Part shown: positions 1 through 64,000 of the stretch, one piece after another | Numbering within the stretch: position 1 is the first letter of the stretch | Layout: the number at the start of each line of letters is the position of its first letter | Source of the DNA: Armatimonadota bacterium | GTDB taxonomy: Bacteria > Sysuimicrobiota > Sysuimicrobiia > Sysuimicrobiales > Humicultoraceae | Assembly (NCBI GenBank): GCA_031459855.1 | Contig: JAVKHP010000001.1 | Coordinates: 1,488,429 to 1,552,428 of the forward strand | Length of the DNA stretch: 64,000 bases | Direction: 5' to 3' | Translations under genes and position numbers: made by a program | The notes under the pieces: generated by a model | Database searches by the model: none | Told to the model about the DNA's origin: nothing | What the model saw: only the letters and a program-made list of their open reading frames with translations

Positions 1-64
1 CGCCACCGTGCGCGAGGCCTGCGAGCAGCACGAACGCTGCCACCAGGACGGCTGTTCGTCTCAT
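1..64 (-). CDS. Secreted protein, N-terminal fragment only
   Basis: The gene runs off the left edge, so only its first 21 codons are present. They read as a signal peptide: Met-Arg-Arg-Thr followed by a hydrophobic stretch (AVLVAAFVLLAGLA). The ATG on the minus strand at 64-62 has a strong SD (GGAGGTG, 7 nt upstream), the same arrangement seen before the selenoprotein at 29120. The function cannot be told. The 250 bases between it and the next gene carry no clear gene. Confidence 0.6.
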   Translation of the reverse strand, partial: MRRTAVLVAAFVLLAGLAHGG

Positions 65-314
65 CGGTGTCACCTCCGGATGCTTCCTGGCTTCTCCCTG
101 GCGTACGAGTCTTCCTACGCGCACCCTGCGCGTACCTGCGCCCCACGCGCCCGGCCCCCGGCGTGCCGCAGCGGTGCGCCCCTGTCCCCCGCGCGGCCCA
201 CGGCCGTTCCTGTTCCCTGACCCCGCTGTTGTCCCGCCGCGCCGGCGCCCGGCCTACCCACCGTGGGGCTCCTCGCCGACCCTCCGCTGGCCGCCATCGT
301 TGCCGACGGCCGAC

Positions 315-1763
315 CTACTCGCCGTGGGGCGCCCCTGGCCGCACCAGCAGCGGGGTGACCTCCCGGACGGACGCGTACTGGTCGAGCGTCCACAACGCCC
401 GCAGCGCCGCGTCGGTCCGCGGGCCCAGCACCGGCTGGGCCAGGTGCCGGAACTTCTCCTCGAGCTGCGCGTCGCTCAACGGGTTGCGTGCGTGGCCCGG
501 CGGGAAGTCCACGCGCGCCGTCCACGTGCGCCCCGACCGCTCATACACCTCCACGACCGTGGGGATGCCGCGCGGATAGGCCGCGGTCAACGCTGGGTCC
601 TCGACCACCTCGGTGCGCGCCATGAGCTGGCGGACATCCTCGCGCTGGATGCGCGCCGGCGCGAACTGGCGCGCGGTCACCTCGCCGTCCAGGAGGGCCG
701 CCGCCACCAGGTAGGGCATGCTGTGGTCGGCCGTCTCGCGCGTCGTCGGCGCCCATTTCTCGGGCTCGCCGCCGATGATCTCGACCGCCACCCGGAACGT
801 GCGGATGACCACCCGGTCGATCGCCTCGGGCCGCAGCCCCTGCTGGCGCAGGTCGAGGGCCGCCGCGATCGCAGCCTGCGAGTGGTACTCGGCCGGCCAG
901 TACTTGATGTCGGTCTCCAGGAGCTTGAAGGTGGCCGGCGGCGGGGGCGTAGCGTCTGCGGGCCTGCCGCCTTCCTCTTCCCATCGCAGCTCGTTCTCCG
1001 AGGGCTCGGGCGCCTCGCCCGCCATGGGCGGAATGGCAAGCGGGCCCGAGACCTGGGCCATGAAGCCCCGGCGTCCCTCGAAGACCGGCGACGGTCCGGT
1101 GATGCCCTCCGTCGCCAGGTAGGCGGCGAAGACGGCGTTGTGGCTGGCGCCGCCGTAGGCCGCGCCCTTCCACATCGACAGGTGCCCGACGCGGGTCTGG
1201 CGCAGGTTGATCCCCGTGGTGGCGGCGATGTTGATCGCCTGCTCGATGGCGTCGACGTCGCCCCCCAGCAGGCGGGCGGCGCCCGCAGCCACGGCGATCC
1301 CGCCGTAGGTCACGTGGTCCCAGCCGCGGTCACGGATGCTGCTGGCGTCGGCCAGCCGGCAGACGATCTCGTAGGCCGCGACCAGCGCGGCGAGCAGGTC
1401 GCGGCCGGTGGCCCCGGCGTCCTCGGCCGCAGCCAGCAGCCCGGCCAGGTTGTCCGACGGGTGCAGGGCTTCCCTGGACAGGTAGGTGTCGTTGTAGTCG
1501 AGGTAGCGCACCATGTACCCGTTCACGAAGGCAGCCACGTCGGGCGCCGTGCGCTCGCCCCACGCCAGCACCGTGGCCCCGCCGGACGGGCTCAGCCGGC
1601 CGGCCGCGCGTCGGGCCGCCGCGATGGGCGGCTCGGCGGCCGCGCCCAGGGCGCACGCCACGGCGTCGATCACCCGGCGCTTGGCCTCGTGGATCACCTG
1701 GGCGGGAAGGGCCTCGTAGGCCAGGCCCGCCATGTACGCGGCGAAGCGGCGGGCCAGCGTCAC
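315..1763 (-). CDS. MmgE/PrpD family protein
   Basis: The 482-residue product matches the MmgE/PrpD family (2-methylcitrate dehydratase, cis-aconitate decarboxylase and relatives), which dehydrates or decarboxylates tricarboxylic acids in the cytosol. Family-like stretches include RRVIDAVACALGAA near the N terminus, the YMVRYLDYNDTY segment and HPSDNLAGLLAAAE. Length is usual for the family. The frame stays open upstream to 1949, but that part is arginine-rich and overlaps the preceding gene; the GTG at 1763, just before TLARRFAAYMAGL, is preferred, with a weak AGGGG upstream. It lies just downstream of an isocitrate-lyase/PEP-mutase gene, a pairing that recalls the methylcitrate cycle, but no citrate synthase is present, so the substrate is open. 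Confidence 0.88.
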   Translation of the reverse strand: MTLARRFAAYMAGLAYEALPAQVIHEAKRRVIDAVACALGAAAEPPIAAARRAAGRLSPSGGATVLAWGERTAPDVAAFVNGYMVRYLDYNDTYLSREALHPSDNLAGLLAAAEDAGATGRDLLAALVAAYEIVCRLADASSIRDRGWDHVTYGGIAVAAGAARLLGGDVDAIEQAINIAATTGINLRQTRVGHLSMWKGAAYGGASHNAVFAAYLATEGITGPSPVFEGRRGFMAQVSGPLAIPPMAGEAPEPSENELRWEEEGGRPADATPPPPATFKLLETDIKYWPAEYHSQAAIAAALDLRQQGLRPEAIDRVVIRTFRVAVEIIGGEPEKWAPTTRETADHSMPYLVAAALLDGEVTARQFAPARIQREDVRQLMARTEVVEDPALTAAYPRGIPTVVEVYERSGRTWTARVDFPPGHARNPLSDAQLEEKFRHLAQPVLGPRTDAALRALWTLDQYASVREVTPLLVRPGAPHGE

Positions 1764-1845
1764 GGGCCGGTGCCCCTGTACGGCTGGCGGGCGGCAGCCG
1801 CGCCGCCGGGTCGGGCACAGCGCTGGGTGTGCCTGCGTGCCGACC

Positions 1846-2748
1846 TCACCGCATGGCCTCCCCGCGGGCGGATATTGCCCCGTAGCGGCGTTCCCGCTCC
1901 TCCCATGCGGGCAGGTCCACGAGCCGGTCGCGTTCCGCGAACGAGGCAAGCCGGTCGCCCATGCCCGTGGCCGTGCCCGTGGTGCGCACCAGGGCGGCAG
2001 CTTCCTGCATGGCGGCGATGGCCGCCCGCTGCAGGTCGGAGGGCACGATCATGATGCGGTACCCCATGGCCTCCAGGCGCGCGGGTGGCACCAGAGGGGT
2101 CTTGCCGCCCGCGAACATGTTCACCAGCAGCGGTGCTGCCACGGCGCGCGCGATGCGTTCGAGCTCGTCTTCCGATTCGGGGGCCTCCACGAAGAGCACG
2201 TCGGCGCCGGCCTCGGCGTAGCGGTTGGCGCGTTCGATCGCGGCCGCAAGCCCCAGCACCGCCCGGGCGTCGGTGCGGGCGATGATCACCAGGTCGGGGT
2301 CGCGCCGGGCATCGAGCGCGGCGCGCAGCTTGCCCACGAACTCGTCGGTGGAAACCAGCTGCTTGCCCGCGTAGTGCCCGCACTTCTTGGGCGTCACCTG
2401 GTCCTCCAGGTGCAGGGCGGCCACGCCCGCCCGCTCGAACTCCCGCACCGTGCGGACGACGTTGAGGGCGTTGCCGTAGCCCGCGTCGGCGTCGGCGATC
2501 ACGGGCAGCGGCGTGGCGTCGGTGATCTCGCGGACCCGGGCCAGCACCTCGGACAGGCCCAGCAGGCCCAGGTCGGGCAGGCCCGCGCTGCGCGCGATGG
2601 CGCCGCCGCTGGCGTAGAGCGCCTCGAACCCGGCCTCGGTGGCGATGCGTGCCGACAGCCCGTCGAAGACCCCCGGGGCGATCAGCAGGCCCCCGGCCCG
2701 CAGCCGCTCGCGCAGCCGGCGGGCTGGTGAGGGCGCGGTGTGGGACAT
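1846..2748 (-). CDS. Isocitrate lyase/PEP mutase family protein (PrpB-like)
   Basis: This 300-residue TIM-barrel enzyme belongs to the isocitrate lyase/PEP mutase superfamily. It shows the Mg-binding DADAGYG motif (Asp86 and Asp88), LHLEDQ (Glu115) and the active-site loop KKCGH (residues 121-125) whose Cys acts in the C-C lyases. The intact KKCGH favours a lyase, such as 2-methylisocitrate lyase or oxaloacetate/carboxyvinyl-type lyase, over a mutase. The ATG at 2748 has a GGGAGG SD; upstream in-frame sequence is the divergent promoter region. Together with the MmgE/PrpD gene 80 bp downstream it probably forms a two-gene operon for C3-derived or branched organic acids. The exact substrate is not decidable from sequence. 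Confidence 0.88.
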
Positions 2749-2824
2749 CGTCGGGGCCTCCCGGAACGTCAGGGTGTCGTGCAGTCTGCAGCATACGGGA
2801 TTCCCCGCGGCCTGGCAACGCGGG

Positions 2825-2830
2825 TACAAT
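2825..2830 (+). promoter_or_regulatory. Possible -10 box (TACAAT) for the DUF255 gene
   Basis: TACAAT lies 10 bp before the ATG at 2840 in the 91-bp divergent intergenic region. No good -35 hexamer is visible 16-18 bp upstream. If used, it would give a leader of only a few bases. Confidence 0.3.
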
Positions 2831-2839
2831 GAAAGGACG

Positions 2840-4873
2840 ATGCCCAACCGCCTGATCGGCGAAACGAGTCCCTACCTCCTGCAGCACGCCCACAACCCCG
2901 TCGACTGGTACCCCTGGGGTGAAGAGGCGTTGCGCCGGGCGCGGGAGGAGGACAAGCCCATCTTCCTCAGCATCGGCTACGCCGCGTGCCACTGGTGCCA
3001 CGTGATGGAGCGCGAGTCGTTCGAGGACCCCGCGGTGGCGCGCCTGATGAACGAGCACTTCGTCAACGTCAAGGTCGACCGCGAGGAGCGCCCCGACCTC
3101 GACGACATCTACATGCAGGCGGTCGTCGCCCTCACCGGGCACGGGGGCTGGCCGATGAGCGTCTTCCTCACGCCTGACGGCGTCCCGTTCTACGGCGGCA
3201 CCTACTTCCCGCCCGAGCCGCGGCACGGCCTGCCGTCGTTCCGACAGGTGCTCGAAGCCATCGCGGCCGCCTGGCGCCACCGGCGCGACGAGGTGCTGCG
3301 CGGCGGCCAGGCCCTGCTGGAGGTGCTGCGTCGGAGCAGCGCGCCGCCGCAGGCCGACAGCACCCTGCGCCCGGCCACGCTGGATGCCGCCTTCGCGCAG
3401 CTGGAGCGGCAGTTCGACCTGGCCCACGGCGGCTGGGGCGGCGCGCCCAAGTTCCCCCAGCCCATGGCCCTGGAGTTCCTGCTGCGGACCTACGTGCGCA
3501 CGGGCGAGGAGAGCGCGCGCCGCATGGCCGAGCGCACCCTGGAGAAGATGGCGCGCGGGGGCATCTACGACCACCTGGGCGGCGGGTTCCACCGGTACGC
3601 GGTCGACGCCCTCTGGCGCGTGCCCCACTTCGAGAAGATGCTCTACGACAACGCGCAGCTGGCGCGCGTCTACGTGCAGGCCTGGCAGGCGACCCGGCGC
3701 CCCCTCTACCGCGCGGTCGCCGAGGAGACGGCGGACTTCCTGCTGCGCGAGATGCAGGACCCCGCTGGCGGCTTCTACAGCAGCCTCGACGCCGACAGCG
3801 AGGGCGAAGAGGGGAAGTTCTACGTCTGGACGCGCCAGGAGCTCCGCGCGGTGCTGGGCGAGGACGCCCCGCTCTTCGAGGACGCCTACGGTGTCACCGC
3901 CGAGGGGAACTTCGAGGGGCGGTGCGTGCTGTACCGGGCGCGCGAGCCCGACGTGCTGGCCGAGCGCTGGGGTGCGGACGCCGACGTGCTGGAGGCGCGG
4001 TTGGCCGCGGCCCGGCGCCGGCTGCTGGCCGTGCGCGCCGCGCGCGTGCGGCCGGGGTGCGACGACAAGGTGCTGGCGGCGTGGAACGGCCTCGCGATCG
4101 GCGCCCTGGCCGACGCGGCGCGGGTGCTGGGGCGCGACGACTACCGTGAGGCCGCCGCGCGCGCTGCGGCGTTCGTGCTGGAGGCGATGCGCACGCCCCA
4201 GGGCCGCCTGCGGCGCTCGTGGCGCCAGGGCGTGGCCAGGGGCGAGGCCTTCCTGGAAGACTACGCGAACCTCGCCGACGGGCTGCTGGCGCTCTACGAG
4301 GCCACGTTCGAGGGCCGCTGGTTCGTCGAGGCACAGCGGCTGGCCGAGGTGATGCTCTCCGGCTACCGCGATCCCGCCGGCGGCTTCTTCGACGTGGCCG
4401 ACGACCACGAGGCGCTGGTCGTGCGGCCCAAGAGCCTGCAGGACACCGCCACGCCATCGGGCGGCGCCGCGGCCGCCGGGGCACTGCTGCGTCTGGCCGC
4501 GCTGACCGGCGAGGGACGCTACCGCGACCTGGCCGAGGAGGCCCTGCGCGCGGTCCAGCCGCTGGCCGCCACCTATCCGACCGCGTTCGCCCGCTGGCTG
4601 TGCGCGCTCGACTTCGCGCTCGCCCCGCCCCGCGAGGTGGCCCTGGTCGGCGACCCCGCCAGCGCCGACACGCGGGCGCTGCTCGACGTGCTCTGGGGCG
4701 CGTACCGACCCAACCAGGTCGTCGCTCTGGCGCGGCCGGGCGAGGTGCCCGTGGTGCCGCTCCTGGAAGGGCGCACGGCGCAGGACGGTAAGGCCACGGC
4801 GTTCGTCTGCGAGCGGTTCGCCTGCCGGTTGCCGGTCACCGACCCCGCGGCCCTGGCCGCCCAGCTGGGCTGA
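2840..4873 (+). CDS. DUF255/YyaL-type thioredoxin-domain protein
   Basis: The 677-residue protein is of the DUF255 (YyaL, human SPATA20) family. An N-terminal thioredoxin-fold domain (about 1-165) has the signature [13 protein letters not shown], with the CxxC-like pair Cys50-His-Trp-Cys53, followed by an (alpha/alpha)6-barrel region resembling N-acylglucosamine 2-epimerase/cellobiose epimerase (for example [12 protein letters not shown] and [18 protein letters not shown]). The function of the family is unsettled; redox or carbohydrate-related roles are proposed. Family length is normal. The ATG at 2840 is the first start that gives the conserved opening [21 protein letters not shown]. It is transcribed divergently from the lyase operon and convergently with the subtilase downstream. 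Confidence 0.93.
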
Positions 4874-4896
4874 CGGCGGGGCGCTTGCCTAGCGGC

Positions 4897-6081
<1,185 letters not shown>

Positions 6082-6471
6082 GATCGCCCCCCCTGTCCGT
6101 GGCCGAGATGCTGCCGCGACGGCGACAGCCCCGACCGGGATCCCCGAGTGCGGGTCCGTAACAATGATCGAACCACTGTGCGGGGGTTCTGTCAACGGCA
6201 GTTTGCCGGCAGTTTGGGGAAGTGCCGATCGCACGTGGCAGGGCATCGGTGGACGCTTTGTCCACGGCGGTTCGCCGGCGGCTCGGGGGAGGGCTTGCGG
6301 CGTCTGGCAGAGGTCAGCAACAGGTGGGCAGCTGGCGATCGGCTTCAGACTGCTGCGGTAGAGGCCCGCAGTGCGGCGTCCGTTAGGGGCCAGCAACAGG
6401 TGGGGGCAGGGTAGAATACAGGGCAGGCGCTCAAGCACTCGCAGGCGCGCGTGGCAGGAGGCAGCCGCCTG
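6082..6471. other. Divergent intergenic region, 390 bp
   Basis: No gene is seen. It separates the subtilase (minus) from the PilX-like gene (plus). A 14-base string, CAGCAACAGGTGGG, occurs twice on the plus strand (about 6315 and 6390). A TAGAAT hexamer at 6412-6417 could be a -10 box for the plus-strand gene, without a convincing -35. Confidence 0.35.
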
Positions 6472-7938
6472 ATGCTGCACTCGGTGCCAGGCGGCATGGA
6501 GGGCTCGACGATACGACCGGTTGCGGGCAGGCAGCAGCGATCTGGCGCGTCCAGCGCGGCGCAGGGCACTGCGCTCGTGGCCGTGCTCGTCGTCCTGCTG
6601 CTGGCGACGGCGCTCGCAGGGTCGGCCGCGTGGCTGTTGCAGCGCCAGCAGGCTCGGGCCGGCACCCGCTACCGCTCGGCTGCCGCCCTGGCCGCGGCCG
6701 AGGCCGGCGTCCACCGGGCGCTGGCGGTCCTGGAGTCGGTGGCGCCCGACGGCTGGTCGCCGGGCGCCCTCTGGCGACCGAGCGGGCACGTCGAGCACCA
6801 CCGCGTCGGGGCCCTGGATGCGCGCTCGATCGTGAGCATCACCGACGAGGCCGACGGGGCCCTGCTCGTCACGGCCACCGGTGAGGCCGGGGGTACCGCC
6901 AGGCGCATACGCGCGCGCGTCTACCTGGCGTCGCCGGCCCTGCTGGTGGGCCTCTACGCCACCAGCCTCGTACGCCTGGAGGAGCCCCCAGCCGCGACCG
7001 TCGTGCTTCCCTACGGGCACGGCATTGGGGATCGCCCGTGGGTCCACGTCGCCGCGGGCGAGGGCGTGTGGTTTGCGACGGGCAGCGTGTCCATCAACGA
7101 CCCGTCGGTGCGCCTTCCGATCGGCCCGGGCCCGGTCGACCCGCCCGGCGCGCCGCCCGAAGCGCCCCGCGCGGGGCCCGTGCGCCTGCTGCTGGCGCGC
7201 CGCGCCCAGCTGACACTGGGATGGGACCGGCAGCCGGTCGAGCTGGCGTTCCTGCGCGCGGCGGGCATCCACGTGGAGGGCGTGGTCTACCGCGACGAGG
7301 CGTTGCCCGCGCTGCCGCAGGTCGATCGTGCCTACTACCGCGCCCGCGCCGCGGCCAACCACCTGAATGCGCCCGTGCACCGGGCCGCGGGCGTGTTCCT
7401 GGGCGACCGCGCCCTGACCGACAAGCTCGACAGCGTTTACACGCCCGAGGAACTGCGACAGGTGCTGCGCTACTTCCGGAAGAGCGGTGCGCCACCGCGG
7501 CTGGCTGGCATCGTCTACGTGCGGGGCGGGGTCGAGCTGGTGGATCGCGCGCGGCTCGTCGTCATCGACGGCGCGCTGGTCGCCGAAAGTACCGTGCACC
7601 TCATCGAGGAGGCCGTCCTCGAGATCCTGCACTCGCCCGCCACGCGCACCTGGCCGGGCCTGGTGGTGCTCGACGACGGTGCCCTGCTGCTGGCCCAGGG
7701 CGCGCGCCTGCGGGTGCACGGCCTCGTCTACGTCAGCCGCCTGGTCGACGCGGGCGACGGCGTGACGGTCGATGTCGTGGGCGCGGTGCTGGCGGGCGAT
7801 CCACGCCACAGCGTGCGCAACCGCGCGGCGACAGTGGTGATCCGCTACGATCCTGCCGTGATGGGCACCCCGGGCCTCCGCTGGACGCCCGGCGGGGCCC
7901 CGGTCGTCTGGGTGGCCGCCTGGGAGGAACTCCCGTAG
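6472..7938 (+). CDS. PilX-like membrane-anchored protein (pilus-assembly type)
   Basis: The 488-residue protein has one hydrophobic segment near the N terminus, residues about 32-54 (GTALVAVLVVLLLATALAGS), followed by a QRQQARAGTRYRSAAALAAAEAGVHRAL-like helix. This is typical of PilX/PilV-type minor pilus components, whose helix runs out of the membrane into the periplasm. The remaining 400 residues form a predicted extracytoplasmic, beta-rich domain with several VVxxGAxV-type strands. No canonical prepilin Glu at +5 is evident. The ATG at 6472 is chosen over a GTG at 6451 because AGGAGG lies 10 nt upstream. The best guess is a pilus or cell-surface accessory protein; no exact function is claimed. 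Confidence 0.65.
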   Translation: MLHSVPGGMEGSTIRPVAGRQQRSGASSAAQGTALVAVLVVLLLATALAGSAAWLLQRQQARAGTRYRSAAALAAAEAGVHRALAVLESVAPDGWSPGALWRPSGHVEHHRVGALDARSIVSITDEADGALLVTATGEAGGTARRIRARVYLASPALLVGLYATSLVRLEEPPAATVVLPYGHGIGDRPWVHVAAGEGVWFATGSVSINDPSVRLPIGPGPVDPPGAPPEAPRAGPVRLLLARRAQLTLGWDRQPVELAFLRAAGIHVEGVVYRDEALPALPQVDRAYYRARAAANHLNAPVHRAAGVFLGDRALTDKLDSVYTPEELRQVLRYFRKSGAPPRLAGIVYVRGGVELVDRARLVVIDGALVAESTVHLIEEAVLEILHSPATRTWPGLVVLDDGALLLAQGARLRVHGLVYVSRLVDAGDGVTVDVVGAVLAGDPRHSVRNRAATVVIRYDPAVMGTPGLRWTPGGAPVVWVAAWEELP

Positions 7939-7989
7939 CGCCAGACCGGCGACTGCGGAGCCGAGGCGTGGTGGGCCGACGCTTTAACC

Positions 7990-8694
7990 TCACCCGCCGG
8001 CCGGGCGGCCGGAGACCGCGGGCGCGAAGGTATCGAGGATGCGCTGGATCTGGTGGCGGGCAGCCGGCCGTAGCAGCGGCAGCTGCACGCCGGCGTCCCG
8101 GTAGGCCGCAATGCGCCGCGCCACGTCGTCGGCCGTCCCGCACGCGGTGAGCTCCTCGATGTAGGCCCGGGGGAGGGCGCGGGCCAGCGCCTCGGGGCCG
8201 CCCTGCTCGAAGGCCGCCCGAAAGGCCGGCAGGTCGTCCTCACGGATGACCGGCTCGCCCACCGCCGTGCGGACGCGGGCGTTGTACGCCATGCGCCGGG
8301 GGTGGAACTTGCTCGCCACCTCCCAGCGGATGGCCTCGATGGCGGCCTCGCGCGTCTCCTCCAGCGAGGTCGGCACGATGGCCGCCACCTCGAACTGCGC
8401 CCAGTCCCGCCCGGCCGCCTCGGCCGCCTGCCGCACGATGCGCAGCGCGTTGGCCGCGTAGCCCGGTGAGGTGACGGCGTTCAACAGCACGCCGTCGCCG
8501 ATCTCGCCAGCCAGGCGCAGGCGCCGCGTCGCACCGGCGAACGCGGCGAGCGCGCTCACGGAGTCGCGCACGAGGTTGATCGTTTCGGAGAAGAAGCCCA
8601 GCTCGTACCCGCGGGCGTCGGCGTACTGCATCCAGGAGGCCATCTCCTGGACGCGCATCGTCGGATCGTACCCCAGGGCGAAACCGATGCGCAT
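7990..8694 (-). CDS. LLM-class (F420-type) oxidoreductase, internally deleted
   Basis: Both ends match the bacterial luciferase-like monooxygenase/5,10-methylene-H4MPT reductase family: MRIGFALGYDP at the start, and AGEIGDGVLLNAVTSPGYAANALRIV in the second half. Family members have about 330 residues; this one has 234. The sequence SALAAFAGATRRLRL (to about residue 61) runs directly into AGEIGDGVLLN, so roughly 100 residues of the TIM barrel, including most of the cofactor site, are absent without a frameshift. The joint lies near 8515-8520. It begins 15 bp after the amidohydrolase stop, with no good SD, and is the last gene of the peptide operon. It is probably inactive or repurposed. Confidence 0.75.
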   Translation of the reverse strand: MRIGFALGYDPTMRVQEMASWMQYADARGYELGFFSETINLVRDSVSALAAFAGATRRLRLAGEIGDGVLLNAVTSPGYAANALRIVRQAAEAAGRDWAQFEVAAIVPTSLEETREAAIEAIRWEVASKFHPRRMAYNARVRTAVGEPVIREDDLPAFRAAFEQGGPEALARALPRAYIEELTACGTADDVARRIAAYRDAGVQLPLLRPAARHQIQRILDTFAPAVSGRPAGG

Positions 8695-8708
8695 CGTCCG
8701 CGGCGCGC

Positions 8709-9971
8709 CTAGATCAGGTCCTGTCCGTCCCACCGCACGAACCGGCCGGCGGCGACGATGCCGTCGATGCGCTGCTGCTCGCCCGGGGCCAGCACCCGCA
8801 GGTCCTGGAGCGGGTCGCCGTCGACCACCAGCAGGTCGGCGGCCAGCCCCGGTCGGACCGCGCCCGTCACGCGCTCCAGACCCAGCGCCCGGGCGGCCTC
8901 GGACGTGGCCGCGGCCAGGACCTCGCGTGGACTGTACCCGCAGGCGGCCAGCATCAGCATCTCGACGCCCACCGACCCGTGGCAGAACAGCGCGTTGCCG
9001 CCGGCATCGGTGCCCGTCGCGACCCGCACGCCATGGGCACGCGCGATGCGCATGCGCTCGTGCACCCGCGGCACCACGAACCCCATCGCCTCGAGCTCGC
9101 GCTGGCGCGCGGCCTGCGCCGGGGGCACGGCCTGGCGCTCGCGCGCCTGGTCCAGGAAGTGGTGCACCGCCAGCGTCGGCACCAGCCACGTGCCCTGCGC
9201 GGCCATGCGGGCCGCCAGCGCGTCGTCCAGGAAGGTGCCGTGCTCGAGGGTGTCGACGCCGGCCTCCAGCGCGATCTCGATGCCGGCGCGCGCGTGGGCG
9301 TGGGCGGCCACCCGACGGCCCCACCGGTGGGCCTCGTCGACCGCCGCCCGCACCTCCTCCAGCCGGTACTGGGGTAGCCGCGGGTCCTGGCCGGGCGAGG
9401 CCAGGCCGCCGGTCACGCCCATGACCTTGATCCAGTCGACCCCCTGGGCCACGTGCTCGCGCACCGCCCGGCGCACGCCCTCCTCGCCGTCGGCCTGCAG
9501 GCAGCGCCAGTGCACGTGCCCGCCCGTGGGCGTGATCCCCAGGCCGGCGGCGACGATCCGCGGCCCGACCACCAGCCCCGCGGCCACCGCTTCCCGGAGG
9601 TGCACGTCGAGGTAGGCGCGGCACCCCAGCACGCGCACCGTGGTGATGCCGGCCAGCAGCGTGCGGCGTGCGGCCTCGACGGTGCGCAACGCGTGCAGCC
9701 CTTCGGGTTCGTGCAGGCGCCGCGAGGTGGGATAGTCGCCGTAGGGCAGGGGCTCGCCCCCGACCAGGTGGGTGTGGGCGTCGATCAGGCCCGGCATCAC
9801 CGTCTTGCCGCCCACGTCGAAGCGCACGGTGTACTCCGACGGCACCGCCAGCCCGGCGGCGGCCGCGACGATCCGCCCGTCCTCGACGAGGATGGTGGCA
9901 CCGGCCACGTCGCCGCCCTCCCCGTCCAGCAGGCGGGCGCCGGTGAGCGCGAAGCGCGGTGGCGCCATCAT
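8709..9971 (-). CDS. Amidohydrolase (imidazolonepropionase/prolidase-like)
   Basis: A 420-residue metal-dependent hydrolase of the amidohydrolase superfamily. It has the HxH metal site His66-x-His68 (LIDAHTHL), a candidate carboxylated Lys182 (DWIKVMGV), further His ligands at 224/226 (AAHAHA) and 244 (LEHGT), and the catalytic Asp322 (ATGTDAGG). This matches the binuclear-zinc subgroup of Xaa-Pro/Xaa-Arg dipeptidases and imidazolonepropionase-like enzymes, acting on cyclic or dipeptide amides in the cytosol. The ATG ATG at 9971/9968 leaves the exact start open. Its position after the dipeptide ABC genes suggests it processes the imported compound. Confidence 0.9.
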   Translation of the reverse strand: MMAPPRFALTGARLLDGEGGDVAGATILVEDGRIVAAAAGLAVPSEYTVRFDVGGKTVMPGLIDAHTHLVGGEPLPYGDYPTSRRLHEPEGLHALRTVEAARRTLLAGITTVRVLGCRAYLDVHLREAVAAGLVVGPRIVAAGLGITPTGGHVHWRCLQADGEEGVRRAVREHVAQGVDWIKVMGVTGGLASPGQDPRLPQYRLEEVRAAVDEAHRWGRRVAAHAHARAGIEIALEAGVDTLEHGTFLDDALAARMAAQGTWLVPTLAVHHFLDQARERQAVPPAQAARQRELEAMGFVVPRVHERMRIARAHGVRVATGTDAGGNALFCHGSVGVEMLMLAACGYSPREVLAAATSEAARALGLERVTGAVRPGLAADLLVVDGDPLQDLRVLAPGEQQRIDGIVAAGRFVRWDGQDLI

Positions 9972-10063
9972 CGGGAGCCGGGGTGCGCACCGCGCGGTGC
10001 TGGCGGCAATGCACGGTTGGCGCGCCGGCCGCCATCTCTCGCGATCTCCGGGCAGCCCTGCCC

Positions 10064-10175
10064 CGTCACGGCACGCAAACCAGGTGCATCCACGCCAGTG
10101 GCAGGGCGGAGAGGGGCTTCGTCGTCCGCGACCTTCGTCACGGCACGCTGACCAGGTGCATCCACTGCAGGGCGT
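10064..10175. repeat. Partial duplication of the dppA 3' end
   Basis: About 40 bp at 10064-10106 nearly repeat 10138-10175, which contains the last codons and the stop of the dppA-like gene (Trp-Met-His-Leu-Val ... stop). The copy lies 74 bp downstream of the gene and differs at a few bases. It looks like a small tandem duplication fossil. Confidence 0.6.
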
Positions 10176-11715
10176 CGCGGATGCCGAGGTCGGGGTAGCC
10201 CTGCACCCGCTTGTTCATCGCCAGGATCTCGGTCTGGTAGTAGATCCACACCACCGGCACGTCCTGGTAGATGAGCTCCTGCAGCTTGTGGTAGAGCTCG
10301 ACGCGTCTGCGGCGGTCGATCGTCTGCCGGGCCGCGGCCATCAGCCGGTCCACCTCGGGGTTGGAGTAGCCGTAGTGGTTGTTGACGCCGCCCGTGGTGT
10401 ACTCGGGGGTCTTGTCGGGGTCGGGCGGGGTGATGCGCCAGCCGGTGCGGGCGTCGTAGTCGCCCGGCAGGGCGTTGCCGCGCCGGATGTAGACCGACCA
10501 CTCCTCCGCGGTGAGCTTCACGTCGGCGCCCAGTTGCCTCCACGCCTGCTGCGTGACCAGGGCCATCTGCTCCCGCACCGGGTTCCCGCGGTCGACCATC
10601 AGCTCGAACGCCAGCCGCCGCCCGTCCTTGGCCAGCACGCCGTCGGGCCCCGGACGGAACCCCGCCTCGGCCAGCAGCTGCCGGGCTTTGGTGACGTCGA
10701 AGGGGTAGGGCTTGAGGGCTGTGTTGACGAACGGGCCGAAGGCGTTGGCGTAGGCCCCGGCGGCGAGCGGCGCCGTGCCCTTGAGGATCTGCCGCACCAT
10801 CAGCTCGCGGTTGAGCCCGTACATCAGGGCCTGCCGCACCAGGCGCTCGCTGAACGGCCAGCGGGTGTTGTTGAGGGCGATGTAGAAGGCGCTGGGCAGT
10901 TCGGTGATCTTGAACTGCAGGTGCGGCACCCGCTCCAGCGCCTCCTTGTGCACCGCCTCCACCACCGCCAGGTCCAGCTCGCCTGTGCGCAGCTGCGCCA
11001 CGACCGTGTTGATGTCGGGGATCACCTTGAACACGATGCTCTTCAGCTTGGGCGCGCCCCCGTAGTAGTCCGGGTTGGCCTCCACGGTGATGTGCGAACC
11101 CTTCACCGCCTCCTTGTAGCGGAACGGGCCGGTGCCCACCGGGCGCTGCGCGAAGTCGCTCAGGTCGTTGAGGTCCTTGCCCTCCAGCAGGTGCTTGGGC
11201 GCGATGGGGATGTTCCAGGCCAGCACGATGGGCAGCGAGGGGTAGGGCGCGTCGAACTCCATGCGCACCGTGTAGTCGTCGAGGGCGTCCACCTGGCGCA
11301 GCCCGCGCAGCGTGCTGCGGAATAGGGCGCGCACCCGGGGGTTGACGATGTTCTCGTAGGTGAACTTCACGTCGGCGGCGGTGAACGGCCGTCCGTCGTG
11401 CCACCGCACCCCGCGCTTCAACTTGAACACCCAGACGCGGCCGTCTTCTGCCGCCACCCACGACGTGGCCAGGTCGCCCACCGGCTGCAGGTCACCGGGC
11501 CGGTAGCGCGTCAGCGTGCTGAAGACCACCTTGGCGACCATCGTCGTGGGCAGCTGCTGGGGCAGGGTGAACGGGTTCAGGGTCACGTCGCCGATGATGG
11601 CGATGCGCAGCACCCCCGCGGGCGCCTGGGCCAGCGCCGGCGGGCCGCCGGCGAGCCCGCCGGCCAGGGCCGCGGCCACCACGGCGACGACCGTCGCAGT
11701 CAGCACTCGTCGCAT
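10138..11715 (-). CDS. dppA: Peptide ABC transporter, substrate-binding protein
   Basis: A 525-residue SBP_bac_5 (DppA/OppA) family protein. It has an N-terminal signal peptide (residues 1-30, VVAVVAAALAGGLAG then ALAQA) with no lipobox Cys, and the typical LKRGVRWHDGRPFTAADVKFTYE and RPVGTGPFRYKE segments. It binds a peptide, opine or other small amide outside the membrane and hands it to the permeases encoded upstream. The ATG at 11715 has a strong SD (AAAGGAGGAG). The name dppA marks the family only; ligand specificity is unknown. Confidence 0.93.
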   Translation of the reverse strand: MRRVLTATVVAVVAAALAGGLAGGPPALAQAPAGVLRIAIIGDVTLNPFTLPQQLPTTMVAKVVFSTLTRYRPGDLQPVGDLATSWVAAEDGRVWVFKLKRGVRWHDGRPFTAADVKFTYENIVNPRVRALFRSTLRGLRQVDALDDYTVRMEFDAPYPSLPIVLAWNIPIAPKHLLEGKDLNDLSDFAQRPVGTGPFRYKEAVKGSHITVEANPDYYGGAPKLKSIVFKVIPDINTVVAQLRTGELDLAVVEAVHKEALERVPHLQFKITELPSAFYIALNNTRWPFSERLVRQALMYGLNRELMVRQILKGTAPLAAGAYANAFGPFVNTALKPYPFDVTKARQLLAEAGFRPGPDGVLAKDGRRLAFELMVDRGNPVREQMALVTQQAWRQLGADVKLTAEEWSVYIRRGNALPGDYDARTGWRITPPDPDKTPEYTTGGVNNHYGYSNPEVDRLMAAARQTIDRRRRVELYHKLQELIYQDVPVVWIYYQTEILAMNKRVQGYPDLGIRDALQWMHLVSVP

Positions 11716-11810
11716 GCGCACTCTCCTCCTTTCGGGATCACATCGTCGACCTGGCGTTCCCTGTGCCTCCGGTGCGCGACCCACCCGGTGACCGCGCCGG
11801 CTGCTCCGGC

Positions 11811-12704
11811 TCATGTCCCCGCATGGCGCGGGTCCAGTGTGTCGCGCAGCGCGTCCCCCACGGCATTGTACGACAGCACCGTGAGCATGATCATGGCGCC
11901 GGGGTAGACGGCCAGGATCGGCTTCGTCCACACGTAGTGCTGGGCTCCGGTCAGCATGTTTCCCCACGTCGGCATGGGCGGCTGGACGCCCAGCCCCAGG
12001 TAACTCAGGGCCGACTCCGTGAGGATCGCGTAGGCGACGCCCAGGGTCGCCGCCACGATCATCGAGGGCAGGGCCTGCGGCAGCAGGTGGCGGAAGAGGA
12101 GGCGCGCATCGCTGGCACCGATGGCCCGCGCCGCCGCCACGAACTCCTGGGGGAGCGTGCGCAGCACCTCCGCGCGGACCACCCGGGCCACCACCATCCA
12201 CCCCATGCCCCCGATGGTCAGCACCACGTTGACGATGTTGGACCCGAACACGGCCAGCACCAGCAGCGCCAGGAAGAAGGTCGGGATGGTCAGCATGCCG
12301 TCGGCGACGCGCATCACGATCGCGTCGACCACCCCGCCGTAGAAGCCGCTGACTGCGCCCAGCAACGCCCCGATGGTCATGGCCACGGCCATGGCCGCCA
12401 GCCCCACCGCCAGCGACGTCCGGGCGCCGAAGATCAGGCGCGAGAGGACGTCGCGGCCGGTCTCGTCGGTGCCCAGCGGGTGGTCCCGCGAGCGCGGCCC
12501 GAACTGGTTGAGGAGGTCGATGGCCTCCGGCGGGTGAGGGGCCAGCCGGGGGGCGAGGACCGCCACGAGGTGGACGACCAGGAGGTAGGCCAGCGCCACC
12601 AGCGCCAGCCGGTTGCGCCGGAAGCGTCGCCACAGGTGGCCCGCGCGGCGGTCGGCGGGTACCGTCGGCGCCAGGGGGATCGCGACCAGCGTGCGCTGTG
12701 CCAC
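11811..12704 (-). CDS. dppC: Peptide ABC transporter permease (DppC type)
   Basis: A 297-residue inner-membrane permease of the DppC/OppC family. The N-terminal HLWRRFRRNRLALVALAYL and the HPLGTDETGRDVLSRLIFGARTSL segments are diagnostic, and the cytoplasmic coupling (EAA) loop is around VRAEVLRTLPQEFVAAARAIGAS. Six transmembrane helices are expected. It lies 10 bp after dppB and 95 bp before dppA. The two ATPases usually encoded with such permeases are not present in this window. Confidence 0.95.
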   Translation of the reverse strand: MAQRTLVAIPLAPTVPADRRAGHLWRRFRRNRLALVALAYLLVVHLVAVLAPRLAPHPPEAIDLLNQFGPRSRDHPLGTDETGRDVLSRLIFGARTSLAVGLAAMAVAMTIGALLGAVSGFYGGVVDAIVMRVADGMLTIPTFFLALLVLAVFGSNIVNVVLTIGGMGWMVVARVVRAEVLRTLPQEFVAAARAIGASDARLLFRHLLPQALPSMIVAATLGVAYAILTESALSYLGLGVQPPMPTWGNMLTGAQHYVWTKPILAVYPGAMIMLTVLSYNAVGDALRDTLDPRHAGT

Positions 12705-12714
12705 CGTCGCCTCC

Positions 12715-13662
12715 CTACCGGAGCGTGATCCGCGGGTCGAGGGCCACGTAGGCCAGGTCGGTCAGCAGGTTGCTGAGCACCACCATCCCCGAGACGAGCA
12801 GCGTCACGCCCATGATCACCGGGTAGTCGCGCGTGATCGCCGAGTCCACGGCCAGCCGGCCCAGTCCCGGCCAGGCGAAGATCGCCTCGGTGATGACCGC
12901 GCCGCCCAGCAGGCGGGGGACCAGCACGCCCAGCACCGTGACGACGGGGATGAGCGCGTTGCGCAGCGCGTGGCGGACCAGCACCGCCACCTCCCCGAGC
13001 CCCTTGCTGCGCGCCGTCCGGACGTAGTCCTGGGCGAGCACCTCGACCATGCTCGACCGCATGTAGCGCGCCAGCTGCGCCAGCGGGAACGTCGACAGCA
13101 CCACCGCGGGCATGAGCAGGTGGCGCAACAGGTCGCCCCACGAGAACGCCGCGCCCACCGTGGTCATGCCCGCCGAGGGGAGCCACCCCAGGTGCACCGA
13201 GAAGACGATGATCAGCATGATCCCCAGCCAGAAGATGGGGATCGAGACGCCGAAGAACGCCGTGACCGTGGCGGCGTAGTCGAGCAGCGAGTACCGGTAG
13301 ACCGCCGAGACGACCCCCAGCGGCACGGCCACCAGCACGGCCAGGACCAGCGCCGTGCCCGACAGCAACAGCGTGTTGGGGATCCGCCCGGCCAGGAGCT
13401 GGGCCGTGGGGATCCCGTGCTGGTAGGACCGCCCCAGGTTGCCCTGCAGCACGTTGCGCAGCCAGCGGGCGTACTGGACCGGAATGGGGTCGTCCAGGCC
13501 CAGGGCCTGCCGGTACTCACGGGCCAGCGTGGGGTCCACGTCGGGGTTGTTGAGCAGGGCGGGGCCGCCCGGCGCTGCGTGGACGATGGCGAAGACCACC
13601 ATGCTGACCACCAGCAGCAGGAGCACGCCCTGGAGGAGTCGGCTCGCGATGTACCGGCTCAC
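12715..13662 (-). CDS. dppB: Peptide ABC transporter permease (DppB type)
   Basis: A 315-residue permease of the DppB/OppB family. It begins with MSRYIASRLLQGVLLLLVVS, has the ALGLDDPIPVQYARWL stretch and the coupling loop QDYVRTARSKGLGEVAVL. It pairs with the DppC-type permease to form the membrane channel for the substrate delivered by the binding protein. It starts 10 bp after the peptidase gene, so the two are probably co-transcribed and co-translated. Confidence 0.95.
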   Translation of the reverse strand: MSRYIASRLLQGVLLLLVVSMVVFAIVHAAPGGPALLNNPDVDPTLAREYRQALGLDDPIPVQYARWLRNVLQGNLGRSYQHGIPTAQLLAGRIPNTLLLSGTALVLAVLVAVPLGVVSAVYRYSLLDYAATVTAFFGVSIPIFWLGIMLIIVFSVHLGWLPSAGMTTVGAAFSWGDLLRHLLMPAVVLSTFPLAQLARYMRSSMVEVLAQDYVRTARSKGLGEVAVLVRHALRNALIPVVTVLGVLVPRLLGGAVITEAIFAWPGLGRLAVDSAITRDYPVIMGVTLLVSGMVVLSNLLTDLAYVALDPRITLR

Positions 13663-13672
13663 GGCGCACCGC

Positions 13673-15469
13673 TCACCCCACCGCCGCCAGCAGCTCCTCC
13701 ACGTGCTCGATGGCCGCCTGCAGCGCGTCGGCGACGCGGTTGCGCTCGCGTACCAGCCGGGTCCGCAGGAAGCCGTACGCGTCGCTGGTGGGGTCGAGCC
13801 GGGCCAGGGCCCGCACGCGCTGCAGGCCGGGCAGCAGCGGCACCTGCAGTGCCGGGTCGTGGTGGTAGGGGCCCTCGACCGTGTACAGCACCGGGTTGAG
13901 GATGCGCGACAGGCGCATCAGGCCGCGGTTGAGGCGCGCGATGCGCGCCGCGGTCTTCCCCCGCGGCCGCGCGGGGGCGCTGGCCGCGGCCGCTGCCCGC
14001 ACGCCCTCCAGCCGCGCCGCCAGGCCCTGCAGGTGCGTGGCCCGGGCCACCAGGTCGTCCAGCGCCAGCGTCCCGCCCGCAGCCTCGTGCAGCTCGCGAA
14101 GCAGCCTGACGAAGTCGCCCGCAGCGGGTACGAAGTTGAAGGGCAACACCGGCGGGACCACCAGGCGTGCCGCGATGGTGAGGTAGAGCCCGGTGTCCTG
14201 CGCCAGGATCTCGGGGTCGGCCTTGTCGAGCGTGTCGGCGGGCGTGTGCCACCACCAGCCCCCGCCGCTGCCGCCCACGGTGGCGCGGTCGGGATGGTCC
14301 AGCGGCAGCATGCGGAACGCACCCAGCGACGGCAGCCCGATGCCCCAGAACGACTGGTCGCCCGCCTTGAACGGCCGCCGGATGTTGGGCGACTGGCCCG
14401 TGACCTCGGGCACCACCTGCCGCATCAGGTCCTCGACCTCGCCCATGTTGTACCGGCAGTCGAAGATGGCGGTCTCGCGCACGCCCGGCGAGTCGATGTT
14501 GAGGTAGCCCAGGGCCCGCTGGCGCAGCTCGTCGAAGGCCGCATCCGCGTACCACGTTGACCCCGCGTAGCGGCCGTGGGAGTGCCCCGGCCACCACGCG
14601 AAGCGCAGCCCGCGGCGCAGCCATCGGCGGTGCCGGTGGGCCACGCGCGCCATCTCCATCAGGCAGGCGTCGCCGGTGGCGTTGTCGGTGATGCCCTCGT
14701 ACCACGAGTCGATGTGGGCGCCCACCAGCAGGAACTCGGGCTCCGCGCCGGGCACGTCGGCCACCAGCAGCGGCAGCGTGCGCCACGTGGTCTCGGTGCG
14801 GGCCCGGATGCGCACGCGCACCGGCCCGCGGGCCAGCAGCGCCCGCAGCCGCTCGCCATCGGCCTTCGCCAGCGACAGCGCGGGAATCGTGGGCAACCGA
14901 CCGATCGACTCGGGCGTGGGCGTGCCCCAGATGCTGGTGACGATCATCTCGTGGATCGCATCCTCGCCCGAGGGCCACATGTGGAGGTATGCGATGGCGC
15001 CGTGCTCCATCGCCCGCTTGACGCCATCGGGGCCGCCGGCAGTCCCCAGCACCACCTTGCCGCGGGCGTCGATCCCCTCGTACTCCGACTCCTCGCCGGT
15101 GCGGGCGAAGATCATCGCCGTGCGGTCTTCCTCCAGCGAGCCCACGAAGACCAGCTCGCCCTCCAGCCCGTCGGGCGGCGTGCTGGCCCCGAACGACCGC
15201 GGGCGGCAGGGCAGGGTCATCGGCTCCGGCGCCACCACCTCCAGGCTCGCCTCCCGCGGGAAGCTCACGAACCCGCGGAACTCGTGCAGGCGCGTGGCGA
15301 TGCCGTGGCCTTGGAGCGTGGTGGCGATGTAGTCGACCGCGGCGCGCTCGTCGGGGCCCCCGGTCTCCCGGTGCCACCGCGCGAAGCGGCGCAGGTGCCC
15401 GGCGAGCCGCCGGGCCGAGACGGCCGCGCGCAGCCGGGTCTCCAGGTCGACGCGCTGTGCTACTGCCAT
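13673..15469 (-). CDS. M28-family-like peptidase with PA domain, altered active site
   Basis: The 598-residue protein has an M28/transferrin-receptor-like layout: an N-terminal part, a PA-type insertion (about 95-235), then the zinc-peptidase fold with His252 (VGAHIDSW), Asp262 (TDNATGD), Asp326 (LNIDSPG) and a late His (WHTPADTLDKAD). Where classical M28 enzymes have the catalytic Glu-Glu pair in a GEExGxxGS motif, this one has PGHSHGRYAGS (295-303), so neither Glu is present. It may use a variant site or be non-catalytic. The ATG at 15469 fits the GGAGG 7 nt upstream; an ATG at 15475 is too close to that SD. No signal peptide is seen. Its operon context is the import and breakdown of peptides. 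Confidence 0.85.
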   Translation of the reverse strand: MAVAQRVDLETRLRAAVSARRLAGHLRRFARWHRETGGPDERAAVDYIATTLQGHGIATRLHEFRGFVSFPREASLEVVAPEPMTLPCRPRSFGASTPPDGLEGELVFVGSLEEDRTAMIFARTGEESEYEGIDARGKVVLGTAGGPDGVKRAMEHGAIAYLHMWPSGEDAIHEMIVTSIWGTPTPESIGRLPTIPALSLAKADGERLRALLARGPVRVRIRARTETTWRTLPLLVADVPGAEPEFLLVGAHIDSWYEGITDNATGDACLMEMARVAHRHRRWLRRGLRFAWWPGHSHGRYAGSTWYADAAFDELRQRALGYLNIDSPGVRETAIFDCRYNMGEVEDLMRQVVPEVTGQSPNIRRPFKAGDQSFWGIGLPSLGAFRMLPLDHPDRATVGGSGGGWWWHTPADTLDKADPEILAQDTGLYLTIAARLVVPPVLPFNFVPAAGDFVRLLRELHEAAGGTLALDDLVARATHLQGLAARLEGVRAAAAASAPARPRGKTAARIARLNRGLMRLSRILNPVLYTVEGPYHHDPALQVPLLPGLQRVRALARLDPTSDAYGFLRTRLVRERNRVADALQAAIEHVEELLAAVG

Positions 15470-15507
15470 CTGCATGCCTCCATCTGTCGGATCTGGTGTG
15501 CCGGATC

Positions 15508-16206
15508 TCAGGCCACCGCGACGCGTTCGACCGCCAGGAACTCGTCGATGATCCGGGCCAGGATCGTGCGGGCCAGGATCACCGGCTTCCCGGTGACCTC
15601 GCGCACGATCGTCCGCATCGCCTCGTCCATGCCCACACACGTCATCCAGACCAGGTCCACGCCCGCGTCCCGCAGGGTCTGCGCCGCCACCCGCACGTCG
15701 TGCAGGCGCTGTGGCCCCGTGTACGGCGACGCCGCCGTGACCACCGCATCGATCCCGCGCTCGGCGAACTGCCGGCGCGCCTGCTCGACCTGGCCGGGCG
15801 ACGGCTTGATGACCCCCAGCCGCCAGCCCGCCGCCAGCGCTGAGATCACCGCTGGGTAGACCCTGCCCGGGTTGACGACCAGCACGGGCGAGCGGATCGC
15901 CGACCAGTCGGCCCCGCACAGGATCACGATCAGCCCGACGCCCCGCGCGACGGCCTGGTCGACCAGCGCCTGCATCCTGGGAAGGATCTTGCGATGCGAG
16001 AGGAGCGTCGACGACCCGTCGCGCAGCCGGGCGACGATGCCGACCTCCCCCGGCTCGGGAGCCAGTGCCGCCATGGCCTCACGGGAGAGGCCGTCGAGGA
16101 CCCCGGCTTCCCAGATCGCGACCTTGCGTGAGAAGACCGCGGCCATGTGCGGCACCAGGTCGTCGCGGGGTGCCTGGCCTACGGTCAGCATGGCGATGGC
16201 GTCCAT
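15508..16206 (-). CDS. AroM family protein
   Basis: The 232-residue product matches AroM, a protein of unknown activity found next to aroL in enterobacteria but elsewhere often beside dipeptide transporters. It is related in fold to aspartate/glutamate/hydantoin racemases. Diagnostic stretches are MDAIAMLTVGQAPRDDL and EAGVLDGLSREA; single Cys residues in LCGAD and TCVGMDE match the racemase-type active-site positions. The ATG at 16206 has a GGAGGGAG SD and is the first gene of the seven-gene minus-strand operon. A racemase or isomerase acting on the imported amino-acid derivative would fit but is inference. Confidence 0.88.
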   Translation of the reverse strand: MDAIAMLTVGQAPRDDLVPHMAAVFSRKVAIWEAGVLDGLSREAMAALAPEPGEVGIVARLRDGSSTLLSHRKILPRMQALVDQAVARGVGLIVILCGADWSAIRSPVLVVNPGRVYPAVISALAAGWRLGVIKPSPGQVEQARRQFAERGIDAVVTAASPYTGPQRLHDVRVAAQTLRDAGVDLVWMTCVGMDEAMRTIVREVTGKPVILARTILARIIDEFLAVERVAVA

Positions 16207-16674
16207 TGCTCTCCCTCCGGGTGCGTGCCGTCGCCCGCCCGGGTAGCGCTCGGCCCGGGCACGGGTATCTGGCGCGGAACCACCGTACTCCAGGCGGGCA
16301 CGCGCACGCGGCGGTCTACTGCTGTGCAAGTACGACGCTACTTCCCGACGCGGGAAGCCAACTCCTCCGACGTCTGGCGTCTCGAGCGGCAGTAGCGGTC
16401 ACCGGCTGCTGCACTCTCCGATCAGCTGTCGCCTTGGCACGCGTGACCCGGCAGAGGTGCAGCGCCCCGGCCGCTGCGGTCGTCGAAGGCCGGCTGTCGC
16501 GCCTCCACGCCCACGGCCGCGGAACCGTTTTCGCTCCGGGCCCGTATCACGTGTCGGAGCGACTGCGCACGTGGGACCCAGGGCGCGCGCTCGTCCGCCC
16601 GATCGCCCGGGGCAGTGGCGCGTGCCGGCGCGACCACGCACGTGGGCCATCGGGCGCCACAGGAGGGAGCAGTC
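16207..16674. other. Divergent intergenic region, 468 bp
   Basis: No gene is supported. It must hold the promoter of the AroM-peptidase-dpp operon (minus) and that of the secreted repeat protein (plus). Base composition is close to coding DNA, and no confident promoter hexamers were recognised. Confidence 0.4.
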
Positions 16675-17601
16675 ATGCGGCAGGCGGTGTCGTGGATCGC
16701 AGTGCTCGTCGTCGTCCTTGCCCTTGCAGGGAGCGCGCCCGTGCGCGCCCAGAACGATCCGCCCGGGGCCGACCCGCCCCGGCCGCCCGACGGGGATACG
16801 GTCTCCGACGCCGACGCCCATGGCGCACCGGACCTCCTGGTCCCGCGGGCTGGGTACTCGATCTGGATCGAGGGCGACGTGGTGCGCGTGCGGTGGTCCA
16901 GCAGGGGGGCGTCCCGCCTGTTCAGCGGCGATGCCACTGCCGACCGGGCGCTCCTCGACGTCCGGGCCGTGGGCCTGGAACCCGGTGACGTCGTGCGCCG
17001 CGTCGGCAACACCGTGACCTGGCTCGCCCGCGCCCGCGGGGGTGTCGACGGCGTCGACCTCCTGGCTGCGCGCGCGACCCGCTGGGTGCGCTTCACGCTG
17101 CTGATCGACGGCCGGCTGGCGACCCGTGACGAGATCGTCCTGGGACGCGGCCTGCGCCGTCCGCCGGGCAATCCATTCGTCCTGAGCCTGGCGCCGGACT
17201 TCGGCCGCGACCGCTGGCCCCCGATCGTCCGTGGACGTCCGGGCACCGTCCTAGGGGTCGGGTACCTCATCTGGCTCGACGACGACCTCTGGCAGGTCCG
17301 TTGGGTGGGTGCGGGGCGCGAGGCCGCCGGTCTGGTGACCACCGACGGCCGGTTCCACGAGGTGCGGCGCGAGCGCCTGGAGGGCGACGACCGGATGGCG
17401 CGGGGAGGGTCGCTGGTGGCCTGGGCCGCGCGGGGCTACGACCTCGACGGCGTGGCCTTCCGCACCGACGGCAGCCGGCTCACCTTCACGCTGCTGCTGG
17501 ACGGCGCCCTGGCGGCACCGCACCAGATCTGGCTGGGGGCGCGCGGCGCGCACCCGCCGCGCAATCCGTTCACGGTGGGGCGCACCGCGGTGATCTACTG
17601 A
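16675..17601 (+). CDS. Secreted protein with two copies of one domain, unknown function
   Basis: The 308-residue protein has a clear signal peptide (SWIAVLVVVLALAGSAPVRAQ) and a proline/aspartate-rich linker. Two homologous blocks follow, at about 60-170 and 196-302. Both start Gly-Tyr-x-Ile-Trp (GYSIWIEGD and GYLIWLDDD), pass through VRW, a GVDGV/LDGV turn and FTLLIDG/FTLLLDG, and end in PPGNPF / PPRNPF. Identity between the blocks is obvious over their whole length, so this is an internal duplication of a beta-rich domain of about 105 residues. The ATG at 16675 has AGGAGGG. I do not recognise the family. Confidence 0.82.
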   Translation: MRQAVSWIAVLVVVLALAGSAPVRAQNDPPGADPPRPPDGDTVSDADAHGAPDLLVPRAGYSIWIEGDVVRVRWSSRGASRLFSGDATADRALLDVRAVGLEPGDVVRRVGNTVTWLARARGGVDGVDLLAARATRWVRFTLLIDGRLATRDEIVLGRGLRRPPGNPFVLSLAPDFGRDRWPPIVRGRPGTVLGVGYLIWLDDDLWQVRWVGAGREAAGLVTTDGRFHEVRRERLEGDDRMARGGSLVAWAARGYDLDGVAFRTDGSRLTFTLLLDGALAAPHQIWLGARGAHPPRNPFTVGRTAVIY

Positions 17602-17624
17602 CCGCCGGCTCACTGTCCCGAACC

Positions 17625-17765
17625 GGCGGCTGCCGGGGAACCGCCTGTCGACTCTCCGGGAAACCGGCCGTCCGGGGAACCGACGGCCGCTCGGGAGCCA
17701 CCGACTGCCCGGGAGCCGCCAGCCGCCCGAGAACGACAGACTGCCCGGGAGCCACCGGTCGACCG
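17625..17765. repeat. Degenerate short tandem repeats, 17-21 bp units
   Basis: Between the two convergent genes lie about seven imperfect units resembling CCGGGAGCCACCGACTGC, with drifting length. They carry no reading frame of interest and end at the stop of the pilT gene. Confidence 0.55.
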
Positions 17766-17766
17766 C

Positions 17767-18891
17767 CTACGACTCGCCGGCCACCGACCCTGCCCGGCGG
17801 CTCAGGAACCCCATGGGCTCGGCAGGCGGCGCGCTGGCGGCAGGTCGCTGCGGGCCGAACGCCTCGCGCTCGGTCGCGCGCTTGACCGCTTCCTCGGGGC
17901 TGATGCGGCGCTGCTTGACCAGGGTCTTGAGGTGCTGGTCGAGGCTCTGCATCCCCTCGCGCGCGCCCGTCTGGATCGCCGACGGGAGCTGGTGCACCTT
18001 GTTCTCGCGGATCATGTTCCGCACCGCGGGGGTGGCCACCATGATCTCCAGGGCGGCCACCCGGCCCTGCCCGTCGAGGGTCGGGATCAGCGTCTGCGCG
18101 ATCACGCCCAGCAGCGACTCCGCCAGCTGCGTGCGGATCTGCTCCTGCTGGTGCGTGGGGAAGACGTCGACGATGCGGTTGATGGTCTGCGGCGCGCTGT
18201 TGGTGTGCAGGGTGGACAGCACCAGGTGGCCCGTCTCGGCCGCGGTGAGGGCCTGCTGGATCGTCTCGAGGTCGCGCATCTCGCCCACCAGGATCACGTC
18301 GGGGTCCTCCCGCAGCGCGCTGCGCAGCGCGGCCGCGAACGACAGCGTGTGGGGGCCGACCTCGCGCTGGTTGATGTTGCACTTCTTGGGCCTGTGCACG
18401 AACTCGATGGGGTCCTCGATGGTGATGATGTGGTGCTCGCGGTGCTCGTTGATGTGGTCCACCATCGCTGCCAGCGTGGTGGACTTCCCTGAGCCCGTGG
18501 GTCCCGTCACCAGGATCAGCCCCCGGTCCCGCATGGCCAGGTCCTTGAGGATCGGCGGCATCTCCAGCTCGTCCAGCGTCCGGATCCGGTCGGGGATCAG
18601 GCGCAGCACCATGCCCTCGCCGTGGCGCTGCACGAAGGCGTTGACCCGGAAGCGGCCGACGCCGGCGAGCTCCAGCGAGAAGTCCAGGTCGTGGGTGGCC
18701 TCGAACCGGGCCTTCTGCTCGTCGGTCATGAGGTCGTAGAGCATCGCGTGCATCGCCTCGCGCGACAAGGGCGCCGCGTCCAGCCGCACCAACCGGCCGT
18801 GCACCCGCAGGCTGGGCGGCGCCCCGGCCGCCAGGTGCAGGTCGGAGGCGCCCCGTTCCTTGGTGAGGATCAGCAGGTCGGTGATGTCCAT
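17767..18891 (-). CDS. pilT: Type IV pilus retraction ATPase PilT
   Basis: A 374-residue hexameric ATPase of the PilT family that powers pilus retraction at the inner membrane. The N-terminal PAS-like domain opens with DLLILTKERGASDLHL. The RecA-like domain has Walker A GPTGSGKST (130-138), the Asp box ITIEDPIEF, the Walker B region DPDVILVGEMRD with Glu204, and the His box TGHLVLSTLHTN. The PilT-type AIRNxIRE motif is present as AVRNMIRENKVHQL. The C-terminal tail is Pro/Ala-rich. Its ATG overlaps the end of the upstream receiver-MshEN gene by 22 bp, so expression is probably coupled. Confidence 0.96.
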   Translation of the reverse strand: MDITDLLILTKERGASDLHLAAGAPPSLRVHGRLVRLDAAPLSREAMHAMLYDLMTDEQKARFEATHDLDFSLELAGVGRFRVNAFVQRHGEGMVLRLIPDRIRTLDELEMPPILKDLAMRDRGLILVTGPTGSGKSTTLAAMVDHINEHREHHIITIEDPIEFVHRPKKCNINQREVGPHTLSFAAALRSALREDPDVILVGEMRDLETIQQALTAAETGHLVLSTLHTNSAPQTINRIVDVFPTHQQEQIRTQLAESLLGVIAQTLIPTLDGQGRVAALEIMVATPAVRNMIRENKVHQLPSAIQTGAREGMQSLDQHLKTLVKQRRISPEEAVKRATEREAFGPQRPAASAPPAEPMGFLSRRAGSVAGES

Positions 18892-20939
18892 GGCGTCTGG
18901 GGGGCGAGGATGTCCATCACGGCGGCGAGCTCCGCGGGGCAAACGAGCCCGTCGTCCAGCAGGGCTGTGGCCTGCGCGCGCAGCTGCGCGTCCAGCGGCT
19001 CCGCCGCGCGCGCGAGCGCGTCGGCCCGCTGTCCGGCGCGCAGCAGCGTCCGGGTCTGCGGGTCGACCACCCACACCTGGGCGAGGAGGCGCTGCCCGCG
19101 GTAGCCGGTGAACCCGCAGGCCTCGCACCCCACCGGCAGGAAGGTGCGCCGTCCCCCGACTGCGGGTGGGGCGGCCTGCTTGCAGGCAGGACACAGCAGG
19201 CGCACGGGGCGTGCGGCGAGCACCGCGCGCAGCACGGACGCCGTCAGCGCCGTCCCCAGCGCGTCGACCATCTCGGCCAGCAGGTCGAGGGCGTTGCCCT
19301 GCGGGTGGCCCGCCAGCACCGTGGCGCGGCGGGCGGCGTCGGCCGCGGCGGCCAGCGCCTCGGGTGCGGCCACGTCGTCGATGCCGATGTAGTCGGGACG
19401 TGCGGCGGCCACCAGGCGGACCTGGGCGGCCAGCCCCTCCGGGGTGGTCAGGGTCTGGTGCAGGGTCGGCCGCCGGAACACCGGCACCGTCTCCACCGTC
19501 CAGCCCTTGCCCTGGGGCGCCGCCGCCAGCAGCCCGTGCAGCAGGGCGGCGCGCACAGCGCGGTCGACGCAGCCGACGAGGACCAGGCCGCCGGGAGGCT
19601 GCAGGGCGGCGCGCAGCGCCGCGAGCTCGCGGCCGGCGACGCCCAGCTGCGCCAGATCCGGCACGTCGCTGCGCTCCGGGTAGAGCGTGACCGTCGCGGC
19701 CGGCCCCGCCGCCGTGGGGACGAACGCTGCGACCAGGGTGAGGGCACTGCTGCCGGCGGTCACGCGCGCGGTGCCCACCCCGGCGCTCGCCTCCTGCCCG
19801 GTCAGCCGGCGCAGGTGCTCGAGGATGGCCGCGTGCAGCTCGCCGGGCGCTCCGGTCCGGTCCACCAGCACTCCCTGGATGCGGTAGCGGATCCGGCCCT
19901 CGCCGTCGGGCCCCACGTCGAGGTGGATCTCCGTGGCGCCCTGCTGGAGCGCCTGCACCAGGTGGAACTGGAGGTACTGCGCCGCAGGGCTGCCGCTCGC
20001 GGCCGACGGCGCGCGAGCGGCCCGCGGTCGCGCGAAGACCTCGTCCAGTACCGTCGCGATGTTCGACGCCAGCGCCAGCGCGCGGTTGATGCGCAGGCCC
20101 GTGCGCGCGGCCACCTCGTCGATCGTGGCCTGGTCGGTGGGGTCGGCCATCGCCAGCGTCATCTCGTGCCCGAACTTCAACACCGGCAGCACCCGCCGCT
20201 CGCGCATGAAACCCTCGGGCAACAGGCGCACGGCTTCCTCGTCCACGAGGTCGCGGGTGAGGAAGACGTACGGGTAGCCGAGCTGGTTGGCCAGCGCCCA
20301 CGCGATGTCGTCCTCGGTGAGCACGCCCTGCTCGACCAGCACCTGCCCCAGGCGTTTGCCGCTGCGCGCCTGCGCCTCGATGGCCCGGGCGAGCTGGTCG
20401 CGCGTGACGAGGCCGTTGGCGACCAGGATTTCGCCCAGCAGGTCCCGGGGCCGCCGTGCGCCGTCCTCCTGCCGGTCCTGTGCTGCCGCACCCCGCCCTG
20501 GCGGCGTGGCGGCAGGCGCAGGGCTGGGGCGGTCCTGCCCCCGATCCTGCGACGCCGCGCCCGGTCGCAGCCAGCGCGCGACGCTTTGCGCGAACGTCGC
20601 AACGTCGATGGGTTTCGCGATCACGTCGGCGCACCCCGCCTGCAGCCAGAGCGCCCGATCCTCGGGGGTGACCATGGCGCTGACGGCCACGACCGGCAGC
20701 GCGGCGCCCCAGGGGCTTTCGCGCAGCCGACGCAGGACCTCGAGCCCGTGCATGTCGGGCAGGTGCATGTCGAGCAGCACGAGATCCGGCCGCGTCTCCT
20801 GCGCGAGGGCCAGCGCTTCGGCACCCGAGCGCGCCACCCTGACGTCGAAACCCTCGCGCTCGAGCACGTGGCGCACCAGCGCCAGGCTGGCCGGCTGGTC
20901 CTCCACGGCGAGCACCCGGGCGCCCGTGCGCGTGGTCAT
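18870..20939 (-). CDS. Receiver - MshEN - degenerate PilB-like (pseudo-ATPase) protein
   Basis: The 689-residue protein joins three parts. Residues 1-125 are a CheY-like receiver with phospho-acceptor Asp57 (LVLLDMHLPD) and Lys109. Residues 165-305 are an MshEN/GspE_N domain with the long c-di-GMP-type motif (LLGEILVANGLV...LARAIEAQ...RLGQVLVEQGVL). Residues 320-670 follow the PilB/GspE ATPase layout. Where PilB has GPTGSGKT the sequence reads GCVDRAVRA (456-464), and the Walker B/Glu region reads ARPDYIGIDDV with no catalytic Glu. The TGHLVLSTLHTN-like segment survives as VLAGHPQGN, and the zinc tetra-Cys is intact (CPAC at 583-586, CEAC at 605-608). It should be unable to hydrolyse ATP and may act as a c-di-GMP- and phosphorylation-controlled regulator or mock subunit of the pilus motor. 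It overlaps pilT and the upstream receiver gene. Confidence 0.88.
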   Translation of the reverse strand: MTTRTGARVLAVEDQPASLALVRHVLEREGFDVRVARSGAEALALAQETRPDLVLLDMHLPDMHGLEVLRRLRESPWGAALPVVAVSAMVTPEDRALWLQAGCADVIAKPIDVATFAQSVARWLRPGAASQDRGQDRPSPAPAATPPGRGAAAQDRQEDGARRPRDLLGEILVANGLVTRDQLARAIEAQARSGKRLGQVLVEQGVLTEDDIAWALANQLGYPYVFLTRDLVDEEAVRLLPEGFMRERRVLPVLKFGHEMTLAMADPTDQATIDEVAARTGLRINRALALASNIATVLDEVFARPRAARAPSAASGSPAAQYLQFHLVQALQQGATEIHLDVGPDGEGRIRYRIQGVLVDRTGAPGELHAAILEHLRRLTGQEASAGVGTARVTAGSSALTLVAAFVPTAAGPAATVTLYPERSDVPDLAQLGVAGRELAALRAALQPPGGLVLVGCVDRAVRAALLHGLLAAAPQGKGWTVETVPVFRRPTLHQTLTTPEGLAAQVRLVAAARPDYIGIDDVAAPEALAAAADAARRATVLAGHPQGNALDLLAEMVDALGTALTASVLRAVLAARPVRLLCPACKQAAPPAVGGRRTFLPVGCEACGFTGYRGQRLLAQVWVVDPQTRTLLRAGQRADALARAAEPLDAQLRAQATALLDDGLVCPAELAAVMDILAPQTPWTSPTC

Positions 20940-21421
20940 CGGTCGCAGCTGCCTGTGCTCGCTGCAGGGGGCCGCCCGGCCCCGCCGGTCCGCCGGTAGA
21001 GGTCGTCCTCCGCGTACCGCTGGCGCAACCGCGCGCCGACCCGGGCGGCCAGCTCCGCGGCGTCGAACGGTTTGGTCACGTAGTCATAGGCGCCGATATC
21101 GAAGGCGCGAACCTTGGTGTCGACGTCTGTCAACGCGGTGAGGAAGATCACCGGGATGCGGGCCGTGGTCGGGTCGGCCTGCAACGCCTGGCAGACCGCG
21201 AGGCCGTCCATCCCCGGCATGAGGATGTCCAGGAGGATGAGATCGGGCTGGAAGGCGCGCGCGGCGGCCAGCGCGTCCTGTCCCGTCGACGCGGTGGCGA
21301 CCGTGCAGCGCCAGCGCTCCAGGTGCCCCGCCAGCACTGCCAGGTTGGCCGGGTGATCGTCCACCACCAGGATGCGCGGCACGCGGTCGCCGATGAACGG
21401 GGCGAGGGGCGTCTCAGGCAT
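20936..21421 (-). CDS. Single-domain response regulator (CheY-like)
   Basis: A 161-residue protein made of one receiver domain: acidic pair Asp21-Asp22 (ILVVDDHPAN), phospho-acceptor Asp65 (LILLDILMPGMDG), the Thr of FLTAL and the Lys of TKPF. It ends in a short, Gly/Pro-rich tail without an output domain. It overlaps the downstream fusion gene by ATGA and the upstream HD-GYP gene by 8 bp, so it belongs to the same operon and probably relays phosphate within the pilus/c-di-GMP circuit. No histidine kinase is present in the window. Confidence 0.93.
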   Translation of the reverse strand: MPETPLAPFIGDRVPRILVVDDHPANLAVLAGHLERWRCTVATASTGQDALAAARAFQPDLILLDILMPGMDGLAVCQALQADPTTARIPVIFLTALTDVDTKVRAFDIGAYDYVTKPFDAAELAARVGARLRQRYAEDDLYRRTGGAGRPPAASTGSCDR

Positions 21422-22526
21422 GGCCCGTCCCCTGGCTGTCGGTCAGGTCGTCGCGCGGCTCCTCGCGCAGAAACGCGGCCACCACGGCCGGGTCCCACTG
21501 CGTGCCCGCACCGGCGGCGAGGATCTGCCGCGCCTCCTCAGGGCTCCGCGCCGGCTGGTAGGGGCGGGGGGAGGTCATGGCGTCGTAGGCATCGGCCACC
21601 GCGACGATGCGGCCGGCCAGCGGCGTCGCCGCACCCGCCAGGCCGCGTGGATACCCCTGCCCGTCCCAGCGCTCGTGGTGGGTCCAGGCGATCGTCTCGG
21701 CCATGCGCATCAGGGGGAAGCGTCCGCCGCCCAGCAGCCGCGCGCCGATCGTCGCGTGACTCTGCACGACCGCCATCTCTGCCGGCGTCAGCGGGCCCGG
21801 CTTGAGCAGGATCTCGTCCGGCACCGCGATCTTGCCCACGTCGTGCAGGGGCGCGGTGCGCTCGATCAGCGTGACGAACGTCTCGGGCATGCCCAGGGCG
21901 CGCGCCAGCCTGGCCGCCAGGGCGCCCACACGCCGCGTGTGCTGGCCGGTGGCATCGTCGCGGAACTCCGCGGCGGCGGCCAGCCGGTCGAGGATCTCGA
22001 GCTGCGTCTGCTCCAGCTCGCGGGTGCGTGCCCGCACGCGGGCTTCGAGCAGTTCGTTCTGACGGGCGAGCGCCTGGTGGAGCCGGCGCGTGCCCAGGAG
22101 GTTGCGAATGCGCAGCAGCACCTCCGCGGGGTCGAAAGGCTTGGTGAGGAAGTCGCTGGCGCCCGCCTCGAGCGCCTGCGCGCGGGCCTGGCGCGTGGCG
22201 TCGGCTGTCAGGACCACGATGGGCAGGAACGCGCCCGCGGGCGTCCGCGCGCGCAGCCGCCGCAGCAGCGCGATGCCGTCCAGCTGCGGCATGTGCAGGT
22301 CGAGCAGCACGAGGTCGGGGGCCGTCGCGTCGAACAGCCGCTCGGCGTCGAGTGGATCGGTGGTGCTCACCAGGTCCGCGTACCCGGCCCGGTCGAGGGT
22401 GGCCTCCAGCACGCGCACGTTGGCGTACTGGTCGTCGACGATCAGAATCCGCGACCGCGCGGCCCCGGCATCCAGACCCTCTGCCGGACCCCTGCCCGGT
22501 GCCGCGCGTCCGGCGGAGGCGGTCAT
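21414..22526 (-). CDS. Response regulator with HD-GYP c-di-GMP phosphodiesterase domain
   Basis: The 370-residue protein has a receiver (Asp76 in LVLLDLHMPQ, Lys129), a coiled-coil-like linker (150-175) and an HD-GYP domain. The metal and signature residues are complete: His228-Asp229 followed by GK (HDVGKIAVPDE), His283-His284-Glu285, Asp288-Gly and GYP at 291-293. It should therefore hydrolyse c-di-GMP when its receiver is switched. Downstream lies an MshEN protein that may sense the same nucleotide, so the operon can both set and read c-di-GMP for pilus control. Confidence 0.94.
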   Translation of the reverse strand: MTASAGRAAPGRGPAEGLDAGAARSRILIVDDQYANVRVLEATLDRAGYADLVSTTDPLDAERLFDATAPDLVLLDLHMPQLDGIALLRRLRARTPAGAFLPIVVLTADATRQARAQALEAGASDFLTKPFDPAEVLLRIRNLLGTRRLHQALARQNELLEARVRARTRELEQTQLEILDRLAAAAEFRDDATGQHTRRVGALAARLARALGMPETFVTLIERTAPLHDVGKIAVPDEILLKPGPLTPAEMAVVQSHATIGARLLGGGRFPLMRMAETIAWTHHERWDGQGYPRGLAGAATPLAGRIVAVADAYDAMTSPRPYQPARSPEEARQILAAGAGTQWDPAVVAAFLREEPRDDLTDSQGTGHA

Positions 22527-22527
22527 C

Positions 22528-23559
22528 TTACCGGTGGTCCGGCAACAACTGATGCAGGCGGAGCAGCCGTTGCTCGCGCTCCGCCACCAGCCGTTCGCTC
22601 ACCGCACGCGCGATGGGGTCGAACAGCTCGACCAGGCCGGGCTCCCACTGGCCGTCGGCGCCAAACCACAGGACCTCCAGCGCCTCCGACGCCGACAGCG
22701 CGGGCCGGTGCGGCCGGTCGGAGGTCAGGCTGTCGAAGGCGTCGGCGATGGCGACGATGCGCGCACCGAGAGGAATCGCCTCGCCCTTGAGGCCGTCGGG
22801 GTACCCGCCGCCGCCCCACTGTTCGTGGTGTGCCCGCACGATCGCGCTCATCTGCGCGCCGTCGGCGAGCGCGGCGAGGAGGTCTGCGCCCACCACGGGA
22901 TGGCGTTTCACCGCCGCGAACTCCTCGGCCGTCAGCGCCCGGGGCTGCGTCAGGATGGTCTCGGGCACCGCGATCATGCCCACGTCGTGCAGCAACGCCG
23001 CCCGCTGCACCACTGCCAGCGCCTCGTCCTCGAGCCCGGCTGCCCGCGCCAGCTCGGCGCTGTACCGCGCCACGCGCCAGGGGTGCTCGGCGCTGTGGTG
23101 GCTGCGCCGCTCGATCGCCACCGCCAGCGCCGCCAGCGCGGCCTCGGCCGCTTCGGCGGTCTGCTGCGCCCGGCGCAGCCGCACCAGCCGCCGGACCCAC
23201 GACAGCAGCAGCGCCCGGTTGAACGGCTTGGGGACCACGACGTCGGCACCGCTGGTCAGCCACATGTCCTCGAGCGTCGGCACGGCCGTGAGGAACACCA
23301 CCGGGAGGTGTGCCGTGGCGGGATCGGCCCGCAGCCGGGCGCAGAACGTCGGCCCGTCTTCGCCTGGCATCATCACGTCGAGCAGCACCACGTCGGGCGG
23401 ATGGCGCTCCATGGCACCCCGCGCCTCGGCGGCGCTGCCCACGGCGACGACGCGGTAGCCTTCGGTGGTCAGCATGCGCTGCAGCAGGCTGCGGATGCCC
23501 GGATCGTCGTCGACAATGAGGATTATCGGTGGTTGAGCGACAGTTGACTTCGAACTCAC
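22528..23559 (-). CDS. Response regulator with degenerate HD-GYP domain
   Basis: The 343-residue protein has a receiver (Asp61 in VVLLDVMMPG, Lys111) and an HD-GYP-like domain. His191-Asp192 is kept, but the following conserved Lys is Met195 (HDVGMIAVPE), and the conserved Asp after the His-His-Glu triad is Gly249 (HHEQWGGGGYP). GYP itself (252-254) is intact. Activity is therefore doubtful; it may bind rather than cleave c-di-GMP, or have changed substrate. The start is the GTG at 23559, with GGAGGG 7 nt upstream; the ATG further up (23655) lies in an arginine-rich stretch. It is the first gene of the pilus/c-di-GMP operon. Confidence 0.9.
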   Translation of the reverse strand: MSSKSTVAQPPIILIVDDDPGIRSLLQRMLTTEGYRVVAVGSAAEARGAMERHPPDVVLLDVMMPGEDGPTFCARLRADPATAHLPVVFLTAVPTLEDMWLTSGADVVVPKPFNRALLLSWVRRLVRLRRAQQTAEAAEAALAALAVAIERRSHHSAEHPWRVARYSAELARAAGLEDEALAVVQRAALLHDVGMIAVPETILTQPRALTAEEFAAVKRHPVVGADLLAALADGAQMSAIVRAHHEQWGGGGYPDGLKGEAIPLGARIVAIADAFDSLTSDRPHRPALSASEALEVLWFGADGQWEPGLVELFDPIARAVSERLVAEREQRLLRLHQLLPDHR

Positions 23560-23908
23560 GTGCGGCCCTCCGTCGTGGTTTTTCCCGATCCAGGGCGTCG
23601 ATAGACCCCACCCGTACCTCCGCGCCGTGTTAGCCGCCGCTGCGCCGGGCATCACGGCACGCCTGCGAGGAGAGACGGTACCTCGTCGGCTCGGCGTGCG
23701 CGCGCAGCGCCCCGGGACCCCACGCCGGCGATGAAGACATCTCCCGAGGCGATCGCCGACGGCTCGCTACTTGCTGGCCGCTGCCAGGCCCACGCCGGCC
23801 AGGACGAGACCCAGCCTCGGCGATGGCCGCGCAGATGCGCTTGCGGGCCCCACGCCGGCCAGGAAGAGACCTCCCCCGAGGCGAAGACGGTGCGGGGAGG
23901 AAACCGCG
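23560..23908. repeat. Divergent intergenic region with three imperfect 37-bp repeats
   Basis: No gene is seen in this 349-bp gap between the HD-GYP operon (minus) and the molybdopterin oxidoreductase (plus). Three degenerate copies begin with CCCACGCCGGC at about 23717, 23787 and 23847 and continue roughly as CAGGANGAGACCTCCCCCGAGGCGA. The last copy ends just before the SD of the oxidoreductase gene. No known molybdenum-cofactor riboswitch pattern was recognised. Confidence 0.5.
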
Positions 23909-26284
23909 ATGCGGTGGACCCCGGCGCTGTGGGCGAGCCGCCGGCCGTTCGGGCTCGGCGAGCAGCGCCCCAACAACTACCTGGAGATCTGGCGGGCGCT
24001 GTGGGAGAACCGCGGCGCGCTGCCCTACGCGTGGCGCATCCTCACGCAGGGCGTCTGCGACGGGTGCGCGCTCGGCACCAGCGGGCTGCGCGACTGGACC
24101 CTGCCCGGCGTGCACCTGTGCAACGTCCGCCTGCGGCTGCTGCGGCTGAACACCGCCCCGGCCCTCGACATCCGGCTGCTGGCCGACGTGGGCCGCCTGC
24201 GCGGGCGTCCCGCCCATGCGCTGCGCGCGCTGGGCCGGCTCCCCTACCCGATGATCCGGCGCCGTGGCGAGGCCGGCTTCCGACGCGTCGCCTGGGACGA
24301 GGCCCTCGACCTGGTCGCGGCCCGCATCCGCACGGCCGGACCCGAGCGGCTGGGCGTCTACCTCACCAGCCGGGGGGTGCCCAACGAGACCTACTACGCG
24401 GCGCAGAAGGCGGTGCGCGCCATGGGCACCAACGCCATCGACAACGCCGCCCGCGTCTGCCACGCGCCCTCCACGTTCGGGCTCAAGCAGGCCCTGGGCG
24501 TGGCGGCGTCCACCTGCTCGTACACCGACTGGATCGGCACCGACCTGCTGGTGTTCATCGGGTCCAACGTGGCCAACAACCAGCCGGTGGCCATGAAGTA
24601 CCTGCACTACGCGCGCAAGGCCGGCACGCGGGTCGTGTGCGTCAACCCCTACCGCGAGCCCGGCATGGCGCGCTACTGGGTCCCGTCGGTGCTCGAGAGC
24701 GCGCTGTTCGGCACGACGATCACCGACCGCTTCTTCCTGGTGAACGTGGGCGGCGACGTCGCCTTCCTCAACGGCGCCCTCAAGTGGATGCTCGCCCGCG
24801 GCTGGGTCGACCGCGCGTTCGTCGACGGGCACACCACCGGCTTCCCCGAGCTGGCAGCAGCCCTGGCCGCGCAGCCGTGGGAGGCGCTCGAGCGCGCCAG
24901 CGGCGCCTCGCGCGAGGAGATGCTGGCGTTCGCCGAGCTGGTGGGCACCGCCCGCACCGCCGTGTTCGTCTGGTCGATGGGCGTCACGCAGCACGAACAC
25001 GGCGAGGACAACGTGCGGGCCATCGTGAACCTGGCCCTCGCCCGCGGCTTCGTGGGACGGCCGCACTGCGGGCTGATGCCCATCCGCGGCCACTCCGGCG
25101 TGCAGGGGGGCGCCGAGATGGGCGCCTACGCCACGGTCTTCCCCGGCGGGCTGCCCATCACGCCCGAGCACGCCCGGCGGTTCGCCGCGCTGTGGGGCTT
25201 CCCGGTGCCGGCGACGCCCGGGCTGACCGCGCCCCAGATGATCGACGCCGCTGCCGAGGGCCGCCTCGAGGTGCTCGTGTCGGTGGGCGGGAACTTCCTC
25301 GAGGTGCTGCCCGACCCGCGCTACGTGCGGGCGGCGCTGGAGCGCGTGCCGGTGCGGGTGCACCTGGACATCGTGCTCTCCACGCAGATGCTGCTCGAGC
25401 CCGGCGACGTGGTCGTCCTGCTGCCGGCGGCGACCCGCTACGAGACGCCGGGCGGGGTGACCCAGACCACGACCGAGCGGCGGGTGATCTTCAGCCCCGA
25501 GGTCCCGGGGCCCCGCATCGGCGAGGCGCGGCCCGAGTGGGAGGTGTTCATGGACCTCGCGCGGCGCGTGCGCCCCGAGTGGGCCGATCGCCTGACCTTC
25601 CGCGACACCGCGGCGATCCGCGAGGAGATCGCCCGGGCCGTGCCCTTCTACGACGGCATCCAGCGGCTGCGCCGCGCCGGCGACCAGTTCCAGTACGGCG
25701 GGCCGCACCTGTGCGCCGGCTGGACCTTTCCCACGGCCGACGGCCGGGCGCACTTCGCCGTGGTGACGCCCCCGGTGGTGGAGGTGCCCGCCGGGCAGTT
25801 CCTGCTGGCCACCCGCCGGGGCAAGCAGTTCAACAGCATCGTGCACGAGCGCACCGACGCCCTCACCGGGGCCGGACGCGACGCCGTCTTCATGCACCCC
25901 ACCGACGCCGCGCGCCTGGGCCTGGCCGAGGGCGCGCCGGTGGTCGTACGCAGCGCCGCCGGCGAACTGCGCGGCCGCGTGCGGCTGGCGCCGGTGAAAC
26001 CCGGCAACCTCGAGGTGCACTGGCCCGAGGGCAACGTGCTGCTCGACCGGCGGCGACGGTCGCGCGAAGCGGGCATCCCCGACTACAACGCGGTGGTCAC
26101 GGTGACGCCCGCCGCGGTGGCGCAGCCGGCCGCCGCGGCGGCGGGGGTTGCGTCGGTTGCCACGAACCCGCACGGCGACCCCGTGGTGCAGCGGGTGCAG
26201 CCGGTCACCGCGCCGGTGGACGCCGCACCGGTTGATGCCGCACCGGTGGATGTCGCGCCGGGCGCCAGGGCGCCCCAGGCGTAG
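23909..26284 (+). CDS. Molybdopterin oxidoreductase (formate dehydrogenase alpha-like, YdeP type)
   Basis: The 791-residue protein is a DMSO-reductase-superfamily oxidoreductase of the YdeP/FdhF-like branch. Near the N terminus Cys50-x2-Cys53 (GVCDGCALG) and Cys71 probably bind an Fe-S cluster. The likely Mo ligand is Cys184 in ARVCHAPSTFGL, the position occupied by selenocysteine in some formate dehydrogenases. The C-terminal cofactor domain ends around GNLEVHWPEGNVLL. A repetitive Pro/Ala/Val tail of about 60 residues follows (APVDAAPVDAAPVD). No signal peptide is seen, so it should be cytosolic. The ATG at 23909 has GGGGAGG. fdhD follows 16 bp later. Confidence 0.92.
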   Translation: MRWTPALWASRRPFGLGEQRPNNYLEIWRALWENRGALPYAWRILTQGVCDGCALGTSGLRDWTLPGVHLCNVRLRLLRLNTAPALDIRLLADVGRLRGRPAHALRALGRLPYPMIRRRGEAGFRRVAWDEALDLVAARIRTAGPERLGVYLTSRGVPNETYYAAQKAVRAMGTNAIDNAARVCHAPSTFGLKQALGVAASTCSYTDWIGTDLLVFIGSNVANNQPVAMKYLHYARKAGTRVVCVNPYREPGMARYWVPSVLESALFGTTITDRFFLVNVGGDVAFLNGALKWMLARGWVDRAFVDGHTTGFPELAAALAAQPWEALERASGASREEMLAFAELVGTARTAVFVWSMGVTQHEHGEDNVRAIVNLALARGFVGRPHCGLMPIRGHSGVQGGAEMGAYATVFPGGLPITPEHARRFAALWGFPVPATPGLTAPQMIDAAAEGRLEVLVSVGGNFLEVLPDPRYVRAALERVPVRVHLDIVLSTQMLLEPGDVVVLLPAATRYETPGGVTQTTTERRVIFSPEVPGPRIGEARPEWEVFMDLARRVRPEWADRLTFRDTAAIREEIARAVPFYDGIQRLRRAGDQFQYGGPHLCAGWTFPTADGRAHFAVVTPPVVEVPAGQFLLATRRGKQFNSIVHERTDALTGAGRDAVFMHPTDAARLGLAEGAPVVVRSAAGELRGRVRLAPVKPGNLEVHWPEGNVLLDRRRRSREAGIPDYNAVVTVTPAAVAQPAAAAAGVASVATNPHGDPVVQRVQPVTAPVDAAPVDAAPVDVAPGARAPQA

Positions 26285-26300
26285 GGCGCCTGCCGCCGCC

Positions 26301-27242
26301 ATGGACGCGCGCCCATCCAGCAAGACCCGCCTCGACCTGATCGAGGTGGAGGCGGGCCGCCGCCGCTCCCGCACCGACCTGGTGGTGACCGAAGAGCCTC
26401 TCGAGATCCGCCTGGCCGCGGGCGGCGAGCGGCGCACCGTCGCCGTCACCATGCGCACGCCCGGCGCCGACTTCGAGCTGGCGGCCGGGTTCCTGCTGGG
26501 GGAAGGCGTCGTCGCCGGCCGCGACGCCATCGCCCGCATCGCCTACTGCACCGATCCCGACCTGGACGCCGCCCAGCAGTACAACGTCGTACAAGTGACG
26601 CTGCGCGCCGATCGCCTGCCGCCACTGCAGTCGCTGGAGCGGCACTTCTACACCACCAGCGCGTGCGGCGTGTGCGGGAAGGCCAGCCTGGAGGCGCTGC
26701 GGGCCCGGGGCCTGCGCCCGCCCGCCGGCGAGGTTGCGGTCAGCGCCGACGTGCTGCGCGCGCTGCCCGGCCGCCTGCGCCAGGCCCAGGGGTTGTTCGC
26801 GGCCACCGGCGGGCTGCACGCCGCCGCGCTCTTCACCGCGCAGGGCGACCTGCTGGCGGTGCGCGAGGACGTGGGCCGGCACAACGCGCTGGACAAGCTG
26901 GTCGGCTGGGCGCTGCTCACCGACAGGCTTCCGCTGTCCGCGCATGTCCTCCTGGTGAGCGGGCGCGCCAGCTTCGAGCTGGTGCAGAAGGCGCTCGCCG
27001 CGGGCGTGCCCGTCTTCTGCGCCATCTCGGCGCCCAGCAGCCTGGCGGTGGCGCTGGCCCGCGAGTTCGGGGTGACCCTGGTGGGCTTCCTGCGGGGCGA
27101 GCGGTTCAACGTGTACGCGGCGCCGGCGCGGGTGCGCGTGGCGCCCGAGGGCGAGCCGCCGGTCGCGAGCGATGCCCGGGCCGCCCGCGGGTCCCCGAGC
27201 GATGCCCGCGCCCCCCGTGGATCCGCCGGGCTCGCGCGGTAG
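26301..27242 (+). CDS. fdhD: Formate dehydrogenase accessory sulfurtransferase FdhD
   Basis: The 313-residue protein is FdhD, which transfers sulfur to the bis-MGD cofactor before its insertion into formate dehydrogenase-type enzymes. The catalytic pair Cys122-x-x-Cys125 lies in TTSACGVCGKAS, and DVGRHNALDKLVG and LLVSGRASFELVQKAL are family hallmarks. A C-terminal extension of about 35 residues repeats SDARA(A/P)RGS twice and is not part of the family fold. The gene follows the Mo-oxidoreductase by 16 bp without its own strong SD, which suggests translational coupling. Confidence 0.95.
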   Translation: MDARPSSKTRLDLIEVEAGRRRSRTDLVVTEEPLEIRLAAGGERRTVAVTMRTPGADFELAAGFLLGEGVVAGRDAIARIAYCTDPDLDAAQQYNVVQVTLRADRLPPLQSLERHFYTTSACGVCGKASLEALRARGLRPPAGEVAVSADVLRALPGRLRQAQGLFAATGGLHAAALFTAQGDLLAVREDVGRHNALDKLVGWALLTDRLPLSAHVLLVSGRASFELVQKALAAGVPVFCAISAPSSLAVALAREFGVTLVGFLRGERFNVYAAPARVRVAPEGEPPVASDARAARGSPSDARAPRGSAGLAR

Positions 27243-27382
27243 GCTACGCCGACCGCCCGCGTCCTCCACCAGCAGCACCGGCCTCCCATGCAACTGCAGA
27301 CTCCGCACGGCAAGCCACCCGCGCCGGCCATCCATGGAACCCCCGAGTTCCCGGCGTACCGCCCGGATCGGTCACCGACCGG

Positions 27383-28117
27383 CTACTCCGCGGCGATCTC
27401 CCTCGCGCGCACCAGATCGTCTGGCGTATTGATGTTGAAGAAACTGTGCAGCTCGGGGTCGTCTGCCCTGAGCACCTCCTCGGACACGTAGGCCACGCGC
27501 GAGCCCAGGGCGTCCAGCAGGGCGTGCATCGCGCGCCGGGGCCCGGACAGCAGGTCTTCGGCCACCGAGGCCACGCGCGCCGCATACACCGCGCACAGCG
27601 GCTGCGCCCGTCCGCCCACCACGGGCACCACCGCATCCTGGCCCCCGGCCCGGGCGATCGCGATGAGGCGGGCGAGCACCGCCGGCGCGACGAAGGGCAT
27701 GTCGACCGCAACCACCGCCGCCAGCGCAGCCTCCCCCCCGGCGGGCTCGCCCGGCGCACCTTCCAGGAAGCGCAGCCCGGTCGCCAGCCCTCCCAGCGGC
27801 CCCGCCTCGGGCCACCGGTCGGCGACGACCGCGACCTGGCTCTCGCGCGGCGTTGCCACGGAGGCGAGCAGGGCACGGGCCGCCGGCGCCGACGCCGCCA
27901 CCACGATCACGGGCCGACAGACCGCCGCCAGGCGCCGCACCGCCCGCGCCAGCAGCGTCTCGTCGCCCAGGCGCAACGCCGCCTTGTCGACGCCCAGGCG
28001 TCGGCTGCGGCCGCCGGCGAGCACGATGCCTGCGTTCCAGAGCGAGTGGGTGTCCTTCAGCGGTCCCCCGGCACACCCGCGCGCGGCACCGATCCCGGCG
28101 GGCCGCGTGGGGCACAT
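27383..28117 (-). CDS. mobA: Molybdenum cofactor guanylyltransferase (MobA type)
   Basis: A 244-residue nucleotidyltransferase. The GTP-binding signature LAGGRSRRLGVDKAAL (33-48) and the metal Asp of VVAVDMPFVAP identify the MobA family, which attaches GMP to molybdopterin to make MGD, the cofactor needed by the neighbouring oxidoreductase. The frame has an N-terminal extension of about 28 residues before NAGIVLAGG; the ATG at 28117 is preceded by an unusually close AGGAG, so the true start is uncertain. It is convergent with fdhD and lies 18 bp downstream of the prepilin gene. Confidence 0.9.
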   Translation of the reverse strand: MCPTRPAGIGAARGCAGGPLKDTHSLWNAGIVLAGGRSRRLGVDKAALRLGDETLLARAVRRLAAVCRPVIVVAASAPAARALLASVATPRESQVAVVADRWPEAGPLGGLATGLRFLEGAPGEPAGGEAALAAVVAVDMPFVAPAVLARLIAIARAGGQDAVVPVVGGRAQPLCAVYAARVASVAEDLLSGPRRAMHALLDALGSRVAYVSEEVLRADDPELHSFFNINTPDDLVRAREIAAE

Positions 28118-28135
28118 GCTCCTGGTTAGTGCGCG

Positions 28136-28639
28136 CTAGGGCAGCGCCTGGACCCGCTGCGAGGACCCGTCACTGTTGAGGGTCAACGTGATCGTCACGC
28201 CAAGCGCGGGCGCACACTCGATGGGCGGTGAGGCGCCCGTGGCCTTAACCTGGATCTGAGTGTCCGTCGCTGCCTCCACGCTATAGGTCCAGCACGACGA
28301 TGGCGCCGGGGTGAAGCCCAGGCGGGCCTGCACGTTGCTGGTGTCGATCCCCTCCCATGACTCGTGCTGCTGGTAGTAGGCCCAGGCCAGGGTCTTCACT
28401 TCCTGCAGGATGTGGTTCGCCTCGGCGATCAGTGCGTTGCGGCGCGCCGCCAGGTACCGCGGCACCGCGATGGCCAGCAGGATACCGATAATGGCCAGGA
28501 CCGTGACGAGCTCGAGCAGCGTCAAGCCGCTCTCGGTGCGCCTGGCGGCGTGCCCTCCGTTGGCGGGCGCCCGCGGAGAGCGGTTGGACACGGGCGTGCG
28601 CGGCGCGGCCGTTCCCCATGCGGACATGCGCGTCGACAC
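28136..28639 (-). CDS. Type IV prepilin-like protein
   Basis: The 167-residue protein has a class-III-like prepilin signal. After a basic leader, Gly38 is followed by LTLLELVTVLAIIGILLAIA, with Glu43 at the +5 position, so a prepilin peptidase would cut between Gly38 and Leu39. The mature part is a short pseudopilin/pilin with VPRYLAARRNALIAEANHIL continuing helix alpha-1 and two Cys in the globular region. The leader is long (38 residues) if the GTG at 28639 is used, which is supported by GGGGGG upstream; an ATG at 28627 is the alternative. It matches the pilus machinery at 17.8-23.6 kb. Confidence 0.87.
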   Translation of the reverse strand: MSTRMSAWGTAAPRTPVSNRSPRAPANGGHAARRTESGLTLLELVTVLAIIGILLAIAVPRYLAARRNALIAEANHILQEVKTLAWAYYQQHESWEGIDTSNVQARLGFTPAPSSCWTYSVEAATDTQIQVKATGASPPIECAPALGVTITLTLNSDGSSQRVQALP

Positions 28640-28874
28640 AGGCACCCCCCACGTGCTCGGTGTCGCGAACGCTCGACATCGAGGTCGCATCCCTGTATGT
28701 TGCCAGCAACGCCCGCACGCGCCAAAGGCGTGTCGGCGGCGACGCCAAGGTCGCACTTCTGTTATGATACGGTACCCCCGCGGCCCTGTTTGTAGACCCT
28801 GCGCGCGGACGCCTGCGCGCGACTACGCTTGTCTGCGCCAGGTCGAAGCATAGGCCCGCATGGAGGTGTCGACC

Positions 28875-29120
28875 TCACAGGGCTTCAGCCAGCAGGCGCG
28901 CTGCCTCGCCGGGCTGAGGAAACCGGCCGGCGCTGGCCTTGTTGAAGATCGTGCGCCTGCCGGCGAAGATGGCGAACCGCCCACCCGACGACGGGACGAT
29001 CACCACCGACGCGATGCGGTCCGCGTGCTCGCCGAGCAGCTCCTCCGCCACACGGGCGGCGTGTCCTTCGTACCCTCATTCCGCGCAGTACTCGATGCGC
29101 ACCGTAATGCGCTCGGGCAT
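28875..29120 (-). CDS. SelW/Rdx-family selenoprotein (UGA at codon 15)
   Basis: Read through one in-frame TGA, this is an 81-residue Rdx (SelW/SelT/SelH) protein. The redox motif is Cys12-Ala-Glu-Sec15 in RIEYCAE-U-GYEGHAARVAEELL, exactly the family's CxxU. The rest also fits: VVIVPSSGGRFAIFAG, then IFNKASAGRFPQPGEA. The TGA is at 29078-29076 and the real stop at 28877-28875. The ATG at 29120 has a strong SD (GGAGGTGAC). Family members are small thioredoxin-fold redox proteins of the cytosol. No frameshift or decay is visible on either side of the TGA, so this is recoding, not a pseudogene. selA, selB, selC and selD are not in the window and must be elsewhere if the reading is right. Confidence 0.88.
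29045..29078 (-). promoter_or_regulatory. Candidate bacterial SECIS element behind the UGA codon
   Basis: Immediately 3' of the UGA (29078-29076), after 16 nt, a perfect 5-bp stem CCGCC/GGCGG (29059-29055 with 29049-29045) encloses the loop CGUGU. The loop contains a GU and starts about 22 nt after the UGA, close to the position of the SelB-binding loop in E. coli fdhF. It lies inside the coding sequence, as bacterial SECIS elements do. Spacing and loop fit; the lower stem is poor. Confidence 0.55.
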
Positions 29121-29515
29121 CTGTCACCTCCGGGTGCGCTCCCGCAAGCCCACGTGGGAGAACGAAATTCTTCTACAATAGTCTTCTACAAAGTTGGCGG
29201 GAGATCCCGGTCACCCTGCTGCAGGCGGCTGCCACTCTAGAATAGCCCGTTCGGGTGCTCGCACGTGCGACGGACTGGCGGTGCCGCGGCTGCAGGCCCG
29301 TGACCCTGGAGCTGTGTGGTTGGCTGATTGTGCGGGACGACGAGCTGAGGATACAGCCACCGCGGTCCCAAACCTACGGTCAGCTGTCCATGGATCGCGC
29401 GCGGAGGTGAGCCGGCGATACCGCGGCGGCGGGCGCCCCGTCCCGTAGGTGGCCGTTGGGTGGCGGTTGGGTGGCCGTTGGGCGGCCGTTGTAGATGGGC
29501 CCGTTGCGTTTCCCG
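29121..29515. other. Intergenic region upstream of the selenoprotein
   Basis: No gene is supported. An unusually A+T-rich patch at 29161-29195 carries a direct repeat of TCTTCTACAA (29169-29178 and 29182-29191, 13-bp pitch), about 50 bp upstream of the selenoprotein start. It probably contains that gene's promoter or operator, though no clean -35/-10 pair was found. Confidence 0.4.
29449..29492. repeat. Four tandem 11-bp repeats
   Basis: GTGGCCGTTGG at 29449-29459 is followed directly by three copies with one or two changes, the last ending in GCGGCCGTTGT. It lies just past the 3' end of the minus-strand gene at 29516. Confidence 0.7.
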
Positions 29516-30175
29516 TTATGGAAGAGGTACCGTTACTCCCCCATCGAGGATCCACGCCAGCACCCGCGGCAGCACCATCCCGGACGGCCGCACGACGGCG
29601 TTGCGGCCGACCAGCAACACCACGATGCGGTCGGCGATCAAGCGGCCGGTGGCCGCCCGCCAGCCGTCGACCCTGATCAGGTCGTCCGGGGCCAGGGCGG
29701 CGGCCGACGTCCGCAGCCCTGTCACGTGGCTGGTCGCCGTGACGAGCACCTCGACCGTCCTGTCGCCGACGGCCAGCGTCAGCACGTCGCCGGTACGGGC
29801 GACGACGAACCCCTTGGTGGACTGGTAGATCCGGAGGGAGGGCCCGGTTTGGATGGTCGGGACGCCAGGTGCGGTCGTGGTGGCCAGAGCGACGAGCGCG
29901 GTCTGGCTGGTCGAAGCGACGGATATCGTCTGATCGGTCGGAGCGCCGGATATGGTCTGGCTGGCCGGAGGAATGTGCAGGGTCCGGCTGCCGCGGACAG
30001 CGGGCACGGTTTGGTCGGCGAGGGCCATGGTTGGAGCGAGCGGTGTCGCGGGGGCGTGCGCAAGCGCGGGGCTTCCCGGGCCTGTCAGGACCAGTAGCAC
30101 GATCCAGAGGACCCCTAGCACGAGCACGGCGCAGGGCACGCCTCGCACGGTCCAGGGCACGCCGGCGCGCAACAT
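29516..30175 (-). CDS. Secreted protein with C-terminal OB-like (DUF5666-type) domain
   Basis: The 219-residue protein has a signal peptide or membrane anchor (PCAVLVLGVLWIVLLVL, residues 14-30, then SPALAHA). A low-complexity middle part repeats Gln-Thr-Ile/Ala and Ser-Thr motifs (SQTISGAPTDQTISV, TSQTALVAL). The C-terminal part, about 130-190, alternates strands in the manner of DUF5666/OB-fold proteins (VARTGDVLTLAVGDRTVEV, DDLIRVDGWRAATGRLIAD). The ATG at 30175 has GGAGGGAG 6 nt upstream. The role is unknown; the domain assignment is tentative. Confidence 0.65.
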   Translation of the reverse strand: MLRAGVPWTVRGVPCAVLVLGVLWIVLLVLTGPGSPALAHAPATPLAPTMALADQTVPAVRGSRTLHIPPASQTISGAPTDQTISVASTSQTALVALATTTAPGVPTIQTGPSLRIYQSTKGFVVARTGDVLTLAVGDRTVEVLVTATSHVTGLRTSAAALAPDDLIRVDGWRAATGRLIADRIVVLLVGRNAVVRPSGMVLPRVLAWILDGGVTVPLP

Positions 30176-30691
30176 GGGCAACTCCCTCCCCGTCACGGTC
30201 GGCCCTCCGGCGGCCTGTTGCGTCCAGCGTGCAGAGGATACGGTGGAAATACCATGGCGGGCAGGTGGGGAAAAGGTCCGGGTTTGGTTCCGGTACCATC
30301 TGGGCCCCGGGCACTCATGATGCATAGGTCAAAGATACTCAACCGGCGTAGCCCAGGGGACCTGAGGGTGACAAACGTAGGGGGGCATGGGGGAATCTCC
30401 ACGTCCGCGAGCCCAGCACAGCCCTTTACGGCCGAGGGGGGTTGCGCCCAGGTGGTACTCTATGGGGCGGGTCCGGGACGTGATGGGGCCGGTTCGGATG
30501 TACTGTGCCCCGCAGCATGCCCTGCTGCGCGATCCATCTAACCTGGATCTACCGGAAGCCGCACCGTCTGGCCCGGCTTCTGCGGGGGTGCGTCTGGTGC
30601 GGTGCGTCCGGGTATTCGGGCATGAGAGATTGGGGAGTCGTGACGCTACCCGTACCTGGGGGCGCCGAACGCTGTTTCACTGAGGTGTAGT
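30176..30691. other. Divergent intergenic region, 516 bp
   Basis: No convincing gene is seen on either strand; short open frames here show no domain-like composition. It must hold the promoters of the secreted protein (minus) and of the alpha-glucan phosphorylase (plus). Confidence 0.4.
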
Positions 30692-32368
30692 CTGACCGTC
30701 GCGTACTTTTCCATGGAAGTCGGTCTCGAGCCCGGCATGCCGACCTACAGCGGCGGCCTGGGGGTGCTGGCCGGCGATACCTTGCGGGCCGCGGCCGACC
30801 GGGGGCTGCCCATGGTGGGCCTGACCCTGCTCCACCGGGGCGGGTACTTCCGCCAAGTACTCGACGAGCACGGGCATCAGTCCGAGCTGCCGGTCAGTTG
30901 GGAGCCCGAGGCCTACATGCGGCCGCTGCCTACCACGGTCACGGTGACGATCGAGGGCCGGCCCGTGCAGGTGCAGCCGTGGCGCTACCTGGTGCGGGGC
31001 GTGAACGGCCACGGCGTGCCCGTGCTGTTCCTCGACGCCGCGCTACCCGCCAACGCCCCGGAAGATCAGGCCCTGACAGGTGTGCTCTACGGCGGCGACG
31101 CCCGCTACCGCCTCGCGCAAGAGGTGCTGCTCGGCTACGGGGGCATCGCAGTGCTTCGGGCGCTGGGCTACACCGACGTGCGGGCCTACCACATGAACGA
31201 AGGCCACTCGGCGTTGCTCACCCTGGCGCTCCTGGAGGAGCGCACGCGCGGCCGCGGCCTGCGCAGCGCGACCGACGCCGACCTCGAGGCCGTGCGCCGC
31301 CAGTGCGTCTTCACCACCCACACGCCCGTGCCCGCCGGGCACGATCAGTTCGGCATCGACCTCGTGCGTCAAGTGCTGGGCGCCGAGCGCGCCGCCTTCC
31401 TCGAAGGCTCGCCCGCCTGCCCCGGCGGCGTGCTGAACATGACGGCGCTCGCGCTGTACCTGGCGCGCTACGTCAACGGTGTGGCGATGCGCCACAGCGA
31501 GGTCTCGCGGCACCTGTTCCCCGCCTACCCGATCAACGCCATCACCAACGGCGTGCACGCCGTCCACTGGACCTCGCCACCCTTCGCCCGGCTGTACGAC
31601 CGACACATCCCGGAGTGGCGGCGGGACAACCTCTACCTGCGGTACGCTGTGGGCATCCCGCTGGAGGAGATCCAGGCCGCCCACGCCGAGGCCGAGGCTG
31701 CGCTGCTCGCCGAGGTCGAACGCCGCACCGGAAGGCGGCTCGCCCCCGGGGTACTCACCCTGGCCTTCGCCCGTCGCGCCACCGCCTACAAGCGGGCCGA
31801 CCTGCTGCTGAGCGATCCCGAGCGGCTACGGCGGATCGCACAGCAGAGCGGGGGGCTCCAGGTGCTCTACGCCGGCAAAGCGCACCCGCGCGACGACGAC
31901 GGCAAGGCGCTCATCCGCCGCGTGTTCGGCATCGCGGCGGCGCTGCGCGACGCCGTGCCCATCGTCTACCTGGAAGAGTACGATCTGGCGCTGGCGCGCC
32001 TGCTGTGTGCCGGTGCGGACGTGTGGCTCAACACCCCGCAGAAACCGCAGGAGGCCTCCGGCACCAGTGGCATGAAGGCCGCGCTGAACGGCGTGCCCAG
32101 CCTGAGCGTGCTCGACGGCTGGTGGATCGAAGGGCACGTCGAGGGAGTGACCGGGTGGGCCATCGGCGACAGCAGCCCCGCCAGCGATCCCGTCGCCGAG
32201 GCCGCCAGCCTCTACCACCAGCTCGAAGCGGTCGTCGCGCCGCTGTTCTACCACCGTCCCGACGAGTTCCTACGCGTGCGCCGGGCCGCCATCGCGCTGA
32301 ACGCCGCGTTCTTCAACGCGCAGCGCATGCTGGATCAGTACATCAGGAACGCGTACGTGGCCGAGTAG
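30692..32368 (+). CDS. Alpha-glucan (glycogen/maltodextrin) phosphorylase, short GT35 type
   Basis: The 558-residue protein belongs to the short bacterial/archaeal alpha-glucan phosphorylases (GT35), which release glucose 1-phosphate from alpha-1,4-glucans using pyridoxal phosphate. The PLP Lys is in GTSGMKAALNGVPSLSVLDGWW; AYHMNEGHSALLTLALLEE and THTPVPAGHDQF are also typical. The first in-frame ATG (30713) would cut into the conserved opening TVAYFSMEVGLEPGMPTYSGG. The CTG at 30692, with GAGGTG 4 nt upstream, restores the full start (L/M-TVAYFSMEV) and is preferred. The gene stands alone; a 13-bp repeat array follows it. Confidence 0.92.
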   Translation: MTVAYFSMEVGLEPGMPTYSGGLGVLAGDTLRAAADRGLPMVGLTLLHRGGYFRQVLDEHGHQSELPVSWEPEAYMRPLPTTVTVTIEGRPVQVQPWRYLVRGVNGHGVPVLFLDAALPANAPEDQALTGVLYGGDARYRLAQEVLLGYGGIAVLRALGYTDVRAYHMNEGHSALLTLALLEERTRGRGLRSATDADLEAVRRQCVFTTHTPVPAGHDQFGIDLVRQVLGAERAAFLEGSPACPGGVLNMTALALYLARYVNGVAMRHSEVSRHLFPAYPINAITNGVHAVHWTSPPFARLYDRHIPEWRRDNLYLRYAVGIPLEEIQAAHAEAEAALLAEVERRTGRRLAPGVLTLAFARRATAYKRADLLLSDPERLRRIAQQSGGLQVLYAGKAHPRDDDGKALIRRVFGIAAALRDAVPIVYLEEYDLALARLLCAGADVWLNTPQKPQEASGTSGMKAALNGVPSLSVLDGWWIEGHVEGVTGWAIGDSSPASDPVAEAASLYHQLEAVVAPLFYHRPDEFLRVRRAAIALNAAFFNAQRMLDQYIRNAYVAE

Positions 32369-32460
32369 CGTCCCGCTGGCCATCCCAGGCAGTAGCCCCG
32401 CGCGGCCCGGAGGCGCTCCGCGACGCTCGTCCACCGTAGACACCCGGTGTAACACTTAGC

Positions 32461-32591
32461 GTAAACGCCCAGCGTAAACCACCCAGGGTAACCACCGAGG
32501 GTAACCACCCAGGGTAAGCACCCAGGGTAACCACCCAGGGTAACCACCCAGGGTAACCACCCAGGGTAACCACCCAGGGTAACCACCCGGG
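32461..32591. repeat. Tandem array of ten 13-bp units
   Basis: The unit is GTAACCACCCAGG. Ten units run head to tail; the central five are nearly perfect, and the two ends are degenerate. GGGTAACC within the unit contains the palindrome GGTAACC. The array lies between the convergent ends of the phosphorylase gene and the Mrp operon. Units are too short and have no spacers, so it is not a CRISPR array. Confidence 0.9.
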
Positions 32592-32670
32592 TTCGACACA
32601 ACTGCGTCCAGCGGCCCCTGTGCCGCAGCAGCCGTCCCCTGTCGACGCCCGCACCCTAGTTCGACAGCCC

Positions 32671-32695
32671 GGGTGTACGAACTGTTAGTACACCC
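32671..32695. promoter_or_regulatory. 25-bp palindrome, copy 1
   Basis: The arms GGGTGTACGAAC and GTTAGTACACCC flank a single central T and match at all but one position. The loop is too short for a terminator, so a dimeric DNA-binding protein is the likelier reader. The core recurs exactly 50 bp away. Confidence 0.55.
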
Positions 32696-32724
32696 GCCTG
32701 ATTCTTCTAGGGAAACACCATCGC

Positions 32725-32741
32725 GTACTAACTGTTAGTAC
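32725..32741. promoter_or_regulatory. 17-bp palindrome, copy 2
   Basis: GTACTAAC-T-GTTAGTAC is a perfect palindrome with a one-base centre, sharing AACTGTTAGTACACCC with copy 1. It lies 16 bp beyond the mnhG stop codon. Confidence 0.55.
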
Positions 32742-32756
32742 ACCCGGCCGTTTCCA

Positions 32757-33179
32757 CTACGATCGTGTGTTCGGGGTACCCGCGCCCCAGCGCTCATCGC
32801 CGCGGGGTGTTGACGCTCCCCGACTGCGCCCGGGCTGCCGTCCCTGCCACTCGTCGACCAGCGTGCCGTCCCACAGGTCGGCGCCGTCCAGGTAGCCGGC
32901 GCGCGCGATCATGTGGGCCGCTACAGGCGCCGTCAGCAGCACGAAGACCACCGCGGCGAGAGCCCGCGTCCGCACGCCCGGATCGTCGGTAGCCAGCGCC
33001 ACGGCCAGCAGCAGGCAGCCCGTCCCCAGCGTGGTCGCTTTGCTGGCCGGCTGCATGCGGGTGAAGAGGTCGGGCATGCGAGCCACGCCCAGCGCGGCCA
33101 GCAGTACGAACAGGCTTCCGAACACGAGCAGCCCGGCGAGCAGCCACTCCGCCACCGGCACCAGGACCGGCAGCATCAT
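32757..33179 (-). CDS. mnhG: Mrp Na+/H+ antiporter subunit G
   Basis: The 140-residue membrane protein matches MnhG/MrpG. Three transmembrane segments are visible, with [27 protein letters not shown] as the family signature. A hydrophilic C-terminal tail of about 35 residues is not part of the usual protein. It is the last gene of the Mrp operon and overlaps mnhF by ATGA. Confidence 0.93.
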
Positions 33180-33649
33180 CGTCGGGTTCTCCGTTCGAGG
33201 TAGCGGGCGAACGCCACCGTGCTGAGGAAGCCGATCAACGCCAGCACGATCGCGGCATCCAGAAGGGCCGCCTCGCCGGTCTGGATCACGTAGACCGCGA
33301 TGAGGCCCACCACGATCAATGCGGTGAGGTCCAGGGCCACCACGCGGTCGGCCAGGTGGGGGCCGCGCACGAGCCGGGAGAACGCCAGGACCAGCGCTGC
33401 GCTGAGCAGCACTTGCGCGAGGGGCACCACCACGGCCAACGGCCCTCCCCGCGTGAGCGCCAAGTCTCCAGCTGGAAGCGCCGCGCCCGGGCCCTGCGCC
33501 ATCGCCCCTGCATCAAGGACCACGGCCCCAACACCCGGCACCACGGCCCCAACACCCGGCACCGCCATCCCGACACCCGCCACCGCCATCCCGGCACCCA
33601 GCACCACCGCTCCAACGCCCAGCACCATCGCGCTCACGCGCATCCCCAT
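33176..33649 (-). CDS. mnhF: Mrp Na+/H+ antiporter subunit F, with repetitive N-terminal extension
   Basis: The MnhF-like part begins near residue 72 ([21 protein letters not shown]) and includes [22 protein letters not shown] and [28 protein letters not shown]. MnhF is usually about 90 residues. Here about 65 extra residues precede it, built from repeats of GVGAVV(L/P)GVG and GMAVxGVG, encoded by 18-bp units at about 33520-33640. If translation starts at 33649 the extension would form a Gly/Val-rich hydrophobic stretch. A start further in (for example the Met of [10 protein letters not shown]) would give an ordinary subunit. Confidence 0.88.
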
Positions 33650-33656
33650 CCCCCGC

Positions 33657-34124
33657 TCACCGGAACAACTCCAGCACCCGCCGCTCGAGCTGGTCCTTCA
33701 GGCGCCGCCGGAATGCCTCCACGTCGTCGATGTACATGGCGTGGATGTAGAGGACACGGCGGTCGGGCGTGACGTCCAGGCTGAGGGTCCCCGGGGTCAG
33801 GGTGATGAGGTTGGCGAACAACGTGATCTCGGCGTCAGTCTGTACGTCGAGGGGGATCGCCAGGATGCCGGGCCGCATGTGGTGCGTGCGCGTTACGACG
33901 TCGTAAGCCACGCGCAGGTTCGCCAGCAGCAGCTCCCACAGGTAGAACAACGCGAAGCCCAGCGCCAGGCGCAGCCGGCGTCCGTAGCGCCCGTCGCCGC
34001 CGCCCGCCAGCCGCAGCGCCGCGAACCCCAGCAGGAACCCGACCGCGAAGTTGGCGAACGTGAAGCGCCCCGTCACCGCCATCCAGACCAGGGCCAGCAG
34101 CACGTTGGCGAGCAGGGGCGTCAC
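33657..34124 (-). CDS. mnhE: Mrp Na+/H+ antiporter subunit E
   Basis: The 155-residue protein matches MnhE: N-terminal membrane part ([16 protein letters not shown], then [11 protein letters not shown]), [17 protein letters not shown], and the hallmark [12 protein letters not shown] followed by [13 protein letters not shown]. The GTG at 34124 overlaps the mnhD stop by GTGA. It is needed for assembly of the Mrp complex. Confidence 0.94.
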
Positions 34125-35731
34125 CGGGCGTCTCCTAGCACGGCCCGTACGTAACCCGTCGGGTCGGCCAGCTGCGCCGCGGCGCGCGCCGTGAGCCTGA
34201 ACGCGGGCTCGGCGAGGAGCCCGAACAGCACGGTGATGACGGCCAACCCCACGATGGGCGCCAGCATCGCGAGGGTTCGTCCGCGGGCCTGCGCACCCGC
34301 GCCATGCGAGCGTACACTCCCGCGCACACCAGCCGTGCGCACACCACGCGCACCCACCGCCGGCAGACCCGCCTCCTCCCTTCCCATCGACGGCAACAGC
34401 CGCTCCTCGGGCTCGAGGACCACCTCCGGGGCGTCCTTCCAGAACACCTCGTGCCAGATCTTGGTCATCGAGAACAGCGTGAGCAGGCCCACCACCAGCG
34501 CCGTGGCCACGATGGCGTAGGCTGCGCCCGCCAGCCCCGCCTGCACCAGCGCCAGCTTGGCCGCGAACCCCGACAGCGGCGGCATGCCCGCCAGCGACAG
34601 CGCGGGAATCGCGAACAGCAGTGCCAGCGCGGGCGCGTCGCGGTAGAGGCCACCCAGCGGTGCCAGCGCATACGTCCCCCGCAACCGCCACACCGCACCG
34701 CTGACCAGGAACAGGTTGGTCTTCACGATGATGTGGTGCACGATGTAGAAGATGCTCCCCGCCAGCGCCGCCGGCGTGTAGAGCCCCAGGCCCATGATCA
34801 TGTACCCGATCTGGCTGATGATGTGAAACGAGAGGATCCGCCGGAACTCACGCTGGGCCACCGCCCCCAGCACCCCTGTGACCATCGTGAGTCCGGCGAG
34901 CACCAGGATCACCCGGTGCGTGGTCCCCGGGTCGTGCACGAACAGCAGGGTGAAGACGCGCAGCAGGGCGTAGACGCCCACCTTGGTCAGCAGGCCCGCG
35001 AACACGGCCGAGGTGGCCGCCGGGGGCGTGTGGTACGATGCCGGCAGCCAGAAGAACAGCGGGAACACCGCCGCCTTGATGCCGAACGCCGCCAGGAAGA
35101 GCATGGCCAGCGTGGTCTGCAGCCCCGGGCTCGCCACCTGGGGGAGCCGGCGCGACAGGTCGGCCAGGTTCAGCGTGCCCGCCACCCCGTAGAGGATCCC
35201 CACGGCCGTGAGGAACAGCGCCGAGGCCAGCAGGTTGATGGTCACGTACTTGATCGTGCCTTCCATCTGGGCGCGCTCGCCGCCCAACGCCAGCAGCGCG
35301 AACGAGCCGATCAGCATCACCTCGAACCACACGTAGAGGTTGAACACGTCGCCGGCCAGGAACGCGCCGCAGACGCCCAGCAGCAGCACGTGGTACAGCG
35401 CTTGGTAGCCGAAGGCCTCCCGCCGGGCGTCCATCGTGCCCAGCGCGTAGGTGGCCACCGCGAGCCCCACCAGGCCCGTCACCGCCACCATGATCGCCGC
35501 GAAGAGGTCGGCCACCAGCGTGATGCCAAACGGCGCGGGCCACCCGCCGGCCTGCGTGGCCGTAATACCCCGCGCTGCGACCGTCCACAGCAGGAAGAGT
35601 CCGGCTCCCAGCAGCCCGGCCGCGCCCGCCAGGCTCAGGCGCCGCTGCACGGCGGGCCGGCCCCACGCCAGCAGGCAGGCCACGGCCGTGCCCAGGGGGA
35701 TGAGCAGCGGCAGTGCCAGGACGGCTGTCAC
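34121..35731 (-). CDS. mnhD: Mrp Na+/H+ antiporter subunit D
   Basis: A 536-residue proton-translocating subunit homologous to complex I antiporter-like subunits (NuoM/N). The conserved Glu is in [16 protein letters not shown], and the key Lys in [23 protein letters not shown]. About 14 helices are expected. Near the C terminus is a hydrophilic insertion of about 35 residues ([21 protein letters not shown]), which is unusual. The GTG at 35731 overlaps the mnhC stop by GTGA. Confidence 0.95.
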
Positions 35732-36075
35732 GTGTCCGTGCTCCGCATCGCGTCGAGGTCGTCGGTGCCCACGGTCTGCACCACCCGGTGGACCAGCACC
35801 ACCATGAACGCCAGCACGCCGAAGCCGATCACGATCGCCGTCAGGATCAACGCCTGGGCCACCGGATCGGCAGTGGGACCCGGTGGTGCCACGGCGCCCG
35901 GTGGGACGATCGGCGGCCGCGCGCGCACCAGGCCCGCGGAGGTGAAGATCACCAGGTTGGTGGCGTTGTTCAACAGGGCCAGGCCGATCAGCAGCTTCAC
36001 GATGCTGCGGCGCAGCATCATGTACAGGCCGACGGCGTACAGCCCGCCGATCACCAGCGCCAGCAGTCCCGTCAC
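35728..36075 (-). CDS. mnhC: Mrp Na+/H+ antiporter subunit C
   Basis: The 115-residue, three-helix protein is the NuoK-like subunit: [32 protein letters not shown], then [21 protein letters not shown]. The start is GTG. It lies between mnhB (36 bp upstream) and mnhD (GTGA overlap). Confidence 0.95.
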
Positions 36076-36111
36076 CCCAGCCCTCCTCCGGCGCCCAACG
36101 GTCCCATGACC

Positions 36112-36528
36112 TCAGCTCTCCTCCGCCAGCGACAGCACGATCACCAGCGTCGCGCCCACCACGACGAGGAAGACGCCGACGTCGAACAACAGCGGGGTAC
36201 CCACCTCCAGGGCGCGGCCGCCCCCCAGCGACACCGCCACCCACAGGCCCGCCAGCAACCCGCGCCCCGCCGCGAGCCCGGCCAGCGCGCTCGTAGCGGC
36301 CACGAGCAGGCCCGCGCCGATCAGGCGCAGCGGGTCGGCGCGCAGCAAGCGCCGCGCCGCGTCCGGCCCTTCCGCGAACGCCACCAGCGCCACCGCTCCC
36401 GCAGCCACCAGCCCGGCCGCGAACCCCCCGCCTGGCTCGTGGTGCCCGCGCACGAGCAGGAAGGCGGCAAACAGCAGCAGCAGGGGCAACAGGAACCGCG
36501 CGGCCGCACTGAGGATCACCGACCGCAC
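36112..36528 (-). CDS. mnhB: Mrp Na+/H+ antiporter subunit B
   Basis: The 138-residue protein has four hydrophobic segments and the family signature [24 protein letters not shown], plus [21 protein letters not shown] near the end. It encodes the separate MrpB subunit in addition to the MrpB-like C-terminal part of MnhA, as in seven-gene (group 1) Mrp operons. Confidence 0.94.
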
Positions 36529-36593
36529 CGACCCTCACCTCCGATGTGCTGCTGCCGCCGCGCCCACTTCACCCTGGCTCTCCTGTCCCGGCG

Positions 36594-39317
36594 TCACCCG
36601 CCCGCACCACCCACACCGCCCGCACCACCGGCGCCGCCCGCACCACCCCGGCCCTCGCTCCCGCGCAGCCGCAGCATCACGTACACTCCCATGGCAGCCG
36701 TCGCCAGCACCGTGATCTCGCCCAGCGTGTCGAGCCCGCGGAAGTCCACGAGGATGACGTTCACCACGTTGCGGCCATGCGCGGCCGGCAGGCTCTGCTC
36801 GGCGTAGTAGCGCGCGACCTGCCTGCCCTTGGGCGCCCCCGCCGCCATCAGCACCAGCACCGCGGCCAGCGTGCCGACCACCCCGGCGGCCAGCGCGTCG
36901 CGCACCCGCGCCGGCCGGCTGCTCAACCGGGCGAAGCGCGGGAGGTGGTAGAACGCCAGCACGAACAGCAGCACCGTCAGCGCCTCCACCAGGATCTGCG
37001 TCATCGCCAGGTCGGGCGCGCCGAACAGCGCGTAGATCAGCGAGACGCCAGCGCCGACCACTCCCAGCGCGGCCACCGCCCCCAGCCGCGACCGCGACGC
37101 CGCTGCGACCAGCGCCCCCGCGAGAATCAGGCCCGCCACCACGACCTCGTAGAGGTGCACGTCGGCGAGGTACACGTCGGCCCACCCTGGCACCGACGAG
37201 GTCGACACGGACGAGGTCGACGCGGGCGAGGTCGACACAGACAAAGTCTGCGCAGACGAAGCCGGCACGGACGACGTGGCCCCGGGCAGCGTCGCAACCC
37301 CTGCCGGTGCCACAATTCCCGCAGCGCCCCGCGCGAGCGCCAGCCACGCGGCCCCACCGCTCGCCACCATGATCAGCAACAGGTACAGGCGCAGGTAGCC
37401 GCTCTGCAGCAGGCGCGTCTGCCGGTCGGCCGTCCAGGCAAGCAGACGCAACCCGGCGTCGTACCAGCGCGCCGGCCCCCACCAGCGTGCGGGCGCAGCG
37501 ACCGCGCGCACCCGCGGCCACCCCAGGTAGATGCCGACCCCGACCACCACTGCTGCCGCGCTCGCCGCCAGCGACGGGCTCAGACCATGCCATAGCGCCA
37601 GGTCGACCGGCACCGGGCGGCCCGCGACGCTGGCCGCTGCGGGCGCGACGAGCGCGTACACGAGCGCCGGCTGTATCCCGAAGACCACGCCCAGCACAGC
37701 CAGCAGCAGGGGCCCCGCGGTCATGGCCCACGGCGCTTCGTGCGTCGTCTGGTCACCGGTTTCGGCCCGGTCCGGTCGCGGGGCTCTCGCCCTCTTGGCG
37801 TCGGCTCGCTCCGGTGGCGGGGCTCCCGATCCCCGGGCCTCGGTCCAATCGGGTGGCGCGCCCCCCGACCCCTCACCTTCGGCCCACTCCGGTGGCGGGG
37901 CTCCCGATCCCCGGGCCTCGGTCCAATCGGGTGGCGCGCCCCCCGACCTCTCACCTTCAGCCCAATCGGATGGCGCGCCCTCAGACCTCTCGCCTTCGGC
38001 CCCAGTCGGTTCCACCGGCAACGGCGCGCCGACCCCAGGCGTGACACCGGCCCCCGGCGACCCGAAGAACGGCCGCAGGAACACCACGCCCGCCAGCGCG
38101 ACCCCCGCGGCCGCCGACGCCCACAGCGCTGCCACGGCGACCATCTGTAGCCCGCTCGCCGCCCCACCGGCCAGCAGCGCCTCGAACGCCATCTCCTTCC
38201 CCACGAAACTCAGCACCGGGCCCATGCCCGCAAGCCCCAGCGCCGCCACGCCCATGACGACCGCGGTTGCGGGCATGCTCGCCCCTAACCCGCCCAGCGC
38301 CGACACGTCGCGCGACCCCGTGCCGTGCTCGATGCTGCCCGCGCCCAGGAACAGCGCGCCCTTGTACAGCGCGTGGGCGAGCAGCACCACGACCGCTGCC
38401 GCCACCGCCGCGGGGCTGCCCGCGCCAAGCAGCATCACCAGCACCCCGAGCGCGCTCACCGTGGTGCAGGCCAGGATTCGCTTGAGGTCGGTGGTGCCCA
38501 GCGCCAGCACCGCGCCCGCCACCGCCGTGGCCGCGCCGCCCGCGGTCACGCTCACCTGCCACAGCGCCGTGCCCCCGAGCGCAGGCGCCAGCCGCGCCAG
38601 CAGGTAGACCCCCGCTTTGACCATGGTGGCCGCGTGCAGGTATGCGCTGACCGGTGTGGGCGCCTCCATGGCCGCCGGCAGCCAGAAGTGGAAGGGTACC
38701 TGCGCCGACTTCGTGAACGCACCCACCAGCACCAGCCCCAGCGCGGCCGGATAGCGCGCATCGGCGCGCACCGCCGCGCCGGCCCGCACGATCGCCGACA
38801 GCTCGGTGCTGCCTGCCATCGCTGCCAGCAGCAGCAGGCCCCCAAGCAGCGCCAACCCGCCCAGCCCCGTGACCAGCAGCGCCTGCAGCGCGGCCTCGCG
38901 CGCCGCGGCCCGCTCGTGCCGGAACCCGATGAGCACGTACGAGGCCAAGCTGGTGAGCTCCCAGCACACGAAGAGCAGGATCACGTTGTCGGCCAGCACC
39001 ACGCCCAGCATCGCCGCCGCGAACAGCGCCAGCGCCGCGTAGAACTGCCCCAGGCGCGCCTCGCCGCGCAGGTAGGCACCCGCGTAGAGAAACACCACGG
39101 CCCCGATGCCGGTGACCAGCAGCGCGAAGAGCAGGCTCAGGCCGTCGAGGTGGAACGACAGGCGCGCGCCCAGCGTCGGGATCCACGGCAGGCCGACGAC
39201 CAGCGTCTGCCCCGCCACCACCGCCTCGATGCGCGCCGCCAGCACCGAAAACAGCGCTGCAGCGCTCGCAGCAAGGGCCACGCCCCCGACCGGCAGCCGG
39301 GCACGGGTCCTGGTCAT
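36594..39317 (-). CDS. mnhA: Mrp Na+/H+ antiporter subunit A
   Basis: A 907-residue membrane subunit combining a NuoL-like N-terminal half (CWELTSLASYVLIGF with the key Glu; GAFTKSAQVPFHFWLPAAMEAPTPV with the key Lys) and the MrpA-specific C-terminal part (ALFGAPDLAMTQILVEALTVLLF, NVILVDFRGLDTLGEI). Two cytosolic or periplasmic loops are expanded by repeats: about 85 residues near 440-530 built from a 26-residue unit, and a Ser/Thr-rich stretch near 705-730 (SVSTSPASTSSVSTSS). The last residues are Gly-Gly-Ala repeats. The ATG at 39317 is preceded by GGCGAGGCG and overlaps a leader ORF (TCATGA). The complex exports Na+ in exchange for protons. Confidence 0.95.
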   Translation of the reverse strand: MTRTRARLPVGGVALAASAAALFSVLAARIEAVVAGQTLVVGLPWIPTLGARLSFHLDGLSLLFALLVTGIGAVVFLYAGAYLRGEARLGQFYAALALFAAAMLGVVLADNVILLFVCWELTSLASYVLIGFRHERAAAREAALQALLVTGLGGLALLGGLLLLAAMAGSTELSAIVRAGAAVRADARYPAALGLVLVGAFTKSAQVPFHFWLPAAMEAPTPVSAYLHAATMVKAGVYLLARLAPALGGTALWQVSVTAGGAATAVAGAVLALGTTDLKRILACTTVSALGVLVMLLGAGSPAAVAAAVVVLLAHALYKGALFLGAGSIEHGTGSRDVSALGGLGASMPATAVVMGVAALGLAGMGPVLSFVGKEMAFEALLAGGAASGLQMVAVAALWASAAAGVALAGVVFLRPFFGSPGAGVTPGVGAPLPVEPTGAEGERSEGAPSDWAEGERSGGAPPDWTEARGSGAPPPEWAEGEGSGGAPPDWTEARGSGAPPPERADAKRARAPRPDRAETGDQTTHEAPWAMTAGPLLLAVLGVVFGIQPALVYALVAPAAASVAGRPVPVDLALWHGLSPSLAASAAAVVVGVGIYLGWPRVRAVAAPARWWGPARWYDAGLRLLAWTADRQTRLLQSGYLRLYLLLIMVASGGAAWLALARGAAGIVAPAGVATLPGATSSVPASSAQTLSVSTSPASTSSVSTSSVPGWADVYLADVHLYEVVVAGLILAGALVAAASRSRLGAVAALGVVGAGVSLIYALFGAPDLAMTQILVEALTVLLFVLAFYHLPRFARLSSRPARVRDALAAGVVGTLAAVLVLMAAGAPKGRQVARYYAEQSLPAAHGRNVVNVILVDFRGLDTLGEITVLATAAMGVYVMLRLRGSEGRGGAGGAGGAGGVGGAGG
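37813..37990. repeat. 78-bp tandem repeat inside mnhA
   Basis: Two almost identical 78-bp units start at 37813 and 37891, with a shorter degenerate third part after about 37965. In the protein they give a 26-residue unit with WTEARGSGAPPPEW and AEGEGSGGAPPD. The length is a multiple of three, so the frame is kept; the encoded loop is acidic and proline-rich. Confidence 0.85.
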
Positions 39318-39403
39318 GACGCCTCGCCTGCGTGACGCCTCGGGAGCACGTCCCGTCTCCCCATCACGTCCCGCCTCCCCATCACGTCCCGCCTTCCGCT
39401 CAT
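39314..39403 (-). CDS. Leader mini-ORF directly coupled to mnhA
   Basis: A 29-codon ORF (Met-Ser-Gly-Arg-Arg-Asp-Val-Met-Gly-Arg-Arg ...) starts at ATG 39403 behind GGGGAGGC and ends TCATGA, overlapping the mnhA ATG. It contains three repeats of GRRDV(M/L). The perfect stop-start overlap and its own SD suggest it is translated and couples to mnhA. No peptide function is claimed. Confidence 0.45.
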   Translation of the reverse strand: MSGRRDVMGRRDVMGRRDVLPRRHAGEAS

Positions 39404-39453
39404 GCTGCCTCCCCGTGGTGACCTCTCCCGATGGTCCGACGCGTCCTGGTCAT
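39400..39453 (-). CDS. Leader mini-ORF 3 of the mnhA relay
   Basis: A 17-codon ORF (MTRTRRTIGRGHHGEAA) starts at ATG 39453 behind GGGAGGCG and ends GCATGA, overlapping the start of the next mini-ORF. Its first codons copy those of mnhA (MTRTR). Confidence 0.4.
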   Translation of the reverse strand: MTRTRRTIGRGHHGEAA

Positions 39454-39560
39454 AGCGCCTCCCTGCCGTGACCTCTCCCGATGGTCCGACGCGTCCTGGT
39501 CATAGCGCCTCCCTGCCGTGGCCTCTCCCGATGGTCTCGCACGTGCTGTCATGGCGCCTC
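39404..39560. repeat. Tandem 49-50-bp repeats carrying RBS and start codon
   Basis: Three modules on the minus strand share GGGAGGCG(C/A)xATGA... and CGxACCATCGGGAGAGG; their ATGs are at 39552, 39503 and 39453, with a fourth, diverged module at 39403. The core resembles the mnhA start region itself (AGGCGTCATGACCAGGAC). The frame from the ATG at 39552 (in frame with an upstream ATG at 39600) reads through to the stop at 39400. Confidence 0.85.
39450..39503 (-). CDS. Leader mini-ORF 2 of the mnhA relay
   Basis: A 17-codon ORF (MTRTRRTIGRGHGREAL) starts at ATG 39503 behind GGGAGGCG and ends CTATGA, overlapping the ATG at 39453. It is a 50-bp-shifted near copy of mini-ORF 3. Confidence 0.4.
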   Translation of the reverse strand: MTRTRRTIGRGHGREAL

Positions 39561-39619
39561 CCTGTGGTGACCTTCCGCTCATCCGACACCTTTGGCGCAT
39601 GGCGTGTCACGGCATCTAG

Positions 39620-39647
39620 CGGCGCGCATTAACCGGCGCGCATTAAC
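39620..39647. repeat. Perfect 14-bp direct repeat upstream of the Mrp leader
   Basis: CGGCGCGCATTAAC occurs twice head to tail. It lies upstream of the mini-ORF array on the side of the Mrp operon promoter, so it could be a two-site operator. No promoter hexamers were confirmed. Confidence 0.6.
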
Positions 39648-39693
39648 GAAAGGGGCCGACCCTGCCGGTCAGCCCCACTGGCAATCCCCTGAC

Positions 39694-39728
39694 GTGCCAC
39701 AGCCGTGTGAACGTGTCGCCTGTGGCAC
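39694..39728. repeat. Inverted repeat, 9-bp perfect arms
   Basis: GTGCCACAG (39694-39702) and CTGTGGCAC (39720-39728) can pair around a 17-nt loop. No T-run follows on either strand, so termination is not clear. It lies between the divergent Mrp and polysaccharide loci. Confidence 0.6.
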
Positions 39729-39770
39729 ACAGGATTCGCAATCGCCGGGGCTTCTCCTGCCCTGCAGCCT

Positions 39771-40008
39771 CTGCCGCCTCGCATGTCACCCGTCCGTCTG
39801 GACGCGGACGGGCGCGCTCATACTGGAACCGCATCGACGCATGCACCAGACGACCCGTCTACACGCGGACGGGCGGGCTCCGCTGATGCGTCGCCTTTGC
39901 CGCCGTGCATGCCGCCCGTCCGCCCGGCGATACCCGTAGCCTACCTGTTGTACGCGCGGGCGGGGTGAGGGCAGTTGCCGCCGCGCATGCCGCCCGTCCG
40001 CCCGGCCA
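39771..40008. repeat. Three degenerate 30-bp repeats with hairpin-forming parts
   Basis: TGCCGCCGYGCATGCCGCCCGTCCGCCCGG-like units start near 39771 (diverged), 39898 and 39975. CCCGTCCG/CGGACGGG inverted pairs lie at 39789-39812, with a related pair further on. The rest of 39601-40239 shows no gene; the final 200 bp before the antiterminator gene are lower in G+C and probably hold its promoter. Confidence 0.6.
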
Positions 40009-40239
40009 TACCCACCGGGCTTGCCGGCTAGACCGGTTGGGCTTGCGGTACTGCCCTGGAAGATCTCCGTCGATTCGAGGTTGACTTCGGAGAAGGAGTT
40101 CGCCATCCAGCAGAGAATATGAGAACCCAACAGCCAACGTTGATGGCTTTACTCAACTAAGTACGGGCGGGTGTTCTAGCAACTGCAAGGGGCCAGGGTC
40201 CTTGTATGTTGCGACGTCGCTGCCGTTCAGCAGCGGCCT

Positions 40240-40752
40240 ATGTTTGCGATGACCGAACCATCCTGGTTCGTGGTGCAGACCAAACCCCGGGCCGAGGACC
40301 ACGCCGAGGGGATGCTGGCGCAGCGCGCGGTGCCCACGTTCCTCCCGCGGCTGCTGGTTCGCAAGCGCCACGGGTCCCGCCGCTGGGATGCCCTCGAGCC
40401 GCTGTTCCCCGGGTACCTCTTCTGCCGGTTCGTCCCTACCCCCGAGGCCATCGCGCGCGTCCGGTGGGCGCCAGGGGTCAAGCGGCTGCTGGGCGACGAC
40501 GACGGGCCGATCCCGGTGGCCGACGACGTGGTGGGCTACCTCCAGGCGCGGGCAGCAGGCACCGGCTACATCGTGGCCGGTCGGCCGCTGGCGCCCGGCG
40601 ACCGGGTGCGTTTTCGCAGCGGTCCGTTCGCGTTGCTGGAAGGCATCATCGACCGTCCGGCTTCGCGGGCCGAGCGGGTGCGGGTGTTGCTGGTGTTGAT
40701 GAACGTGCCGGTCACCGTCGAGGTCGACGCGGCGGAACTGGAGCGCATCTGA
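40240..40752 (+). CDS. NusG-family specialised antiterminator (RfaH/LoaP-like)
   Basis: The 170-residue protein is a NusG paralogue: NGN domain about 8-105 (PSWFVVQTKPRAEDHAEGML; LEPLFPGYLFCRF) and a KOW domain at about 118-165 (LAPGDRVRFRSGPFALLEGII). Housekeeping NusG lies in a ribosomal-protein context; this one opens a 22-kb polysaccharide locus, as RfaH- and LoaP-type regulators do. Such proteins ride on RNA polymerase and stop early termination in long operons. The ATG at 40240 lacks a clear SD; an ATG at 40249 is possible. Confidence 0.92.
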   Translation: MFAMTEPSWFVVQTKPRAEDHAEGMLAQRAVPTFLPRLLVRKRHGSRRWDALEPLFPGYLFCRFVPTPEAIARVRWAPGVKRLLGDDDGPIPVADDVVGYLQARAAGTGYIVAGRPLAPGDRVRFRSGPFALLEGIIDRPASRAERVRVLLVLMNVPVTVEVDAAELERI

Positions 40753-41035
40753 CAGGGGCCGTGCCGGCGAAGCGCAGGAGGCACGGACGCCGGCTCGGGC
40801 TGGCGGATTGCAAGACGCATCCGACGCCAGGCCAGGCCCGGTGGCCTGCAAGAGGCAGGGGACGTCGGGTGGAGCCTGGCGCGTAGCAGCGGGCAACAGG
40901 CGGTGCGGCCGTCACCCTGGCCGCACCCGGCAGTGATCCGAGCACGGCCGCAGCGATGATCGCGGCCGCAGCGCGCAACGCAGGACGCTCGGGGGCGAGG
41001 ACCGTGTACCCCACGGGCGGAGCCATGCCCGGCCC

Positions 41036-41275
41036 GTCCACGTCGCCTTGCACACCGCCTGGCGAGGCGTGCCTCCACGGCGCACAGGAGGCCGCGGGCG
41101 TCAGGCTCGTGCACGTCGTCCCGCACACCGCCTGGCGAGGCGTGCCTCCACGGCGTACACGAGGCGGCGGGCGTCAGGCTCGTGCACGTCGTCCCGCACG
41201 CCGCCTGGCGAGGCGTGCCTCCACGGCGCGCAGGAGGCGGCGGGCGTCAGGCCAATGCACGTCGTCCCGCACGTC
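41036..41275. repeat. 73-bp tandem repeat, three copies and a partial
   Basis: GCCTGGCGAGGCGTGCCTCCACGG starts at 41057, 41130 and 41203, exactly 73 bp apart, each followed by GTACACGAGGCGGCGGGCGTCAGG-like sequence; a fourth start breaks off near 41275. GCCTGGCGAGGC can itself form a short hairpin. The rest of the 40753-41341 gap holds no gene. The array sits in the leader between the antiterminator and the following small gene. Confidence 0.85.
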
Positions 41276-41341
41276 GCCCCGCGCGAGGTTGTGAACAGGC
41301 CTGCGCGGGGTCGTGAGCAGGCTGACCAAAGGGGGTACGCG

Positions 41342-41572
41342 GTGGGCGTCGACTCCTCTCCGCACCGTACGAACGCCGTCGAGAGGTCACCCGGACCCAC
41401 ATTCGACGGCGACCTGCGGTCCTGCGAGGCCAAGCTGCTCTCGTACATCCGGAACCACTGGGCCCTCGAGTTCGGCACCCGGGAGGTCCGGCTCGTCATC
41501 GAGTACCAGAACGGCGTGCCGGTCCTGATCCGCGTCACGGGCAACATCGTCAAGGAGGAGAAGTTGCGGTAG
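41342..41572 (+). CDS. Small conserved-looking protein (DUF2292/YezD-like?)
   Basis: A 76-residue protein from GTG 41342, with AAAGGGGG 8 nt upstream. After a Ser/Thr/Pro-rich start it reads CEAKLLSYIRNHWALEF, then REVRLVIEYQNGVPVLIRVTG and a basic end. A helix followed by two strands with a V-x-I-x-Y-x-N-G-V-P hairpin resembles the YezD/DUF2292 family of unknown function; this match is weak. Its place between the antiterminator and the export genes suggests membership of the polysaccharide operon. Confidence 0.6.
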   Translation: MGVDSSPHRTNAVERSPGPTFDGDLRSCEAKLLSYIRNHWALEFGTREVRLVIEYQNGVPVLIRVTGNIVKEEKLR

Positions 41573-41660
41573 CGCTGCGCACGGCGGTGGCCCGCCCCGC
41601 AGTGCGGTAACGCACGCGCACAGCGCTGTGGCGCGAACGCACCGCGGCCGGCGGGAGCGA

Positions 41661-41678
41661 GATCACGGTGGCGTGATC
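41661..41678. repeat. Short hairpin in the Wza leader
   Basis: GATCAC and GTGATC (41661-41666, 41673-41678) pair around GGTGGC. Further down, CGGGT-CCCTG-ACCCG (41781-41795) forms another small stem. The 363-bp leader 41573-41935 has no gene. Confidence 0.4.
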
Positions 41679-41806
41679 CACTGCCCGGCCGCTGGTCCAC
41701 CAGACGGCGCGGCCCGCCGACGACGCACAGACTGCGGCGGCAGGATCCGCGCCAGCCGCCGCGCAACTGCATAACCAACCCGGGTCCCTGACCCGATGAG
41801 CCGGGA

Positions 41807-41859
41807 GGGGGCCGTTCGCGGGCGTGTGCTCCAGGCGCGCCCGACGAGCGGCCCCCTTT
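41807..41859 (+). terminator. Terminator-like hairpin upstream of the Wza-like gene
   Basis: GGGGGCCG (41807-41814) pairs with CGGCCCCC (41849-41856), and TTT follows. The loop is long (34 nt, itself G+C-rich) and the T-run short, so as an intrinsic terminator it is weak. A conditional terminator in front of a polysaccharide operon with its own NusG-like protein would make sense. Confidence 0.4.
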
Positions 41860-41935
41860 CGCGTTGACGGTGTCCGTTCAGTCTCAGGAGGTTGTTCCGA
41901 TCGGGTTGCTCGTTCAGCCCAAGGGGGTTACGCCG

Positions 41936-43165
41936 ATGCGTCGTGCGGTCTCGATCGCCCTGCTCCTCGTGCTGGCAGGCGGCGTGCCTGCGCCCGCGCA
42001 ACCTGGCCCGCCGCCCACGCCGGGTGCTGCGCCGACGAACGCCACAGCACCCGCCGGCGCCTACGTGCTCGGCCCCGAAGACGTGCTCGAGATCTCCGTC
42101 TGGGGCTACCCCGACCTCACGCGTGTGGTGGCCGTCCTGCCCGATGGCCGCGTCAGCGTGCCGCTGGTGGGCTACGTGCGGGCGGCCGGCCTAACCGTCG
42201 AGCAGCTCACCCGCGCCCTCGTGCGCGGCTTCGCGCGCTACATCCGCGACCCGCAGGTCACGGTGATCGTGAAGGAGTTCCGCCGGGTGCGGGCGTCGGT
42301 GCTCGGCCAGGTGACCAAGCCCGGCACCTACGCGCTGCCGCCCGGGGCGCGGCTGCTCGACCTGATCTCGGCAGCGGGCGGGCTCACCGAGCTCGCCTCG
42401 ACCGGCGACGCGCAGTTGCTGCGCCCCGACCGCTCGGCGGTCACCGTCGACCTCGAGCGCGTGCTGGCCGGCGACCCCGACGCCAACGTCGAGTTGACTG
42501 GCGGCGAGACGCTGGTGGTGCGCGAGGACCTGGTCAACCTCGTCAACGTCGCCGGCGAGGTGGCGAAGCCCGGCCGCTACCGCCTCAAGGGCGAGATGCG
42601 CGTGCTCGACGTGCTGCTGCTGGCCGGCGGGCTCACCGAGAAGGCCTCGGTCACGGAAGCCCGCCTGGTGCGCGCCGGCCAGGCCGTGCCGCTGGGCCTC
42701 GACGCGCTGCTGCTACGGCAGGAGATGAGCCGCAACGTCCGCCTGCAGCCCGGGGACACGCTGCTCGTGCCCGAGGAGACCAACAACAAGATCTACGTCG
42801 TCGGCGACGTGAACCACCCCGGCGTCTTCGCCCTGAAGGGCGACGTGACGCTGCTGCAGGCCGTGGCCATGGCCGGCGGGCCGGTGCAGCGCGGGCCGGC
42901 CACGGCGCGCACCGTGCACATCGTGCGCCGCGGCACCGTCGAGCGCACCGTGGTGGCCGGCGCCGGTCGCGAGGTGAAGGTCGAGGCGCTGCCCGGCGGC
43001 CGCGCGCTGATCACCGCCGACCTGCAGGCGCTGCTGCGCCAGAGCGCCACCCGCGACATCGCCGTGGCCCCGGGCGACGTCATCGTCGTGCCGCAGTCGG
43101 GGCTCACGGGCCTGCAGATCGCCCTGAACATCCTGGCGGGTCTGGTGTGGCCGTTCCGGTGGTAG
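41936..43165 (+). CDS. Polysaccharide export protein (Wza-like, SLBB domains)
   Basis: The 409-residue protein has a signal peptide (AVSIALLLVLAGGVPAPAQ), a Poly_export domain (YVLGPEDVLEISVWGYPDLT ... VRADGRVSVPLVG-type sequence) and three SLBB-like units (VLGQVTKPGTYALPPGARLLDLIS; VAGEVAKPGRYRLKGEMRVLDVLL; VVGDVNHPGVFALKGDVTLLQAV). It forms the periplasmic/outer-membrane channel for exopolysaccharide. No lipobox Cys is present, unlike E. coli Wza. It ends LNILAGLVWPFRW. The ATG at 41936 has AAGGGGG upstream; the frame is open to 41864 but without a signal-like start. Confidence 0.92.
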   Translation: MRRAVSIALLLVLAGGVPAPAQPGPPPTPGAAPTNATAPAGAYVLGPEDVLEISVWGYPDLTRVVAVLPDGRVSVPLVGYVRAAGLTVEQLTRALVRGFARYIRDPQVTVIVKEFRRVRASVLGQVTKPGTYALPPGARLLDLISAAGGLTELASTGDAQLLRPDRSAVTVDLERVLAGDPDANVELTGGETLVVREDLVNLVNVAGEVAKPGRYRLKGEMRVLDVLLLAGGLTEKASVTEARLVRAGQAVPLGLDALLLRQEMSRNVRLQPGDTLLVPEETNNKIYVVGDVNHPGVFALKGDVTLLQAVAMAGGPVQRGPATARTVHIVRRGTVERTVVAGAGREVKVEALPGGRALITADLQALLRQSATRDIAVAPGDVIVVPQSGLTGLQIALNILAGLVWPFRW

Positions 43166-43208
43166 GATTGCGGATAAGGGGCGCGAAAATGGACGCCCCG
43201 GTGAGCCC

Positions 43209-43571
43209 ATGCCGATCTACGAGTACCGTTGTGCCGACTGCCGGGCGCGCTTCTCGGTCTTCTTCCTGCCGCCCGAGCAGCCCGAACCGCGCTGCCGTCG
43301 CTGTGGCAGCACCAACGCCGTGCGCCTGATGTCGCGGTTCGCCACCGTGCGCTCCGACGAGGCGCGCCTCGAAGCCCTGGCCGACGACCCCGACCTGTCG
43401 CAGGTCGACGAGTCCGACCCGCGCAGCGTCGCCAGGTGGATGAAGCGCCTGGGGCGCGAGATGGGCGAAGACCTGGGCCCCGAGTTCGACGAGGCGGTGG
43501 AGGAGCTGGAAGCCGGCGGGGAGCGCGGGGACGAAAGCCCGGGGGAACGGGAAGGTACCGAGCTGGATTGA
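43209..43571 (+). CDS. FmdB-family zinc-ribbon protein
   Basis: A 120-residue protein whose first 45 residues form an FmdB/CxxC_CXXC_SSSS zinc ribbon: MPIYEYRCADC, then CRRCGS, giving four Cys for one Zn. The rest is acidic and helical (DESDPRSVARWMKRLGREMGEDLG). The family was named for regulation of formamidase genes; its general function is unknown. It starts 43 bp after the Wza-like gene. Confidence 0.9.
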   Translation: MPIYEYRCADCRARFSVFFLPPEQPEPRCRRCGSTNAVRLMSRFATVRSDEARLEALADDPDLSQVDESDPRSVARWMKRLGREMGEDLGPEFDEAVEELEAGGERGDESPGEREGTELD

Positions 43572-43607
43572 GGCGACATGTCTCGGGAGAGGTTCGCAGA
43601 GAAACCC

Positions 43608-44012
43608 TCAGGGTTGCACCACGAATCGACCGTATTGGCGGAAGTGCTCGTCGAAAGTGAAGGCTCGGTCGAGACGTAGATGCTCCATGAGCGCGAAGCT
43701 CGTGCAGTCGGTAAAGCTGAACTCTTTGTCCGCGAAGGCTTTGAAGATCCTCCAGGCCGCTTCGATGATCTCCTCGGTGAGGTATTCGATTCGGAGCAAA
43801 CGGCTCGCTCGGATATCCTCGCCAAACTGCACAGCTATCGTATGCCCTGCCCGAAGCCTGATGAGCGTATAGCTCTCGTCCAGTACGTAATCGCTAGTGA
43901 CGAAAGTCTCGCCCGCTTCGAGCGCGGCGGCGCGGAAGCCAAGGGCCTTTTCGTGATGGGCGTCGCGGCGGTTCTCGATGGCGAGGAACGCCGCCGTGTC
44001 TACGAAGATCAT
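43608..44012 (-). CDS. PIN-domain toxin (VapC-like)
   Basis: The 134-residue protein is a PIN-domain ribonuclease. The first catalytic Asp is Asp5 (MIFVDTAAFLAI), Glu and Asp follow in VLDESYTLI, and FSFTDCTSFALM and FTFDEHF supply the last acidic cluster. It overlaps the CopG-like antitoxin gene by ATGA. The pair is lower in G+C than its neighbours and transcribed against the polysaccharide genes, which suggests acquisition by transfer. Confidence 0.92.
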   Translation of the reverse strand: MIFVDTAAFLAIENRRDAHHEKALGFRAAALEAGETFVTSDYVLDESYTLIRLRAGHTIAVQFGEDIRASRLLRIEYLTEEIIEAAWRIFKAFADKEFSFTDCTSFALMEHLRLDRAFTFDEHFRQYGRFVVQP

Positions 44013-44266
44013 CCGCCCTGCCTTGACCGGTAGAGGTAGCGGTCGTGCCGCTCGGCTAGGTCCGGCGGGCCGTCGAAGGAGCCGCTGCGCCGGGCGAACG
44101 GGTCTGTGGAGTACAACGCTCTGAGGTCCTCGGAAGGCCGGGCACGGTGTTCTTCGATCAGCTTGCGGATCAGGGCGGAAACAGTCGTTCCTCTGGCCGC
44201 AGCCTCCTTGCGGAGAAACTCATGCTGGTCCACCGGTAGCTCGATTGTCAGCCGCTTGGTCGCCAT
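44009..44266 (-). CDS. Ribbon-helix-helix antitoxin (CopG-like)
   Basis: An 85-residue protein with an N-terminal RHH DNA-binding domain (KRLTIELPVDQHEFLRKEA, then TTVSALIRKLIEEH) and a charged C-terminal part likely to wrap the toxin. It precedes and overlaps the VapC-like gene. An 8-bp inverted repeat directly upstream (44280-44304) is a good candidate for autoregulation. Confidence 0.9.
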   Translation of the reverse strand: MATKRLTIELPVDQHEFLRKEAAARGTTVSALIRKLIEEHRARPSEDLRALYSTDPFARRSGSFDGPPDLAERHDRYLYRSRQGG

Positions 44267-44279
44267 AATTCACCCGATA

Positions 44280-44304
44280 GCACGTACCCCACTTATGTAC
44301 GTGC
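44280..44304. promoter_or_regulatory. Operator-like inverted repeat of the CopG/VapC module
   Basis: GCACGTAC (44280-44287) and GTACGTGC (44297-44304) are perfect arms with a 9-bp spacer. They lie 14 bp before the antitoxin ATG, overlapping a TGCTAT that could be its -10 box (minus strand), and include the proposed ATG of the Wzi-like gene. Confidence 0.6.
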
Positions 44305-46088
44305 ACATCCGAGCCTATCAGTCACCAGGCCGGCCGGTCAATTGGACGAGCGGTGTTGGCGGTCACAGGGGCTTCGCAGCGGCGAGCGGTGTTGCGGTCC
44401 TGTGTGCCAGCCTCGCGACCTGCGCATTGCTCGTCGCGCTGGCGCAGGGTGTCGCATCCGCCAGCCCCAACGCCTTCGTCCCCGCCGACCACTGGACCTA
44501 CACCGCGCTCTACCGGCTGGCCGCCCGGGGGCTCGCCCCGCTGTGGACCACATCCGCCAGACCCCTGCCCCGTCTCGAGCTCGCCCGCATGGTGGCCGAT
44601 GCGCTCGAGCGCGCCGCGCAGCGTGAGACGACCCCGATGAGCGAGGGCGTGCGCGCCGACCTCGCCGCCCTGCGCGACGAGTTTGCCGACGAGCTGCGGG
44701 CCCTGGCAGCCGCGCGCGCCGGCCAGCCGCTGCCAGCCGCTGTAGCCGTTGGCGTCGCCGGTACTGCGCGCCTGCTCGACGGCGCGCCCCCACGCTTCGT
44801 CCGTCACACCGGGGGCGGAGTCGAGCTCACCCGGCTCTCCCTCGCCGGCCGGTTCGGCGACGTGGCCGCCTGGGCCGGACACGAGCCCCTCTGGTGGGGA
44901 CCTGGCTACCGCGGGGCGTTCCTGCTCTCCGAGAACACCGGGTCTCTCACAAGTCTCACAGTGACGCTGGCCTCGGGGCCGTTGCGTGTTACTAAACTGA
45001 TTGCACCGCTCTCCGCGCCTGGAGTACTCCCGGCTCCGCCCGTGCCCTCGATGCTCACCTCACCCGGTCCCCTGGCCCTACTGGCAACACCTGCCCCCTC
45101 GGAACGCTACCTCTACGGCCTGCGCGTCGACTGGCTCGCCCGCGACGACCTGCGGGTGGGTTTCGGCGAGGTCATGGTGGGCGTTGGCGGCCTGTCACCG
45201 CTCTACGCCCTGAACGTCGTCCCCGGACTGGCCTACGCCATCGCCCTGCGCGTCCGCGCACCCACCTACGACGACAACTACAACTTCACCCTCGACGTCG
45301 AGTGGCGGCCGCGCCCCGGCATAGTGGTCTACGCGGAAGCCTACGTCGACGATCTCGTCGGTCCCGGCAACCCGTTCCCCCACCGCCTGGGCGGCACCGC
45401 CGGGCTCTTCCTCGCCGACCCCTTCGCCGACGGCCGCACCAGCGTGCGGTTCGAACACAGCCGCGCCACCAACTGGATCTACGCGACCCCCAATCCTGCC
45501 GGCGCGTACATCCGTGACGGCCGGGCCCTCGGTCACTGGTGCGCGCCCGACTGCGAACTGTGGTCGGTCGCCGTCGTCCGCGCCCTGTCGCCTGCGGCCA
45601 GCCTGACCGTGGGCTACGACCTGATCCGCAAGGGCGAAGGGGTCCTCGGCCAGACGTGGACCGACCCCGACGACGCCCGCCGGCGCTACTACCTCTCAGG
45701 AGTGGTCGAGACCACGCACGCGCTGCGGGTCGTGGCCATCTGGACGCACCGCCTGAGCCATCGGCCCCCCGCAGGCTTCGGCGTTGCCAGCCCGAGCGGC
45801 CTTCTTCCGGCGCACCTCGCTGGAACGACGGACCTCTCCCTGCCTGGAAACGTCGGTTCCGGGGATGTCCGTGCGACCGCGGCTGCTTGGAGTTCCGGGG
45901 AGCCTCGCCTCCCTGGGCCCCGCGCCGCTCCACGGCTGGCGTCAACCGGGCAGATGGCTTCGATGCCTGCTGGGGAACTCCGTCTTGCCGCCACCGCCGT
46001 CTGGTCGTCGACGTCGAATGCCGAGCACGTCGCCGGGGCGACCCGGCAGGGATGGTTCTTCCTGATGGAGGCAGCCTATGGATTCTGA
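44295..46088 (+). CDS. Capsule assembly Wzi-family outer-membrane protein
   Basis: The 597-residue protein has a hydrophobic signal segment (GVAVLCASLATCALLVALAQG, residues about 33-53) preceded by an unusually long N-region. Then come DHWTYTALYRLAARGL, and the Wzi hallmark HEPLWWGPGYRGAFLLSENTG in a beta-barrel-like remainder. Wzi proteins sit in the outer membrane and anchor or export capsule. A C-terminal part before MEAAYGF is Pro/Ser-rich. The start is uncertain: ATG 44295 lies within the CopG/VapC operator and lacks an SD. The stop overlaps the next gene by 11 bp. Confidence 0.88.
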   Translation: MYVHIRAYQSPGRPVNWTSGVGGHRGFAAASGVAVLCASLATCALLVALAQGVASASPNAFVPADHWTYTALYRLAARGLAPLWTTSARPLPRLELARMVADALERAAQRETTPMSEGVRADLAALRDEFADELRALAAARAGQPLPAAVAVGVAGTARLLDGAPPRFVRHTGGGVELTRLSLAGRFGDVAAWAGHEPLWWGPGYRGAFLLSENTGSLTSLTVTLASGPLRVTKLIAPLSAPGVLPAPPVPSMLTSPGPLALLATPAPSERYLYGLRVDWLARDDLRVGFGEVMVGVGGLSPLYALNVVPGLAYAIALRVRAPTYDDNYNFTLDVEWRPRPGIVVYAEAYVDDLVGPGNPFPHRLGGTAGLFLADPFADGRTSVRFEHSRATNWIYATPNPAGAYIRDGRALGHWCAPDCELWSVAVVRALSPAASLTVGYDLIRKGEGVLGQTWTDPDDARRRYYLSGVVETTHALRVVAIWTHRLSHRPPAGFGVASPSGLLPAHLAGTTDLSLPGNVGSGDVRATAAAWSSGEPRLPGPRAAPRLASTGQMASMPAGELRLAATAVWSSTSNAEHVAGATRQGWFFLMEAAYGF

Positions 46089-48528
46089 ACCCCACGCCAG
46101 CAGCCCAGGTCCCGGCTCGGGCCGGCCCGACCCCAGCTCGAGCCGGGTCGATGCCGACTGGGGCCGGCCCGACCAAAGCCCTCCCGGCCCAGGCCGCCCC
46201 GACCCTCACCCCCAGTTCCTCGCCCCCGCCGACCTCCGCCCCGCCCCCGAGCCCGACGAACCCGGCCTGCGCGACTACCTTTTCGTCCTCACCCGCCGCT
46301 GGTACCTGATCACCGCCGCCACCGTCGTCGCACTCGCCGTCGCCATCGGCCTTAGCCTGGGCACACCCCCGGTCTACCGCGGGCTGGCCACCGTCGTCGT
46401 CGACCGCGGCAGCGGGTCGTTCGGGCTGACCGCCGACATCACCGGCATCAGCCAGCAGGCCTTCGTCGACACCCTGGCCGAACTGGTCAAGAGCCGCGCC
46501 GTCGCGGAGCAGGCCCTCGAGCGCCTGAAGGTGCCCGAGGAGCTGCGGCCCGCCGCGCTGCGCCAGCTCCAGGGCGGCCTGCGCGTGCGCCGCGTGCGCA
46601 ACGCCGACCTGATCGTCATCGAGGCCGAAGGGCCCACGCCCGCCGCCGCGGCGTCTTCCACCAACGCCCTCGCCGAGGCCCTGGTTGACTGGCACGTCGA
46701 CTCGCGCCGCCGCCAGGCCTCGGCCGGCCGGCAGTTCATCGAAGAGCAGGTGGCCGCCGTGGGGCGCGAACTGCGCGCCGCCGAAGAGGCGCTGGCGCAC
46801 TACAAGGTGCAGGGCGGGCAGGTCTCGCTCTCCGAGCAGAGCACGCTGGCCGTGACCAAGCTCGCCGAGTTCGAGGCCCAGCGCCGCGCCGCTGCCGCCG
46901 AGCGCCGGGGCGTCGAGGCCAGCCTGCGCGAGGCCCGTGCCGCGCTGGCACGCCAGGCGCCCACCGTGCCCGCCTCGTTCGTCGAGGGCGAAGATCCCGT
47001 CGTCGCCCAGATCCGCGCCGACCTCGCCAAGCTCGAACTCGAGCTGGTGGGCCTGCAGCGGCAGTTCACCGACCGCCACCCGCAGGTGCTGGCCACGAAG
47101 GCCCGCATCGAGGAGGCCAAGGCCCGCCTGCGCCGGCAGGCCGGGCGCACGCTGCTCTCGCAAGAGTTCGCGGCCAACCCCCTGCGCGCCGACCTCGCCG
47201 GGCAGGTCATCAAGTTGGAAGTCGAGCGCCAGGCCCTGGCCGCCCGCGAGGCGGCGCTGGCCGCCGTCGTCGGCCAGTACGCCCGCGACGTCCGCGACCT
47301 GCCGCCCAAGGAAGTCGCGCTCGCCCGCCTCACGCGCGACTTCAAGGTGGCCGAAGAGACCTACCTGCTGCTCTCGCAGAAGTTGCAGGAGGCCCGCATC
47401 GCCGAATCGCAGGTCGTGGGCGACCTGCGCATCGTCGACCGCGCCACCCCGCCTGAGGTGCCCGTGCGGCCCCGGCCCCTGCGCAACGCGCTGTTCGGCG
47501 CGCTGCTCGGCCTGATGGTGGGCGTGGGTGCCGCCTTCGTGCAGGAGGCACTCGACACCACCTTCCGCACGCCTGACGAGGCTGCCCGCGTCCTCGGGCT
47601 GCCGCTGCTGGGCGCCATCCCGCGTCTGGCCACCGTGCCTGCCGCCGACAACGGCCGCCGCGGGTCGTTTCGGCTCGGGGGCTGGCGGAGGCCGCGGCAG
47701 GCGCGTGCCAGCCCCCGACCGGCCGACGCCGCCCCAGCAACCTCCGGGGCCGGCGGGGCCGGCGGACACGCCGCCCGGCGCAACGCTGCGCGCGCACACC
47801 CCCCAGACGTCACCACACCCCTGCTCATGACCGCCGAGCAGCGCCGCTCGCCCTTCGCCGAGGCCTTCCGCCACCTGCGCACGAACCTCCTCTACCTCAG
47901 CCCCGACCGGCCCCTGCGCACGCTGCTCGTGACCGCCGCCGCCGCCGAAGAAGGGAAGAGCACCATCGCCGCCAACCTGGCCGTGGCCCTGGCCATCGGT
48001 GGCCGCCGCACGTGGATCGTCGAGGCCGACCTGCGCAAGCCCACACTGGCCTGGGCCTTCCAGCCCGCCGGCACCCGCGGCCTCACCGACGTGCTCGTCG
48101 AGGGCACCGCGCCCGAACAGGCTCTCGCGCCAACGCAGGTCGAGAACCTCTCGTTCCTGCCCCCCGGCACCCTGCCGCCTGACCCCGCCGAACTGCTGGG
48201 CAGCCAGCGCATGCGGGCCTTCCTGGCGCACGCCCGCAAGCAGGCCGACGCCGTCGTCATCGACGCTCCCCCCGTGCTGCCCGTGAGCGACGCCGTGGCG
48301 CTCGCCCCCCACGTCGACGCCGCGCTGCTCGTGGTCGACCTCGAGCGCACCCCGCGCGAGGCCGCCCGCCGCGCCGCCGACCAGCTGCGGGCCGTCGGCG
48401 CCCGGGTGGCGGGAGTGGTGGTCAACAACGTGCCGACCAGCGGGCGCGGGTATTACTACTACGCGGCCTACTACCCGTATGCGCGCGAGGAGGCGCCGAC
48501 GGAGGCAGACGCACGTCAGACCAGATGA
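46078..48528 (+). CDS. Polysaccharide co-polymerase/tyrosine autokinase (Wzc-like)
   Basis: The 816-residue protein has a Pro-rich N terminus, a first membrane helix (about 76-94), a long coiled-coil periplasmic part with GNVR/LPPKEVALARLTRDFKVAEETYLLL, a second helix (ALFGALLGLMVGVGAAFV) and a C-terminal BY-kinase domain. Walker A is AAAAEEGKST (Lys627), Walker A' reads VEADLRKP where DADLR is usual, and Walker B is VVIDAPP. The tail has a Tyr cluster (Tyr792-801). It controls chain length and export. No cognate phosphatase is in the window. Confidence 0.93.
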   Translation: MDSEPHASSPGPGSGRPDPSSSRVDADWGRPDQSPPGPGRPDPHPQFLAPADLRPAPEPDEPGLRDYLFVLTRRWYLITAATVVALAVAIGLSLGTPPVYRGLATVVVDRGSGSFGLTADITGISQQAFVDTLAELVKSRAVAEQALERLKVPEELRPAALRQLQGGLRVRRVRNADLIVIEAEGPTPAAAASSTNALAEALVDWHVDSRRRQASAGRQFIEEQVAAVGRELRAAEEALAHYKVQGGQVSLSEQSTLAVTKLAEFEAQRRAAAAERRGVEASLREARAALARQAPTVPASFVEGEDPVVAQIRADLAKLELELVGLQRQFTDRHPQVLATKARIEEAKARLRRQAGRTLLSQEFAANPLRADLAGQVIKLEVERQALAAREAALAAVVGQYARDVRDLPPKEVALARLTRDFKVAEETYLLLSQKLQEARIAESQVVGDLRIVDRATPPEVPVRPRPLRNALFGALLGLMVGVGAAFVQEALDTTFRTPDEAARVLGLPLLGAIPRLATVPAADNGRRGSFRLGGWRRPRQARASPRPADAAPATSGAGGAGGHAARRNAARAHPPDVTTPLLMTAEQRRSPFAEAFRHLRTNLLYLSPDRPLRTLLVTAAAAEEGKSTIAANLAVALAIGGRRTWIVEADLRKPTLAWAFQPAGTRGLTDVLVEGTAPEQALAPTQVENLSFLPPGTLPPDPAELLGSQRMRAFLAHARKQADAVVIDAPPVLPVSDAVALAPHVDAALLVVDLERTPREAARRAADQLRAVGARVAGVVVNNVPTSGRGYYYYAAYYPYAREEAPTEADARQTR

Positions 48529-48827
48529 ACGCGGCCTTCCGCCGCCTGCGGCAGGACGTGCTGAATCGAGGCGGGGCTTGAATTAGTGTCGCTCGATGCC
48601 CCACTCTGGGCATTTAGCGTGGTGGCTCAGGGTCTTGTCGAAATAACGAGACGCTTCGCTCTGGCTCGGTTGGAACCTTGGATCGAAAGAGCGGCAGGAT
48701 GGCTCGACGGGCATTTCAATGCATCGAAACGTGAGGCGGCTTTTGCTGCGGCCTATCTTGCAGAAGGAAGACGAAGGTCCCTGAGAAGGCAGCCTGGGGC
48801 AGAGGTCTGCGGATCGACCGACAGCAC
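48529..48827. other. 299-bp gap with an unclassified small open frame
   Basis: A GTG-started frame of 85 codons (48586-48843) is open but resembles no family I know and overlaps the next gene. G+C falls here relative to neighbours. It may be a relic of inserted DNA. No SD or promoter was recognised. Confidence 0.3.
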
Positions 48828-51062
48828 ATGCAGCTCGCCATAGTGACCGGCATCTACCCTCCGGACATCGGCGGACCGGCGAGCCACGCCGCAGACCTCC
48901 GCAGTGCTCTGCGGAACCGGGGCCACACAGTGGAGGTTGTAACGCTGGCCGATGCGGATCGTGCCGCACGGAGTGACGGAGTCATCCGGTTGCCCCGCCG
49001 CTGGCCGTGGCCCCGGCGGATCGTGGCCGCGGCCCGTGCGGTCGTCCGCGTTCGCCCCGACGTGATCTATGGCGTCGGCATGCACGAGACCGCCGCCCTG
49101 GCGGCCATCCTCGCCCGCTGCCCCCTCGTACTTCGTGTGCCCGGCGACCACGCCTGGGAGCGGGCTTGGCGTCTCGGGCTTACGAGCCTCAGCTTCGAGG
49201 AGTTCCAGCGGGCCCGCGGAGGGACGCCGCGTGTGCGGCTGATGCGGTGGATGCGGACCTGGGCCGTGCGCCGGGCCACTGCCGTGATCGTGCCGAGCGA
49301 GTATCTGGCGGCCACGGTCCGCCGCTGGGCCCCCGGGATCCAGGCGCAGGTGGTCCGCATTGGCGTGGCCGGGAACCAGTGGCGATGCCAGCAGCGGGAG
49401 ACCCGCCGAGGACAGCTGCGCGCGGTCTGGGTGGGTCGGATGGTGGGTTGGAAAAAGCTGGATGTTCTACTTGAGGCCGTCGCGCTCACCTCCGGCGTCG
49501 AGCTCAAGCTGATCGGCGACGGCCCGGAGCGCGGAGCCGTCGCAACGCACATCGAACGGCTCGGTGTCGGGGGTCGGGTGCATCTGATCGGAGAACTCCC
49601 CCGTGAGCACGTGGCGGCGCACCTGGCCGGGGCGGATGTGCTGGTCCTCGCGAGCGCCTACGAAGGGCTCCCCCATGTTGCCGTGGAGGCCCTCGCCTGC
49701 GGCACGCCGGTCGTGGCACCGGCCGCGCCCTGGGCCAGGGAGGTCGTGGCCGACGGCGAGACGGGGGTACTGGTGTCGGAAGCAACCCCCGAGGCCTTCG
49801 CCGAGATCCTGGGGCGGCTGCGCGACGACGTGGAGTGGCGGAGTACGCTTGCTCGACAGGCGACCGCGCGGGCGGGCCAGTGGACGCTCGAGGCGGTTGT
49901 CGATCGTATCGAGGCCGTCCTTCGCTATGCCGTCAGGCCGCGCGCGGTGTTCGTGGGCAAGGGTGGGCTCGAGCCGCCCGGGTCGCTCCGCTCGAAGTTC
50001 GAAGTGCTGGCCCGTCACCTCAAGGCCGCCGTGGTCTCTGTGCGACCGCCCGGCCCCGTCCCGCCGGTACCTCTTCGAGTCGTCGCATTCCCGAGGCGGC
50101 CGAAGGTCGCGGCCTCGATCCTCTTCTATACTATGGGGCCGGTGGTGGCGGTCGCCCTTGCGGCTTGTCGGCGAGGCGTTGTCGTGTGCCAGAGCCCGTA
50201 CGAGGGTGCCGTGGTGCAGGGGTTCCGCTGGCTGCTCCCCAAGGGATACCGGCCACGGGTCCTCGTCGAGGTGCACGGCGACTGGCGGGCGGCGAGCCGC
50301 CTGTACGGGTCGCTCCTCCGCCGCCTACTCGCCCCGGCGGCGGACCGGGTGGCGGTGTGGGCCCTGCGCCACGCCGATCGCGTCCGGGCTGTCAGCGCGG
50401 AGATGGAGCGGCTGGTGCGCGAGGCGGGCTACGCCGGGCCCGTAGACCGCTTCGTAGCCTATAGCGACTTCGCCCACTTTCTCGACGCCGCGCTCGCGCC
50501 CCTGCCCGAAGAGCCCGTCGCGCTCTTCGTCGGCGTACTCGAACGGCACAAGGGCGTCGACGTCCTGCTCGACGCCTTCGCAGGGGTCCTGGGGCGGATC
50601 CCCGCAGCCGAGCTCTGGATCGTTGGAGAGGGGCCACGCCGGGCCGAACTCGAAGCGCAGGCGGCGCGCCTCGGGGTTTGGAGGCAGGTCCGGTTCCTCG
50701 GCGCCCGACCGCGCGCGGAGCTCCTGGCCCTGATGGATCGGGCTCGCCTCCTCGTCCTCCCCTCCCGTAGCGAGGGCCTGCCGCGGGTGATCATCGAGGC
50801 CATGGCCCGGGCCCGCCCGGTGGTGGCCAGCCGCGTCGGGGGAATCCCCGAGGTCGTTGAACACGGCGTGACGGGGCTGGTCGTTCCGCCAGCGAACGCG
50901 GACGCGCTCGCGGAAGCGCTCATCCTGCTCCTCACAGACCGGAACCTCGCGGAACGGATGGGCCGGGAAGGCCGCCGCCGCGCAGAGGCGCGGGACCCTT
51001 CCCGGGAGTTCGCCGAGGGGACCGCGCGGATGGCAGCGTGGGCGGCTGGAAGCAAGCGATGA
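48828..51062 (+). CDS. Tandem GT4-GT4 glycosyltransferase fusion
   Basis: The 744-residue protein carries two complete GT4-type, GT-B-fold glycosyltransferases in one chain. The first (about 1-360) opens IVTGIYPPDIGGPASHAADL and has the donor-site motif EGLPHVAVEALACGTPVV. The second (about 370-740) restarts at AVFVGKGGLEPPGSLRSKF and has EGLPRVIIEAMARARPVV. Each would add one sugar to the undecaprenyl-linked repeat unit at the inner face of the membrane. The fusion could couple two successive steps. The ATG has no good SD; the stop overlaps the next start by ATGA. Confidence 0.92.
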   Translation: MQLAIVTGIYPPDIGGPASHAADLRSALRNRGHTVEVVTLADADRAARSDGVIRLPRRWPWPRRIVAAARAVVRVRPDVIYGVGMHETAALAAILARCPLVLRVPGDHAWERAWRLGLTSLSFEEFQRARGGTPRVRLMRWMRTWAVRRATAVIVPSEYLAATVRRWAPGIQAQVVRIGVAGNQWRCQQRETRRGQLRAVWVGRMVGWKKLDVLLEAVALTSGVELKLIGDGPERGAVATHIERLGVGGRVHLIGELPREHVAAHLAGADVLVLASAYEGLPHVAVEALACGTPVVAPAAPWAREVVADGETGVLVSEATPEAFAEILGRLRDDVEWRSTLARQATARAGQWTLEAVVDRIEAVLRYAVRPRAVFVGKGGLEPPGSLRSKFEVLARHLKAAVVSVRPPGPVPPVPLRVVAFPRRPKVAASILFYTMGPVVAVALAACRRGVVVCQSPYEGAVVQGFRWLLPKGYRPRVLVEVHGDWRAASRLYGSLLRRLLAPAADRVAVWALRHADRVRAVSAEMERLVREAGYAGPVDRFVAYSDFAHFLDAALAPLPEEPVALFVGVLERHKGVDVLLDAFAGVLGRIPAAELWIVGEGPRRAELEAQAARLGVWRQVRFLGARPRAELLALMDRARLLVLPSRSEGLPRVIIEAMARARPVVASRVGGIPEVVEHGVTGLVVPPANADALAEALILLLTDRNLAERMGREGRRRAEARDPSREFAEGTARMAAWAAGSKR

Positions 51063-52132
51063 GACGTGCGCGGCTGGTGTTCGTGACGCAGGTCATGGAC
51101 CCTACCGACCCGGTGCTCGGGTTTACGGTCGGGTGGATCCGAGCACTCGCCAGTCGCTGCGATAGGCTCACGGTGATCGCCAACGAGGTCCGCCGGGTGC
51201 CGGATGACCTCGAGGCCAGGGTGGTCTCGCTCGGCAAGGAGCAGGGCGCGCCTCCGTGGCGCCGGTTCGCGGCGTACCTGGCGCACCTGCAGCGTACCCT
51301 CGTGAACGACCGCCCCGACGCGTTGTTCGCCCATATGTGCCCCCGGTACCTGAACGCGGCAGCTCCGCTGCTGAGCCTCCACGGAGTTGCGGGCGTTCTG
51401 TGGTTCGCCCATCCTCGAGACTCCCGAGCGCTCCGCATCGCGGAGCGAGCGTCCGCGCTGGTCCTCACGTCGCTGCCGGGAGCCTTCCCCTTCTCAAGCC
51501 GAAAGGTCCGAATTATCGGACAGGGGATCGACATGGCTGCTTTCTGCGGCATCTACCCCCCGGTGCCCCACGATGGCCTAGACCTCCTCGCACTCGGGAG
51601 GCTGTCGCCTGTGAAGGGTCTCCATACGATAATCGCCGCGGCGTCGAAGCTGCGGGCCGACGACCTGCCGGTTCGGTTGCGCATCGTGGGGCCGGCGACG
51701 ACCTCGCAAGAGGAGGCGTATGCGCAACGGCTCCGCCGGCTTGCTGCCGAGACCGACGGATGGGTCAGTATCGAATCCCCTGTGCCAGCCCCGGAGGTGC
51801 CGCGCGTGCTCGCGGAAGCGGACGTCCTCGTGAACGGAACCAGGGCAGGCTCGGGGGACAAGGTGGTCCTCGAGGCGATGGCAGCGGGGCGGCTCGCTGT
51901 GTGGTCCAACCCCTGCTTCGATGGCCTCGCCGAAGGCTTGCCGATGCGCCTCCGTTACCGTGAAGGTGACGCGACCGACCTGGCCGAGGTCCTCAGGGGG
52001 ATCTGGAAGGCGCCCGTCGCCGTCCGGGCGCAGACGGCAGAGGAGCTGCGCGCCCGAGTGCGCGAGGGGCACTCGCTGGACGGATGGGCCGATCGCGTGG
52101 TGGACGTGATCGGGAAGCTGGCCGTCGAGTGA
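51059..52132 (+). CDS. GT4-like glycosyltransferase
   Basis: A 357-residue GT-B-type glycosyltransferase: RLVFVTQVMDPTDPVLGFTVGW at the start, the second Rossmann half from LDLLALGRLSPVKGLHTII, and a modified donor motif GSGDKVVLEAMAAGRLAVW in place of EGxPxxxxEA. Acceptor and donor are unknown. It is coupled by ATGA to the upstream fusion and by TGATG to the methyltransferase. Confidence 0.88.
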   Translation: MRRARLVFVTQVMDPTDPVLGFTVGWIRALASRCDRLTVIANEVRRVPDDLEARVVSLGKEQGAPPWRRFAAYLAHLQRTLVNDRPDALFAHMCPRYLNAAAPLLSLHGVAGVLWFAHPRDSRALRIAERASALVLTSLPGAFPFSSRKVRIIGQGIDMAAFCGIYPPVPHDGLDLLALGRLSPVKGLHTIIAAASKLRADDLPVRLRIVGPATTSQEEAYAQRLRRLAAETDGWVSIESPVPAPEVPRVLAEADVLVNGTRAGSGDKVVLEAMAAGRLAVWSNPCFDGLAEGLPMRLRYREGDATDLAEVLRGIWKAPVAVRAQTAEELRARVREGHSLDGWADRVVDVIGKLAVE

Positions 52133-52785
52133 TGCAGGTGGGAAGAGCGAGACGGATCCGCGAGATCTACCGTCGACACAACGCAACCCGCGGAGCCGAT
52201 TTCATCTACGGTGGCGAAGAGCGCGTTACCCGGATCCGCCAGGCCTTGCCCGCCGCCCCGACGCTCGTGCTCGACCTGGGTTGCCGGGACGGGGCCCTGG
52301 CGCACGCCCTCGGGCTTGACCCGGCACGTACGGTGGGCGTCGACATAGATCTCGATGCGCTCAGGACTGCGCGGGGCTCCGCGAGGCTCCGCCCGGTTGC
52401 ATGCGACCTGTGGGCCGGTCTGCCCTTCAAAGACGGAACCTTCGACGTCGTGCTGGCGGGGGAGATCCTCGAGCACGTCCCCTTCCCCGAGGTCGTGCTG
52501 GAGGAGGCTCGCCGGGTCCTACGTGAAGGAGGCGTGCTGGTGGGGTCCGTCCCGAACGCGTTCAGACTCAAGAACCGGCTTCGGTTCCTGTTCGGGAGGC
52601 CGTTCGAGGACGACCCCACCCATCTGCATCACTTCTCGCCGGCGACGCTTTTCTGCACGCTTGAGCGCTACTTTGAAGAGGTGTCGGTGAAGCCGTGCGT
52701 CGGCCGGCTGGCGCGGTTCGCTCCGCAGCTCACGTCCAACGACCTCGTGTTCTTTGCCCGCCGGTCGATGACAGGCGATGGCTAG
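52132..52785 (+). CDS. SAM-dependent methyltransferase (class I)
   Basis: A 217-residue protein with the SAM-binding motif I VLDLGCRDGALAHAL, then VGVDIDLDAL and FDVVLAGEILEHVPFPE. This is the Methyltransf_11 type often found in polysaccharide loci, where it may methylate a sugar or cap the chain. It ends RSMTGDG and overlaps the next gene by 8 bp. Confidence 0.88.
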   Translation: MQVGRARRIREIYRRHNATRGADFIYGGEERVTRIRQALPAAPTLVLDLGCRDGALAHALGLDPARTVGVDIDLDALRTARGSARLRPVACDLWAGLPFKDGTFDVVLAGEILEHVPFPEVVLEEARRVLREGGVLVGSVPNAFRLKNRLRFLFGRPFEDDPTHLHHFSPATLFCTLERYFEEVSVKPCVGRLARFAPQLTSNDLVFFARRSMTGDG

Positions 52786-54415
52786 GCTGTCTTCGGATCG
52801 AGACCGCCGGTTGACGTGGCAGCATAGGAGCCTTTGGCGGGGGCTCGGAGCTGCCCGCGCGACGGGCAAGTGCGCAATCCTAGTTAGTGTCGCGCGTGGT
52901 AGCCTTGTGATCGTTCCATCTGTTGCGGTTGGCCTCCTTGCTGGTACGGACCGGCTATGGCTCGCCTTGCTTATCCTATGCCTTGTTTGGATGGAAGCGT
53001 CTCGTAGACGTCTTTCTCGTCGGGACCTGCCACTCGCGCTTCTTCGTATGGTGATCGCTGCTTACGCCGTGGTGTTGATCGCAGACTACTCCAGCGGCCC
53101 GCCACGCGAGTCTCTGCTTCTTGTCGGTATGGCGGGCATAAATTTCGCGATAGCAACGCTGATTTGGCGTCGGACCCGAGACCCGCTGCATCCAGGTCTT
53201 CTCGTCATTGCCCTGCTCATGATCCGATACTGGTTCCCCTACGCTCTTGTCCGATGGCTGCACGTGGAAGCACCTGTGCTGGTGCTCTTGGGCATAGGAC
53301 CGGAAGAGTTTCTCAGGGGCCTCGGATTGACGGCCGTGGCGGCGACCAGCTTTCTCTTGATACTGGTGGGTGAACTGACGGGGAGACGGAATCGCGCCAA
53401 GGCACCTGTGCGCACCGAGCACGAGCTCAATTTGGCGTTCAGCATGCTGGGAATTCCTATCTGGCTTGCGTACTGGTTGGGGGCGGCGTCATTGGCACTG
53501 TTCGTTGTGACAAACACGGGCGATTTGGTTGGTACCGCACTAAGCGGCGCCTTCAGAGGTGCGACAATCCAGGAGGGTTCTGGCATTTGGTTCTACACGT
53601 CGTTGCTGATGATTGCTGCAGTCGGGATGATCACTTGGAAGGGGAGCGTCACACATCCCTTGAGGTTGCGGAGTCTGACTCCGGCATTTTGGGCAGCGAT
53701 ACTTTTCCTGGTGCTAGGGGGTCGAAGCCGGGCCTTGACACCAGTGGCGATCGCGATTCTCATCTGGCAGATGGAGAGGCAGAGGTGGCCAGCGAAGCGA
53801 TTGAAGTTACCAGCTGCCGGCCCGGGGTTCGTTTCCTTACTGCTGTTGGCCACCTCGGCCGTCGTGGTGTTTGCCGGAGCGCTGTATAGGGGCGGCGGCA
53901 TAGGAGCCCTCACCAGCGCGGGTGCGTGGTCGGCCTACATAAGAGAGCTTGGGTACCTCATGGTGGTTGACCTGGGGCAACTACATGGTCCAGCAGCAGC
54001 GGCGGCCCATGAGAGCAAAGTCTTGGGGCCTGGCCCGATTCTCGGAGCGTTACTGTGGCCCATTTCGGAGTTCGTCGATGTTGGTGGGCGTAGTCCTGGT
54101 GTGTTTCTTGCCATGTCACGTGGGCTCGTGAGGGAGAGGCCGTGGGGGTTTCACGCTGGCATCGCGGGCGCGGGATACCTGACGCTTGGCATTGGGGGAA
54201 CGGTTGTACTTGCTGCGGGCCTAGGGTTCATCGCGGCTCGTGCGTATGAGGCTGCCAAGACCTCAATCCCGGTGCTGCCATCGATCGTCATGTGGTACGT
54301 GATTCGGATTTTCTTCGAGGGCATCGAGAAATGGGGGGAGATGATCGTCGTAGTGGGCATGGCAGGGGTTCTCTTGTGGGTCGGGAAGGCCACTCGTTTG
54401 CGAGCTGTTGGTTGA
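52778..54415 (+). CDS. Polytopic membrane protein, probable Wzy-like polymerase
   Basis: The 545-residue protein has about 11-12 hydrophobic segments and a large loop between about 420 and 480 (GGRSPGVFLAMSRGLVRERPWGFHAG), the layout of O-antigen/exopolysaccharide polymerases (Wzy). Sequence conservation in that group is too low for certainty. G+C is lower than in flanking genes, as is common for Wzy genes, and suggests separate origin. It is the only such protein in the locus, next to a flippase and a Wzc homologue. Confidence 0.72.
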   Translation: MARLSSDRDRRLTWQHRSLWRGLGAARATGKCAILVSVARGSLVIVPSVAVGLLAGTDRLWLALLILCLVWMEASRRRLSRRDLPLALLRMVIAAYAVVLIADYSSGPPRESLLLVGMAGINFAIATLIWRRTRDPLHPGLLVIALLMIRYWFPYALVRWLHVEAPVLVLLGIGPEEFLRGLGLTAVAATSFLLILVGELTGRRNRAKAPVRTEHELNLAFSMLGIPIWLAYWLGAASLALFVVTNTGDLVGTALSGAFRGATIQEGSGIWFYTSLLMIAAVGMITWKGSVTHPLRLRSLTPAFWAAILFLVLGGRSRALTPVAIAILIWQMERQRWPAKRLKLPAAGPGFVSLLLLATSAVVVFAGALYRGGGIGALTSAGAWSAYIRELGYLMVVDLGQLHGPAAAAAHESKVLGPGPILGALLWPISEFVDVGGRSPGVFLAMSRGLVRERPWGFHAGIAGAGYLTLGIGGTVVLAAGLGFIAARAYEAAKTSIPVLPSIVMWYVIRIFFEGIEKWGEMIVVVGMAGVLLWVGKATRLRAVG

Positions 54416-54513
54416 ATGCGTTGGCGGGCGCCTGTGAAGAGGTATGACGGCTAACTAAAGTGGCCGGCAACAGCGCGGAGCCCGAGTGAGGGTGGCGGAG
54501 GCTACGAGGGAGC

Positions 54514-55677
54514 GTGTCTGGGTTCTATCGCCTAGTCATCCTTGAGATCTGGTGCCCTGACCTCACCACCGCGGCGGGCGTCGAGTGGTACCGCTACGAA
54601 CTCGGTCGTGACTTTCCGTGGGTCCTTGAGGACGACCGAATCGTGGTCGAGGCGTGGGGCCTGCGGCGCCGGCCCGGCGCGAGCGAGGACCCGAAGCTGG
54701 GCGCGCGGGGGCCCGTCGTACCGTGGAACCTGCCGGCACCGATCGCCGTGCCGCTGGCCTGGCTCGCCCACCGTGTCCTGGCCTTGACGAGACGCGGTCC
54801 TGGTGTGTTCGTCGCGCCCACCCCATACAGCGCCGTTGGCATCGCCGGACTCGGTTCGCGCCGCGCCGGCCCCGCCTTGGTTGTCCGCGTGCAAGGCAAT
54901 CCCGCAAGCAAACAGTTCAGGGTGCGGGGCCGCCGCTGGGCCGCCCAGCTGCTCCGCAGACTCGAGCGCGCCGTTCTGCGCCGGGCAAGCCTCGTGGTCC
55001 CGATGGGGCGCTTCACGCGGCACTTGGCACAAGCCGCCGGGGTCCCGTCGGAGCGGATCGTCGAGCTCCCCTTCCCGACGTCGTGGAGGGAGACCGTTCT
55101 CACACCCGGGCGGAAATCGCCCAACCCGCTCGTTACGTGCGCAGCGCGACTGGTGCCGGAGAAGGGCGTCGACATGCTGCTGCGGGCGTGGGGACGGGTG
55201 GTCCAAGCCATCCCGCAAGCCGTGTTGGAGGTGGCCGGGGACGGGCCGGAGCGTGCGCGTCTTGAGGGGATGGCATCGCGCCTCGGTCTGGAGGATCGCG
55301 TGCGGTTCCTTGGTTGGGTGGCCTCCCACGACATGCCCCAGCTCTACCGGCGCGCGTGGGCCGTGGTGCTGCCCTCCCGTTGGGAAGAAGGGCTCGGGAT
55401 GTGCCTCGTCGAGGGCGGCCTGGCCGGATGTGCGCTCGTGGGCACCGACCTCGGCGGTATTCGGGAAATCGTGCGTCCAGGTCGGAACGGTACCCTCGTC
55501 CCGCCTGAGGATCCGGAAGCCCTCGCAAGGGCTCTTGAGGGGCTGTTGTCCCGGCCAGCCGTGGCAGCGGCATATGGCCAGGCTGCAAGGGAGGACGCGC
55601 TCGCCTACTTGGGGCGACGGGAAGAGGCGCTCATAGAGCTACAGCGCCGGATGGAAGAGCTTCTGGGGATCTCGTGA
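54514..55677 (+). CDS. GT4 family glycosyltransferase
   Basis: A 387-residue GT-B glycosyltransferase. The second domain reads CAARLVPEKGVDMLLRAWGRV, and the donor motif is EEGLGMCLVEGGLAGCALVG. The N-terminal part (LEIWCPDLTTAAGVEWYRYELG) is less typical. The GTG start has GAGG upstream; the stop overlaps the Wzx-like gene by GTGA. Confidence 0.88.
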   Translation: MSGFYRLVILEIWCPDLTTAAGVEWYRYELGRDFPWVLEDDRIVVEAWGLRRRPGASEDPKLGARGPVVPWNLPAPIAVPLAWLAHRVLALTRRGPGVFVAPTPYSAVGIAGLGSRRAGPALVVRVQGNPASKQFRVRGRRWAAQLLRRLERAVLRRASLVVPMGRFTRHLAQAAGVPSERIVELPFPTSWRETVLTPGRKSPNPLVTCAARLVPEKGVDMLLRAWGRVVQAIPQAVLEVAGDGPERARLEGMASRLGLEDRVRFLGWVASHDMPQLYRRAWAVVLPSRWEEGLGMCLVEGGLAGCALVGTDLGGIREIVRPGRNGTLVPPEDPEALARALEGLLSRPAVAAAYGQAAREDALAYLGRREEALIELQRRMEELLGIS

Positions 55678-57050
55678 GCCTGCAAGAGGCTGACCACAGC
55701 GCGGCGTTCTGGCAGACCGGTACGTTCTGGCGGCGCGTGGGCATCGCGGTTCCCGGCCTGTGGGCGTCGGTGGCTCTGGGGTTTGCGACCACCCTGGTTC
55801 TGGCCAGAAGCCTGGGCCCTCAAGGATTCGGAGCTCTCGCCCTGGCCACCTCGGTTGTCGCGACGGTCGCCGTCCTGCTGGACGTGCCCCTCGAGGAGGC
55901 CGTCGTCCACCACGGATCGCGGGCGCTCGTCGCCGGGGCGCCTGGGACGCTCTACGGGATCCTCCGACGCTCGCTCGTGGCGGACGCCGTGACTGGTGTC
56001 TCGGTCGCCTCGCTCGTGCTGGCCCTCGCGGAGCCCGTAGCATACCTCACGTCGGGCGGCTGGCTCGATCCCCAGTTGGTCCGCCTGGCTGCCCTGACCA
56101 CGATGGTCCAGACGGTCGATGGCACCACGGGGGCCGCGCTCCTGCTTGCGGGCCGGCCGCACACGCGAGCGTGGCTGATGGCAGCCTCCGGGGCCCTCAG
56201 GCTGACCCTAGTGGGCAGTACGGCGTTCGCCACCCAGTCGCCTCGTTGGACCCTCTTCGCAGCACTCGTTGCTGCTGTCGCAGGAAGCACGCTGCAGGGC
56301 TGGGCGGCTTGGCGGGCGGGCGGGCGAGAGTGGCGTCGGGATCGTGTCCGAGCTGACGTCGAAGTCGGGATCGGGCCGCTTCTGAGCTTCGGGCTGCGCT
56401 CGGCGTTGGCGACGACGGTCTCGGGTGCGAGGAACGGGCTCATTCCCGTGGTCTTGGGGCGCCTTTCCGGGCCAGCGGCGGTCGCGGTGTTTGAGGTCGC
56501 CACGTTCCCGCTCCAGGCGGCGGACGTAGCGGGGGCGCCCGTGCGCCTCGCCCTCTTCCCCGAGCAGGCGCGCCTGGCGGCCGAGGGGCGCCACCGCGAG
56601 TTGCCCGACTCGAGCCGGGCCTACGTGCGAGCGGGCTTGGTAATCGGCGTGCCAGCGGCGATCGCCGGGTGGTTCCTGCTCCCCTGGCTGATCCCGACGC
56701 TCTATTCCGCCCGCTACGCGGACGCGGTCACCCCCGCGCGGATCTTCCTCCTGGCAGCGATCGGGAGCCTCGCGTTCGGCTGGACGAAGACGCTCCCTGC
56801 TGCCCTGGGCCGACCGGACGTGCGCGTTGTTGTACTTGCTCTGGACGCGGTGGTTGTCCTGAGCCTTCTCGTGATCTTCGCACCACGGGGCGCGGTCGGC
56901 GGTGCGATCGCCGTGACAGCGGGGCTGCTCACCCAGGCTGTGGTCTGGACGGTCCTCCTTCGCCGGGCGGCATGGCGGCATTCACCCTATCCAGCACCTG
57001 CAATCCATCCACGGCAAGTGCTTCGGTCCCGCAAGGCGAGCGAACCGTGA
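55674..57050 (+). CDS. Polysaccharide flippase (Wzx-like, MOP superfamily)
   Basis: The 458-residue membrane protein has about 12-14 helices and the start LWASVALGFATTLVLARSLGPQGFGALALATS typical of Wzx/RfbX oligosaccharide flippases. It would move the lipid-linked repeat unit across the inner membrane. It overlaps neighbours on both sides by GTGA, so it belongs to one transcription and translation unit. Confidence 0.9.
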   Translation: MSLQEADHSAAFWQTGTFWRRVGIAVPGLWASVALGFATTLVLARSLGPQGFGALALATSVVATVAVLLDVPLEEAVVHHGSRALVAGAPGTLYGILRRSLVADAVTGVSVASLVLALAEPVAYLTSGGWLDPQLVRLAALTTMVQTVDGTTGAALLLAGRPHTRAWLMAASGALRLTLVGSTAFATQSPRWTLFAALVAAVAGSTLQGWAAWRAGGREWRRDRVRADVEVGIGPLLSFGLRSALATTVSGARNGLIPVVLGRLSGPAAVAVFEVATFPLQAADVAGAPVRLALFPEQARLAAEGRHRELPDSSRAYVRAGLVIGVPAAIAGWFLLPWLIPTLYSARYADAVTPARIFLLAAIGSLAFGWTKTLPAALGRPDVRVVVLALDAVVVLSLLVIFAPRGAVGGAIAVTAGLLTQAVVWTVLLRRAAWRHSPYPAPAIHPRQVLRSRKASEP

Positions 57051-58177
57051 AGATCCTGCACGTCCAGAAGGTGACGGGTATCGGAGGCTCCGAGCGGCAC
57101 CTGCTCGACCTCCTCCCCGCCCTCGCCGCGCGGGGCGTCGAGGTACGGATGGTGGTCCTCACCGCAGGGCGGGCCGACCGGTTCCTCGCTGCTGCCGAGG
57201 AACGGCGGATAGCGGTGGATGCGGTCCCGGCCGGGCCGGATGTGAACCCGGTGGTCGTCTCCACGCTCGTCCGCCTGATCCGTCGCTTCAGGCCGGACCT
57301 GATCCACACCCACCTCATCCACGCCGACCTCCACGGCGCCGCCGCTGCGGTCATCGCCGGGGTTCCGACGGTCTCGAGCTTCCACGGGACACACCCCTTC
57401 TTCGAGCGCCCCGGGGTCCGCCACGTTGAGGCCTGGGCGCTGCGACGGGCGTGCAGGGTCATTGCCATCTCCCACTGGGTCGCGCGGTTTCTGGCCAGCC
57501 GTGGACTCGCCGAAGCATCCAATGTCCGGGTCGTTCACTACGGGGTTGACCGCCGGGTCTGGCAACCGCTAACCCCGGATGAGCGGGAGGCCGCACGTCG
57601 GAAGCTCCACGTTGAGCCGGACGCGTTTGTTGTAGTCATCGCATCCCGCCTCGTGACCGGCAAGGGCCACGACACGCTTTTCCGAGCGGTAGCTCAGCTC
57701 GGCGGTGTCCCACTTCGGCTAGTGGTTGTAGGTGATGGACCGGAACGCGAGCGTCTCAACAAGTTAGTAGCTGCGCTCGAGCTCGCGCACCGCGTCCGGT
57801 TCTTGGGCTTCGTTCCTGACGTACGCAGCGTGCTTGCAGCTGCTGACGTCGCAGCGGTGCCGACATCCGCGCGCCTGCGGGAGGGCTTCGGCCTCGCTGC
57901 CCTGGAGGCGCAGGTGCTCGGGGTGCCGGTGGTCGCGTCGGCAACCGCCTCGCTCCCCGAGATCGTGGCCGATGGGGAGACTGGGATGCTCGTCCCGCCG
58001 GACTCGGTGCCCGCGCTCGCAGACGCGCTTGCTGGACTGGCCGCGGATCCTATGCGTCGTCGCGCGATGGGGGAGGCGGCGGTTTGGCGAGCCCGTCAGC
58101 GCTTCTCGCTCGACCGGATGGTCGAGGCGACGATCGAGGTGTACCGGGAGGCACTGGGTGCCGCAGTGATGTCGTGA
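57047..58177 (+). CDS. GT4 family glycosyltransferase
   Basis: A 376-residue GT4 enzyme. It begins KILHVQKVTGIGGSERHLLDLLP, has IHTHLIHADLHG, a phosphate-loop-like SRLVTGKGHDTLFRAV, and the donor motif REGFGLAALEAQVLGVPVVAS. The GTG at 57047 overlaps the flippase stop. The frame is open much further upstream, but that part lies inside the flippase gene. Confidence 0.92.
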   Translation: MKILHVQKVTGIGGSERHLLDLLPALAARGVEVRMVVLTAGRADRFLAAAEERRIAVDAVPAGPDVNPVVVSTLVRLIRRFRPDLIHTHLIHADLHGAAAAVIAGVPTVSSFHGTHPFFERPGVRHVEAWALRRACRVIAISHWVARFLASRGLAEASNVRVVHYGVDRRVWQPLTPDEREAARRKLHVEPDAFVVVIASRLVTGKGHDTLFRAVAQLGGVPLRLVVVGDGPERERLNKLVAALELAHRVRFLGFVPDVRSVLAAADVAAVPTSARLREGFGLAALEAQVLGVPVVASATASLPEIVADGETGMLVPPDSVPALADALAGLAADPMRRRAMGEAAVWRARQRFSLDRMVEATIEVYREALGAAVMS

Positions 58178-58261
58178 GAGAGAGGCGATCTGAGCCGATG
58201 CCGGTGCCGGCTGTCCTGGTCTAAGTAAGGCTGGGCAATCCGGGCAGAGGTAAGCGCGCCG

Positions 58262-59440
58262 ATGCTACACAGACTCTCTCGCGTTAAACTTCTGCGCGTC
58301 ATCACGCGCCTGAACGTGGGAGGACCGGCACGCCACGTGGTAACGCTTCACACCGGCCTCGACCAGCGACGTTTCCACTCTCTGCTGGTCGTGGGCAGGG
58401 AGAGTACCGGCGAAGGGTCACTTGTTGAGTGGGCATATTCTCAAGGCGTGCAGCCCATCTTCGTTCCCGAGATGATGGCCACTCTGACGCTAGGCCCCCA
58501 CGATTTCAAAGCGCTAACAAGAATTCTCGCGATTATCCTGCAGGAACGACCACACATCGTGCACACACACACCGCGAAGGCAGGCTTTCTCGGCCGCATC
58601 GCAGCGAGGCTCGCGGGAGTTCCTGTGGTGGTTCACACGTTTCACGGTCACATCTTGCGGGGCTACTACGGCCCGGCGAGGAGCTGGCTGCTGAGGCGGA
58701 TGGAACGGCTCCTAGCAGGCATGAGCGACCGCCTGATCGCGGTGAGCGAACAGGTGAAGCGCGATCTGGTCGCCTACAATGTCGCGCCGCCGTCGAAGAT
58801 AGACGTCGTTCCACTGGGTTTGGACTTGGAACCGTTTCTCGACGCGTCTCAGTACCGAGGGGCGTTCCGCCGGGAGCTGGGGCTGGACGACACGTATCCT
58901 CTGGTGGGTATCGTGGGACGACTCTTTCCCGTGAAAAACCATCAACTGTACCTCGATGCTGCCGCAGAAGTCGCTGAGCGCTACCCGTCCGCCAGGTTTG
59001 TCATTGTCGGCGATGGTCCCCTGCGGCCGAGCCTGGAGCGGCAGGCGTACGAGCTAGGTCTCAACGGCAGGGTAATTTTCACGGGGTGGCGGTTCGACCT
59101 TCCGAAGGTGTACGGCGATCTCGACGTCCTTGTCGTGTCGTCGCTGGACGAGGGGACACCTGTCGCGGTCATTGAGGCGATGGCTGCGGGGTGTCCCGTC
59201 GTCGCCACGCGCGTTGGGGGTCTGCCCGAACTTATCCGGGGCGGTCAAACCGGATTTCTCGTGCCTGCTGGTGATCCTTCGGAGTTGGCCTCGACGATCC
59301 TGGCGGTGCTACAGGATCCAGCCGCCGCACGGGCGATCGGCAGACGCGCCCAGAGTGTGGCTCGGGAACGCTTCGCGTCGGCTCGCCTGATTGCCGAAAT
59401 GGAACGACTGTATGACATGCTCTTGGAGTCCATCAGGTGA
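58262..59440 (+). CDS. GT4 family glycosyltransferase
   Basis: A 392-residue GT4 enzyme: RVITRLNVGGPARHVVTL, VHTHTAKAGFLGRIAARLAG (typical of the subgroup near WbaZ/PssF-like enzymes), VGIVGRLFPVKNHQLYLDAA and the donor motif DEGTPVAVIEAMAAGCPVVAT. G+C is lower than average. AGAGGTAAG upstream of the ATG acts as SD. Confidence 0.92.
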   Translation: MLHRLSRVKLLRVITRLNVGGPARHVVTLHTGLDQRRFHSLLVVGRESTGEGSLVEWAYSQGVQPIFVPEMMATLTLGPHDFKALTRILAIILQERPHIVHTHTAKAGFLGRIAARLAGVPVVVHTFHGHILRGYYGPARSWLLRRMERLLAGMSDRLIAVSEQVKRDLVAYNVAPPSKIDVVPLGLDLEPFLDASQYRGAFRRELGLDDTYPLVGIVGRLFPVKNHQLYLDAAAEVAERYPSARFVIVGDGPLRPSLERQAYELGLNGRVIFTGWRFDLPKVYGDLDVLVVSSLDEGTPVAVIEAMAAGCPVVATRVGGLPELIRGGQTGFLVPAGDPSELASTILAVLQDPAAARAIGRRAQSVARERFASARLIAEMERLYDMLLESIR

Positions 59441-59509
59441 ACGACTTCGGCAAACATCCTCGTATTAGCCAGCCGACTCACGGCGACTCCTGACAGGGGG
59501 CGACCAGCC

Positions 59510-60502
59510 ATGAAACTTCTCATCACCGGCGGAGCGGGCTTCATCGGCTCGCACCTGGCTGAAGCGCTGCTCGCCCGGGGCGACGAGGTGATGGCCCTCG
59601 ACGACCTCTCCACCGGCAGCCTGCAGAACATCCTCCACCTCATGCGCCGGCCGGGGTTCCGGTTCATTTTGGGCTCGATCATGGACGAGGGTGTCGTTGA
59701 CGAGGCGGTGGCGGGCTGCGAGGCCGTCTACCACCTGGGCGCGACGGTGGGGGTGCGGCTGGTCTTCGAGCAGCCGGTGCGCACCATCGAGACGAACGTC
59801 AAGGGTACGCAGCACGTGCTCGATGCCTGCCTGCGGCATGGGCGCAAGGTCTTCGTCGCGTCGACCTCCGAGGTCTACGGCAAGGACGTGCGCAACGGCA
59901 CGGGCCGCTTCCGCGAGGACGACGACATCACCATCGGCACGTCCATCCGCTGGTGCTACGCCACCAGCAAGGCGCTCGACGAGTTCCTGGCGCGCGCCTA
60001 CTGCCAGGAGAAGGGGCTGCCGGTGGTCATCGGGCGGTACTTCAACACCGTCGGCCCCAGGCAGTCGCCGGCGTACGGCATGGTGCTGCCGCGCTTCGTC
60101 GAGCAGGCGCTGCGGGGACAGCCGATCACGGTCTACGGCGACGGCTCGCAGGTGCGGTCCTTCACGTGGGTGGGCGATGCGGTGGAGGCGACGGTGCGCC
60201 TGATGGAGACGCCGGCGGCGGAAGGCCGGGTCTTCAACGTGGGCTCTGAGGAGGCGGTGACCATCCGCGACCTGGCCGAGCGGGTGTGCCGCCTGACGGG
60301 GTCGGTCTCGGAGATCGTGCACGTGCCCTACGAGGACGCCTACGGCCGCGGCTTCGAGGACATCCACTACCGGGTCCCCGACGTCACCCGGCTGCGGGAG
60401 ACCGTGGGCTACGCGCCGCAGACGCCGCTCGAGGTGATCCTGGAGCGGGTGGTGGCCCACGCCCGGGCGCACCTGGCGCGGCAGGTGGAGGCGGTGCGGT
60501 AG
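59510..60502 (+). CDS. NAD-dependent sugar epimerase/dehydratase (extended SDR)
   Basis: A 330-residue nucleotide-sugar-modifying enzyme. It has the NAD motif TGGAGFIGSHL (6-16), the catalytic Thr/Ser of VASTSEVYG and the Tyr-x3-Lys in CYATSKALDE. GRYFNTVGPRQSPAYGMVLPRF is typical of UDP-glucose 4-epimerase/UDP-glucuronate decarboxylase relatives. It supplies an activated sugar to the locus; the exact substrate is not decidable. AGGGGG precedes the ATG. Confidence 0.92.
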   Translation: MKLLITGGAGFIGSHLAEALLARGDEVMALDDLSTGSLQNILHLMRRPGFRFILGSIMDEGVVDEAVAGCEAVYHLGATVGVRLVFEQPVRTIETNVKGTQHVLDACLRHGRKVFVASTSEVYGKDVRNGTGRFREDDDITIGTSIRWCYATSKALDEFLARAYCQEKGLPVVIGRYFNTVGPRQSPAYGMVLPRFVEQALRGQPITVYGDGSQVRSFTWVGDAVEATVRLMETPAAEGRVFNVGSEEAVTIRDLAERVCRLTGSVSEIVHVPYEDAYGRGFEDIHYRVPDVTRLRETVGYAPQTPLEVILERVVAHARAHLARQVEAVR

Positions 60503-60567
60503 CGCGGGCCGAAGGGGCCGACGTCGCCAGCCGAACATCGTCTGGCGCGCCCACGGTGCTGGACGCC

Positions 60568-62553
60568 ATGCAGTTCCTCTTAGTTCCGACGAGTCTCGCG
60601 TTCGCGCTGAGCTACCTCCTCACCTGGGGAGTCCGGCTCACCGCGCCGCGCCTGGGCCTGGTGGACCGCCCTCGCGAGGACCGCTGGCACCGTCATCCGG
60701 TGCCGCGCCTGGGCGGGGTGGCCATCTACATCGGCTTTCTGGTGCCGTTGTTGCTCTTCGCGCGCCCGGACGTGCGCGATGCCCTGCTGCCACTCCTCGT
60801 CGGTGGAGCGTTCGTCTTCCTGGTAGGCCTGGCGGACGACCTGCGTCCGCTGGAGAACCGGCCCAAGCTCACGCTCCTCATCCTCGCGGCGTTCTTGCCC
60901 GTGCTGCTGGGCGTGCGGTTCGAGGTGCTCCCGCCGCTGGTGGAGGCTCCGCTGGCCGCCTTCTGGATCCTGGGCGCGACCAACGCCTTCAACTGGCTCG
61001 ACAACATGGACGGGGTGGCGGCCGGCGTGGCGGTGATCGCGGCAACCGGGTTGGTGGCGCTCTCCCTGGACGGCGGTGACCACCTGGGGCTGCCCGCCCT
61101 GGTGCTGGGCGCGTCGGCGTTGGGGTTCCTGGTCCACAACTTCCCGCCGGCGCGCGTCTTCATGGGCGACTGCGGCAGCGGGTTCCTGGGCTTCACCCTG
61201 GCCACGCTGGCTGTGTTGGGCTCGCACCGCAACGTTGGCAGCGTGCTGCTCACCGTGGTGGTCCCCGGGCTGATCCTGGCGGTGCCGATCTTCGACAGCG
61301 CCATGGTGACCGTGCTGCGGCTGCTCAACCGCCGACCCCTCTTCCAGGGCGGGCGCGACCACCCCGCCCACCGGCTGGTCACGCTGGGGCTGCCTGAGCG
61401 GAAGGCCGTGGTGCTGCTCTACGCGCTCAGTGCCGCGGCGGGGGCGGCCGGGCTGGCGGCGACCGAGCTCAACCCGCTCGCCGGGCTGACCGTGAGCGTG
61501 CTGCTGGCGCTGGGGTTTGCCGCGCTGGGGTTGGTGCTGGCGGAGGTGCGGGTCTACGAGCACGAGGCCGGGGCGCGCGAGGGCGGGGCGCACGGCGGCT
61601 TGCCGCGCGGCGACGGACGCGACACGAACGGCCGGCATCGAAGCCGGGACGACGTAGGGGGTCGGGGCGAAACGCTAGACCGTGCCGGGGCTGTCTCGCC
61701 ACGGTGGCGTCACGCGGACGGCGACACGGTAGTTGGAATGCCCGGCGGTACTCGGGACGGAGTGCGGTCACGCCATGTGGCGCCTGGGCTACGGCATGTA
61801 CCGCCTGGGCAGACTGCGTTGCCGACGCCCTTCTTCCACAAGAAGTGGATCACCATCATGCTCGTTGACCTCGTGCTGGTGCCCACGGCCTTCGTCGCCG
61901 CGCACCTCTTGCGGTTCGAGGGCACACTGCCCCCGACAGTAAGCGCAGCCGTGGCCCAGGCGCTACCACTGGTGGTGGCGCTCAAGGTGGCGGCGCTGTC
62001 GCTGACGGGTGTCTACCGCGGGGCGTGGCGGTACGCTGGCGTGCTCGACCTGCTGCGGCTCGCCTATGGCGCAACTGCGGGCTCGGCGGCTGCGGTCGCG
62101 GCGCTGCTGGCGTGGACGGGCCTGCAAGGACTCTCCCGCGCTGCCCTCGTGCTCGACTGGCTGTTGACGGTGCTGCTGTTGGGGGCCAGCCGCTTCTCGC
62201 TGCGGGTTGTTCGTGAGTACCTGGCCGCCCAGGCCGTGGGCGGCCGGCCGGTGCTGATCTTCGGCGCAGGAAGCGGCGGCGTGCTGGTGTTGCAGGAACT
62301 GCGGCAGAACCCGACGCTCGGCTACCGGCCCGTCGGGTTCGTCGACGACGACCCGGCCAAGCGCGGGGCGGTGGTACAGGGGCTGCGCGTGCTCGGCAGC
62401 CGGCAGGAGCTGGGCGAGCTGGTGCGCCGCTACGGGGTGGAAGAGGTGTTGGTGGCAGCGCCGTCGGCCCCGCCCGAGGTGGTGGAAGAGGTCGTCGGCG
62501 CGTGCCAGGCGGCGGGGGTGCGGGCGCGCCGCGCGGGGGTGGTGGTGGCGTAG
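60568..62553 (+). CDS. WecA-like phosphoglycosyltransferase fused to CapD-type N-terminal half
   Basis: The 661-residue protein has two parts. Residues 1-330 are a polytopic WecA/TagO/MraY-type transferase with VDRPREDRWHRHPVPRLGG, DDLRPLENRPK, the catalytic NAFNWLDNMDG and the HRLVTLGL-type His motif; it would start the repeat unit on undecaprenyl phosphate. After a hydrophilic linker (about 335-425) come four membrane helices and a nucleotide-binding domain (LIFGAGSGGVLVLQELRQNP) as in the first half of CapD/WbpM. The SDR dehydratase domain of CapD is absent. The ATG at 60568 is chosen; a GTG at 60556 is possible. Confidence 0.9.
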   Translation: MQFLLVPTSLAFALSYLLTWGVRLTAPRLGLVDRPREDRWHRHPVPRLGGVAIYIGFLVPLLLFARPDVRDALLPLLVGGAFVFLVGLADDLRPLENRPKLTLLILAAFLPVLLGVRFEVLPPLVEAPLAAFWILGATNAFNWLDNMDGVAAGVAVIAATGLVALSLDGGDHLGLPALVLGASALGFLVHNFPPARVFMGDCGSGFLGFTLATLAVLGSHRNVGSVLLTVVVPGLILAVPIFDSAMVTVLRLLNRRPLFQGGRDHPAHRLVTLGLPERKAVVLLYALSAAAGAAGLAATELNPLAGLTVSVLLALGFAALGLVLAEVRVYEHEAGAREGGAHGGLPRGDGRDTNGRHRSRDDVGGRGETLDRAGAVSPRWRHADGDTVVGMPGGTRDGVRSRHVAPGLRHVPPGQTALPTPFFHKKWITIMLVDLVLVPTAFVAAHLLRFEGTLPPTVSAAVAQALPLVVALKVAALSLTGVYRGAWRYAGVLDLLRLAYGATAGSAAAVAALLAWTGLQGLSRAALVLDWLLTVLLLGASRFSLRVVREYLAAQAVGGRPVLIFGAGSGGVLVLQELRQNPTLGYRPVGFVDDDPAKRGAVVQGLRVLGSRQELGELVRRYGVEEVLVAAPSAPPEVVEEVVGACQAAGVRARRAGVVVA

Positions 62554-62651
62554 GGCATGGGTCCTATGCCGCAAGTGAGGCGGTGCTCCTGGAGTACCGA
62601 GGCTCGCGGCTTACGCGGTGCGCCACGGTCCGCTCTGCTAGCACGCGGGCC

Positions 62652-63035
62652 CTAGCGCATGACGCGGACCTCGAGGCCGAGCCGCAATGCCTTCCAGGCC
62701 TGGTCTGCGGTCAAGACCGGAAGCCGCCTGGATCTGGCCAGGGCCAGACAGGCGCTGTCCCCAAGGGAGAGGCCCGACCGCTTGGTGGCGGGCCGGAGCA
62801 GGCCGGCCTGGTAGGCCTGGGCGGCATCGAAGTCGACGACGTGGAGTCCCAGCGGTTCAAGGGTGGCCCGGATCTCCGTCTCGGGCATCCCGGCGTCGGC
62901 GAGCTTTGCGACGACCTCGGAAAGGTTCACCGCGCTGATCACGGCGTTTCCGATGACGGCATCCCAGCGCTCTACCCCGGCCTCGCCCTGCAGCAGTGCC
63001 AGGAGCGCGGAGGCGTCCACGACGAGGCTACTCAC
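62652..63035 (-). CDS. PIN-domain toxin (VapC-like)
   Basis: The 127-residue PIN ribonuclease has the first Asp at residue 6 (LVVDASALLALLQGE), Glu in AVNLSEVVAKL, and Asp in GLSLGDSACLALA with LTADQAW at the end. The GTG at 63035 overlaps the antitoxin gene by 8 bp; upstream in-frame codons belong to the antitoxin in another frame. Confidence 0.93.
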   Translation of the reverse strand: MSSLVVDASALLALLQGEAGVERWDAVIGNAVISAVNLSEVVAKLADAGMPETEIRATLEPLGLHVVDFDAAQAYQAGLLRPATKRSGLSLGDSACLALARSRRLPVLTADQAWKALRLGLEVRVMR

Positions 63036-63282
63036 GCTGCGACTCGGCGCGACGTTCGGCGAGGAGTTCGCGGGCCAGGGATCGGTCGGGCGCCACGTAG
63101 CGACGCACCAGCTCGCGAGCACGTGCCAGCGCCTGCCGGGGCGTCAGGATGCGCAGTTCTCCTTCCTCCAGGCGGACGATGACCTCGTCTCCGACGCGCA
63201 GGCCCAGGAGGCGACGGTAGGGTGCTGGAATGACCAGCCTGCCACCTTTGCCGATATGTGTCCTGATTTTTTGATGTGTCAT
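63028..63282 (-). CDS. AbrB/SpoVT-type antitoxin
   Basis: An 84-residue protein whose first 45 residues form a swapped-hairpin AbrB domain (GKGGRLVIPAPYRRLLGLRVGDEVIVRLEEGEL). The C-terminal helix probably blocks the toxin. The ATG at 63282 has no SD and lies about 4 bp after the predicted transcription start, so it is probably leaderless. Confidence 0.93.
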   Translation of the reverse strand: MTHQKIRTHIGKGGRLVIPAPYRRLLGLRVGDEVIVRLEEGELRILTPRQALARARELVRRYVAPDRSLARELLAERRAESQRE

Positions 63283-63292
63283 CTTGAGTTAA

Positions 63293-63320
63293 ATTATGCC
63301 ACAAAGGCATATCGTGTCAA
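63293..63320 (-). promoter_or_regulatory. Promoter and operator of the AbrB/VapC module
   Basis: On the minus strand TTGACA (63320-63315) and CATAAT (63298-63293) are spaced by 16 bp. Between and overlapping them is the inverted repeat TATGCC-N5-GGCATA (63295-63311), well placed for autorepression by the antitoxin. Confidence 0.75.
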
Positions 63321-63343
63321 CAACACCGAAAGCATACGTCGAG

Positions 63344-63510
63344 CGGGCATACCCCTCGCCGTTCATGATCCTGGCCTACCCGGTCCGTCTCGAGAAGCGG
63401 AGTGTGATTCCCGCCCCCACCCACGTGGACGGCACCGGGTGGCTGCAGACCGTGAGCCGACAGACCAATCCCCGCTACTGGCACCTCATCAAGGAGTTCG
63501 AGCGGCCGGC
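63344..63510 (+). pseudogene. Carbamoyltransferase remnant (C-terminal segment)
   Basis: The stretch ERAYPSPFMILAYPVRLEKR ... PAPTHVDGTGWLQTVSRQTNPRYWHLIKEFER matches the C-terminal region of NodU/CmcH-type carbamoyltransferases. The 400-plus residues that should precede it, and the LLNTSFN part that should follow, are missing. It is an isolated piece between two toxin genes, consistent with a carbamoyltransferase gene destroyed by insertion or deletion at the edge of the polysaccharide locus. Confidence 0.7.
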
Positions 63511-63533
63511 GCTTTTGGAACGGCGATTGCGTA

Positions 63534-63974
63534 CTAGCGCTCGACCCAGCGACGAAGAAAGTCACCTGGGGTCATGATCTCGAATGGGAGGCCGGCCTCG
63601 AGGACCGTCCGAGAGAGGAAATGGGCGCGATCTAACGTGAGGAGGACCTCGGCGTCCCCCTTCACCGCCGCCGCGAGCACATGGGCGTCCTTGGGGTGGA
63701 TGATCCGACTCATGTCCGCGATTTCCTTGGGGGAAGGGGTGTCGACCAGATCGAGGTCGAGGTCGCCGATCTCCCGGTAGAACCGGAGGAGAGCTTCCCG
63801 TCCGAGCTTCGCCCGGATGTTCCGCTCGGCTTCCAGCAAGACGAGGCGGGTACTCATGGCCTTGGCTTGCCCATGCCGGCAGACCTCCAGCACCAGGGTC
63901 GAGGCTCCCGTGCGGGACTCGGCCGCGGCGATCAGAACGCTGGCGTCCAGAAACAGGCGAGGGGGCGCCGTCAC
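63534..63974 (-). CDS. PIN-domain protein (VapC-like toxin)
   Basis: A 146-residue PIN protein: first Asp in RLFLDASVLIAAAES, Glu in LVLLEAERNIRA, then HPKDAHVLAAAVKGDAEVLLTLDRAHF with the remaining acidic residues. The GTG at 63974 overlaps the stop of a gene that runs off the right edge, presumably its antitoxin. Confidence 0.9.
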   Translation of the reverse strand: MTAPPRLFLDASVLIAAAESRTGASTLVLEVCRHGQAKAMSTRLVLLEAERNIRAKLGREALLRFYREIGDLDLDLVDTPSPKEIADMSRIIHPKDAHVLAAAVKGDAEVLLTLDRAHFLSRTVLEAGLPFEIMTPGDFLRRWVER

Positions 63975-64000
63975 GCCGGCGCCGTCCGGCCGAGGAGGTT
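63971..64000 (-). CDS. C-terminal end of an upstream gene, probably antitoxin
   Basis: The last nine codons (NLLGRTAPA) and a TGA that overlaps the toxin's GTG by GTGA. Too short to classify; an antitoxin is expected by analogy with the two other toxin pairs in the window. Confidence 0.4.
   Translation of the reverse strand, partial: NLLGRTAPA

Follow-up and report, generated by a model that had tools for sequence, protein, structure and literature searches.

Gene, motif and protein family

The window, i.e., the whole analysed stretch of 64,000 nucleotides, contains a stand-alone gene that encodes a small thioredoxin-fold protein of the Rdx/SelW-like type, a selenoprotein whose UGA at codon 15 is very probably decoded as selenocysteine (Sec); we put the probability of this reading at about 0.96. 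The features of the gene are listed in Table 1. The original prediction had described a minus-strand frame led by a Shine-Dalgarno sequence and containing one internal TGA, and this frame was borne out with exact coordinates. The terminal stop is likewise TGA, and ordinary stop-codon reading would end the gene after 14 codons. The motif of the protein is C12-A-E-U15, with the TGA at the second active position. The protein matched the Pfam family Rdx (PF10262) over residues 6–76 when the TGA was read as a residue (E 7.9e-18; 64.9 bits, cut-off 22.6), as well as the NCBIfam model TIGR02174 (CXXU_selWTH; 48.8 bits, cut-off 34.2). These two matches agree with the prediction that the TGA occupies the second position of the CxxC/CxxU motif and has family sequence on both sides, and the proposed alignment with Rdx proteins gave the same picture. 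For the narrower model NF041051 (SelTWH_Campy), the protein scored under the cut-off (72.6 vs 88 bits). All TGA codons of the 64 kb window were scanned, and only two had coding-like composition on both sides: codon 15 and the TGA at 36114. The latter was judged by eye to be an ordinary gene boundary, where an antiporter-subunit-like gene ends and the next gene follows in frame.

Table 1. Coordinates of the selenoprotein gene, its signals, and the related genes in which both motif positions are TGA
Feature	Sequence	Position	Strand	Remarks
Rdx/SelW-like selenoprotein CDS	window	28875..29120	minus	81 aa + stop; ATG 29120-29118, stop TGA 28877-28875
In-frame TGA, codon 15 (U of CxxU)	window	29076..29078	minus	very probably read as selenocysteine; conserved in homologues
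TGC, codon 12 (Cys of CxxU)	window	29085..29087	minus	from sequence and alignment
Shine-Dalgarno GGAGGTGA	window	29124..29131	minus	strong; 3 nt before ATG; from the sequence itself
Candidate bacterial SECIS, apical hairpin CCGCC-CGUGU-GGCGG	window	29045..29059	minus	begins 16 nt past UGA; comparative evidence
UxxU relative L059	QHUL01000094	from 623
UxxU relative L061 (also L027)	VBAI01000134 (genome G019)	from 2953
UxxU relative L063 (also L028)	VBAP01000031 (genome G020)	from 1875

The protein is predicted to adopt a thioredoxin-like fold. Its AlphaFold model had a mean pLDDT of 93.3, with a strand at residues 5–12 and the redox motif at the end of this strand. A Foldseek search returned the solved SelW-like structures 2obk, 2fa8, and 2p0g with a TM of ~0.9, and thioredoxins were also matched, less closely than these bacterial structures. 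The bacterial SelW-related structures (2fa8, 2obk, 2p0g, 2oka, 2ojl, and 3dex) are alike in fold (TM ~0.9) and in sequence family, with ~28% identity to the window protein. Eukaryotic SELENOW (mouse, 2npb) is alike in the family of its redox motif, but the TM was only 0.68. The eukaryotic SECIS sits in the 3' UTR.

CxxU SELENOW-like proteins with an Rdx domain have already been catalogued in prokaryotes (PMC9312934, PMC13188914, PMC2398784). The window protein shares with them the Pfam family, the CxxU motif with one Sec, the size, the thioredoxin-like fold, the Sec machinery, and a downstream SECIS; the sole difference is the host, a genome of Sysuimicrobiota (CSP1-3). The window gene therefore adds a member to the catalogued CxxU SelW-like family and is not a new kind.

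Within the window, the neighbors of the gene comprise an N-methylation pilin-like gene, a MobA-like gene, FdhD, and a Cys-type molybdopterin oxidoreductase. This neighborhood was not conserved among the relatives examined, and it thus gives no clue to the substrate. The oxidoreductase is formate-dehydrogenase-like and has Cys (RVCHAPS) at the position where Sec-type enzymes have Sec; it is followed by FdhD, with the MobA-like gene on the other strand (23771–28117). A search for Sec-type formate dehydrogenase gave only partial matches, which had no in-frame stops. Elsewhere in the window (32468–32592), just after a phosphorylase-like gene, there is a tandem array of 9.6 copies of the 13-bp unit CCCAGGGTAACCA.

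Selenocysteine machinery and conservation of the UGA codon

If the organism decodes UGA as Sec, as the original prediction held, its genome should contain selA, selB, selD, and tRNA-Sec, whereas the lack of selB or selC would speak against such decoding. All four were found in the source genome (3.19 Mb, 4 contigs, 97.7% complete). The tRNA-Sec scored 66 bits and was also called by ARAGORN as tRNA-SeC with the anticodon TCA. The selB gene scored 348.9 bits (cut-off 242; E 3.1e-104), and selA, which was recognised from its translation, lies directly upstream of it (L009, 14133–15629, minus strand). The selD gene (G000 C1:1149867-1150790, L016; 388.5 bits, E 2.1e-116) reads ACAGU across an in-frame TGA of its own, and is itself a selenoprotein gene. 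Together with the conserved TGA and the SECIS-type hairpin described below, this machinery supports the predicted decoding.

Relatives in named genomes, among them Armatimonadetes bacterium CSP1-3 (tree label Candidatus Sysuimicrobiota), assign the window to the phylum Sysuimicrobiota, formerly CSP1-3. The comparison was extended to 43 genomes of this phylum, all of one class and one order. The description of the phylum likewise gives one class and one order (PMC11604079). In 31 of these genomes, selB was over the cut-off. Because the tRNA-Sec model also matches other tRNAs, only strong matches were counted, and a clear tRNA-Sec (at least 68 bits) was present in 15 of 17 other Rdx-bearing genomes, the exceptions being G031 (68% complete) and G020. 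A separate observation concerns G029, a genome of the phylum in which selB and tRNA-Sec are both duplicated: contigs C11 and C34 each carried one full-length selB gene and one clear tRNA-Sec gene. Contamination (6%) could explain this doubling.

An Rdx homologue was found in 19 of the 43 genomes (that of G042 was read from L054), and 18 of these homologues, including that of the window, have TGA at the motif position. The single other one (L037) has TGC, coding for Cys. The remaining 24 genomes had no Rdx homologue at the threshold used, and since most of them have selB, absence of the Rdx gene is not tied to absence of Sec decoding. An alignment of the region 3' of the UGA served as the query for a scan of named genomes, which gave 262 stretches encoding a relative. 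The best 80 of these were read, and 79 had TGA at the codon in question, which indicates that the Sec form is common in bacteria. The homologues from named genomes span Bacillota, Chloroflexota, Thermomicrobiota, and others. Homologues with Cys at the Sec position were L037 and L093.

A conserved hairpin downstream of the UGA codon

The five base pairs of the hairpin that follows the UGA were all formed in 17 of 17 distinct sequences of the phylum. Among synonymous recodings that followed the codon usage of the genome, 19% formed all five pairs; of 2000 protein-preserving recoded sets, none reached the observed conservation. Codons within the hairpin are nearly invariant (GCC, CGT, and GTG, each in 17/17), whereas neighboring codons vary; CGT codes for only 13 of 138 Arg residues in selA/selB. 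The second base of the hairpin loop is G, in agreement with the published bacterial SECIS consensus. The hairpin sequence is absent from the Cys homologue L037.

Covariation was examined in 57 sequences. Both partners of a pair had changed in 32 cells, compared to 7.5 in shuffles, and such two-sided changes affected three of the five pairs. For example, in three phylum sequences an Ala-to-Val change on one side accompanied an Ala-to-Thr change on the other, which converted a C-G pair to U-A. The covariation score was 0.410 vs 0.195 when shuffled (0/500), and the signal was lost when the partner was slid. Because the 57 sequences were picked largely for the first hairpin register, the percentage of paired sequences is inflated, whereas the counts of two-sided changes are less affected. 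When the stretch from the window was folded alone, it was not unusually stable (z +0.65 to +1.3), so the case for a SECIS rests on comparison. The search of Rfam returned no matching element, only a chance match. Judged by this comparative evidence, the conserved hairpin 3' of the UGA appears to be a bacterial SECIS, and as such it provides independent evidence for UGA as Sec.

In the wider set of homologues, 17 can form a register-shifted hairpin and 14 fit neither register. SelW-like genes of Tissierellia/Clostridia (L062, L072, L082, L091, and other Firmicutes loci) can form the hairpin AGAGC-AGUU-GCUCU, shifted by ~4 bases. This shifted hairpin may represent a second SECIS register within the SelW-like family.

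In the mechanism that we propose, SelA and SelD would make Sec-tRNA-Sec from tRNA-Sec, and SelB, bound to the hairpin just 3' of the UGA, would bring it to the ribosome. The UGA at codon 15 would be read as Sec and the UGA at the end of the gene as a normal stop. Cys and Sec of the CxxU motif, which closes the first strand, would most likely form a reversible selenylsulfide and serve in thiol/peroxide redox chemistry. Sec insertion, binding of SelB to the window hairpin, the redox role, and the substrate are all matters that we infer.

Other readings of the internal TGA were weighed against the same data. A sequencing error or a pseudogene, with the TGA introduced during assembly or by nonsense mutation of a Cys-type Rdx gene, would be in keeping with a single in-frame stop and with the Cys members of the family, such as L037. 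We consider this highly improbable, because the TGA stands at the same codon in 17 further genomes of the phylum and in 79 of the best 80 named homologues; such conservation in relatives shows that it is not a sequencing error. The frame is moreover under purifying selection where tested, with dN/dS of about 0.1–0.2. Equally hard to credit is a true stop with a downstream restart yielding a truncated protein. An in-frame GTG codon does lie 3' of the TGA, but a product that starts there would be devoid of the first strand and of the redox motif, and the stretch from the start codon to the TGA is conserved as protein and has its own Shine-Dalgarno sequence.

Slightly less remote, though still very unlikely, is that UGA is read generally as Trp, Gly, or Cys, or is read through without a signal, so that the residue is not Sec. 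General reassignment of UGA exists in some lineages. Against it, the window gene itself terminates in TGA, the selA, selB, selD, and tRNA-Sec genes are all present, and the UGA aligns with the redox Cys and is followed by the conserved hairpin.

Relatives with a second in-frame TGA

In three relatives of the CxxU gene of the window (L059, L061, and L063), both positions of the motif are TGA (UxxU). The tree groups them in a single clade (100/91), nested in the phylum's main CxxU clade beside the CxxU protein L026, and this nesting makes it most likely that the second TGA is derived. Pairwise differences among the UxxU genes reach 33 nt over 237, with dN/dS of about 0.1–0.2, and both TGA codons are retained; these values indicate that the genes are under purifying selection. 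The three assemblies have similar sample names (14_1009_...) and may belong to a single study. Silent differences among the genes are independent and argue against a shared artefact. The tRNA-Sec of G019 scored 70.6 bits. In G020, no clear tRNA-Sec was found, and its selB begins 98 bases from a contig end.

The UGAs of the UxxU genes are codons 12 and 15, nine bases apart, and the hairpin loop lies 33 and 21 nt downstream, respectively. The same hairpin would serve both, if both are decoded. It is probable that a second Sec replaced the partner Cys in one lineage of the phylum, and that the resulting SelW-like protein is a bacterial UxxU form whose two UGAs are served by one SECIS. UxxU forms of SELENOW have been reported from amphioxus and Ostreococcus lucimarinus (PMC7539508), which parallel the three bacterial relatives in the form of the motif and differ in it from the CxxU protein of the window. 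Current catalogues describe bacterial SelW-like proteins as CxxU with one Sec (PMC9312934, PMC13188914). In the literature searched, UxxU SelW was found only for amphioxus and Ostreococcus and none was bacterial; a bacterial UxxU SelW has apparently not been reported before.

The description of Sysuimicrobiota covers chemoautotrophy and does not mention selenium (PMC11604079). With selB in 31 of 43 genomes, this uncultured phylum very probably uses selenocysteine. Its UxxU relatives would catch the replacement of Cys by Sec inside one small clade, and they provide a natural experiment on the capacity of a single bacterial SECIS to act on two closely spaced UGA codons.
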